Of a DNA stretch of 38,751 nucleotides, positions 1 to 38,751 are shown piece after piece. The stretch lies in the NCBI GenBank assembly GCA_024278975.1, contig JAJRSD010000073.1, forward strand, positions 1 to 38,751. Reading direction: 5' to 3'. The notes beneath the pieces are model-generated. The model worked only from the letters and a program-made list of their open reading frames with translations, was not told the DNA's origin and searched no databases. This DNA comes from Bacteroidota bacterium (GTDB lineage Bacteria > Bacteroidota > Bacteroidia > Bacteroidales > Prolixibacteraceae). The stretch's first letter is position 1. Each line of letters opens with the position of its first letter. Made by a program: the position numbers and the translations under genes.

Positions 1-400
1 ATGGTTTCTGATGTGTTGTTGGGCTTTTTTTGCATTCACTTTGTAATTCGACAAGTATAAGGCTTTTTCTTGCCTGGCTTTATATTTCTTGTCTTTAGTG
101 CTGAATATATGAGACTTACGCTCAACCAGTATTACTGTTTTAATTGCTGTTGCCCAAAATTTATCTTCTATAAAATCGCCATGATTGTAAAATACTTTAA
201 CAATCCTGTCTTCAATTCGGTTATAAGCCTTTGAAAGAGAGGTGTCTTATTTGTTTTCTCTTCTATTGTCTCGTGGGCTAAGATTAATCCCTGTCCTGTT
301 TCAAAAAAACTTAAAACTTGAATTGCTTTTTTGTCTTCAAAATGATCATAGCTGCCCCTCAGCACCTTCCCATCTACGGCAATGCTCACATCTGCATTGA
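1..400 (-). pseudogene. ISAs1-family transposase remnant, frameshifted and internally deleted
   Basis: The minus strand encodes two pieces of a DDE transposase. The first, 389 down to 168, begins SIAVDGKVLRGS and runs through an EKTNKTP-like stretch, the usual middle of ISAs1 (H-repeat) transposases. It stops just where the conserved TIDA block should follow. The second, about 190 down to 1 in another frame, reads NHGDFIEDKFWATA then YLSNYKVNAKKAQQHIRNH, matching the later HGRIE and RxHW blocks, and runs off the window edge. The part between the catalytic blocks is missing, so this copy cannot transpose. The upstream boundary near 400 is approximate because the neighbouring lepB fragment begins there. 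Family assignment is from motif recognition. The dead state is read directly from the frames. Confidence 0.75.
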
Positions 401-849
401 TATTATTTCTGTTAACCGGGGCAGGTTGTATCGACAGTATTGTTGTTTATGCAACCCCGCGCGACACTACTGCCCGGGCATTTCCGTGGCACAGTAAAAT
501 AAACTGGAGTATCGACAATTATGGCCCGTTACAAATTCCGGGGAAAGGCAACACAATAGAACTTACCGAAAGAAACCGGATTTTGTACCGTACAATTCTG
601 GAGCGATACGAAAAACTGGTCTGAGACAAAAATAAAAGTGTATTCTTTAAAAATGGCAAACCTGTAAAATCGCATACATTTGCACACAACTACTATTTTA
701 TGATGGGAGATAATCGTCATAATTCAGCCGACTCGCGTATATGGGGATTTGTACCCGATGAGTGTATTGTGGGGAAAGTGGCTTCAGTTCTCTTCTCTAA
801 AAGCAATAAAAGGTTTAGGATAGAAAGAATTTTTAAAAAACTAAAATAA
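382..849 (+). pseudogene. lepB: Signal peptidase I, C-terminal remnant with internal stop
   Basis: In one frame from about 382 to the TAA at 847-849 the translation matches the C-terminal half of Bacteroidota signal peptidase I (S26 family, removal of signal peptides at the inner membrane). It shows WSIDNYGPLQIP, then [17 protein letters not shown] (conserved box E), then [17 protein letters not shown] at 622-624 interrupts the frame between these blocks. The N-terminal half with the membrane anchor, catalytic Ser and catalytic Lys is absent, and the IS remnant lies at the truncation point. It is therefore a dead fragment, presumably cut by the insertion and then decaying. The exact start of homology, somewhere between 382 and 440, is uncertain. 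An intact copy elsewhere would be expected because the enzyme is essential. Confidence 0.82.
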
Positions 850-858
850 TCTTCTAAA

Positions 859-1540
859 ATGAAACATTTAATACTTGTTTTTATACTTATACTAATCTTT
901 TTTTCATGTTCTCATTACTCTGATAATTTAAATAGAACATTATAACTTTCAGGCAAGAATAAATTAGAACTTAAAAAAGTATTGGATAAATATTCACGTA
1001 GTCCCAAGGACTCGTTGAAATATAAAGCCGCCTGTTTTTTAATCGAAAATATGCAATGGCACTTTGGTGGACAGGTTACCCCCTCGCCAATGTTGTGGGA
1101 TTTATTTCTGCTCGAAGATTCGCTGGTAATTCCCATGATACAAAACCCGGAATACTGGAAAAACGAAAAAGCATTGTATGGCTATAAATACGGTGCGAAT
1201 TATCGGAAGTCAACCGGATTCATTGGTATTTGATGGGGATATGCTAACCTACAACAGTAAAAAGTGGACAGGGTTAAATCTTGAGCAACCGCAACAAATA
1301 AACCGGGTGAGACTTGCTCCCCGAAATGCCGATAACGGAATAGTAACAGGCGACAATTATCAGCTGTACTACTGGGACAATAATTGGATTCAGGCATGGG
1401 TAAAAAAAGCCAAATATAATTTTGTTGAATTTGAAAATGTACCGGCAAATACATTGTATTGGCTTCAGAATTTAGACCATGGAACAGAAGAACAACCATT
1501 CTTTTATAGGGATGGGAAACAAGTTTTTTCTAATCAATAA
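859..1540 (+). pseudogene. Transglutaminase-type lipoprotein, degraded gene
   Basis: A lipoprotein start at 859 (MKHLILVFILILIFFSC, lipobox Cys at residue 17) runs into an in-frame TAA at 943-945. The same frame continues as a typical N-terminal region (ELKKVLDKYS..DSLKYKAACFLIENM) to a TGA at 1231-1233. In another frame, from about 1203 to 1540, the C-terminal part of what seems the same family appears (FDGDMLTY, YQLYYWDNNW, NTLYWLQNLDHGTEEQPF). Full-length Bacteroidota relatives carry a transglutaminase-like core between these parts. Here that core, several hundred residues, is missing, so the gene has a stop, a frameshift and a large deletion. The family call is from memory of similar lipoproteins and should be confirmed by search. 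Confidence 0.6.
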
Positions 1541-1603
1541 GAGATTATTGCTTTTCCCTGAAAAACTATTGTTGTCATTTTTGTTGAATCATGTACCTTT
1601 ATT

Positions 1604-1634
1604 TTTGCTGAGTAGTAACAATTAGTTAGTTTTG
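1604..1634 (+). promoter_or_regulatory. Bacteroidota-type promoter for the HAD/EEP gene pair
   Basis: TTTG at 1604-1607, a 19-nt spacer, then TAGTTTTG at 1627-1634 match the Bacteroidota -33/-7 consensus TTTG...TAnnTTTG. The GTG start of the next gene is at 1661, giving a leader of roughly 20 nt. The intergenic stretch 1541-1660 holds nothing else recognisable. Confidence 0.6.
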
Positions 1635-1660
1635 ACAAACTCAATAAAAATAAATTTAAA

Positions 1661-2269
1661 GTGAAAAAATTAGAGATAAATCCAAACGCAAAAGCGCTGA
1701 TTTTCGATTTAGATGGAACGCTTGCCGATACAATGCCGGTGCATTTTTGGGCGTATAAGAACATATTGGTCGATTATGGAATTGTTTTTACTCCCGAGCT
1801 TTTTGCAACTCTGGCAGGAGTTCCGGCAGTTGGTACAATCGAGAAGCTAAACGAGCAGTTTGGCACTAAAATGAATCCCGAGGAAGTTGGCCATTTTAAA
1901 GAGGCCGAGTACGAAAAAATAATGCATAAAATGAAGCCCATAATTCCGGTAGTCGATTTGGTGAAAAAATATCATGGCAAAATGCCAATGGCGGTTGGCA
2001 CAGGAGGTTATCATCGGCTTGCATGGAAAACAATGGAGATTCTCGGACTGGATAAATATTTTGACATTCTGGTTTCGAGCAACGATGTTACTCACCCGAA
2101 ACCTCACCCCGAAACATTTTTGAAGTGTGCTGAATTAATGGATGTCGAACCTGCCATTTGCGAAGTTTTCGAAGATGCAGATTTGGGAATTCAGGCCGCA
2201 AAATCTGGCGGAATGATGGCTACTTTGGTAACCGATTATTATGATGTGACAATTGGCGACAAAATTTAA
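1661..2269 (+). CDS. HAD-superfamily hydrolase, beta-phosphoglucomutase/YqaB-like
   Basis: This is a 202-residue cytoplasmic phosphatase or phosphomutase of HAD subfamily IA. Motif I is IFDLDGTLADT, with the nucleophile Asp16 and acid/base Asp18. A four-helix cap follows, then the SSNDVTHPKPHPE motif with the conserved Lys, and the acidic motif FEDADLGIQAA near the C-terminus. The length fits the sugar-phosphate phosphatase / beta-phosphoglucomutase-like group. The cap does not tell me the substrate, so a specific sugar phosphate should not be assumed. It starts with GTG about 26 nt after a good promoter, and the next gene follows after 6 nt, so the two are probably one transcript. Confidence 0.88.
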   Translation: MKKLEINPNAKALIFDLDGTLADTMPVHFWAYKNILVDYGIVFTPELFATLAGVPAVGTIEKLNEQFGTKMNPEEVGHFKEAEYEKIMHKMKPIIPVVDLVKKYHGKMPMAVGTGGYHRLAWKTMEILGLDKYFDILVSSNDVTHPKPHPETFLKCAELMDVEPAICEVFEDADLGIQAAKSGGMMATLVTDYYDVTIGDKI

Positions 2270-2275
2270 AATTTT

Positions 2276-3304
2276 ATGAAGCATTTTTTTAAACTTACCG
2301 TTTTTGTAACAATTGTTTTTGTTTTGTTTTCCTCGTGTTCAAAAGGCAAATACAAAAACAAACGAAATCTTACAATCACTTTCTATAATGTCGAAAATCT
2401 TTTTGATACCGTAAATGAGCCGGGGAAAAGAGATGGAGAGTTTACGCCCGATGGAAGTAAAAAATGGACTCCCGACCGTTATCAAAATAAGCTCGATACT
2501 TTGGCGAGAGTTTTAAGTTCGATAAACAAAAACGAGCTTCCCGAAATAATTGGATTGTGCGAAGTTGAAAATAGAAAAGTGGTTGTTGATTTGGCAAATT
2601 CAGGACAATTGGCAAAAGGAAATTACGAAGTCGTTCATTATGAAAGTCCCGATTTTAGGGGAATTGATTGTGCACTTTTATATCGTCCTGATGAATTTAA
2701 AGTGATAGAAAGTTTTCCGGTAAAAGTGAGTTTTAAAGACAATGCCGATTATATAACCCGCGATATTTTATATGTTAAAGGGAGAACGTTAAACCGTGAA
2801 GAGTTTCATATTTTCGTAAACCACTGGCCATCGCGAATTGGAGGTGTGGCTAAAACAGAATCCAAAAGAGTTGAAGTTGCACGTATTTTAAAAGGTAAAA
2901 TAGATTCGGTTCTGGCAGCCGCGCCAAAAGCAAAAATTATTGTTTTGGGCGATATGAATGATGAACCGTCGAACAAAAGTTTAGTTGAAATTTTATCTGC
3001 TCAAAAACCCGGAAGTCAAAATGCGGAGCTTGTTAATTTGATGTACCCGATTCACGAAAATAACTTGGGTTCGTACAATTATCGTGGCAATTGGAATATG
3101 CTCGACAATATTGTTGTATCAACAAATTTACTCGACAAAAAAGGTTTTGAATGTATCGACAAAAAGGGTTTTGTTTTTAGCACAGAGTGGATGGAACACA
3201 AAAACAGAAGCGGACAAATTTCGCCATGCAGAACTTATGGAGGACCAAATTATTACGGTGGAATCAGCGACCACTTTCCGGTTTATTTTATGTTGAGAAG
3301 GTGA
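2276..3304 (+). CDS. Endonuclease/exonuclease/phosphatase family lipoprotein
   Basis: This 342-residue protein has a lipoprotein signal peptide (VLFSSC, Cys about residue 21) and so should be anchored in the envelope. The mature part is a metal-dependent EEP (DNase I-like) domain: YNVENLFD near the start, the CEVENR metal-binding Glu block, NHWPSR, VLGDMNDEPSN and a terminal SDHFPV. These are the usual catalytic His, Asp, Asn and terminal Asp-His elements. Extracytoplasmic members cleave phosphodiester bonds in nucleic acids or phospholipid-type substrates. The substrate cannot be told here. It is co-directional with the HAD phosphatase 6 nt upstream, suggesting phosphate or nucleotide scavenging as an inference. 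Confidence 0.85.
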   Translation: MKHFFKLTVFVTIVFVLFSSCSKGKYKNKRNLTITFYNVENLFDTVNEPGKRDGEFTPDGSKKWTPDRYQNKLDTLARVLSSINKNELPEIIGLCEVENRKVVVDLANSGQLAKGNYEVVHYESPDFRGIDCALLYRPDEFKVIESFPVKVSFKDNADYITRDILYVKGRTLNREEFHIFVNHWPSRIGGVAKTESKRVEVARILKGKIDSVLAAAPKAKIIVLGDMNDEPSNKSLVEILSAQKPGSQNAELVNLMYPIHENNLGSYNYRGNWNMLDNIVVSTNLLDKKGFECIDKKGFVFSTEWMEHKNRSGQISPCRTYGGPNYYGGISDHFPVYFMLRR

Positions 3305-3349
3305 TTTTAAGTATTGAGTAATCAGTATTGAGTAGTGAGTATCTGGCAA

Positions 3350-4999
3350 CTACCAACCCATGTCATCACAAATATTTTGGCTGAAAGTTTTTTCAATATA
3401 AATCTGAATCCTTCCGTCATCCAGGATTTTAGACTCTATTTTAGCACCTGCCTCCGGAGTTCCAAGATACTTCCCATCTTTATCGAATTTGGTAAAATAT
3501 GTTGAATATTCCCATTCGCCTTCCCACAATAAACGAAGTTCGTATTCCTGATCGGGTTTTCCTAAAACGTCAGTAATTCCGCCTGCCATTTCAACACCCT
3601 GCCACGAATCTCCGCTGTTTTTAATTTTAACTTCTGCACTGTAAGTTGGTACGATTCCAACAGTTGGATTGTCGGCACAAATCGCTTTCAAAACAATTTG
3701 ATATTCAACAAAACCATCATTTACATCCACTTCAACTTCATAATTTCCCTGACATAAGTTTTCAATTTCCATTGGAGGAATTTGAGCAAAAGCAGGATTG
3801 TTATTTCTAAAAACCAATTTTACAGGCATTTGCGGAACATTCTCCAAAATGAATGTTTCGGGGAAATTTCCTTTAAAACTGAGCGACATAAGAAAATTAT
3901 CATCGGTATCGTAAACATCGGCATCTATCGAGAAACTGGTTTTAGTATTCGAATTGAAAGTAATCTGTCCGCCAGTTTTACAAACCGAATCGTCGATAAC
4001 TTTTGCAAGTGTGTAACTAAACCCGATACCGGTATAAACAACCTCTTTCCCCAGCATTGCCCAACTACTTTCTCCAAATTCGGCAAAGCCCCAAATTTCA
4101 GGTTCAGTACTTCCCAGATATTTACAAACCGAATTCATAACACCTCCGTTAAAGTCTGCAACAACCTTTCCGTCAATTGTTAAACTATTTAATTTCCCGG
4201 TTTCTAATTTTAAAAACAGTACACTTTTTGTCGCTCCTTCAACTTCCAGAAGCTCAATTCCCGGTTTATAATCGGCAAACGTATTAACCGATAACTTAAT
4301 AAAATTATCGGGGTCGATATTGTGTGCTGCCATCAACTCCTCCGACGAATTAAAAAGCAAATTTCCGTTGGCATCTTTAAATTTAAGTAAATTACTAATG
4401 GTAATAGAGTAGTTAATTTCGTACTGTTTTGCAACTACCATAGCCGACTTTGTTGATGAATTTCCATTAAAATGAAAAGTAGTATCGTTGTTGCTGTAAT
4501 CAATATCACCGGTTAAATCGGTCTCGTTTTCATCAGCAATTTTCGACAGATATAATTCATAAGTTTTTTTACCCTCATTCTGAATTTGAATTCCTTTGGC
4601 AAGGTTGTTATATCCTTCAATATCAACGTTTACAGCAAACTCAACAGTTGTGTTTGCCGAAATTGAGACATTCGGGTCGATGGTCAGTTCTAACTGTCCT
4701 TCTGACGTGAAATAATTATCTTTTTTCTCGCCTGCAAAAGTTACAATATCGTTTCCGTTTTGCCCAGTAAAATTAATTTTTGCCTCTTTGGTAATTTGAG
4801 TCCCATCCGTGGCATCTAATAATTTATAGGTCATACTTGTTTTAAAGAAATTAAAATCAAGAATCAGCAAATTTATATCTTCGCCGGTCTCTTTATCAAT
4901 TAACGGATTGTCGAAATACTCGCCACAGCCCGATAAAAACACTATTATTAATACTGAAACAAATGATTTTAGATGAATAGTTTTGACTATATTTTTCAT
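3350..4999 (-). CDS. Large envelope lipoprotein of unknown function
   Basis: This 549-residue protein has a signal peptide and lipobox LSGC (Cys25). It is followed by an extracytoplasmic region rich in Thr, Asn, Asp and beta-strand-like alternation, with no catalytic motif I can recognise. Stretches such as YELYLSKI and the acidic C-terminal part (EYELRLLWEGEWEY) suggest stacked beta-sandwich modules typical of surface lipoproteins in Bacteroidota. The gene lies 11 nt downstream of a beta-barrel protein gene with its own promoter region, so the two are very likely co-transcribed and may work together in the outer membrane. There is no SusC/SusD partner, so calling it a glycan-binding protein is not justified. 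Confidence 0.7.
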   Translation of the reverse strand: MKNIVKTIHLKSFVSVLIIVFLSGCGEYFDNPLIDKETGEDINLLILDFNFFKTSMTYKLLDATDGTQITKEAKINFTGQNGNDIVTFAGEKKDNYFTSEGQLELTIDPNVSISANTTVEFAVNVDIEGYNNLAKGIQIQNEGKKTYELYLSKIADENETDLTGDIDYSNNDTTFHFNGNSSTKSAMVVAKQYEINYSITISNLLKFKDANGNLLFNSSEELMAAHNIDPDNFIKLSVNTFADYKPGIELLEVEGATKSVLFLKLETGKLNSLTIDGKVVADFNGGVMNSVCKYLGSTEPEIWGFAEFGESSWAMLGKEVVYTGIGFSYTLAKVIDDSVCKTGGQITFNSNTKTSFSIDADVYDTDDNFLMSLSFKGNFPETFILENVPQMPVKLVFRNNNPAFAQIPPMEIENLCQGNYEVEVDVNDGFVEYQIVLKAICADNPTVGIVPTYSAEVKIKNSGDSWQGVEMAGGITDVLGKPDQEYELRLLWEGEWEYSTYFTKFDKDGKYLGTPEAGAKIESKILDDGRIQIYIEKTFSQNICDDMGW

Positions 5000-5010
5000 G
5001 ACATTTTAAT

Positions 5011-5715
5011 TTAAAATAATCTAACAGCTAAATTAATCTTTATTACCGGATAAAACTTATATTGACTTAATTGTCTCTCCATTAGTTCTTTTTGACCATG
5101 TGCCGGATCTGCAGTTGGAGCGAGTAACCCGGTTGCTTCAATCTCAATATTTGGTGCTCCTAAATAGTACATTCCTGTTTCGAAAGAGAAAGTAACTCGT
5201 TCTTTTGCTCCCATAAAACTTCTAAATCCAAGTCCCACATACGGAGAAATGTCCATACTTGGAGTTAAAGTAAACGTAAAATCACCAACCATCGAAGCCG
5301 GAATTGTTATATCGCCATATTGCATGTCGCTAACTGCAACTCCTTTTATTTCAGGGTTTAGCGAATTTATTGCAGCCCCTGCCGAAATATACAGATTCTT
5401 TGTATAATTAAAATCTACCAACAAAAACATACCACCGGTTTTGTAATTTAAGCTGGCCTCATAATCAATATCTCCTTCAGTAAAATCTAAACTGGTAGAG
5501 TAGTATAATCGTTCGAATCCCATTTTTACGGTAAAGGTTTTATTGAAAATATATCGTGCATCGAAACCCCAACCATTTGTAGAAGCCTGCGCACCGAGAT
5601 AGAATCCTTTGTACACCAGGTTACTATTTTGCGGATTATCATTTTCTTGAGCGGCAACATTTACTGTTACTGCCAACAGAAATACCAACAAACTAAAAAA
5701 GTTAACTATCCTCAT
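5011..5715 (-). CDS. Outer-membrane beta-barrel-like protein
   Basis: This 234-residue protein has a cleavable signal peptide (hydrophobic core LLVFLLAVTVNV, cleavage probably after the Ala-Ala-Gln region). Amphipathic strands alternating aromatic and small residues follow (GFYLGAQASTNGWGFDARYIF, split by short turns). It ends in AVRLF, an aromatic C-terminus typical of proteins assembled by the BAM complex. The size fits an eight-stranded barrel of the outer-membrane beta-barrel / OmpW-like class. There is no clue to a transported substrate. It is the first gene of a two-gene unit with the 549-residue lipoprotein, 11 nt away, and is divergent from uvrB. Confidence 0.72.
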   Translation of the reverse strand: MRIVNFFSLLVFLLAVTVNVAAQENDNPQNSNLVYKGFYLGAQASTNGWGFDARYIFNKTFTVKMGFERLYYSTSLDFTEGDIDYEASLNYKTGGMFLLVDFNYTKNLYISAGAAINSLNPEIKGVAVSDMQYGDITIPASMVGDFTFTLTPSMDISPYVGLGFRSFMGAKERVTFSFETGMYYLGAPNIEIEATGLLAPTADPAHGQKELMERQLSQYKFYPVIKINLAVRLF

Positions 5716-5759
5716 ATTATTCAGTGTAAATTATTATTAGCGTCCAAACTAATGAACCT

Positions 5760-5789
5760 CAAAATTATAACTATTGTTTAAATAAACAA
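5760..5789 (-). promoter_or_regulatory. Predicted promoter for the barrel/lipoprotein pair
   Basis: On the minus strand, TTG (plus 5787-5789), a 19-nt spacer and TAATTTTG (plus 5760-5767) fit the Bacteroidota promoter pattern. The leader to the ATG at 5715 would be about 40 nt. Confidence 0.45.
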
Positions 5790-5841
5790 TTCTATACAAA
5801 TTTATGATTTTGCGATTTAAAATTCAATACCTAAAATTGAG

Positions 5842-5849
5842 TATATTTG
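5842..5849 (+). promoter_or_regulatory. Predicted -7 element for uvrB
   Basis: TATATTTG matches the -7 consensus TAnnTTTG and lies 42 nt before the uvrB start. No clear TTTG is at the usual distance upstream, so this is a partial promoter call. I see no LexA-type palindrome in the divergent region 5716-5891. Confidence 0.35.
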
Positions 5850-5891
5850 GACGTTATAATTTGCTAACCTAAAAGCAAATAAAGTTTTGGA

Positions 5892-7922
5892 ATGAGCAAA
5901 AATTTTAAAATAGTATCGGATTATAAACCCACCGGAGACCAGCCCGAAGCGATTAAACAGTTGACTGAAGGGATTGAGAACGGAGACCGTTTTCAGACAC
6001 TGCTTGGCGTAACCGGCTCGGGAAAAACATTTACTGTTGCTAATGTTATCGAAAAGGTGCAGCGACCGACTTTGGTTTTAAGTCATAATAAAACCTTAGC
6101 AGCGCAATTATACAGCGAAATGAAACAGTTTTTTCCTGATAATGCGGTGGAATATTTTGTTTCGTATTACGATTATTACCAGCCCGAAGCATATTTGCCT
6201 TCAACAAATACTTACATCGAAAAAGACCTTTCGATAAATAAAGATATCGAAAAACTGAGGCTGAGTACAACTTCTGCCCTACTTTCCGGAAGGCGCGACA
6301 TAATTGTTGTCTCATCGGTTTCGTGTTTGTATGGAATTGGTAATCCCGAGGATTTTCATGAAAATGTTTCAACAGTAAAAGTGGGAGAAACTGTGTCGCG
6401 AAATGCGTTTTTGCGCAAACTGGTTGATGCACTTTATTCACGTAGCGAAGTTGATTTTGAGCGAGGTAATTTTCGAGTGAAAGGAGATACGGTTGATATT
6501 TTTCCTGCTTATGCCGACGAAGGAATTCGTATAGTTTTTTGGGGCGATGAAATTGAGGAAATTACAGCATTCGATCCAGTTTCGGGGCAGACTTTGGAGC
6601 AGATGAGCGCTGCAATTATTTATCCGGCAAATATTTTTGTTACAACCAAAGATCGTATGAAATCGTCTATTCATCAGATTCAGGATGATTTGGTTGCTCA
6701 CATCGATTTTTTTAAGGAGATTGGAAAACCGCTTGAAGCAAAACGAATTCAGGAGCGTGTTGAATACGATATGGAAATGATGCGCGAATTGGGATATTGT
6801 CCGGGCATAGAAAACTATTCACGATATTTTGATGGTCGTAAACCGGGCACTCGTCCCTTCTGTCTGCTCGACTATTTTCCCGATGATTTTTTAACAATAA
6901 TCGACGAAAGCCATGTTACTATTTCGCAGGTGCGTGCAATGTACGGGGGCGATAATTCGCGGAAAATGAATTTGGTTGAATATGGTTTTCGATTGCCAGC
7001 CGCAATTGATAACCGCCCATTGAAATTTGAGGAGTTTGAAAGTCTTACTGAACAGGTAATTTATGTGAGTGCAACGCCTGCCGATTACGAGCTGGAGAAA
7101 TGCGAGGGTGTGATTGTGGAGCAGATTATCAGACCAACCGGACTGTTAGATCCGATGATTGATGTGCGTCCCAGTACAAATCAGATTGATGATTTGATGC
7201 ACGAAATAAATCTCAGGGAAGAAAAAAACGAGCGTGTTTTGGTAACAACTTTAACCAAACGAATGGCAGAAGAGTTGTCGAAATATTTGATAAATATGGG
7301 CGTAAAAACCCGGTATATTCACTCCGATGTTGATACGATGGAACGTGTTGAAATTTTGGAGCAACTACGAAAAGGAGAATTCGATGTGCTTGTGGGAATT
7401 AATCTTTTGCGCGAAGGATTAGATTTGCCGGAGGTTTCGCTGGTGGCAATTTTAGATGCCGATAAAGAGGGCTTTTTACGTTCGGAACGTTCGTTGACAC
7501 AAACATCGGGGCGGGCTGCAAGAAACATTAACGGCCAGGTAATTATGTATGCCGATAAAATTACAAAGTCGATGCAAAAAACCATCGACTCCACAAATTA
7601 CCGCCGCGAAAGGCAACTAAAATATAACATCGAAAACAACATCACACCAACACAAATTGTAAAACCTACACGCGAAATTATTGGCTATGAATATCGTAGC
7701 GATAAACAACCTGAATATTCGGGTGGAATGGGACAGCCCGATATTGCCGCCGATCCGGTTGTTCAATATATGAGTATTGACGGTTTGGAAAAGGCAATCG
7801 AAAAAACTAAGAAACAGATGAAAGCCGCTGCCAAAGAGTTGGATTTTATTGAAGCTGCACGTTTGCGCGATGAGATGTTTGCTTTGCAAAATTTGGTTAG
7901 CGAGAGGAAACAGAAACTTTAG
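5892..7922 (+). CDS. uvrB: Excinuclease ABC subunit B
   Basis: This is the full-length 676-residue UvrB, the damage-verifying helicase-like subunit of nucleotide excision repair. It loads with UvrA and then recruits UvrC to DNA lesions. Visible landmarks are Walker A GVTGSGKT (Lys45), the beta-hairpin region with YYDYYQPEAYLPSTNTYIEKD around residues 95-115 that inserts between DNA strands, DESH (motif II) near residue 338, and the helicase motifs in EGLDLPEVSLVAILDADKEGFLRS. A C-terminal UVR domain (EAARLRDEM) binds UvrC. The gene is complete and transcribed alone. Its 3' end faces the first higBA module 41 nt away with no obvious terminator between them. Confidence 0.98.
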   Translation: MSKNFKIVSDYKPTGDQPEAIKQLTEGIENGDRFQTLLGVTGSGKTFTVANVIEKVQRPTLVLSHNKTLAAQLYSEMKQFFPDNAVEYFVSYYDYYQPEAYLPSTNTYIEKDLSINKDIEKLRLSTTSALLSGRRDIIVVSSVSCLYGIGNPEDFHENVSTVKVGETVSRNAFLRKLVDALYSRSEVDFERGNFRVKGDTVDIFPAYADEGIRIVFWGDEIEEITAFDPVSGQTLEQMSAAIIYPANIFVTTKDRMKSSIHQIQDDLVAHIDFFKEIGKPLEAKRIQERVEYDMEMMRELGYCPGIENYSRYFDGRKPGTRPFCLLDYFPDDFLTIIDESHVTISQVRAMYGGDNSRKMNLVEYGFRLPAAIDNRPLKFEEFESLTEQVIYVSATPADYELEKCEGVIVEQIIRPTGLLDPMIDVRPSTNQIDDLMHEINLREEKNERVLVTTLTKRMAEELSKYLINMGVKTRYIHSDVDTMERVEILEQLRKGEFDVLVGINLLREGLDLPEVSLVAILDADKEGFLRSERSLTQTSGRAARNINGQVIMYADKITKSMQKTIDSTNYRRERQLKYNIENNITPTQIVKPTREIIGYEYRSDKQPEYSGGMGQPDIAADPVVQYMSIDGLEKAIEKTKKQMKAAAKELDFIEAARLRDEMFALQNLVSERKQKL

Positions 7923-7963
7923 AAGTAACAAATGAAAAAATACATATTAATCTTATTAGCTTT

Positions 7964-8326
7964 TTAACCTAAAATAATATCAGCATCAATCCCTAATTCG
8001 TTACGAAGTTGACGGGCAATTTTTAAAGTAGGTTCACTTTTACCATTTAAATATTCGCTTATTCTCGAGGGGCTGACATTTAACATTTGTGCTAATTTTT
8101 TTTGTGTAATTCCCAATTCCGCCATTCTTAATCTAATAATTTCAGCAAGCGAAGGTTTTACAATCGGATAATTTTTCTCTTCATATTCTGCCACCAAGTC
8201 AGAGAGTAAATCAAGCTCCACAAAATCTTTATTATATTCCGAAGTTTCGTTGTTTACTTTTGGAAGTAATTCCTCAATTCTTTCCAAAGATTTTTCGTAT
8301 TGTCTTTCCGTTTTTATTTCAGCCAT
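7964..8326 (-). CDS. higA: HigA-type antitoxin, XRE family
   Basis: This 120-residue antitoxin of a type II toxin-antitoxin module starts MAEIKTERQYEKSLERIEELL, the N-terminal helical part typical of the long HigA group (COG5499-like). It ends with an XRE helix-turn-helix (RMAELGITQKKLAQMLNVSPSRISEYLNGK). The HTH binds the module's own promoter, and the protein neutralises HigB. An in-frame extension to 8413 exists, but it would overlap the toxin gene. The Met at 8326 lies 10 nt after the toxin stop and matches the usual family start, so I chose it. The toxin-first order is the hallmark of higBA. Confidence 0.88.
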   Translation of the reverse strand: MAEIKTERQYEKSLERIEELLPKVNNETSEYNKDFVELDLLSDLVAEYEEKNYPIVKPSLAEIIRLRMAELGITQKKLAQMLNVSPSRISEYLNGKSEPTLKIARQLRNELGIDADIILG

Positions 8327-8336
8327 TTTAGTAATT

Positions 8337-8630
8337 CTAAATATTTCTACAATCTGTTTTATCATATTCCGAATGATTTCCAATAAATCTAATATATACC
8401 TTATGAGAAGCAAAAATTATTATTGCAACTAAACGATATTGATTCCCTTTAATATTAAAAACAAAACGATTATTACCCACATAATCAGCATGATTAAAAG
8501 TTTTTTTAATGTCTTTAAGGCTATTCCACGTAGCTTTAGATGTTTTATGATACCAATCTTGCAAGGCAACTTTTGAATCTTTGTGTTTATCAACAAAAAA
8601 ATTTATTCGTTTAAATGAAACAATTCTCAT
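8337..8630 (-). CDS. higB: HigB-type mRNA interferase toxin
   Basis: This 97-residue RelE-superfamily toxin of the HigB group (ribosome-dependent mRNA cleavage) starts MRIVSFKRINFFVDKHKDSK. It contains the family blocks W..LKDIKKTFNHAD, RFVFNIKGNQYRLVA and the C-terminal IGNHSEYDK. Basic residues and the late His are where HigB enzymes place their active site. It is the first gene of a two-gene operon with the HTH antitoxin. A strong promoter ends only 4 nt before the ATG. A paralogous module sits at 19977-20745. The two toxins share VFNIKGN and H-x-EYD but are otherwise divergent, so they are separate acquisitions or an old duplication. Confidence 0.88.
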   Translation of the reverse strand: MRIVSFKRINFFVDKHKDSKVALQDWYHKTSKATWNSLKDIKKTFNHADYVGNNRFVFNIKGNQYRLVAIIIFASHKVYIRFIGNHSEYDKTDCRNI

Positions 8631-8634
8631 GTTG

Positions 8635-8665
8635 CAAAATTAGGAAGATAATTCTATATTACAAA
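8635..8665 (-). promoter_or_regulatory. higBA promoter giving a near-leaderless transcript
   Basis: On the minus strand, TTTG (plus 8662-8665), exactly 19 nt, then TAATTTTG (plus 8635-8642) form a textbook Bacteroidota promoter. The G of the -7 box is only 4 nt from the higB ATG, so transcription should begin at or next to the start codon. Confidence 0.7.
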
Positions 8666-8729
8666 ATAATTGGTGTGCTTGTATTAAATTATTTAATTGA
8701 AGAATTATACTGAATTGGTAATATAAATG

Positions 8730-8737
8730 TATTTTTG
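8730..8737 (+). promoter_or_regulatory. Predicted -7 element for the Yip1-type gene
   Basis: TATTTTTG matches TAnnTTTG and lies 17 nt before the ATG at 8755. The -33 region is poor, so this is a weak call. Confidence 0.35.
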
Positions 8738-8754
8738 CGCAAAATTAAAATTGA

Positions 8755-9324
8755 ATGAGGATTGTATTTTCAGATATTATAAATAATAGCAAGCAGGTAA
8801 TAATAAACCCAAAGTTATTTTGGATTTCGAAGAAAGAGGATTTGGATAGTCCTGCAAAACTTCTGTTTGGATTTTTACTGCCCATATTAATTGTTGTTGC
8901 AATAGCCGTATTTTTGGGCGAATTTTTCAGGTGCAGCAATTTTTATGTGGGAACAGCATTATTGAAATCGCTGCGAATAATTGTACTGTTTTTACTTCAA
9001 TATTTTATAGCAGCATTTTTTACCAACGAATTAATTAAAACTTTTGGCAGCGAAAAAAACATCGACATTTCGCGAAATCTTGTGGCTTATTCGTTAACTC
9101 CGTTTTTGCTGGTTTCAATTGTTACCGGGTTAATTCCGTTTTTTTATGTAATGGGAATTCTCGGGCTTTACAGTTTTTATATTTTTTGGGTGGGCGTAAA
9201 AGAGTTACTTGTTTTTCCCGAAAACAAACAATCGAGTTACACAATAATAACAATTGTAGTAACCTTTTTTGTTTTTAGTTTTTTAAGTATTATTCTATCG
9301 AAACTCGTTACAGCATATTATTAA
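8755..9324 (+). CDS. Yip1-family integral membrane protein
   Basis: This 189-residue protein has a short N-terminal soluble part (IINNSKQVIINPKLFWISKKED) followed by five hydrophobic segments at about residues 35-60, 75-95, 115-140, 145-160 and 165-185. The preface of the form NP..FW, and the LVAYSLTPFLLVSIVTGLIPF block in the third and fourth helices, are typical of bacterial Yip1-domain proteins. Their function is not established. Some are linked to membrane organisation. It precedes smpB by 112 nt, with short direct repeats between them, so co-transcription is doubtful. Confidence 0.7.
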   Translation: MRIVFSDIINNSKQVIINPKLFWISKKEDLDSPAKLLFGFLLPILIVVAIAVFLGEFFRCSNFYVGTALLKSLRIIVLFLLQYFIAAFFTNELIKTFGSEKNIDISRNLVAYSLTPFLLVSIVTGLIPFFYVMGILGLYSFYIFWVGVKELLVFPENKQSSYTIITIVVTFFVFSFLSIILSKLVTAYY

Positions 9325-9328
9325 AACA

Positions 9329-9365
9329 GAGTATCAAGACTAATAGATATGAGTATCAAGACTAA
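9329..9365 (+). repeat. Pair of 15-bp direct repeats upstream of smpB
   Basis: GAGTATCAAGACTAA occurs at 9329-9343 and again, identically, at 9351-9365, a 22-bp period. A related but weaker string (GAGTAGTAGTCTCATGTCTAA) follows up to about 9408. No function is evident. It lies between the Yip1-type gene and smpB. Confidence 0.7.
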
Positions 9366-9436
9366 AAACAGTTTTATTAAATTATGTGAGTAGTAGTCTC
9401 ATGTCTAAAATATTATCATCTAAATAATTTAAAGAG

Positions 9437-9895
9437 ATGGCTTTTGCACAAACAAATATAAGTATTAAAAACCGTAAAGCAACCTACGAATACGAGTTGA
9501 TAGAACGTTTTGTTGCCGGAATAATGCTGGTTGGCACCGAAATAAAATCAGTAAGAAACGGAAAAGTAAACTTAACCGATTCGTACGCACAATTTATAAA
9601 TGGCGAAATGTATGTAAAAAACCTACACATTGCCGAATACGAAATGGGAACATGTAACAACCATATTGCCAAGCGCGACCGTAAACTTCTACTCAATAAA
9701 AAGGAACTTTTAAAGCTCGACAAAAAGGTAAAAGAGTCGGGGTTGACAATTATTTGTACTAAACTTTTTGTGAACAGCAAAGGTTTGGCAAAACTCGAAA
9801 TTGCTCTGGCTCGCGGTAAAAAAACCTACGACAAGCGTGAGTCGCTAAAACTAAAAGATTCGAAACGCGAAATGGACAGAATGAAAAAATATTGA
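9437..9895 (+). CDS. smpB: SsrA-binding protein SmpB
   Basis: This 152-residue protein partners tmRNA in trans-translation, rescuing stalled ribosomes and tagging incomplete proteins for proteolysis. It shows the expected order: [40 protein letters not shown] split over the OB-fold, then [25 protein letters not shown]. The basic C-terminal tail ([23 protein letters not shown]) reaches the ribosomal mRNA channel. It is intact and ends just before a strong terminator. The tmRNA gene itself is not in this window. Confidence 0.97.
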
Positions 9896-9932
9896 GGAAT
9901 TGGGAATCTTTCAAATTCCAATTTATTGAAAA

Positions 9933-9978
9933 AAAAGAACCGTTCTAATCTACTAAAAATAGAAGGAACGGTTCTTTT
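9933..9978. terminator. Bidirectional intrinsic terminator
   Basis: AAGAACCGTTC (9935-9945) pairs perfectly with GAACGGTTCTT (9966-9976) around a 20-nt loop. The stem is flanked by A-run and T-run on the two sides, so it can stop both smpB (plus) and the converging zinc-ribbon gene (minus). Confidence 0.88.
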
Positions 9979-10008
9979 CTTTTTAAATTCAAATTAATCG
10001 GATTTCAA

Positions 10009-11118
10009 TTAATTTTTTGTAAGAATATAAATAGTTAAAGCAATTGCTAAAGCAGCAATAACAGCCAGTGTAATTTTTATCCAACTGTAAGGTCGTTCTC
10101 CTTGCACTTCGCCTGTTCTGCCATTTACCAAAAACTGATAAACTTTATTTTTGAACTTAAAAGCAGCAACATAAACCGGCAGCAATAAATGTTTAAAAGA
10201 GATATCTTTATAGCTTGTATTGAGGGCTGTAATCCGTTGTACATCGCCACCAATATCGCGCCTTACTAATTCTCTGATTTTTCTATCGGCAATCTCTTTA
10301 GCAATTTCGAAACCCTCTTTTAATTCAATCTGATATTTTTCGGCAATAAAACCACTTAAATAATTTTTATCAAACGGAACCAGATTTTCCAAATCCCAGG
10401 GTTCCAATTCGTAGATATAATGTTTGGGTAGCGATTTTGTTGCTACTGTTAAAATATCGTCGAAGAATTTTTTTACATGACCACTGGCAGGATACCATCT
10501 CGTTCTTTGAACTTGCCGGGTTTTTGAAACCGATTTACCATTTTCTGTTGTTGTGTACGACTCGGTTACGTAATAATGTTCGCCACGCTGCCCCACATAA
10601 TTCGAACTGGTATCGGTATCGAAAGTCCAGTATGGAATATAAACACCTTTAAAATGCTCGAAATTGAGGGTTGCCTTTTTTAGAATATTTGGAGCAAACC
10701 AAAGTTTTTTCACCCATTTATCGAACTCCTTTTTGGCTGCATCTTTTGTTAATTTAAACGGTAGTAACGATTTTGGCTGAATAACACTTTCATCTTTTGC
10801 ATCGCTAATTACCAGCGAATTTGCACAATACGGGCAACTTGCTGCCGTAATATTTGGCTCGAGTGTAGATGAAGCTCCGCAACTACTACACTTTACAAAC
10901 TTACCGGTTATTGTCTCTTCAGCTTCAATTCTTTCCTCAACATATTTGTTGAAATCCAACTCTTCAATTTCGCCCCCCTCTAACTGAGGAATTTCGTTTA
11001 CGTTTCCGCAATACTCGCAAGTAAGGTTTTCTGTGCCCGGTTTATATTTTAAGTCGGCTCCACATTTTGTACATGCAAATGTTCCAACACTTGCTTCTTT
11101 TTCTTCAATATTATCCAT
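10009..11118 (-). CDS. Double zinc-ribbon protein with C-terminal membrane anchor
   Basis: This 369-residue protein has two four-Cys zinc ribbons near the N-terminus (Cys16/19/34/37 and Cys77/80/95/98). A long conserved middle follows with FKGVYIPYWTFD and a repeated aromatic pattern, and a single hydrophobic helix lies at the extreme C-terminus (ITLAVIAALAIALTIYIL). Such proteins are often mislabelled PriA-like because of the zinc ribbons. There is no helicase here. It sits 2 nt after the SPFH gene, so the two are translationally linked. The pair resembles YdjG and YdjI of the Bacillus subtilis pspA-ydjGHI membrane-stress operon, as I recall it. A membrane-associated stress role is inferred, not shown. 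Confidence 0.75.
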   Translation of the reverse strand: MDNIEEKEASVGTFACTKCGADLKYKPGTENLTCEYCGNVNEIPQLEGGEIEELDFNKYVEERIEAEETITGKFVKCSSCGASSTLEPNITAASCPYCANSLVISDAKDESVIQPKSLLPFKLTKDAAKKEFDKWVKKLWFAPNILKKATLNFEHFKGVYIPYWTFDTDTSSNYVGQRGEHYYVTESYTTTENGKSVSKTRQVQRTRWYPASGHVKKFFDDILTVATKSLPKHYIYELEPWDLENLVPFDKNYLSGFIAEKYQIELKEGFEIAKEIADRKIRELVRRDIGGDVQRITALNTSYKDISFKHLLLPVYVAAFKFKNKVYQFLVNGRTGEVQGERPYSWIKITLAVIAALAIALTIYILTKN

Positions 11119-11120
11119 GA

Positions 11121-12254
11121 TTATCCAGGTATTGGTGGTGGTACACTTCCAAAAATATTATTTAACTCGTTTACCTGTCCGGCAGCAGTCCAGGTTGCCA
11201 TTCCTTCGCGCCAAACCAGAGTTTCTTTATTCAACTGATTTTGCGAAGCCATCTGTTTTAAAGTATTCAAATCGAACGGACCGGCTTGCTGACCGTTTAT
11301 TACAGCAAAAAATGTTAATGCCGGTGGAATTGGTGGCGGTGGCGGCGGAGTTGCTGCACTTTGCTGTGGTGGATTTTGAGCAGGCTGTTGTTGCTGTTGC
11401 TGTCCGCCAAAAGCATTTCCCATTTGGTTTGCCATTGCAAATCCCATTCCCATTCCCATTCCTGCACCTGCTGTTCCACTTTGGTTTTCAGCAGCTTTTT
11501 CCATTGCTTTAGCAGCTTTCATTTTAGCCAGTTTATCGAGGTCGATGGCATTTAAACGACTAAGTTCGAATATCTCTTTTTTAATCTCTTCGGGCATCGA
11601 AACATTTTCGATGAGGAATTTAGTAACCTCAATTCCATATTTTTCGAACTCGGGACCAATAATAGAGTGAACAAGTTCTGAGACTTCGTTTACATTTGAT
11701 GCATAATTTTCTACCGGAAGATTTGCTTCTCCAATGGCATCGGTAAAACGAGTAACAATCATCGAGCGAAGTTGCTCGGCAATTTCTTCGGTTGTAAAAT
11801 GTCCGTCGGTACCAACAATTTCGCGGATAAAAACAGGGGCATCTTTTACACGAATTACATAAGTCCCGAAAGCTCTTATTTCTAACATTCCAAATCGCGG
11901 ATCAGCGAGCGTGATTGCATTTTTTGTTCCCCACTTTTGGTCGGTAATATTTCGTGTGCTTACAAAATAAACTTCGGCTTTAAACGGACTGTTAAAACCA
12001 TATTTCCATCCTTTTAGAGTTGAAAGCAGAGGTAGATTTTCGGTTGACAGTGTGTACATTCCGGGTTGAAAAACGTCGGCAAGTTGCCCTTCGTTTATAA
12101 ACACTGCAATTTGCCCTTCGCGAACTGTTAATTTTGCACCGTTTTTTATTTCGTTTTGATACCTGTCGAAACGGTAAACCATGGTATTGTTCGAATCATC
12201 GAGCCATTCTATAATGTCGATAAATTCGTTTCTGAGTTTGTTAAAAAGTCCCAT
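11121..12254 (-). CDS. SPFH-domain protein with C-terminal GYF-like domain
   Basis: This 377-residue cytoplasmic or membrane-associated protein has an SPFH (band 7 / virion-core-like) domain over about residues 20-240, starting MGLFNKLRNEFIDIIEWLDD. A low-complexity linker follows (Gly-Met repeats, Gln run, Pro run, about 255-310). It ends with a GYF_2-type module (INGQQAGPFDLNTLKQMA ... LVWREGMATWTAA). The frame remains open upstream to 12386, but the added 44 residues look non-coding and MGLFNKL is the conserved start. It is first in an operon with the zinc-ribbon membrane protein 2 nt downstream. SPFH proteins oligomerise into membrane scaffolds. The GYF-like tail probably recruits a partner. 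Confidence 0.82.
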   Translation of the reverse strand: MGLFNKLRNEFIDIIEWLDDSNNTMVYRFDRYQNEIKNGAKLTVREGQIAVFINEGQLADVFQPGMYTLSTENLPLLSTLKGWKYGFNSPFKAEVYFVSTRNITDQKWGTKNAITLADPRFGMLEIRAFGTYVIRVKDAPVFIREIVGTDGHFTTEEIAEQLRSMIVTRFTDAIGEANLPVENYASNVNEVSELVHSIIGPEFEKYGIEVTKFLIENVSMPEEIKKEIFELSRLNAIDLDKLAKMKAAKAMEKAAENQSGTAGAGMGMGMGFAMANQMGNAFGGQQQQQQPAQNPPQQSAATPPPPPPIPPALTFFAVINGQQAGPFDLNTLKQMASQNQLNKETLVWREGMATWTAAGQVNELNNIFGSVPPPIPG

Positions 12255-12298
12255 AAGAATATTTTTTTTGTTAAAAGTAATAAAGCAAATTCGAGATG

Positions 12299-12306
12299 CA
12301 AAAATA
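12299..12306 (-). promoter_or_regulatory. Predicted -7 element for the SPFH operon
   Basis: TATTTTTG on the minus strand matches TAnnTTTG, 44 nt upstream of the chosen SPFH start. It supports the internal Met at 12254 rather than the upstream one at 12386. No good -33 is visible. Confidence 0.35.
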
Positions 12307-12439
12307 AATAAACTTTTGCTTTGTATTTTAAACTGAAGACCTAAGGGATTATGAAGAAATAAAGTAGTTTCATCATAAATGCCCAAAACATTTGTTAATC
12401 ATTTATGTTAGTAAATTAGTAGAACTTAAAATAGAAAAG

Positions 12440-13267
12440 ATGAAGACACAACTTACTCAATCACAAATTGACAAATACAGCGAGGATGGATTTTTAGTTA
12501 TTGAAGATTTTCTTAGCACAGAAGAATTGCTGTATTGGAGAGAATCTGTTGAGAATGCAATAAAGAACAGAAATGGATTAAAAATACCCGGGCACACTAC
12601 CAAATTGGGTGATGACGACGGTATAAACGAGGATGCCGAGTATTACAATAAGGTGTTTGACCAAATGATAAATCTTTGGCAAACCGATGAAAATATGAAA
12701 AAAATTATGCTGAACGAAGATTTGGGCAAAATGGCGGCACAGTTGGCAGGAGTCGATGGTATTAGAATCTGGCACGATCAGGCTCTGATAAAAAAGCCCT
12801 GGGCAAATCCCACAGCATGGCATTTAGATACGCCTTTTTGGTCATTTCACGATCGCAGAGCATTATCGGTTTGGGTAGCTTTAGATGATGCTACTTTAGA
12901 AAATGGATGTCTTTTCTTTATTCCCCGAAGTTATAAAGCAACTACATTCGAGAATCCGGGCATAACTAAAAATATGGGGGCCATTTTTGAAATGTATCCT
13001 CAGTTTGTTAAATCGAAAGCGGTGGTTGCTAATATGAAAGCGGGCAGCGCATCGTTTCACAACGGGTTAACAATTCATGGTGCACATGCTAATATGACTC
13101 CGGGATTGCGACGTGCAATGACTTGTGCGTACATGCCAGATGGAGCTACATTTAACGGACAACAAAATATTTTGACAGACGATCAGGTGGCCAAATTACA
13201 AGTTGGAGATGTTTTAAATGATGATGCTCAGAATCCACTTATTTACTCAAATAAAAATCTTAAATAG
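12440..13267 (+). CDS. Phytanoyl-CoA dioxygenase-family Fe(II)/2-oxoglutarate oxygenase
   Basis: This 275-residue enzyme carries the 2-His-1-carboxylate iron site: His128-x-Asp130 in TAWHLDTPFW and the distal His213 in LTIHGAHANMTPGLRRAM. Arg224/225 is placed to hold 2-oxoglutarate. The N-terminal YSEDGFLVIEDFLSTEEL is the usual start of PhyH-family proteins. The family hydroxylates very diverse small molecules with oxygen and 2-oxoglutarate, so the substrate is unknown. An oxygen requirement implies at least microaerobic life. The longer frame from 12392 begins with non-conserved residues, so I chose the ATG at 12440. The TIM-barrel isomerase gene follows after 24 nt, probably in the same transcript and pathway. 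Confidence 0.85.
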   Translation: MKTQLTQSQIDKYSEDGFLVIEDFLSTEELLYWRESVENAIKNRNGLKIPGHTTKLGDDDGINEDAEYYNKVFDQMINLWQTDENMKKIMLNEDLGKMAAQLAGVDGIRIWHDQALIKKPWANPTAWHLDTPFWSFHDRRALSVWVALDDATLENGCLFFIPRSYKATTFENPGITKNMGAIFEMYPQFVKSKAVVANMKAGSASFHNGLTIHGAHANMTPGLRRAMTCAYMPDGATFNGQQNILTDDQVAKLQVGDVLNDDAQNPLIYSNKNLK

Positions 13268-13291
13268 TATAATCTGCTCGGTTGCTAAAGT

Positions 13292-14104
13292 ATGGAAATA
13301 GTATATTGTTGTGCGTGGTGGGGGTTAGACCATTTGGGAATGGAAGGAATGGTCAGTAAAATTAAATCGGGTGGATTTGACGGAATAGAAGTTGGGATTC
13401 CTTTTAACGACAAGGAGCAAACCCAACTTCGAAAATTACTAGATAAATTTGATCTTCAGGTTATTGCACATCAGTATCAGGCAGAAGGAACAACCTTTTC
13501 CGATTTTGTAAAATCATTTAAATATTCGTTGGAGCAGGCAGCCCGGTTTCAGCCTTTACTTATTAACTCTCATACCGGAAAAGACTTTTGGAGTATTGAG
13601 GAGAACGGAGTTTTAATTGAGATTGCACAGGAAATAAGTGATAAATATGAGATTACAGTTGCTCACGAAACACATCGGGGCAGGTGTCTTTTTAGTACGT
13701 TTGCAGCAAAGCAATATTTCGAAAAATTTCCCAACCTTAAAATTAATTTTGATATTTCTCACTGGTGTTGCGTTTCAGAATCTTTGTTAGAAGACCAACC
13801 ACAAATAGTTGAAGAAGCAATAAAACGTACAGAACATATCCATGCAAGAGTTGGGCATGCACAAGGAGCTCAGATTACCGACCCGCGATTGCCTGAGTGG
13901 GAGACTGAAGTGAATACTTTTATTAACTGGTGGAACAGAATTGTACAACGATTTAGAGCCGAAGGCAGAGACTTTATTACAATAACTCCTGAATTTGGAC
14001 CAACTCCTTACATGTGGAAAATACCGTTTACCCAACAACCAATTTCCAACCATTGGGATATTAATTGTTATATGAAAGATTTGTTAAAAGAGAGAATTCT
14101 TTGA
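13292..14104 (+). CDS. Sugar isomerase/epimerase-like TIM barrel
   Basis: This 270-residue protein belongs to the xylose-isomerase-like TIM-barrel / AP-endonuclease-2 fold group. Likely metal ligands are Glu126 (VAHETHRGR), Asp154 (INFDISHWC), His184 or neighbours (EHIHARVGHAQG) and Glu234 (ITPEFGP), in the usual order. This points to isomerisation or epimerisation of a sugar, cyclitol or keto-acid rather than DNA repair. It has no signal peptide, so it acts in the cytoplasm. It follows the PhyH-type oxygenase by 24 nt. The pair suggests breakdown or modification of one small molecule. No transporter or regulator is attached that would name it. Confidence 0.8.
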   Translation: MEIVYCCAWWGLDHLGMEGMVSKIKSGGFDGIEVGIPFNDKEQTQLRKLLDKFDLQVIAHQYQAEGTTFSDFVKSFKYSLEQAARFQPLLINSHTGKDFWSIEENGVLIEIAQEISDKYEITVAHETHRGRCLFSTFAAKQYFEKFPNLKINFDISHWCCVSESLLEDQPQIVEEAIKRTEHIHARVGHAQGAQITDPRLPEWETEVNTFINWWNRIVQRFRAEGRDFITITPEFGPTPYMWKIPFTQQPISNHWDINCYMKDLLKERIL

Positions 14105-14108
14105 AAAT

Positions 14109-14167
14109 AGTAATACCCTCACTGGAAGAAGTGAGAGCATGACTCTGGGAAAAGTGAGAGTATGACT
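14109..14167 (+). repeat. Hairpin repeat, copy A plus a partial tandem copy
   Basis: The 36-bp unit at 14109-14144 contains CTCAC-loop-GTGAG (a small hairpin) followed by AGCATGACT. A partial copy, AGTGAGAGTATGACT, follows at 14153-14167. The full unit recurs at 16122-16157 with 3 mismatches in 36, on the other side of the SulP gene and in the same orientation. Confidence 0.75.
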
Positions 14168-14182
14168 CGGCCTGAAAATTTA

Positions 14183-14348
14183 GCTGCGCCGCCGCGTTAG
14201 GGATTGAAGCGGTTATCCTTTTTGTTTTCGGATTGATTTGGGGAAGTTGCTTTTTGCAGGATATAATTAAATAGCGTGTTGTTTGCTGTTTGCAAGAAAC
14301 AAAAAGATATGAGCGGAAAGCCCGACCCGACGCAGGAGGGAAACGCCC
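14183..14348 (+). ncRNA. Candidate structured RNA, Flavo-1-like
   Basis: An intergenic element shows nested pairing. GCGT (about 14193-14197) can pair with ACGC near 14329. GGG at 14200-14202 can pair with CCC at 14321-14323. The asymmetric internal loop GAAGCGG / GAGCGGAAAG and a long AT stem (TATCCTTTTTGTTT near 14214-14227 with AAACAAAAAGATA near 14297-14309) follow. The loop strings ATTGAAGCGG and GAGCGGAAAGCCCGACCC are ones I associate with intergenic structured elements of Bacteroidota, most likely the Flavo-1 motif, but I cannot run a covariance search. The GC-rich island (GCGCCGCCGCG) contrasts with the AT-rich surroundings. Strand is assigned by the motif. Function is unknown. Confidence 0.5.
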
Positions 14349-14382
14349 AAACATTTATTATTTATTACTGATTATTTGTTAT

Positions 14383-15978
14383 TTAACCTTGTTTCTGTTT
14401 TAGCAACTTATTATAGTTATCGATTGCCACAAAATAATTTGGGTCTTCGAGTACGTTTACAACGCATATTTTTTCGGCTTTTTTAACCAGTTTGATACAG
14501 TCGCGGCTCAGATGACGGAGATGAATGGTTTTGCCGGCTTTTTGGTATCGCTCGGTCAGTTTATTTATTGCTTCGATTGCCGACTGATCCATAATCCGCG
14601 ACTCTTTAAAATCTATGATTACCTCGTCGGGGTCGTTGTGAATGTCGAATTTGGATTGAAAAAGTGCGGTTGACCCAAAGAAAAGCGGGCCGAATATTTC
14701 GTAATGTTTTATGCCGTGTTCGTCGATTTTTTTACGTGCACGAATGCGGGTTGCATTCTCCCATGCAAATACCAGCGCCGATACGATTACGCCTGCAATA
14801 ACGGCAATTGCGAGGTCGAAAATAACGGTTAACGTGGTTACCAAAATAATTACGAGCAGATCGGCAACCGGAATTTTATTGATGATTTTAAACGAGCTCC
14901 ATGCAAAAGTGCCGATTACAACCATAAACATAACGCCAACCAGCGCAGCAATAGGAATCATTTCGATGTAAGTTGAGGCGAACAAAATAAATGCCAGCAG
15001 CGAAAGTGCGGCGACAATTCCCGACAAACGTCCGCGACCGCCCGATTTTATATTTATGATACTCTGCCCGATCATCGCGCAGCCGCCCATTCCTCCGAAA
15101 AAACCGTTTACAATGTTGGCAGCTCCCTGCGCAACACATTCGCGATTGCCGCTTCCGCGTGTTTCGGTAAGTTCGTCAACCAGACTCAATGTCATTAACG
15201 ACTCGATTAAACCAACCGCAGCAAGAATTAACGAAAACGGGAGTATCAGTTTAAATGTTTCGAGATTAAAAGGAATAATTGGCACGTTGAAGTTTGGCAG
15301 TCCGGCTTTTATTCCGGTTCCTCCCCCCGAAAGAATAAAGCTTTTTACGGTTTCGGTTTCGATGTGCCCAAAGATTACGACAGCGGTTACAACCAAAATT
15401 CCAACGAGAGCTGCCGGAATTGCTTTGCTTAATTTGGGTAGCAGATACATAATCGCCATGGTGGTTGCAACCAGCGCGAGCATAATATACATTGAGGTTC
15501 CGCTTAGCCACTCGCCACCCGATTTAAACATATTTAGCTGCGAAAGAAAAATTACGATTGCCAGTCCGTTTACAAATCCCATCATTACCGAATGTGGAAC
15601 CAGCCGGATGAATTTACCGAGTTTAAATACTCCGAACAGAAACTGAATTATGCCGGCAAGAATAAGCGCGGCAAACAGATATTGCAGTCCTGCAGATTCG
15701 CCATTTTGTCCCAGTGCATTTCCCTGCTGAATAAGACTTACCATAACAACTGCCATTGCTCCGGTTGCTCCGGAAATCATTCCCGGGCGACCGCCAAAAA
15801 TTGAAGTTATCAGTCCCATCATAAATGCACCGTATAAACCAACAACCGGCGAAACTCCTGCTACAAATGCAAATGCAACTGCTTCGGGTACCAGTGCCAG
15901 CGACACTGTTAATCCTGACAGAATATCATCTTTTATACTTCCCTGTTTTTTATCTATAAATGAGAACTCAAACTTCAT
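14383..15978 (-). CDS. SulP-family anion transporter with STAS domain
   Basis: This 531-residue inner-membrane protein starts with the SulP signature region (DILSGLTVSLALVPEAVAFAFVAGVSPVVGLYGAF, written here split by function) and has about 11-12 hydrophobic segments up to residue 410. A cytoplasmic STAS domain follows (VIIDFKESRIMDQSAIEAINKL). SulP proteins move sulfate, bicarbonate or other anions, usually with Na+ or H+. The specific ion cannot be read from sequence. The gene is alone, with no carbonic anhydrase or sulfur-assimilation genes beside it. It is somewhat richer in G+C in its wobble positions than its neighbours and is flanked by copies of a 36-bp repeat, which hints at transfer or rearrangement as a unit. 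Confidence 0.93.
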   Translation of the reverse strand: MKFEFSFIDKKQGSIKDDILSGLTVSLALVPEAVAFAFVAGVSPVVGLYGAFMMGLITSIFGGRPGMISGATGAMAVVMVSLIQQGNALGQNGESAGLQYLFAALILAGIIQFLFGVFKLGKFIRLVPHSVMMGFVNGLAIVIFLSQLNMFKSGGEWLSGTSMYIMLALVATTMAIMYLLPKLSKAIPAALVGILVVTAVVIFGHIETETVKSFILSGGGTGIKAGLPNFNVPIIPFNLETFKLILPFSLILAAVGLIESLMTLSLVDELTETRGSGNRECVAQGAANIVNGFFGGMGGCAMIGQSIINIKSGGRGRLSGIVAALSLLAFILFASTYIEMIPIAALVGVMFMVVIGTFAWSSFKIINKIPVADLLVIILVTTLTVIFDLAIAVIAGVIVSALVFAWENATRIRARKKIDEHGIKHYEIFGPLFFGSTALFQSKFDIHNDPDEVIIDFKESRIMDQSAIEAINKLTERYQKAGKTIHLRHLSRDCIKLVKKAEKICVVNVLEDPNYFVAIDNYNKLLKQKQG

Positions 15979-16121
15979 TCGCGTAATTTTTATTTAGCGC
16001 GCGAAAGTAGTTTATAATTAATGGATTGTGTTGTTGGGTTGGTTTTTACCGATAATATTAATGTTGGGGTAATTTGGATTTTTTGGGGTGATGCAGATTC
16101 CAATCTATGAAAAAGTCAAAA

Positions 16122-16157
16122 AGTAATACTCTCACCGGAAGGAGTGAGAGCATGACT
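16122..16157 (+). repeat. Hairpin repeat, copy B
   Basis: CTCTCAC-8 nt-GTGAGAG forms a perfect 7-bp hairpin, followed by CATGACT. It differs from copy A at 14109-14144 in 3 of 36 positions. The stem is kept and is even improved here, which suggests the hairpin matters. Confidence 0.75.
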
Positions 16158-16187
16158 TTAGCAAACGAAAGCTGCACCCAAGTATTC

Positions 16188-16254
16188 CATCTCTATAACT
16201 GCAAATTCTGCAGAAAAACATTAGTACTCAGGTTTGTCGTAAATTGTAGAGATG
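16188..16254 (+). other. Inverted repeat / possible structured element upstream of 5'-nucleotidase
   Basis: CATCTCTATAA (16188-16198) pairs with TTGTAGAGATG (16244-16254), with one G-U pair, enclosing 45 nt that include the palindrome TTCTGCAGAA at 16206-16215. It lies in the 354-nt gap 15979-16332. That gap otherwise holds repeat copy B and the downstream gene's promoter, with no further gene. Confidence 0.35.
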
Positions 16255-16295
16255 AAATCCTTTCTTATCATTAAAAAACTAACAATCCACTATAA

Positions 16296-16328
16296 TTTGC
16301 TGGTTATTTCCAAATTGCTGTAACTTTG
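16296..16328 (+). promoter_or_regulatory. Promoter for the 5'-nucleotidase gene, near-leaderless
   Basis: TTTG at 16296-16299, a 21-nt spacer and TAACTTTG at 16321-16328 match the Bacteroidota consensus. Only 4 nt separate the -7 box from the ATG at 16333, so little or no 5' leader is expected. Confidence 0.65.
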
Positions 16329-16332
16329 TTTT

Positions 16333-17760
16333 ATGAAAACAATTTTTACAACTTTTTTCATACTTCTTATTTTTATTTTTGGTTGTACAAAAGATAATCA
16401 GACAAACGATAGTGTTACAACAAATCTCACCATATTTTTTGTAAACGATGTACATGGTCAAATAGAAAATTTCTCGAAAGTAAAACACATTGTCGATGCC
16501 GAACGAGAAAAAACAAATGTAATGGTTGTTAGCAGCGGCGACCTTTTTTCAGGTAATCCGGCAATCGATAATTATACACCAAAAGGCTACCCGATAATCG
16601 ATATTATGAACCAAATTGGTTTTGATATTGCCGTTTTAGGAAACCATGAATTCGATTATGGTATCGAAATGCTTTCTGACAGAATTGAACAATCACAATT
16701 TCCGTGGGTTTGTGCAAATGTAAATACGAATAGCAGCCAGCTTACACAACCACCGCCGTTTGCAACTTTAACTATTGATAATTTAAAAATTACATTTTTA
16801 GGGTTGATTGAAACCGGTGGTTCGAATAGTAAGATTATTCCATCATCGCATCCCGGGAAAATAGACGAACTCACATTTTACCGTGCACAAAATATTGTAA
16901 CCGATTTTAAAGATACTAAAACTCAGGAAGATGCCGATTTGTTTATCGCTCTATCGCACCTGGGAATAATTGGTTTTGAAGATAACATTGGCGATTTTGA
17001 ACTTGCGCAGCAAAACTTCTTTTTTGATATGATTATTGGAGGACACACCCACGCAAAAGTTGATACTACAATTGCTAATATTCCAGTTTTTCAGGCGGGA
17101 AGTTATTTACACTCTCTTGGCAAAATTGAGTTGACAGTTAAAAACAGATCCATTCAATCTGTAAATTACAATTTAATAAATCTGGATAATTACACGCAGC
17201 ACGACAATGAACTAAAAGCAACAATCGAAACTTATAACGATTTGCCCGAGTTAAAAGAGGTAATCGGTTATTCATATCGATATCATTCGCGTTGGCAATT
17301 GGGGTGTTTTTATACCGATGCCATGAGATTGAAAATGGATGTTGATGTTGCATTTCAAAATACGGGAGGTATTCGTACCGGTATTGACGAAGGGAATATA
17401 ACCAAGCGTGAGATTTATGAAATATCGCCATTTAATAACGGAACAATTATTTTTAAAATGACAGTTGCCGAGATAAAACAATTTTTTATCGGTTCTCGAT
17501 CGGGTTTTTACTATTCCGGAATTCAAATCAGAAAGGTCGATGGCAAAATTGAAATCAGGGATTTAAACAACCGTAAAATTCCTGATAATTACATTCTTAC
17601 GGTCGGTATTAACGATTATATTCCGGCTGTTAACGATATGTATTTCCCCGACAATGGAGTAGTTCAGCCTTTAACTGCCGCCGAAACTTTAATAGCCTAT
17701 TTAACAGATATAAATCGTGAAGTTGATTACCCCGGTTGCAATCGATATTTTCGATATTAA
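16333..17760 (+). CDS. 5'-nucleotidase / metallophosphatase lipoprotein
   Basis: This 475-residue protein has a lipoprotein signal (IFIFGC, Cys18), so it acts outside the inner membrane. The calcineurin-like metallophosphatase domain (about 32-270) has Asp39 and His41 in NDVHGQ, Asp70 in SSGDLFSG, GNHEFDYG with His105, and GGHTHA. A 5'-nucleotidase C-terminal domain (about 300-470) carries FQNTGGIR and the aromatic SGFYYSGIQI region that stacks on the base. Members hydrolyse nucleotides to nucleosides and phosphate for scavenging. It is a single-gene transcript with its own promoter, and ligA follows 112 nt later in the same direction. A gap with nothing clear lies between. Confidence 0.92.
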   Translation: MKTIFTTFFILLIFIFGCTKDNQTNDSVTTNLTIFFVNDVHGQIENFSKVKHIVDAEREKTNVMVVSSGDLFSGNPAIDNYTPKGYPIIDIMNQIGFDIAVLGNHEFDYGIEMLSDRIEQSQFPWVCANVNTNSSQLTQPPPFATLTIDNLKITFLGLIETGGSNSKIIPSSHPGKIDELTFYRAQNIVTDFKDTKTQEDADLFIALSHLGIIGFEDNIGDFELAQQNFFFDMIIGGHTHAKVDTTIANIPVFQAGSYLHSLGKIELTVKNRSIQSVNYNLINLDNYTQHDNELKATIETYNDLPELKEVIGYSYRYHSRWQLGCFYTDAMRLKMDVDVAFQNTGGIRTGIDEGNITKREIYEISPFNNGTIIFKMTVAEIKQFFIGSRSGFYYSGIQIRKVDGKIEIRDLNNRKIPDNYILTVGINDYIPAVNDMYFPDNGVVQPLTAAETLIAYLTDINREVDYPGCNRYFRY

Positions 17761-17869
17761 AACATTTCTTCCTCACCCAGTTGTTTAAAACAATAGAATA
17801 AAACTGTCGCCAATTATTAAGTTTGAAATAAAAACTTCAGTACTTTTATCCGTATTAAAATTATTTTAA

Positions 17870-19879
<2,010 letters not shown>

Positions 19880-19931
19880 ATCTATTATGAGCGACAAGAA
19901 AAAAAACACTGGAATAAAGAATTTACCATAA

Positions 19932-19968
19932 AATAAGTTACCCTATTTGGTAACTTATTATATCTTTG
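19932..19968 (+). promoter_or_regulatory. Operator palindrome and promoter of the second higBA module
   Basis: AATAAGTTACC (19932-19942) and GGTAACTTATT (19949-19959) form a perfect 11-bp inverted repeat with a 6-nt centre. The -7 box TATCTTTG (19961-19968) starts 2 nt later, and the toxin ATG follows after 8 nt. The palindrome lies where the -33 region should be, as expected of an autoregulatory HigA operator. It also resembles a hairpin terminator followed by TATTATAT, so a role in ending ligA transcription is possible. Confidence 0.65.
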
Positions 19969-19976
19969 TCAAATCA

Positions 19977-20285
19977 ATGCGAATCATTAAAGAAAAAATA
20001 TTAAACGATTTTATTGAAAAAGACAGATACCAACCGGCATCGGGTCAATTAAAAGCCTGGGTACAAGAAGTTAAACATTGTAACTGGCAAAATGCGAAGG
20101 AACTTAAAACAAAATATAAAAATGCCAGTATAATTAATTCAAAAAGAGTTGTTTTCAATATTAAAGGAAACGATTTCAGGTTGATTGTTGATATAGAATA
20201 CAAAATAAAACTTGTGTTTATAGTTTGGTTTGGTACGCATAAAGAATACGACAATATTGATGCTAAAAAAATTACGTATGAATAA
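19977..20285 (+). CDS. higB: HigB-type toxin, second module
   Basis: This 102-residue RelE-superfamily toxin starts MRIIKEKILNDFIEKDRYQPA, with the HigB blocks WVQEVKHCNWQNAKELK, RVVFNIKGNDFRLIV and FGTHKEYDNID. It should cleave mRNA on the ribosome. The open frame begins at 19947, but the extra 10 residues run through the operator and promoter, so the ATG at 19977 is preferred. Its last codons overlap the antitoxin start by 8 nt, coupling their translation. Compared with the first toxin at 8337-8630 it shares the core motifs but only part of the rest, so the two are paralogous rather than copies. Confidence 0.87.
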   Translation: MRIIKEKILNDFIEKDRYQPASGQLKAWVQEVKHCNWQNAKELKTKYKNASIINSKRVVFNIKGNDFRLIVDIEYKIKLVFIVWFGTHKEYDNIDAKKITYE

Positions 20286-20745
20286 TAAAATAATTAAAAC
20301 AGAAGAAGAATATAATATGGCGTGCGAACGGGTTTACGAAATTATTCACAGTTCGAACAAACCAATTAATCCTAACAGTGAAACGGGAGAAGAATTGGAA
20401 CTCATTTCGTTATTAATTGAGAACTTCGAAAAAGAACATTACAGTATAGAACCACCTTCGCCGATTGATGCAATTAAGTTTAGAATGGAACAGATGAATT
20501 TAAAGCAATCTGATATTGCCCCGCTATTTGGGGGGAAAACCAGAGTGTCGGAAGTGTTAAATGGCAAAAGACATTTAACGCTAAAAATGATTACTCTGAT
20601 TCATAAATATCTTGAAATTCCACTTGAGTCACTGATAAATGGAAATACGAACTACAAACTTTCAACCGAAAACAGAAGACAATTATTACAAATTAATTCT
20701 ATTAGTGCGTCACTTAATAAAAATATAAATACTGCAATTGTATAA
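20278..20745 (+). CDS. higA: HigA-type antitoxin, second module
   Basis: This 155-residue antitoxin has the N-terminal EEEYNMACERVYEIIHSS helix and an acidic linker. Its XRE helix-turn-helix (FRMEQMNLKQSDIAPLFGGKTRVSEVLNGK) is at about 80-125, and a C-terminal extension rich in Asn follows. It neutralises the upstream HigB and should repress the module through the palindrome at 19932-19959. The ATG at 20278 overlaps the toxin stop by 8 nt (the frame is open from 20230, inside the toxin gene, which is less likely). It is longer than the first HigA (120 residues) because of the C-terminal tail. Confidence 0.87.
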   Translation: MNNKIIKTEEEYNMACERVYEIIHSSNKPINPNSETGEELELISLLIENFEKEHYSIEPPSPIDAIKFRMEQMNLKQSDIAPLFGGKTRVSEVLNGKRHLTLKMITLIHKYLEIPLESLINGNTNYKLSTENRRQLLQINSISASLNKNINTAIV

Positions 20746-20766
20746 ATTATTACTTAGGTAAAACCA

Positions 20767-21282
20767 ATGAAACTAAAACAAAAATACGCGCAATATAAAC
20801 TTCGGAAACTTGCCGAAAAGCAAAAACACACTCCGGTTTTACCCGATTTAGATTCGGCTAAACTGATTGGTGTAATCTGGCACCCCACGCAAAGAGAGGC
20901 ATTTCATTATCTGAAGAATTACTTTAACAAAGAGCAGGTAATTTTTCGTGGGTTTTGTGTTTTCGAGGAGGGGGTAAATCCGCAGGCAAATTCGAATACA
21001 CTTACCTCGGCAGATGTTACCTGGCTGGGGTTTCCAAAACCCGATAAAATAATTGATTTTACAAGTGTAAATTTCGATGTACTTATAAATATTACATTAA
21101 GTCAGAATTTGGTGCTCGATACTATTACTTTGCTATCGAAAGCAAAATTTAAGGTGGGCAGCTCGGCTGATGAATCAAATTATTTCGACCTGAATATTAA
21201 TATTGGCGAAAACGACGATTCAATGTATTTAGCCGAACAACAAATTTTTTATCTTGCGCAACTAAATAAAAAACAGAAGTAA
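20767..21282 (+). CDS. Conserved Bacteroidota protein, DUF6913-like
   Basis: This 171-residue cytoplasmic protein begins with a basic helix (MKLKQKYAQYKLRKLAEKQ). It continues with a small alpha/beta part containing LIGVIWHPTQREAFHYLKNYF and the motif TSADVTWLGFPK, then FDVLINITLS. I recognise it as the small protein usually found just before dapA in Bacteroidota, probably the DUF6913 family, with no known function. Its stop codon abuts the dapA ATG, so the two are translated together. It may act in a related process, but that is only context. The DUF number is from memory. Confidence 0.68.
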   Translation: MKLKQKYAQYKLRKLAEKQKHTPVLPDLDSAKLIGVIWHPTQREAFHYLKNYFNKEQVIFRGFCVFEEGVNPQANSNTLTSADVTWLGFPKPDKIIDFTSVNFDVLINITLSQNLVLDTITLLSKAKFKVGSSADESNYFDLNINIGENDDSMYLAEQQIFYLAQLNKKQK

Positions 21283-22164
21283 ATGAGCCAATTATTTACA
21301 GGAGCAGGTGTAGCGCTAATAACTCCTTTTACAAAAAATAACCAGATAGATTATAATTCACTGGAGACAATTATTACAAATCAGATTGAGGGTGGAATGG
21401 ATTATTTGGTTGCTTTGGGAACCACTGCCGAAACTCCAACTTTAACCTCTGAAGAAAAGCTGAATGTTGTTGAATTAATAAAAGAAAAATCGGGTGATTT
21501 ACCTGTGGTTGTAGGAATGGGAGGAAACGACACCCGAACAATTATCAAACAAATAGATAAATTTAATTTTAACGGCGTTGACGGATTACTGATTGTAACC
21601 CCATTTTACAATAAACCTTCGCAAGAGGGAATGTTTTTACATTATACCGAAATTGCAAAGGCGAGTCCGGTTCCAATTATTTTATATAACGTTCCTTCGC
21701 GCACCGGCATAAATCTGGAGGCAGAAACAGTGATTCGTCTGTCAGAAGCATCCAATAAATTTGTTGCTGTAAAAGAGGCATCCGGAATATTATCTCAGAT
21801 TACCAAAATAGGAAAATATACACGCGATGATTTTTCCATTATTTCGGGTGATGATTTATTGGCACTGCCCATTATTTCGATTGGAGGGAAAGGAGTTATT
21901 TCGGTAATTGCCAATGCTTTACCCGGCAAACTCAGCCAGCTTATAAAATTGGCAAACAGCAAAAACTACGACAAGGCACGTGAGTTGCATTTTGAATTGA
22001 TAGACTTGCTACAACTTATTTTTAAGGAGGGAAATCCGGGTGGAATTAAGGCGTTAATGAATTATCAGGGAACTATTGAAAATATTTTACGTTCGCCACT
22101 TTATAAAATCAGCGATTCGACCTATAACGAAATTAAAGATGCTTATTTGAAATTGAATTTGTAA
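21283..22164 (+). CDS. dapA: 4-hydroxy-tetrahydrodipicolinate synthase
   Basis: This 293-residue TIM-barrel aldolase condenses pyruvate with aspartate semialdehyde in the first committed step of lysine and diaminopimelate synthesis. The Schiff-base Lys164 is in FVAVKEASG, Tyr135 is in LYNVPSRTG, and the Thr47-Thr48 pair is in LGTTAE. The GIxRIT-type C-terminal barrel is complete. Length and motifs fit true DapA rather than N-acetylneuraminate lyase. It is last in a unit with the DUF6913-like gene, with zero intergenic bases. Its stop is only 9 nt from the end of the converging LolA-like gene, with no terminator visible there. Confidence 0.95.
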   Translation: MSQLFTGAGVALITPFTKNNQIDYNSLETIITNQIEGGMDYLVALGTTAETPTLTSEEKLNVVELIKEKSGDLPVVVGMGGNDTRTIIKQIDKFNFNGVDGLLIVTPFYNKPSQEGMFLHYTEIAKASPVPIILYNVPSRTGINLEAETVIRLSEASNKFVAVKEASGILSQITKIGKYTRDDFSIISGDDLLALPIISIGGKGVISVIANALPGKLSQLIKLANSKNYDKARELHFELIDLLQLIFKEGNPGGIKALMNYQGTIENILRSPLYKISDSTYNEIKDAYLKLNL

Positions 22165-22173
22165 AATACGTCT

Positions 22174-22944
22174 CTATTTATTCTGTTCGGGTAGTGAAAA
22201 ATCTGCTTCTTTAATATCAGACTGATAATTAATTCTCATCACTTCAATGTCAGTCCTTTTTTGCTTTTTCAAATCTTTACTTACAATATGTTTTGGGTGT
22301 ATTTTATTATGCAAATTAGCAATTGGCTCATAGTCCGACATATTAACTTCGGTAGTTTGTTTTCCCTTATTATCAAAAATATTTATTTGTAAAATCTGAA
22401 AAGTATTTTCTTCAATAAAAAATACTCCTTTCGATTGTCCCTTCTTTTCTTTGTCCTTTGCTTCAATTATATGACAAATTTTGCCCTCTATTTTCTCTTG
22501 TCCTAAATAATTAAAAGTTAGATTCTCTTCTTTTCCCATATCCATATTCATCAGACTAAACTCCGAGCCCACCATATTCATATTTTCTTCGGTGGCTTTA
22601 AGTTTACGCACCTTTCCGTTGGAAGGAGTATAAACTTCAATTACGCCAATATCGTTTGGAGGAGTTGTAATAATTACGGTTATTCCTTTAGCTCGTTCTG
22701 GTTTTTCCCAGCTAACTTTCATTTTTTCTATTTCACCTAATTTTGCAAGTAACACAACAAATTCTTTCTTTTTTACTCTTCCTTTTTTGTCAGTAGAATT
22801 AATTCTCATTCCTATTTCTAAATTTTTTGAAACGAGTTGCTTTGTTGCATTCAAAAAAATATCTTTTGCATTTTGGGCAGACAAGAATAAACTTGAGATA
22901 AATAAAACATTAAAAAATACTATTGCTTTTATTGATAATTTCAT
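22174..22944 (-). CDS. LolA-like outer membrane lipoprotein-sorting protein
   Basis: This 256-residue protein has an N-terminal signal peptide (AIVFFNVLFISSLFLSAQ) and a periplasmic LolA/LolB-like half-barrel. SWEKPERAKG, the conserved NMDMGKEENLTFNYLGQEKIEGKICHIIEAK region (given in parts) and a final ADFSLPEQ are visible. These COG2834-type proteins typically sit beside MMPL/RND exporters and are thought to carry a lipid or lipoprotein across the periplasm. Here the MMPL gene ends 2 nt upstream, so the two form one export unit. It is not the canonical LolA partner of LolCDE. The cargo is unknown. Confidence 0.8.
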   Translation of the reverse strand: MKLSIKAIVFFNVLFISSLFLSAQNAKDIFLNATKQLVSKNLEIGMRINSTDKKGRVKKKEFVVLLAKLGEIEKMKVSWEKPERAKGITVIITTPPNDIGVIEVYTPSNGKVRKLKATEENMNMVGSEFSLMNMDMGKEENLTFNYLGQEKIEGKICHIIEAKDKEKKGQSKGVFFIEENTFQILQINIFDNKGKQTTEVNMSDYEPIANLHNKIHPKHIVSKDLKKQKRTDIEVMRINYQSDIKEADFSLPEQNK

Positions 22945-22946
22945 TG

Positions 22947-25205
22947 CTATTTACTCTTTTCAAGAAACTTTGGTTTAACAATTATTACAATTGACGGGAC
23001 AAGAATTAATGCACTTAACAAACATGTTGCAATAGATATTACTACTAAAGCCCCAAAGAAACGTAGCGGTGCAAAATTAGAAAAAGTTAATGCAAGAAAC
23101 CCAATAATTACTGAGAGAGCATTAAAAATTATCCCTCTCCCGGTTGTAGTAAGTGTTATATTAGCTGCTTTCTTATAATTGTTTCCCAATGCAATTTCTT
23201 CTTTGAAACGCCATAAAAAGTGAATTGTATAATCTATTCCAACGCCAATCATTATCGACGAAAGGAGTGCTGTGGCAATATCGATTGCAATTCCTAAAAA
23301 TCCCATGATACCAAATAAAAGTAATATTGCCAGTGTAAGTGGCAGAGCCGATAAAACACCTGCTTTATAAGTTTTAAAAATAATACTGAGGATTACAAAA
23401 ACAACAAATATGGCAAGAATTAGCGACTTTATTTGCCCCTTTACAACCATGTCGGCTAAGGTAATTTTAGTGAAAATTGTTCCTGCAATAAATTCTAAAT
23501 TCGGCTCATTTTGCATTAACTCTTGTAACTTCTTTAGCAATCTTTTACCCTCGCTGTTGCTCCCATCTTTTAAACTGATAAGCATTCGTGAGTATTCGTA
23601 GTTATAATCTATAAATTGTTCCACAACTTCTTCATTTCCTCCCATTGTAAAAATCTCAATAAATTGAAATACTTCATCTTCAGTTGCTGGAATTTGATTG
23701 TATCCCCTCTCATTTTTTGTGTAAAACCCTTTGCTCAGTTCTTTTATCAAAGTTATAGGAGAACTGACTGTTCCAACTGCGGGATCGTCTAATAACTCTT
23801 TTTCGTAGTTCTCTATTCTGTTTAAAAAAACAGGCGATAACACGTCGCCCTTAAAAAGGACACTAACATATTGAGCACCACCAAATTTATTATTGATAAG
23901 TTCAATGCTCTGACTTACTTCTGAATTACCTAAAAAATACCCTTCAATATTAGTATCCACCCTCAATAGAAAGAGACCAAAAAATCCTAAAATTCCAATA
24001 AGTCCCGATACAACTATTACACGTTTTGGGAAATTGGTAACTAGGTAACTAAATTTATTTAACCATTTATTTGTAGTAGATTTTTTTGAACTTTTATTTA
24101 ATCGATTAAAACTAATTGGTTTGTGATATGATAATAGTGCTGGCAAAAACCAAATGCTTAATAATAACGAAAAAGCAATTCCAATTGCAGTTAAAACACC
24201 AAGTTGAGCAGCCGGAATCATTGTATGTGTGAGCAACCCAAGAACGCCTCCAATTGTTGTTAAAGCAGTAATAATAATGGGACGTTTTAAATCGTTGTAG
24301 ATTTGCTGACAAATCTCTACCATCGGTTTTTGTTGATTGTTTTGTACTAACTCCTGATATCGGGCCATCATGTGTATGCCATAATCATTGGCAATTGCTA
24401 TAAGCATTATTGGAAGTAAAATTGTAATTAATGAAATTTGCCATCCCAATAATGCCATCACTCCAAAGGAGAGAATCATGCTCATTATTACAATTAAAAA
24501 TGGCAGGTAAACACCTTTCCATTCCCGAAATGCAAAAAAAAGTACAAGTATCATCAAAACTAATGCAATTGGTAAAAGGTAAACAATGTCTTTTTTTATA
24601 TTTCCTGATATGGCATATCTAATAAAAGGTTGTCCGCCTATTAAAACTTTCTCGGATCCCGGATTTTTTTGAATGATACTTTTTATCTCCTCAATTAGTA
24701 ATTTATCAGAAATATCAGACTCTTTGATAACAATTATAGAGGCCACGCTAAAATCTGAATCAAAAAACCGCGAAGCCATTTTGTTTGTGCTAATTTTTAT
24801 TTTTAACTCTTTAAACTCTTCTTCTGTTTCAGGAATTTCATCAAGAAGTGGTACCATTTTCATAAATCCATCTTCAATGCTAATATCCTGTGCATCAAAA
24901 GCTGAGATACAACGACCAACACCTTTTAAATCTGATAATTCTTCCGATATAGATTGTACTCTTTTTAGTGTTGAAGAGTTTAAAACTTCTTCTGTCTGAA
25001 ACATTAGCAGAATCATTTCACTACCTCCAAAAATACTATCGAGTTTTCTAAGATGCTGCTGATTATCAGTCCCTTTTGGCATGTAGCTATCCAGATCAGA
25101 ATTGATTTTCAGTTTTGGGAAAAGTAAAAGAGATAAAATAGTAATTCCACTAAATAGCAGAATTATTGTTAACCTGTATTTAATTATCCAATGGGTTGAG
25201 TTCAT
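22947..25205 (-). CDS. MMPL/RND-family exporter
   Basis: This 752-residue inner-membrane transporter has the RND-type duplicated architecture. One helix precedes a large periplasmic loop (about 30-200) and five helices (about 205-360). The same pattern repeats, with a helix at about 395, a loop to about 580 and helices to the end. The intramembrane block IAIANDYGIHMMARYQE and its partner IGVGIDYTIHFLWRFKEE carry the conserved Asp residues of proton-driven MMPL/SSD proteins. Likely cargoes in this branch are lipids (hopanoid- or carotenoid-type), but it cannot be specified. Pairing with the LolA-like gene supports lipid or lipoprotein export to the outer membrane. Confidence 0.88.
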   Translation of the reverse strand: MNSTHWIIKYRLTIILLFSGITILSLLLFPKLKINSDLDSYMPKGTDNQQHLRKLDSIFGGSEMILLMFQTEEVLNSSTLKRVQSISEELSDLKGVGRCISAFDAQDISIEDGFMKMVPLLDEIPETEEEFKELKIKISTNKMASRFFDSDFSVASIIVIKESDISDKLLIEEIKSIIQKNPGSEKVLIGGQPFIRYAISGNIKKDIVYLLPIALVLMILVLFFAFREWKGVYLPFLIVIMSMILSFGVMALLGWQISLITILLPIMLIAIANDYGIHMMARYQELVQNNQQKPMVEICQQIYNDLKRPIIITALTTIGGVLGLLTHTMIPAAQLGVLTAIGIAFSLLLSIWFLPALLSYHKPISFNRLNKSSKKSTTNKWLNKFSYLVTNFPKRVIVVSGLIGILGFFGLFLLRVDTNIEGYFLGNSEVSQSIELINNKFGGAQYVSVLFKGDVLSPVFLNRIENYEKELLDDPAVGTVSSPITLIKELSKGFYTKNERGYNQIPATEDEVFQFIEIFTMGGNEEVVEQFIDYNYEYSRMLISLKDGSNSEGKRLLKKLQELMQNEPNLEFIAGTIFTKITLADMVVKGQIKSLILAIFVVFVILSIIFKTYKAGVLSALPLTLAILLLFGIMGFLGIAIDIATALLSSIMIGVGIDYTIHFLWRFKEEIALGNNYKKAANITLTTTGRGIIFNALSVIIGFLALTFSNFAPLRFFGALVVISIATCLLSALILVPSIVIIVKPKFLEKSK

Positions 25206-25309
25206 TCGTGATTAAAATTTACAAGGCATAAAGATAATAGGATCAACAAGTTTAGAAATTATTTTGCTGATAAAATGGAAATATAAATAATTTTAAAATT
25301 TGGGAAAGC

Positions 25310-26650
25310 TTAGTTTTTATATCTCAACCATTTAATCAACTCTTTAATATTCACCTTTTTACCGTACATTAAAAGTCCGACCCGATAAATTTTGGCAGCC
25401 GCGAAAATTGCTCCCACAGTAGTAATAATCAATAAAAACATCGAGAGTAAAAGCTCCCATGTTGGAATTCCGTAAGGTACACGAGCCAGCATTGCAACCG
25501 GTGAGGTAAACGGAATTATTGAAGCCCAAAAAGCAACCGGGCCTTCAGGATTTCTTGCAATGGGAAACAGCAGCATTATAGATAAAATAAGAGGGAAAGT
25601 AACCGGCAAAACCATTTGCTGCGAATCTTCCTCGCTGTCAACCGCTGCACCAACTGCGCCTAAAAGCGAACTGTACAATAGATAACCGGCTAAGAAATAG
25701 AATACAAATGCGAACAAAATAAGTGGTAAATTCAGATTACCAATCAACTCCATAACTTCCATTACTTTGTTTTGGTCGGCGGCTTGTGCCATTGCCGGGT
25801 TCATTTGTTGCTGGGTTTCCATTATACTTTGTCCCATTTGTTGTGCAGTTTCGGGTGTAAAAACTCCCTGAACTACAACCAGCGTAACAATGCCCAAAAC
25901 AATCCAAATCGCTACTTGTGTAAGTCCTACCAATGCAGTGCCAATTATTTTACCTGCCATTAATTCGCTTGGTTTTACCGACGAAATTATCACCTCGATA
26001 ATACGGCTTTTTTTCTCTTCCATGACACTGCGCATAACCATTGCACCGTACATAAACACGAAAAAGTAGATAATAAATCCCATGGCATAACTTGCAATAA
26101 ATGCAATCGTCGATGAGCTTTTTGTAGTTTCACCGGTTTCCGAAATTTTTAAAGTATTTAAACTAATTCGTGTTTTCGTATTTGCAAGTTGCTTTTCCAA
26201 ATCAGGAATACCCGACTCTTCCACTACTTTTTTACGTTTGTCGTTTTCGATAAACCTACTTAGTTTTCGTTCAATCTGCTCGGTTAATTCAATAGGTAAC
26301 TGTTTGTCGGAAACTAACTGGGCAGAATTTGTTGTATAAATATTTTTGGGAATGTACAAAAGTGCGTAATAATCACTGTTTTTTAAACCTTTTTTTAATT
26401 CTGCATATTCTTCGTTTTGGATAAAATTATATTTTGTATAACCTTCTTCTCCAAACTCGCCAAGGAACATGGTCGATTCATCGAAAACAGCTATTGTACG
26501 CTCTTTTTTGTCGTCGTTAACCGATAGGAATACTATCAATGCAAACATTCCGGCAAACAAAAATGGTACCAATAAAGTGAGTATTATAAACGATTTTTTC
26601 TTTACCCGTTTCAGATATTCGTTCTTTAAAATTAGAATTGTATTGTTCAT
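25310..26650 (-). CDS. ABC-2 type exporter permease
   Basis: This 446-residue membrane protein has one helix near residues 20-45 (LLVPFLFAGMFALIVFLSV). A large extracytoplasmic part follows to about 180, then five or six helices clustered at 185-430. MEEKKSRIIEVIISSVKPSELMAGKIIG is the coupling region typical of NatB/YhaP-type ABC-2 permeases. It exports an unknown substrate, possibly Na+ or a drug-like or peptide molecule. The start overlaps the ATPase stop by 4 nt (ATGA), so the two make one complex. The function depends on the ATPase, whose reading frame is broken in this sequence. Confidence 0.85.
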   Translation of the reverse strand: MNNTILILKNEYLKRVKKKSFIILTLLVPFLFAGMFALIVFLSVNDDKKERTIAVFDESTMFLGEFGEEGYTKYNFIQNEEYAELKKGLKNSDYYALLYIPKNIYTTNSAQLVSDKQLPIELTEQIERKLSRFIENDKRKKVVEESGIPDLEKQLANTKTRISLNTLKISETGETTKSSSTIAFIASYAMGFIIYFFVFMYGAMVMRSVMEEKKSRIIEVIISSVKPSELMAGKIIGTALVGLTQVAIWIVLGIVTLVVVQGVFTPETAQQMGQSIMETQQQMNPAMAQAADQNKVMEVMELIGNLNLPLILFAFVFYFLAGYLLYSSLLGAVGAAVDSEEDSQQMVLPVTFPLILSIMLLFPIARNPEGPVAFWASIIPFTSPVAMLARVPYGIPTWELLLSMFLLIITTVGAIFAAAKIYRVGLLMYGKKVNIKELIKWLRYKN

Positions 26651-27569
26651 ATTTTGTTTGATTTTTCAACAGCTTTAATAAATACATCGTTCATACTCGG
26701 AATTATCTCTTCGAAAGCAATTATTTTTGAAACCGGAATTATACTTTGTAGCAACTCGTTATTCGAGTTTCCGTTGAGAAACTGAACTTTCAGGTCATTC
26801 TCTTTTTCTGATTCGGAGTGTTCGATAATTTTAAATTGATTTCCCAAAGCCTGATTTATTTTTTCGAATTCGCCCCGGTATTTAATTTTGTAGATATTAG
26901 ATTTGTATTTATTACGAATTTCGTCGGTTGCTCCATCTTCAATTTTTACCGATTTATTTATAAGCGCAATATTGTCGCAAAGCTCTTCTACTGAACCCAT
27001 GTTATGAGTTGAAAAAATTACGGTTGCGCCATCGTCGCGAAGTTTTAGAATCTCCTGTTTTATCAGCTCTGTGTTTATTGGGTCGAAACCGCTAAAAGGT
27101 TCATCGAAAATAAGCAGTTCGGGTTTGTGAACAATGGTTGTAACAAACTGAACTTTTTGCTGCATCCCTTTCGATAACTCTTCAACTTTTTTATTCCACC
27201 ACGGCATTATTTCAAACTTCTCGAACCACTGTTTCAGGTTCCTAATAGCTTCCTGCCTGCTCAATCCTTTTAACTGTGCAAGGTAAATTGCCTGTTCGCC
27301 AATCTTCATTTTTTATAAAGCCCACGTTCTTCAGGAAGGTATCCAATTTTTGTAATATCCTTGCGGGTAAGTTTTTTGCCATTCAGAAATATTTCACCAC
27401 GGTCGGGTGCAGTAATCTGATTTATAATTCTGATTAATGTGGTTTTGCCGGCTCCGTTTGGTCCCAGCAACCCGAAAATACTTTGCTCTTTTACCGAAAT
27501 ACTTACATCGGTAAGTGCTTGCGTTGTGGCAAAAACCTTGTCTATATTTTTCGCTTCAAATAATTCCAT
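26647..27569 (-). CDS. ABC transporter ATP-binding subunit, interrupted by a frameshift
   Basis: Two frames together make one normal ATPase of about 307 residues. 27569-27306 (87 residues) holds Walker A GPNGAGKTT and ends GLYKK-stop. 27309-26647 (220 residues) begins MKIGEQAIYLAQLKGLS and holds signature LSKGMQQKVQ, Walker B LLIFDEPFSG and the H-loop STHN. The joint is a run of six A before TGA (TATAAAAAATGAAG on the coding strand). One more A restores the conserved GLYKKMKIGEQ. The second frame's ATG overlaps the first frame's TGA. The candidate explanations are a sequencing or assembly error, a recent mutation, or slippage. No other damage is visible in either part, which favours an error or slippage over old decay. 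Confidence 0.85.
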
Positions 27570-27666
27570 TCAAATTGTTTTGTTAATGGGTAATAATTAC
27601 TTCGTGCAAATTACAAGTTTCGTTTTAATTCGTTACGAAAAAAAACATAAAAGTTATTTTTGAAAT

Positions 27667-27787
27667 ATTTGCCCTGACTTTATTACGAGGAAATCTCTAA
27701 ACTGGGTTGACTTTGTTACAAGATTGTTGCCAAACTGGGTTGACTTTGTTACAAAATGTTTGTATATTTGCCCTGACTTTGTTACAA
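27667..27787 (+). repeat. Four 22-bp repeats at exact 33-bp spacing
   Basis: Copies start at 27667, 27700, 27733 and 27766, each 33 bp apart, with 11-bp non-conserved spacers. All share TGACTTTrTTACrA in the second half. The first half alternates: copies 1 and 4 begin ATTTGCCC, copies 2 and 3 begin AACTGGGT. The array fills the space before the DUF4143 ATPase (ATG 27801). Apart from the array, the gap 27570-27800 is plain AT-rich sequence shared with the divergent ABC operon. Confidence 0.88.
27740..27770 (+). promoter_or_regulatory. Promoter embedded in the repeat array
   Basis: TTG of repeat 3 (27740-27742), a 20-nt spacer and TATATTTG (27763-27770) at the start of repeat 4 fit the Bacteroidota promoter pattern. 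The ATG of the ATPase is 30 nt beyond. The repeat unit thus carries both promoter boxes, and repeat-binding would control expression. Confidence 0.55.
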
Positions 27788-27800
27788 AAAGACATTACAA

Positions 27801-29171
27801 ATGAGCTTTAATCGACATATTACAAGAAGTTTACACGTATGGAAAGAAAGTGTTTTCAGGAAGCCACTTGTGCTGAGAGGTGCGAGGCAGGTTGGAAAGA
27901 CAACTTTAATACAGCAATTTGCGTCAAAATATAAATTCAGCATACTCTTAAATTTAGAAAAAAAAGCTGACAGGTTTTATTTTGAAGAGTACGATGATGT
28001 AAAAACAATTGTGGAAATGCTTTTTATTGCCAAGAATATTGCATTTAAATCTCTTGGTGAAACGCTGCTGTTTATTGATGAAATTCAGGAATCGCCAAAA
28101 GCTATTGGGTTGTTGCGTTATTTTTATGAAGAACTGCCTGATTTGCACATAATTTCTGCGGGTTCGCTTTTGGAGTTTGCAATGAAAAAAGTAAAAAGCT
28201 TTCCTGTTGGGAGAGTTGAGTTTTTATATCTGTACCCGTTAAATTTTGGTGAATACTTGGAAGCAATTGAGCACAAAGTCGCAGTTGAGCAATTTCATAA
28301 AGTTCCGATAAACCCTGCTGCCCATCAAACATTGATGAAATTATTTAATAATTATGCCATTTCGGGTGGAATGCCGGAGGTAATAAAAGTATATATGCAA
28401 AACAGAAGCATGGCAGATTTACCCCGTATTTACGAGAGTATTTGGGGTACTTACAAAAATGATGTGGAGAAATATACAACCAATGATACCGAAAGAAAGG
28501 TAATTAAACACATTATAAATACCGCTCCATTTTATATTGACCAACGTATCAAATTTCAAAATTTTGGCAACTCAAATTACAGGTCGAGGGAAGTGGGTGA
28601 GTCGATGCGGAATCTTGATGATGCAAAAATAATGCGATTAATTTATCCGACTACCGATATTGAAATTCCTGCAAAACCTGATTTAAGAAAATCGCCCCGA
28701 ATGCAATTTTTAGATACGGGAATTCTAAATCACTCGTTAGGAATTCAGGGACAAATGCTTGGAATTGAAGATTTAAGCAGAGCTTTTAAAGGAGCAATTA
28801 TTCCACACTTAATTACGCAGGAACTAATTTCGCTAAACATATTTAATGATAAAAAACCCAATTTTTGGGTGAGGGATAAAAAGCAGGCATCATCGGAAGT
28901 CGATTTGGTTTTTACTTATAAAGATAAACTTATTCCAATTGAGATAAAGTCGGGAAGTTCGGGTAGCTTAAAGTCACTTCATCAGTTTATTGAGCAAGCC
29001 AGCCATCCGTTTGCTGTGCGAATTTATGCAGGCGAATTTCGTATTGAGAAAAATATTACACCAAAAGGAACTCCTTATTTATTAATGAATTTACCGTACT
29101 ATCTGGGACTAAAAATACCAGAATATATTGAGTATTTTATTGAAAATAACTCACTTCATATTAAGGCGTAA
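27801..29171 (+). CDS. AAA ATPase with DUF4143 / nuclease-like C-terminus
   Basis: This 456-residue cytoplasmic protein has an N-terminal P-loop ATPase with Walker A RGARQVGKTT (Lys33) and Walker B LLFIDEIQE (Asp93, Glu94), then ISAGSLLEFA as sensor. The middle part (ISGGMPEVIKVY) belongs to the DUF4143 group. The C-terminus has EVDLVFTYKDKLIPIEIKSG, a D-x12-E-x-K arrangement (Asp368, Glu381, Lys383) like PD-(D/E)xK nucleases. Such proteins are very common in Bacteroidota and archaea, occur in many lineage-specific copies, and have no settled role. It is a monocistronic cassette next to lon, preceded by a phased repeat array. A self-regulated, mobile or toxin-like role is only an inference. 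Confidence 0.85.
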   Translation: MSFNRHITRSLHVWKESVFRKPLVLRGARQVGKTTLIQQFASKYKFSILLNLEKKADRFYFEEYDDVKTIVEMLFIAKNIAFKSLGETLLFIDEIQESPKAIGLLRYFYEELPDLHIISAGSLLEFAMKKVKSFPVGRVEFLYLYPLNFGEYLEAIEHKVAVEQFHKVPINPAAHQTLMKLFNNYAISGGMPEVIKVYMQNRSMADLPRIYESIWGTYKNDVEKYTTNDTERKVIKHIINTAPFYIDQRIKFQNFGNSNYRSREVGESMRNLDDAKIMRLIYPTTDIEIPAKPDLRKSPRMQFLDTGILNHSLGIQGQMLGIEDLSRAFKGAIIPHLITQELISLNIFNDKKPNFWVRDKKQASSEVDLVFTYKDKLIPIEIKSGSSGSLKSLHQFIEQASHPFAVRIYAGEFRIEKNITPKGTPYLLMNLPYYLGLKIPEYIEYFIENNSLHIKA

Positions 29172-29196
29172 ATTAAAACTCTATTTTCAAAATGCC

Positions 29197-31650
29197 CTAC
29201 GAAATTTTCATCGGATTATCCACTTTTGTTTTAAGCAGTGCAATATCCAGAACATCTAAAACAGTTTTTACAAAGTGAAATTTTAGCCCTTTTAAGTATG
29301 CCTCTTTTATCTCTTCGAGGTTCTTTTTGTTTTGTTCTGAAATGATAATTTCTGTAATTCCGGCACGTTTGGCAGCAAGGATTTTCTCTTTTATTCCACC
29401 CACCGGCAGCACTTTTCCACGCAGTGTAATCTCACCTGTCATTGCCAGGTTCTTTTTTACTTTACGTTGTGTAAATGCCGATGCCAGCGAAGTAACCATC
29501 GTAACTCCGGCTGACGGACCATCTTTTGGAATTGCACCTTCCGGGACATGAACATGCACATTCCAGTTAGAAAAAACTTCCGGTTTGAGATTCAGTTTCT
29601 CGGCATGAGATTTAAGATATTCGTGTGCCAGCATCGCCGACTCTTTCATAACATCACCAAGGTTTCCTGTTAAAGTCAGTCCACCTTTTCCTTTGCTCAG
29701 ACTTGTTTCAACATAAAGAATCTCGCCACCAACGGCTGTCCATGCAAGTCCGGTAACAACCCCGGCAAAATCATTTCCCTGATAACGCTCTTTCGAAAAT
29801 TCAGTAACTCCGAGATATTCGCGAATATCAGTTTTCGATAGTTTTTTATTGTAACTCTCTTCAAAAGCTATTTTTTTAGCAATTCGGCGAATTACTTTTG
29901 CAATTTTCTTATCTAATTCGCGCACTCCCGATTCACGCGAATAGCCATCAATAATCAGTTCGATTACATCTTTTGAGAATGTGACATCACCTTTTTTAAG
30001 TCCATGATTTTCTAACTGTTTTGGAATAAGATGACGCTTGGCAATTTCAATTTTCTCTTCAACAAGGTAGCCACTCACTTCAATCAACTCTAAACGGTCG
30101 CGCAGTGCGGGTGCAATTGTGCTAAGTGTATTTGCTGTTGCAATAAACATCACTCTCGAAAGGTCGTAGTCTTGCTCCACATAATTGTCGTGAAACTCTG
30201 AGTTCTGCTCCGGGTCTAAAACTTCCAAAAGTGCCGAGGCAGGGTCGCCATGAAAATGTTTCGATACTTTGTCTATTTCATCGAGCATAAAAACCGGATT
30301 CGATGATTTTGCTTTTTTTATATTCTGAATAATTCGTCCGGGCATTGCGCCAATATACGTTTTACGGTGTCCGCGGATTTCTGACTCATCACTTAAACCA
30401 CCCAAACTTACCCGTGCATAATTTCGTCCCAGTGCTTTGGCAACCGATTTACCCAACGAAGTTTTCCCAACTCCGGGAGGGCCGTATAAACATAGAATCG
30501 GCGATTTCATATCGTTTTTCAACTTTAAAACGGCGAGGTGTTCAAGTATTCTCTCCTTTACTTTTTCCAGTCCGTAGTGCTCTTCGTCTAAAACTTTTGT
30601 TGCATTTTTCAGGTCGAAATTATCATCTGTATATTCATTCCACGGTAAATCAAGCAGAGTCTGACAAAAAGTAAACTGCACCGAATATTCTCCCGCAGCC
30701 GGATTTAAACGTGCAAGTTTCTCAACTTCCTTATTGAAAAAATCAGCAACTTCTTTATTCCACTTTTTCTTTTTGGCTTTCTCTTTAAGTTCATTAATTT
30801 CTTGCTCAACCGGATTTCCTCCCAATTCGTCCTGAATGGTTTTCATCTGCTGGTTCAACATAAACTCGCGTTGCTGTTTGTCCATATCAGTTTTTACTTT
30901 CGACTGAATATCATGTTTCAGCTCAAGCATCTGCACCTCTTTCACCAAAAAACTGATTGCCTGAATACCACGGTCTTTTAGGCTTTCAATCTCCAGAAGT
31001 TTCTGTTTATCTTCAACACTAATATCGGTATTCGAGCAAATAAAGTTGATTAGGAAAGTAGAGTTCTCGATATTTTTTACTGCAAAAGTTGCTTCGGGCG
31101 GAACATTTGCAGTGAACTGTGCAATCTTTATCGATAGGTCTTTTAACGACCCTACAATGGCATTAAATTCATTATCATTTTGCGAAGTAACATCGGTTAA
31201 CGGTTCTACTTTGGCTTTAAAATATGGTTCTTCCGAGATAAATTCGCGAATTGAATATCGCCTTTTCCCCTGAATAATTACCGAGGTTGAACCGTCTGGC
31301 ATTTCCAGTATTTTAAGTATTTCTGCTACCGTGCCAATTGAATATAAATCATCAGGTTTGGGATGATCAACAGTATAATCTTTTTGTGCAATTGTACCCA
31401 AAAATTTACTGCCACTGTTTACATCGCGTATCAAATCCAACGACCGTTTTCTGCCAACAGTAATTGGCAAAACAACTCCCGGAAAAAGAACAGTGTTGCG
31501 CAAAGGAAGAATTGGAAGTACATCGGGCACTTCAATATTTTTTAAATCTTTATCATCACCATCGGCTATAATCGGTAGAAATTCCGATTCGTTGTCCATT
31601 AATCCCGAACCAAATATATTTTGAATTGATGTTCTTCTAACTTTTCCCAT
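29197..31650 (-). CDS. lon: Lon ATP-dependent protease (endopeptidase La)
   Basis: This 817-residue cytoplasmic AAA+ serine protease degrades damaged and regulatory proteins, probably including HigA-type antitoxins. It has an N-terminal LON substrate-binding domain (about 42-245). Walker A GPPGVGKT (Lys396) and Walker B MLDEID (Asp457, Glu458) are in the ATPase module. The protease has Ser713 in GPSAG and Lys756 in GGIKEK, at the same 43-residue distance as in E. coli Lon. It is intact and at the normal length for the Bacteroidota form, which has an N-terminal extension. A small inverted repeat lies 20 nt before the start. Confidence 0.98.
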   Translation of the reverse strand: MGKVRRTSIQNIFGSGLMDNESEFLPIIADGDDKDLKNIEVPDVLPILPLRNTVLFPGVVLPITVGRKRSLDLIRDVNSGSKFLGTIAQKDYTVDHPKPDDLYSIGTVAEILKILEMPDGSTSVIIQGKRRYSIREFISEEPYFKAKVEPLTDVTSQNDNEFNAIVGSLKDLSIKIAQFTANVPPEATFAVKNIENSTFLINFICSNTDISVEDKQKLLEIESLKDRGIQAISFLVKEVQMLELKHDIQSKVKTDMDKQQREFMLNQQMKTIQDELGGNPVEQEINELKEKAKKKKWNKEVADFFNKEVEKLARLNPAAGEYSVQFTFCQTLLDLPWNEYTDDNFDLKNATKVLDEEHYGLEKVKERILEHLAVLKLKNDMKSPILCLYGPPGVGKTSLGKSVAKALGRNYARVSLGGLSDESEIRGHRKTYIGAMPGRIIQNIKKAKSSNPVFMLDEIDKVSKHFHGDPASALLEVLDPEQNSEFHDNYVEQDYDLSRVMFIATANTLSTIAPALRDRLELIEVSGYLVEEKIEIAKRHLIPKQLENHGLKKGDVTFSKDVIELIIDGYSRESGVRELDKKIAKVIRRIAKKIAFEESYNKKLSKTDIREYLGVTEFSKERYQGNDFAGVVTGLAWTAVGGEILYVETSLSKGKGGLTLTGNLGDVMKESAMLAHEYLKSHAEKLNLKPEVFSNWNVHVHVPEGAIPKDGPSAGVTMVTSLASAFTQRKVKKNLAMTGEITLRGKVLPVGGIKEKILAAKRAGITEIIISEQNKKNLEEIKEAYLKGLKFHFVKTVLDVLDIALLKTKVDNPMKIS

Positions 31651-31669
31651 TTTATACTAATTTGTGACA

Positions 31670-31686
31670 ATCTGGCGTAACCAGAT
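31670..31686 (-). promoter_or_regulatory. Inverted repeat before lon
   Basis: ATCTGG (31670-31675) and CCAGAT (31681-31686) form a perfect 6-bp inverted repeat with a 5-nt centre, 20 nt upstream of the lon ATG. It could be an operator or 5' hairpin. No known heat-shock box (CIRCE, HAIR) matches it. I see no clear -7 box for lon. Confidence 0.35.
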
Positions 31687-31802
31687 ATTTTTTATAACAA
31701 GCAGGTTGTTTTGCAATTGCTGTGCCATTCAATGAAAATGCAGATAATTGCTTTTTGTTCATTTAACAAACGAGAAATTACGACAAAATTACCTGATTAG
31801 GC

Positions 31803-31835
31803 AAAAAAAAACATCCGCCAACTGACGAATGTTTT
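31803..31835 (-). terminator. Intrinsic terminator of rpmE2
   Basis: On the minus strand AAACATTCG, an 8-nt loop (TCAGTTGG) and CGGATGTTT form a 9-bp stem with one G-U pair, followed by a run of T. It lies 20 nt after the rpmE2 stop and before lon. Confidence 0.8.
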
Positions 31836-31856
31836 AAATATCGTAACGAAAAAAAA

Positions 31857-32120
31857 TTATTTTTTTCTATTTTCCATGTGTTTTCCGTAGCGGCTCATGA
31901 ATTTATCAACACGTCCGGCAGTATCAACCAATTTAACTTTACCTGTGTAAAATGGGTGCGAAGTGTTAGAAATTTCGAGTTTGTACAATGGGTATTCAAC
32001 ACCGTCAACAGTCTCCATCTCTTTTGTGGTTACAGTAGATTTGGTTAAGAAAGTATGTCCGTTCGACATATCTTTAAAGGCAACTACTCTGTATTCTTTC
32101 GGATGTATTCCTTGTCTCAT
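31857..32120 (-). CDS. rpmE2: 50S ribosomal protein L31 type B
   Basis: This 87-residue L31 begins MRQGIHPKEYRVVAFKDMSNG and shows SNTSHPFYTGK and the final GRVDKFMSRYGK. It contains no cysteine at all, so it is the zinc-independent (C-minus) type B protein. In many bacteria that form replaces the zinc-binding L31 under zinc limitation. In Bacteroidota it is often the only one. It is transcribed alone, from a promoter about 85 nt upstream to a terminator 20 nt downstream. I found no Zur-type palindrome in the leader, but I cannot search for one quantitatively. Confidence 0.95.
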   Translation of the reverse strand: MRQGIHPKEYRVVAFKDMSNGHTFLTKSTVTTKEMETVDGVEYPLYKLEISNTSHPFYTGKVKLVDTAGRVDKFMSRYGKHMENRKK

Positions 32121-32204
32121 TTCTTTTAGTTTTATATCGAATGGTTACATTTTTAAACTGTAATCCATTCTGTTATTGTTATTAATCCTTTTTAATTTGG
32201 GCTG

Positions 32205-32235
32205 CAAAGATAAATATTGTTCGTTACAAACCAAA
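32205..32235 (-). promoter_or_regulatory. Promoter of rpmE2
   Basis: On the minus strand TTTG (plus 32232-32235), exactly 19 nt, then TATCTTTG (plus 32205-32212) match the Bacteroidota consensus perfectly. The leader to the ATG at 32120 would be about 80 nt, enough for translational feedback. It contains a weak TTACA...TGTAA hairpin. Confidence 0.7.
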
Positions 32236-32287
32236 AAAGTATTTGCTTTTTGTGTTAAAAATAACCTGCATTTCAATTCAAAGAAGA

Positions 32288-33448
32288 TTAGTCAATAATC
32301 GGTGCACGTTTAAATGGTTTGTTTCGGTCGAACAGATACCGCATTGTGTAATGTGTTTTAGCTTTTTTGCCACCCACCGATTTGTATAACGCAAGAATTT
32401 TAGGATTAAAGTCGCCAGCCCACGATAGCTCGACCTCAGTATATTGAGGCTTTTTTTTCATCAACTTATCCTGGTGCCAGAAAATTGCAGATTCAATTCC
32501 GTAACGCTGATATTTTTCATCAACTCCCATCAACAAAATTCGTGTGCGGGTCATTATTTTTTTTCTCTTGTAATATAGAAATTTGGCAATTCCCAATAAA
32601 TTTAGTTTTCCGTTTAGTTTTTGCAGAATTTGATTGATATCCGGAATCATCGCAAACATTGCAATTGGCTTATTTTCGTGGTATGCAAACCAAATCATTT
32701 CGGGGTCGAGAATTGGTTTTGAATCATTAATAAAGTCGTACAAATCTTCGGGATCGAGTGGTTTAAAATGCTCGTGCATCGACCAGGCTGCTTCGTAAAC
32801 CGTGCAAATATCATCAACAAATTTATCTATCTCTTTGAAGTTAAGATGTTTAAAAGTATAGCCAGGTTTTTGGGCAATCCATCCTGCAATTTTCCAAAAA
32901 CGCTCTGGAAATGGTACCGAATAATCCATGTGAAAAGTGTATTGTTCAAAGTAAACTTCGAACCCAAACTCGCGAAAAAGTTTTTCGTAGTATTTAGGAT
33001 TGTACGGCATTCCGTAACCTTGTGGCATAAATCCATCAGCAAGTAATCCCCAGTTCATAAAGTTTTCACCAAAATTTATGGGGCCGTCCATGGCTTCCAT
33101 GCCATTTTTTTTATTCCAGTTAACAGCTGCATTAAAAAGTATATTTGCCGCATCCTGACTGTCGATACATTCAAAAAAACCACATCCGCCGGTGGGTTGG
33201 TCATAAGTTTTCGATAGGTTAAAATTGATAAATGCGGCAATTCGTCCCAAAAGGGTTCCATCGTCATCAACCAAAACCCAGCGAATTGCTTTGCCATTTT
33301 TAAAGGTTTTATTTTTTGAGGGGTCGAAAATATTTTCGACCATTCCCTGTATTGGCGCAGCCCAATTTGGGTCGTTCTTATAAATAAGATGAGGGATTTT
33401 ATGAAACTGCTTTCGGCTTTTATTGTTATTTACTTCAATTAACTGCAT
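32288..33448 (-). CDS. GNAT-like protein conserved in Bacteroidota
   Basis: This 386-residue soluble protein starts MQLIEVNNNKSRKQFHKIPHLIYKNDPNWAAP, a typical opening of a large two-lobed GNAT-fold group in Bacteroidota and others. Acetyl-CoA-site-like patterns are GRIAAFINFNLSKTY in the first lobe and LLMGVDEKYQRYGIESAIFWHQ in the second (a Q/R-x-x-G/A type loop). There is a conserved aromatic MPYNPKYYEKLFREFGFEVYF region between them. The substrate is unknown, and some members may be inactive binding proteins. It stands alone, with no operon partner. The assignment is by overall pattern. Confidence 0.68.
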   Translation of the reverse strand: MQLIEVNNNKSRKQFHKIPHLIYKNDPNWAAPIQGMVENIFDPSKNKTFKNGKAIRWVLVDDDGTLLGRIAAFINFNLSKTYDQPTGGCGFFECIDSQDAANILFNAAVNWNKKNGMEAMDGPINFGENFMNWGLLADGFMPQGYGMPYNPKYYEKLFREFGFEVYFEQYTFHMDYSVPFPERFWKIAGWIAQKPGYTFKHLNFKEIDKFVDDICTVYEAAWSMHEHFKPLDPEDLYDFINDSKPILDPEMIWFAYHENKPIAMFAMIPDINQILQKLNGKLNLLGIAKFLYYKRKKIMTRTRILLMGVDEKYQRYGIESAIFWHQDKLMKKKPQYTEVELSWAGDFNPKILALYKSVGGKKAKTHYTMRYLFDRNKPFKRAPIID

Positions 33449-33590
33449 TCTTACTATTTTGAATGAACAAGTAGCAAATATAGTAAATGGGTGTAAAACT
33501 ATTTGAAAATTTTACTGAAAAGGTACTCCTTGTTTTTAAAAAGATGGAATCCCTTCTTTCTGTAAACAGAGACTGAGACTGCTAACTTTC

Positions 33591-34361
33591 TTAATTTCGA
33601 CTCGCCAGTTTCGACAGCAATCTCAATATTTCGAGATAAAGCCAGATTAGAGTTACCATCAATCCGAATGCACCGTACCATTCCATATATTTTGGGGCGC
33701 CTGAATTTGAAGCTTTTTCGATAAAAGAAAAATCGAGCACTAAATTTAGTGCTGCAATTCCCACAACAACCAGACTGAAGCCGATGCTCATATTACTATT
33801 TCCATGGAGAAAAGACATTGGCGCACCAAACATACTACCAATAAAACTCACAAAATAAATAATTGCAATTCCGGCAGTTGCTGCAAAAATTCCCATTTTA
33901 AATTTTTCGGTAACTTTGATAATTCCTGAGCGGAATAAAAACAGCATTATAAAAAACACTGCCAGCGTTAAAGCAACAGCACGCATTACAACTCCGGGGT
34001 ACATCATTTCGAACATTGCCGATAATCCTCCCAGAAGCAACCCTTCAAAAGCGGCGTAAACAGGTGCCGAAATCCCGGAATGTTGTGGTCGGAAAATTGT
34101 AACCAAGGCAGTAATTAATCCGCCAATTCCTCCAACTATCAGCCACGGCAACACCGCTGCTGTACCAGCTTCGGGATTTACTGCAATTGCATTAAAAAAC
34201 TTACCCCACGTATAAACTGCACCGGCAACCACAATTAACAACATCAGTGCGGTTTTATTAATTGTACCGTTTACTGTCATCACATCGGTTGCAGAGGTGT
34301 ATCCTTTGCTAAAAACCTGTTCCTTAAAAATAGGATTCGAAGATTTTGTAATATTCATCAT
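33591..34361 (-). CDS. Bax inhibitor-1 / YccA family membrane protein
   Basis: This 256-residue integral membrane protein has seven hydrophobic segments starting at about residue 35. The N-terminal SSNPIFKEQVFSKG ... MTVNGTINKTALMLLIVVAGAVYTW is characteristic of the YccA/BI-1-like family (Bax1-I), and FSFIEKA...PKYMEWYGAFGLMVTLIWLYLEILRLLSKL is the conserved C-terminal region. Relatives form pH-sensitive calcium leak channels or interact with FtsH and other proteases. The role here is unknown. It lies alone, between the DoxX fusion and the GNAT-like gene. Confidence 0.88.
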   Translation of the reverse strand: MMNITKSSNPIFKEQVFSKGYTSATDVMTVNGTINKTALMLLIVVAGAVYTWGKFFNAIAVNPEAGTAAVLPWLIVGGIGGLITALVTIFRPQHSGISAPVYAAFEGLLLGGLSAMFEMMYPGVVMRAVALTLAVFFIMLFLFRSGIIKVTEKFKMGIFAATAGIAIIYFVSFIGSMFGAPMSFLHGNSNMSIGFSLVVVGIAALNLVLDFSFIEKASNSGAPKYMEWYGAFGLMVTLIWLYLEILRLLSKLASRN

Positions 34362-34616
34362 AATTAAAAAGTTGCGAATTTCGAGTTCAATGTTCCGGGT
34401 ACAACGTTTAAAGTTCTGTGTTTATTTAAACTGCTGAACCAACGAGTTTGCAAAGAAACAATTTTCCTGCCACTCGAATTTGCATGACAGGTTTGCAGTT
34501 GAAGGGTGATTAGTTGCAGTGCCCAGTCAGAGTTGGCAGAAAAAAACAGTAGTAACCTGAGTTCGATATAAGATTTCCGTTTTAAACTGTAAACTGCGAC
34601 TGCGACTGAAAACTAT
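34362..34616. other. Intergenic stretch with short AGTCGC repeats
   Basis: These 255 nt lie between the DoxX fusion and the BI-1 gene. On the minus strand the end contains CAGTCGCAGTCGCAGT followed by TTACAGT, a short tandem pattern (plus about 34583-34607). A related GACTGAGACTGC lies at about 33568-33580. I see no RNA gene, terminator or convincing promoter. Confidence 0.4.
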
Positions 34617-36185
34617 TTATACTATCCACGGTCGTTTTCGTTTTACTCCGCCCATTAAAATATCGTTGACAATATTTACATCTTCTACCATTTGGAAATC
34701 GTACATTCCGGCACAAATAAAATCGGCACCATTCTGGAAAGCATAGTTAAATGCCTCTTTGGGCTGAATTGCACCGGCTGCCATAACTTTAAAAGCAATC
34801 CATGGTTGTGGCAACGACTCCATGTATTTAATAGTTTCCGATGGCTTAAAACAGTACATATTGTCATGCCACTCGGGGTGTCTTGCCGACCAGTAATTGT
34901 GGTCGTGCAAAGTTTTCATCCAGAAATCGGGATTATACCCATTTTCAACGCAGGTCTGAATTGTTTCAATCCGGTGTGCTCCAATTCCTAAAGAGACATT
35001 TCTGTCTGTTACATATTGCATGGCTTTTTCTAAATCATCTCTTTTACCATTTTGCAAATAGTAGTCGGCAGTTTCGCCCTGTATATAACACGCTGCTGCA
35101 CCAGAGTCGATGGCAAGTTTTATCCTGTCTAAAAAAACATCAAACTGAGATGCATGTGCTCCTTTATCATCGTAATCGAGCCCGGCACAATCTGAAATAA
35201 ACTGAATATCTCCAATTCCGCGTTTCCAGTATTCAGTAATTAACGAACAAAGAACGGGGTTTGTAAGTAGTGTATTTATTCCACATTTTTCGGCAAGCAG
35301 CAGAGTCGAAAAAATCCGGTCTTTATTATGATATGCTTTTACCAACTGCGAAACATAAAGTAAATCGCGCGAATGTGCCCACCCCGAAAGTAAATTTCCG
35401 CCTAAAATAAGCCGGCTGTATTCGTGCCCTGCAACTGTTGTGGTTGGTATTTTCTGTTTCAATTGTTTTAGGGCAACCGAATTGAAACTCTTTGTTGATG
35501 CGCTGGTTTTGGCATCCACAAGGTTTTTATCCTCCCAGCTATCCCATTTTCGCTGTCGGTATAAAGCTACGCCAAAAACTCCTAAAACTGGAATTGTTGC
35601 CAACCCTTTTAACAGTTCCCTTCTTTTTAAATGCTCCGACTCTTTTGCCGTAGGTTCTGTTTTAGGTTCATTTTCTGTTCGGTCGGTTTTATTTACCAAA
35701 GGCATTATTTTTGGCTCTTTTTTTCTGGAAATAAATTTATCTATGCCAATATATTTGCTGGTAGGTATCACCCAAAATATTAGGAGAGCGAAAACCTCTA
35801 TCATATTTTTATTAACTATCAGATAGTTACCTTCGGTTTGAACACCAAAATCGTTACCAACAAATGGTGGGTTTGCAAAATAATACATTATTAAAAGTGC
35901 AACCCCCGAAATAACCGCAACTCGTTCGAACAAACCAATAAACAGTGCGAGCCCGATAAGAATTAAACCCCACACATTTAGGAAATCGGCAACTGCCAAA
36001 ACCGTAGGAGTTTCTGCTATCCAATGGTAAAACGGGGCAAACCACCAATTCGATAAAAATAAAAACTCGGCAGACGACCAACCGGGTGTAAATAATTTCG
36101 ACAACCCTTCGTATAAAAAATGCCATCCTACGACAACGCGTAAAACAACTACAAAGTTGAGCTGTTTATTTGATAAATTTTTCAT
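34617..36185 (-). CDS. DoxX membrane domain fused to a twin-arginine segment and a TIM-barrel-like domain
   Basis: This 522-residue protein has three parts. Residues 1-145 are a DoxX/TQO-type four-helix membrane domain (LRVVVGWHFLYEGLSKLF, LGLALFIGLFERVA-like). Residues 150-190 are a charged cytoplasmic linker. Residues 187-208 read KRRELLKGLATIPVLGVFGV, a twin-arginine motif (Arg188, Arg189) directly followed by a hydrophobic helix. Residues 240-522 are a soluble domain with an alternating beta/alpha pattern (YSRLILGGNLLSGW ... LGIGAHRIETIQTCVENGYNPDF ... WIAFKVMAAGAI), like aldo-keto reductase or other TIM barrels. If the Tat motif works, the barrel faces the periplasm, while the DoxX part is Sec-inserted. 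The function is unknown. A redox role is the inference. Confidence 0.75.
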   Translation of the reverse strand: MKNLSNKQLNFVVVLRVVVGWHFLYEGLSKLFTPGWSSAEFLFLSNWWFAPFYHWIAETPTVLAVADFLNVWGLILIGLALFIGLFERVAVISGVALLIMYYFANPPFVGNDFGVQTEGNYLIVNKNMIEVFALLIFWVIPTSKYIGIDKFISRKKEPKIMPLVNKTDRTENEPKTEPTAKESEHLKRRELLKGLATIPVLGVFGVALYRQRKWDSWEDKNLVDAKTSASTKSFNSVALKQLKQKIPTTTVAGHEYSRLILGGNLLSGWAHSRDLLYVSQLVKAYHNKDRIFSTLLLAEKCGINTLLTNPVLCSLITEYWKRGIGDIQFISDCAGLDYDDKGAHASQFDVFLDRIKLAIDSGAAACYIQGETADYYLQNGKRDDLEKAMQYVTDRNVSLGIGAHRIETIQTCVENGYNPDFWMKTLHDHNYWSARHPEWHDNMYCFKPSETIKYMESLPQPWIAFKVMAAGAIQPKEAFNYAFQNGADFICAGMYDFQMVEDVNIVNDILMGGVKRKRPWIV

Positions 36186-36223
36186 ATCCAGAATATTTAA
36201 ATGTCAAATGTACAATAAGTTAT

Positions 36224-36922
36224 TTATAAAGCATCCTGTACATACCCACTATTTAGTTCTTCGTACAACTCTTCGCCAAGTTTTACTGCAATTTCAGAGT
36301 TGCTTAATTGTAGATTTTTCGTTAATTCAATACAGCTTTCGTTCAGATATTTAGAGCGTGTTCCGAGCGCAATTATTGTTCGGTACAAAACGGTATAAAG
36401 TTTTTTGTCTTTTGCCAGAGTTGGAAATTCATCGAAATAGGCTTCGAACATTTCGTCGATGGCTTGTTTCTCTGTAATTGCCAGCCTGCCAATCAGATGG
36501 ATTCCGGTAAAACGAACGAGATGTTTTTTACCCCGGCACCACTCCAGTGCTTTTACAAAAGCAAATTTACTTTTCACCCATAAATGTGTTGACGCAATTT
36601 CTGCAATTTCGATACTCTCGAAACTCTTTGTCCAGAAATCCATCTGCTCTTCGGTAACTTTTTGGGGTTCGTCTAACAGCATTGCTAAAATCATTGTTTC
36701 GCGCCACTGTTTATTCCAGAGTTTTAGGGCGAGAACGTGGTCGGGCTCAAACTCTTTTGCCATTTGCCTGAGTATAACCAGCGAAACGCCCCAGTTCATT
36801 TTATAATGAGCGCCGGTACGTTTCATCGCATCAGCAATATCGCCGTTTCTAAGCAGTTTTATTTTTGATAGAAGTGATTGGTAGTACTTTTCAGAGTTAT
36901 TGTTATCGAGAATAAAATCCAT
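36224..36922 (-). CDS. DNA alkylation repair protein, AlkD-like
   Basis: This protein of about 232 residues is all-helical, of the HEAT-like-repeat AlkD/AlkC type. NWGVSLVILRQMAKEF, LALKLWNKQWRETMILAMLLDEP, WTKSFESIEIAEIAST and VKSKFAFVKALEWCRGKKHLVRFTGIHLIGRLA mark successive repeats (each written in part). Such proteins excise bulky or positively charged alkylated bases without flipping them. Other family members are scaffold-like, so the activity is probable but not certain. The Met at 36922 is one base after the upstream flippase stop. A longer start at 36946 would overlap that gene by 23 nt. Either way the two genes are translationally coupled. Confidence 0.8.
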   Translation of the reverse strand: MDFILDNNNSEKYYQSLLSKIKLLRNGDIADAMKRTGAHYKMNWGVSLVILRQMAKEFEPDHVLALKLWNKQWRETMILAMLLDEPQKVTEEQMDFWTKSFESIEIAEIASTHLWVKSKFAFVKALEWCRGKKHLVRFTGIHLIGRLAITEKQAIDEMFEAYFDEFPTLAKDKKLYTVLYRTIIALGTRSKYLNESCIELTKNLQLSNSEIAVKLGEELYEELNSGYVQDAL

Positions 36923-36923
36923 A

Positions 36924-38219
36924 TTATTTGATAATAAGTTCAACAAAAATAAATATTACAACTGTTCCAACAGAATATAATGTGTAAATATTTACAGGAA
37001 TGTAATCTGCAATAGCAATATTTAATTTCGATTTTACAATTATAGCGAGATATATTTTTTCGAAAAGATAGGCAACAAAAGTGGCTATTGCAATTCCTGC
37101 AATTCCTAAAAACTGAACTAAAATTAAGCTGAGTGCAACATTTATAACAAGTTCGAAAAGTGCCGCATACATTATTGGTTTTGTAATTTTCAAGCCGTTT
37201 AAAATGGTTTGCGGCATCAGCAATCTACTAATTATAAGTAGTAAATAAACATTGAAAATAGTTGCACTCCCGGCAAACTGGGCATTAAAAATAACCGGAA
37301 AAGCAGAGTGCGAAATCAGTAATAAAACAGCAGTAACCGGAAAAAGAAAGTGCATAAGTTTTGAAACGCTGCTTTTTAATTTTGCCAGATTTTGTTTTAA
37401 GTTCTCTTTTATCGCAAAATCAGAAAGCAGAGCGTTGCTTAAAGCGTTTGCCAGTAACATTGCCAGTGGCAGCTCGCGGGCACCGTAACGAAAAACTGCA
37501 AAAGTTTCGTCGTTAAATTTCGATGTTACAATAAACCCATCGACAAATTGTGCCGAGCCACTTAAAAAAGTTGCAGCAACAAGCGGCCCGCCAAGTTTTA
37601 AATGTTCTTTTACAAAGGCAAGCGAAAAATGAATTTCGGAATTTGAAATCAATAAAACCCAAAGCCAAAGCCAACGCAGCACCGATGAAATCACCAATCC
37701 TTTTAGCGCAATTGTAATTCCGTAACCCAAGACAGGCGGTAAAACTACCAATACAAATTGTATTAAAAACGAGATAGTTGCATATATAATTATTGCGCTG
37801 TTTTGCTTTTTTATGAGATAAAAATATTCGACTAAATATGCCGGGATACCAAAAACTAAAAATAGAAGTAACAATCCAATTTCCGGTATTTCTTTGTTAT
37901 TCAGTAAAAAACCGGAAAAGAGAGGTTGTAGTAAAAATAGCAGCAATGCAGCAATCAAACTAAACAACTGAATAACCACAAATGCACTAAATATATTCGA
38001 TTTATCTTTTTGTGCCGAAAGAGGAAGCAGTGCTTTCAGCAAACCATTCAACCAAAAAAAACTTACTGCACCGGCAATAAACACAAAAGTTTCGTACTCG
38101 CCAATTGAGTTTTGAGTTAACGCAGTTTTGGTAAAAACAACGCCAATTAATATTAACGTGGCGTACTTTACCAACTGGTAAAACTGAAATGCAGAGATGG
38201 TGTTTATATATCGTTTCAC
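36924..38219 (-). CDS. Polysaccharide flippase-like membrane protein (MOP superfamily)
   Basis: This 431-residue protein has about 12 hydrophobic segments spread evenly over its length, starting FYQLVKYATLILIGVVF. It shows the weak repeat pattern of Wzx/RfbX-type flippases, with a charged loop at about 270-290 (AIKENLKQNLAKLKSSVSKL). These move lipid-linked oligosaccharides across the inner membrane. There are no glycosyltransferase genes beside it, so the polymer it serves cannot be told. It starts with GTG. The DNA repair gene follows with essentially no gap, an unusual operon partner. Confidence 0.75.
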   Translation of the reverse strand: MKRYINTISAFQFYQLVKYATLILIGVVFTKTALTQNSIGEYETFVFIAGAVSFFWLNGLLKALLPLSAQKDKSNIFSAFVVIQLFSLIAALLLFLLQPLFSGFLLNNKEIPEIGLLLLFLVFGIPAYLVEYFYLIKKQNSAIIIYATISFLIQFVLVVLPPVLGYGITIALKGLVISSVLRWLWLWVLLISNSEIHFSLAFVKEHLKLGGPLVAATFLSGSAQFVDGFIVTSKFNDETFAVFRYGARELPLAMLLANALSNALLSDFAIKENLKQNLAKLKSSVSKLMHFLFPVTAVLLLISHSAFPVIFNAQFAGSATIFNVYLLLIISRLLMPQTILNGLKITKPIMYAALFELVINVALSLILVQFLGIAGIAIATFVAYLFEKIYLAIIVKSKLNIAIADYIPVNIYTLYSVGTVVIFIFVELIIK

Positions 38220-38455
38220 TTAAATTATAAGAATTACAACACGCTAAAAATATAAAACTTGACTGAGATACTCGGACACTGTTTATAAATTATTAATTTC
38301 GGAAGTCTAAAAAAACTACAATGAGGCGAAATTATGGTTTAAACAGAGATTTTTAGCTTGCATCGTATTTTATTTATAAAAGGTTGAATTCATTAAAACT
38401 TAAATATCAGACAGCTTTTATTTTGAATATTAAAATTATGCCTTAAGATTGCAAT

Positions 38456-38590
38456 ATGGCTAAATATTTGAGAGTAATTAAGAACAAAGATGTGAAGCCA
38501 AAGTATTTCACATATAACGAGAAATCTATTATTTTTTCTCCTCTGGCACATTTCAGTCAGGAAGAATTATACTTTGTAAGGGGAAATTAA
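38456..38590 (+). CDS. Possible small hypothetical protein
   Basis: A 44-codon frame, ATG at 38456 to TAA at 38590, reads MAKYLRVIKNKDVKPKYF then TYNEKSIIFSPLAHFSQEEL. The composition looks protein-like, but there is no clear ribosome binding site or promoter and I do not recognise a family. It may be the 5' end of a decayed gene. The rest of 38220-38751 (532 nt, after the start of the flippase gene) holds no other feature I can support. Confidence 0.22.
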   Translation: MAKYLRVIKNKDVKPKYFTYNEKSIIFSPLAHFSQEELYFVRGN

Positions 38591-38751
38591 AAGGTAATTA
38601 AAATCCAATAAACAGCAATTCCGAAAGTAGTTTTTTTTAAAACTTTTTCAATTCACTTTGTTTTTAAGACATAGCAATGCCACTCTATACGAATATAGAA
38701 GTTTGTAATTTCACAAAAAAGTTATGTCATATTATTAAGTGATTTAACTTC

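Follow-up and report, generated by a model that had tools for sequence, protein, structure and literature searches.

The window, the whole 38,751-nucleotide stretch of DNA analysed here, carries an ATPase gene directly preceded by four copies of a 22-bp direct repeat (Table 1). The first-pass annotation had placed these copies exactly 33 bp apart in the order a-b-b-a, and both the spacing and the order (ATTTGCCC, AACTGGGT, AACTGGGT, ATTTGCCC) were recovered. The second half, described as nearly invariant, is TGACTTTGTTACAA in copies 2-4 and differs at two positions in copy 1. The claimed promoter boxes were likewise located, TTG inside copy 3 and TATATTTG running into copy 4, with 20 bp between them. 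Following the consensus for Bacteroidota promoters, TTG-N20-TATATTTG is taken to be the promoter of the window ATPase. The lag-33 repeat score of the upstream region exceeds that of all 100 dinucleotide shuffles. The 14-mer of the repeat is matched exactly three times in the window, always inside the array, and 16 times with up to three mismatches (shuffled mean 9.41). The word TGACTTTNTTAC occurs seven times in the 4.65-Mb genome, four of them within the array, and the pattern read backward occurs ten times; the single word is thus not rare, while the phased set is. An iteron-controlled replicon was considered, and the genes neighbouring the cassette were found to encode a Lon protease and an ABC transporter. 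The upstream gene for the ABC transporter ATPase (26647-27569, minus strand) consists of two frames overlapping near 27306-27309, and both halves match ABC_tran. This split represents either a frameshift or an assembly error.

Table 1. Features of the repeat array and of the ATPase gene in the window.
Feature	Coordinates	Strand	Basis and remarks
Repeat copy 1	27667..27688	+	Form a, ATTTGCCCTGACTTTATTACGA; most divergent copy; 33-bp phase conserved in homologous loci
Repeat copy 2	27700..27721	+	Form b, AACTGGGTTGACTTTGTTACAA; sequence and homologous loci
Repeat copy 3	27733..27754	+	Form b; holds the TTG of the putative -33 box
Repeat copy 4	27766..27787	+	Form a; overlaps the putative -7 box and the expected transcription start
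Putative -33 box, TTG	27740..27742	+	Sequence; in copy 3
Putative -7 box, TATATTTG	27763..27770	+	Sequence; extends into copy 4
AAA_14 and DUF4143 ATPase gene, 456 aa	27801..29171	+	Full-length match to PADLOC PDC-S01, 624 bits
P-loop GARQVGKTT, aa 27-35	27879..27905	+	Eight of nine columns invariant, A28 nearly so (79-sequence alignment)
Predicted winged-helix region, aa 225-300	28473..28700	+	Recognition helix at about aa 262-274, assigned from predicted secondary structure
PD-(D/E)XK-like nuclease region, aa 325-432	28773..29096	+	D368, E381 and K383 invariant (79-sequence alignment)

The ATPase matches the PADLOC model PDLC04788 over residues 1-448 of 456 (2.7e-188), and both Pfam AAA_14 and DUF4143 score above their cut-offs. 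Across 79 aligned sequences, the residues G27, R29-T35, D93, E94, D368, E381 and K383 are invariant. The last three are presumably the motif residues of a PD-(D/E)XK fold. The protein is predicted to combine an AAA+ domain, a winged helix and a nuclease. It can be assigned the domain order of STAND-like ATPases of the PABY2304, SSO1545 and CED-4 type, in which helical and winged-helix domains follow an AAA+ core. PDC-S01 is described as an ATPase fused to PD-(D/E)XK, and for most candidates of this kind validation is still pending (PMC12988326). It is listed as a phage-defence candidate. The window ATPase matches the PDC-S01 model over its whole length, and PDC-S01 models are also matched by ten of ten further family proteins, whose genes have 22-, 23-, 32- or 33-bp repeats. 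Operator arrays, autoregulation and phage-borne copies, as described below, do not appear in the accessible parts of the published accounts (PMC12988326; PMC13356809). The source genome contains 47 DUF4143 matches in 4.65 Mb, some of them broken or truncated. This is an unusual load: 60 Bacteroidota genomes drawn evenly from the phylum hold 0-16 each, and 59 other genomes of the same order 0-29 each.

Conservation of the array was examined at 81 loci, comprising the window and the best 80 of 145 relatives (best-segment identity of at least 61%). Two homolog records are titled as non-Bacteroidota, namely Desulfocapsa and Chlorobiota. The weight matrix was built from the homologs' upstream regions and is hence not independent of these loci. 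Two or more matrix matches (range 2-6) were detected within 400 bp upstream of the gene in 79 of the 81 loci; below two matches are L100, which is cut at the 5′ end, and L046, the Desulfocapsa record with one match. Retention of the spacing in relatives had been named by the first-pass annotation as a test, and it held: 77 of the 81 loci have a copy spacing of 32 or 33 bp before the same ATPase gene, and two more have one of 66 bp. Among 172 spacings, 154 measure 33 bp, 13 measure 32 bp, two 66 bp and one 31 bp, and two have other values. Repeat columns carry about 1.3 bits of information, spacer columns about 0.26. Elsewhere in 551 kb, 23 matrix matches were found, some of which represent the palindromic part of the array on the other strand. 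Records titled Flavobacteriaceae, Pedobacter, Chitinophaga, Cyclobacteriaceae and Bacteroidales all keep word and phase, and their spacers have diverged.

Many locus pairs have array and gene as a common block between different neighbours; in some pairs the neighbours are common as well. The block of L064 and L068 is 97.7% identical over 1682 bp. The gene is patchy within the genus of the source organism: among 36 further genomes, two have an 86% ortholog, together with its array. A 33-bp array with a drifted word was found for homologs that are 39-45% identical and have an NSxYRSRE-like helix (L402, L403, L404, L405, L406 and L407). A weak array remnant was seen in L400 (49% identical), and L408 (39%, different helix) has an unrelated 33-bp word.

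Arrays precede other members of the family as well. In the source genome, 45 upstream regions of family matches were scored, including the window and keeping fragments and doubtful members. Sixteen regions contain a 32- or 33-bp repeat scoring above all 100 shuffles and two a 22-bp repeat; four further regions reach that level at lags of 14, 14, 20 and 31. By eye, the words of the paralogous arrays are mostly different, with parts common to L013 and L022 and to L030 and L032. A wider set comprised 182 complete family genes from the source, phylum and order genomes, the window excluded. A repeat score of at least 14 was obtained for 68 of these genes versus none of 66 clean control genes; earlier control counts of 2/60 and 12/118 had taken in divergent array-sharing genes and family members. 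The periods of the 68 arrays are 32 bp (36 arrays), 33 bp (11), 23 bp (8), 22 bp (2) and other lags (11). They track subfamily roughly: long ATPases mostly have 33 bp, short ones 32 bp, and two other subfamilies 22 and 23 bp. At 50% identity the 182 genes formed 70 clusters, and an array is present in 33 of these. A scored direct-repeat array is absent from 114 of the 182 genes. In L134, L136, L139, L141, L164 and L165, direct repeats are absent and a single inverted repeat over the promoter was noticed by eye. Such inverted repeats of array-less family genes may represent a version of the operator that has one site.

A few bacterial sites lie away from the gene. The exact pair TTTGTTACA-N24-TTTGTTACA occurs at six sites in five of 395 Bacteroidota genomes, and its backward control at none. 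Two of the six sites are in the window, two precede family ATPases (60% and 54% identical), one is a solo array (G045) and one is without the rest of the word. Solo two-copy arrays of the window type, without an adjacent ATPase, were also noticed in L051 (about 6040), L109 (about 5504) and L209 (about 5945). In L051 and L109 they constitute a second array, which follows the start of the gene at 2.5-3 kb. The solo array of L109 is preceded, by eye, by what seem to be the first codons of another family member. In the Pedobacter loci L064 and L068 (2650-4500 in both), the cassette appears by eye to be flanked by tRNA-3′-like direct repeats, a position at tRNA 3′ ends that it shares with integration hot spots. 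A tRNA-Met lies just upstream of the cassette in L101 (2659-2733) and L116 (2714-2788). Insertion at tRNA genes was rejected as a general rule, since ARAGORN found a tRNA in 13 of 80 loci and only some of these are close to the cassette.

Two-copy arrays of the same type were found in viral contigs. A degenerate two-copy pattern of the window type with 33-bp spacing was scanned against IMG/VR (2.9 million contigs) and matched 42 viral contigs. Of these, 41 were kept; L335, whose repeat resembles an unrelated repeat within coding sequence, was left out. Both copies score above 10 on the host matrix in 40 of the 41 arrays. The dinucleotide CC at repeat positions 5-6, which the scan did not require, is present in at least one copy in 36/41 and in both copies in 31/41. 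A control spacing of 38 bp, applied to the window type only, matched no IMG/VR contig. Other operators of the family were found in 8 contigs (22-bp type), 25 contigs (23-bp GCCAA type) and 3 contigs (23-bp TGCACAA type). Two of the six types, the 32-bp type of L021/L176 and the 33-bp type of L123, matched no IMG/VR contig. From base composition, with 58 Gb assumed, at most 0.1 contigs are expected by chance for any operator type. The records L383 and L385 each hold both 23-bp operator types, which abut in L385.

The viral arrays lie outside reading frames of at least 100 aa in 76 of 77 cases. Single linkage of the flanks placed the first 74 arrays in 19 contexts, the 77 contigs being partly interrelated. 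No family ATPase was detected by tblastn in the fetched viral loci. Among 37 full viral records, which may be fragments, DUF4143 gave no profile match and AAA_14 gave 11 weak matches, none above the cut-off. In 31 of 79 host loci the last copy contains a TAnnTTTG box, which is absent from all copies in the 41 phage arrays. The less strict form TAnnTTT[AG] occurs in 46/79 host loci versus 7/41 phage arrays. Ten other viral contigs (scanned with two short patterns), 9 phage records and 60 plasmid records do carry family ATPases, whose identity to the window protein is about 40% at most.

Proteins encoded near the viral arrays matched a PHROG in 15 of 20 cases scanned. They include the terminase large subunit (L319, L323, L340, L364 and, 4.6 kb away, L382), a portal protein (L332), an endolysin or amidase (L304, L311), a tail terminator (L313), an integrase (L322) and Erf (L312). 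The nearest named relatives of the L340 terminase are those of Flavobacterium psychrophilum phages (56% identity). For the terminase of L382, a Leptolyngbya phage (40%) is followed by Cellulophaga phages (32%), and for that of L319 the nearest named relative is a Halorubrum phage (34%). The L332 portal is 25% identical to that of Nonlabens phages, with 26 of 30 records coming from Streptomyces, and the nearest named relative of the L316 protein belongs to a Rhodobacteraceae phage (35%). The nearest named relatives thus mix Bacteroidota phages with others, and the hosts of the array-bearing contigs are not settled by these sequences. One search of named phages returned no match. A second returned 43 records with short weak matches (E of at least 0.9), of which the longest was examined and contains no array, and a further search gave two weak matches. 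Three cultured phages (five loci) were also scanned, with one low-complexity match as the outcome.

The recognition helix was considered as sole reader of the word and was rejected in this role. In sliding windows over 72 array-bearing proteins (1098 pairs), the best partial correlations of about 0.17 were obtained near residues 193-205 and 358-370, with 0.02-0.05 at the helix. A comparison of protein pairs with the same and with different words (23 versus 438 pairs) revealed no special protein region. Proteins of the short subfamily keep the recognition helix even when their words differ. Since the helix was not singled out and is conserved across different words, the reading domain is uncertain. 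In the long subfamily, the helix region is the most conserved part among 17 orthologs (0.83 versus 0.65 for the whole protein) and is diverged among 11 paralogs (0.19 versus 0.30). This contrast can also reflect the age of the subfamily.

The first-pass annotation had proposed an operator array. The proposal gains from the conserved 32/33-bp spacing and from the differently worded sister arrays; binding and self-repression are what we infer. Repeats at random places unrelated to these ATPases had been named as evidence against it. Repeats away from the ATPases do exist in part, as two-copy arrays in viral contigs and a few solo bacterial sites, and they add a phage side that the first-pass annotation had not foreseen. 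The ATPase-less arrays keep word and phasing, and the 38-bp control yielded nothing, so that their occurrence is not random. Conserved phased sites overlap the gene's own promoter, as predicted by consensus, which is the arrangement of an autoregulatory operator. Arrays without the gene and without the promoter box, the arrangement of a phage decoy, are found in phage genomes, whose records may be fragments. Taken together, a self-operator of the following ATPase gene with decoy copies in phages is regarded as fairly probable. Taken on its own, the bacterial array is quite probably a self-operator. This identity accounts best for the linkage of word and gene, the drift of the word with the protein, the position on the promoter and the helical phasing. 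The decoy step alone appears evenly balanced between true and false.

The copies would be occupied by several ATPase molecules, all on the same helical face. As the -33 and -7 boxes fall under the last two copies, binding there would shut the promoter, and the potentially harmful ATPase-nuclease would be kept at a low level. Many PDC-S01/DUF4143 members own a differently worded array of similar helical phasing, so that paralogs within one genome need not cross-regulate. During infection, the two-copy phage arrays would bind and tie up the ATPase as operator decoys. It is presupposed that the ATPase defends against phage and that array-bearing phages meet hosts with such ATPases. In the broadest form, Bacteroidota phages would counter a very large family of candidate defence ATPases by DNA alone, with correctly phased, promoterless two-copy versions of the private operators, in some cases of two kinds next to each other, soaking up or silencing the ATPase. 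This proposal is tentative and is rated just short of an even balance. If it is true, an arms race could be read from the match between host operator words and phage decoy words, and this match would predict which phages can overcome which ATPase. The private phased operators provide a first testable model for the regulation of PDC-S01. The phage arrays are independent sequence evidence of the importance of the family to phages and point to counter-defence by a DNA site, not a protein. As the words match, the partner of each phage array is predictable, and role and target of PDC-S01 become testable.

The phage arrays could also be targets, that is, phage-needed elements recognised and cut or blocked by an ATPase that occupies the same word at its own promoter. 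The invariant nuclease-like residues D368, E381 and K383, the PADLOC listing as a defence candidate and the match of host-promoter and phage arrays in word and phasing are consistent with this; it is nevertheless considered unlikely. The arrays lie near endolysin genes in some phages and near portal, terminase, integrase or tail genes in others, which does not suggest one needed element, and four differently worded operators occur among the phage arrays. Conserved motif columns between variable spacers indicate that phages keep the sites rather than lose them. Together with the absent promoter box, the scattered positions and the stacking of operators that differ in word, this selection on motif columns makes decoys more likely than targets. 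A separate DNA-binding protein might read the arrays and regulate the ATPase genes in place of the ATPase itself, and the covariation test, which did not single out the ATPase recognition helix, speaks for it. It would demand many dedicated regulators, given 18 arrays (periods of 22, 32 and 33) in 45 regions with mostly different words. Furthermore, array and ATPase are a common block in many pairs with differing neighbours, some pairs sharing them, and related words are kept in homologs as these drift. Such a regulator is considered improbable.

A cis site for transfer or integration of the cassette, with no regulatory role, would suit the common block of array and gene amid different neighbours (L064/L068) and the solo arrays. 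It is held to be very improbable: no matrix match was found within about 1 kb after the gene (81 loci, where sequence was covered), the copies lie on the promoter boxes, and the block of L064 and L068 ends at the tRNA-3′-like repeats, not at the array. Slippage generates direct repeats, and a plain functionless tandem duplication could arise in this way. With word and phase conserved across distant loci and the spacers diverged, this origin was rejected and is given almost no weight. A CRISPR array was dismissed in view of 22-bp repeats, 11-bp spacers, two to six copies and a fixed position before one gene. Transposon ends were dismissed too, as no inverted or second terminal copy was found within about 1 kb past the gene (81 loci, where sequence was covered).

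In autoregulatory repeat operators and iteron-type arrays, a gene product binds direct repeats next to its own gene. The array has in common with them that phased direct repeats cover the promoter of the likely reader's gene, with periods of about two or three helical turns. It differs in the many paralogs per genome with mostly different words and in the matching arrays of viral contigs. Phage counter-defence includes sponge proteins and DNA-mimic proteins. The proposed decoy would similarly be a phage component that ties up a defence factor, but it would be a bare DNA site. RptR, a regulator of defence islands, is a separate small repressor that acts on defence genes by promoter-bound repression, and the term decoy is absent from the paper that describes it (PMC12255303). 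Promoter-bound repression of a defence gene would also apply here, whereas the candidate reader is the effector-like ATPase itself and not a separate repressor. In open-licence literature on operator decoys, titration and autoregulation of defence genes, no description of these arrays appears in the titles or first abstract lines listed.

Beside the phage arrays, other phased repeats with periods of 20, 32 and 33 bp were noticed in the intergenic regions of L353 (1400-1450), L382 (100-200), L362 (8080-8150) and L354 (11840-11900). Further phased repeats adjoin the viral array in L367. Partnerless repeats of this kind may be decoys for other ATPases. Eight partnerless repeat units from phages were compared with the 182 family upstream regions, and the best matches had 4-7 mismatches. 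Among the eight, the L383 unit alone resembled a family word.
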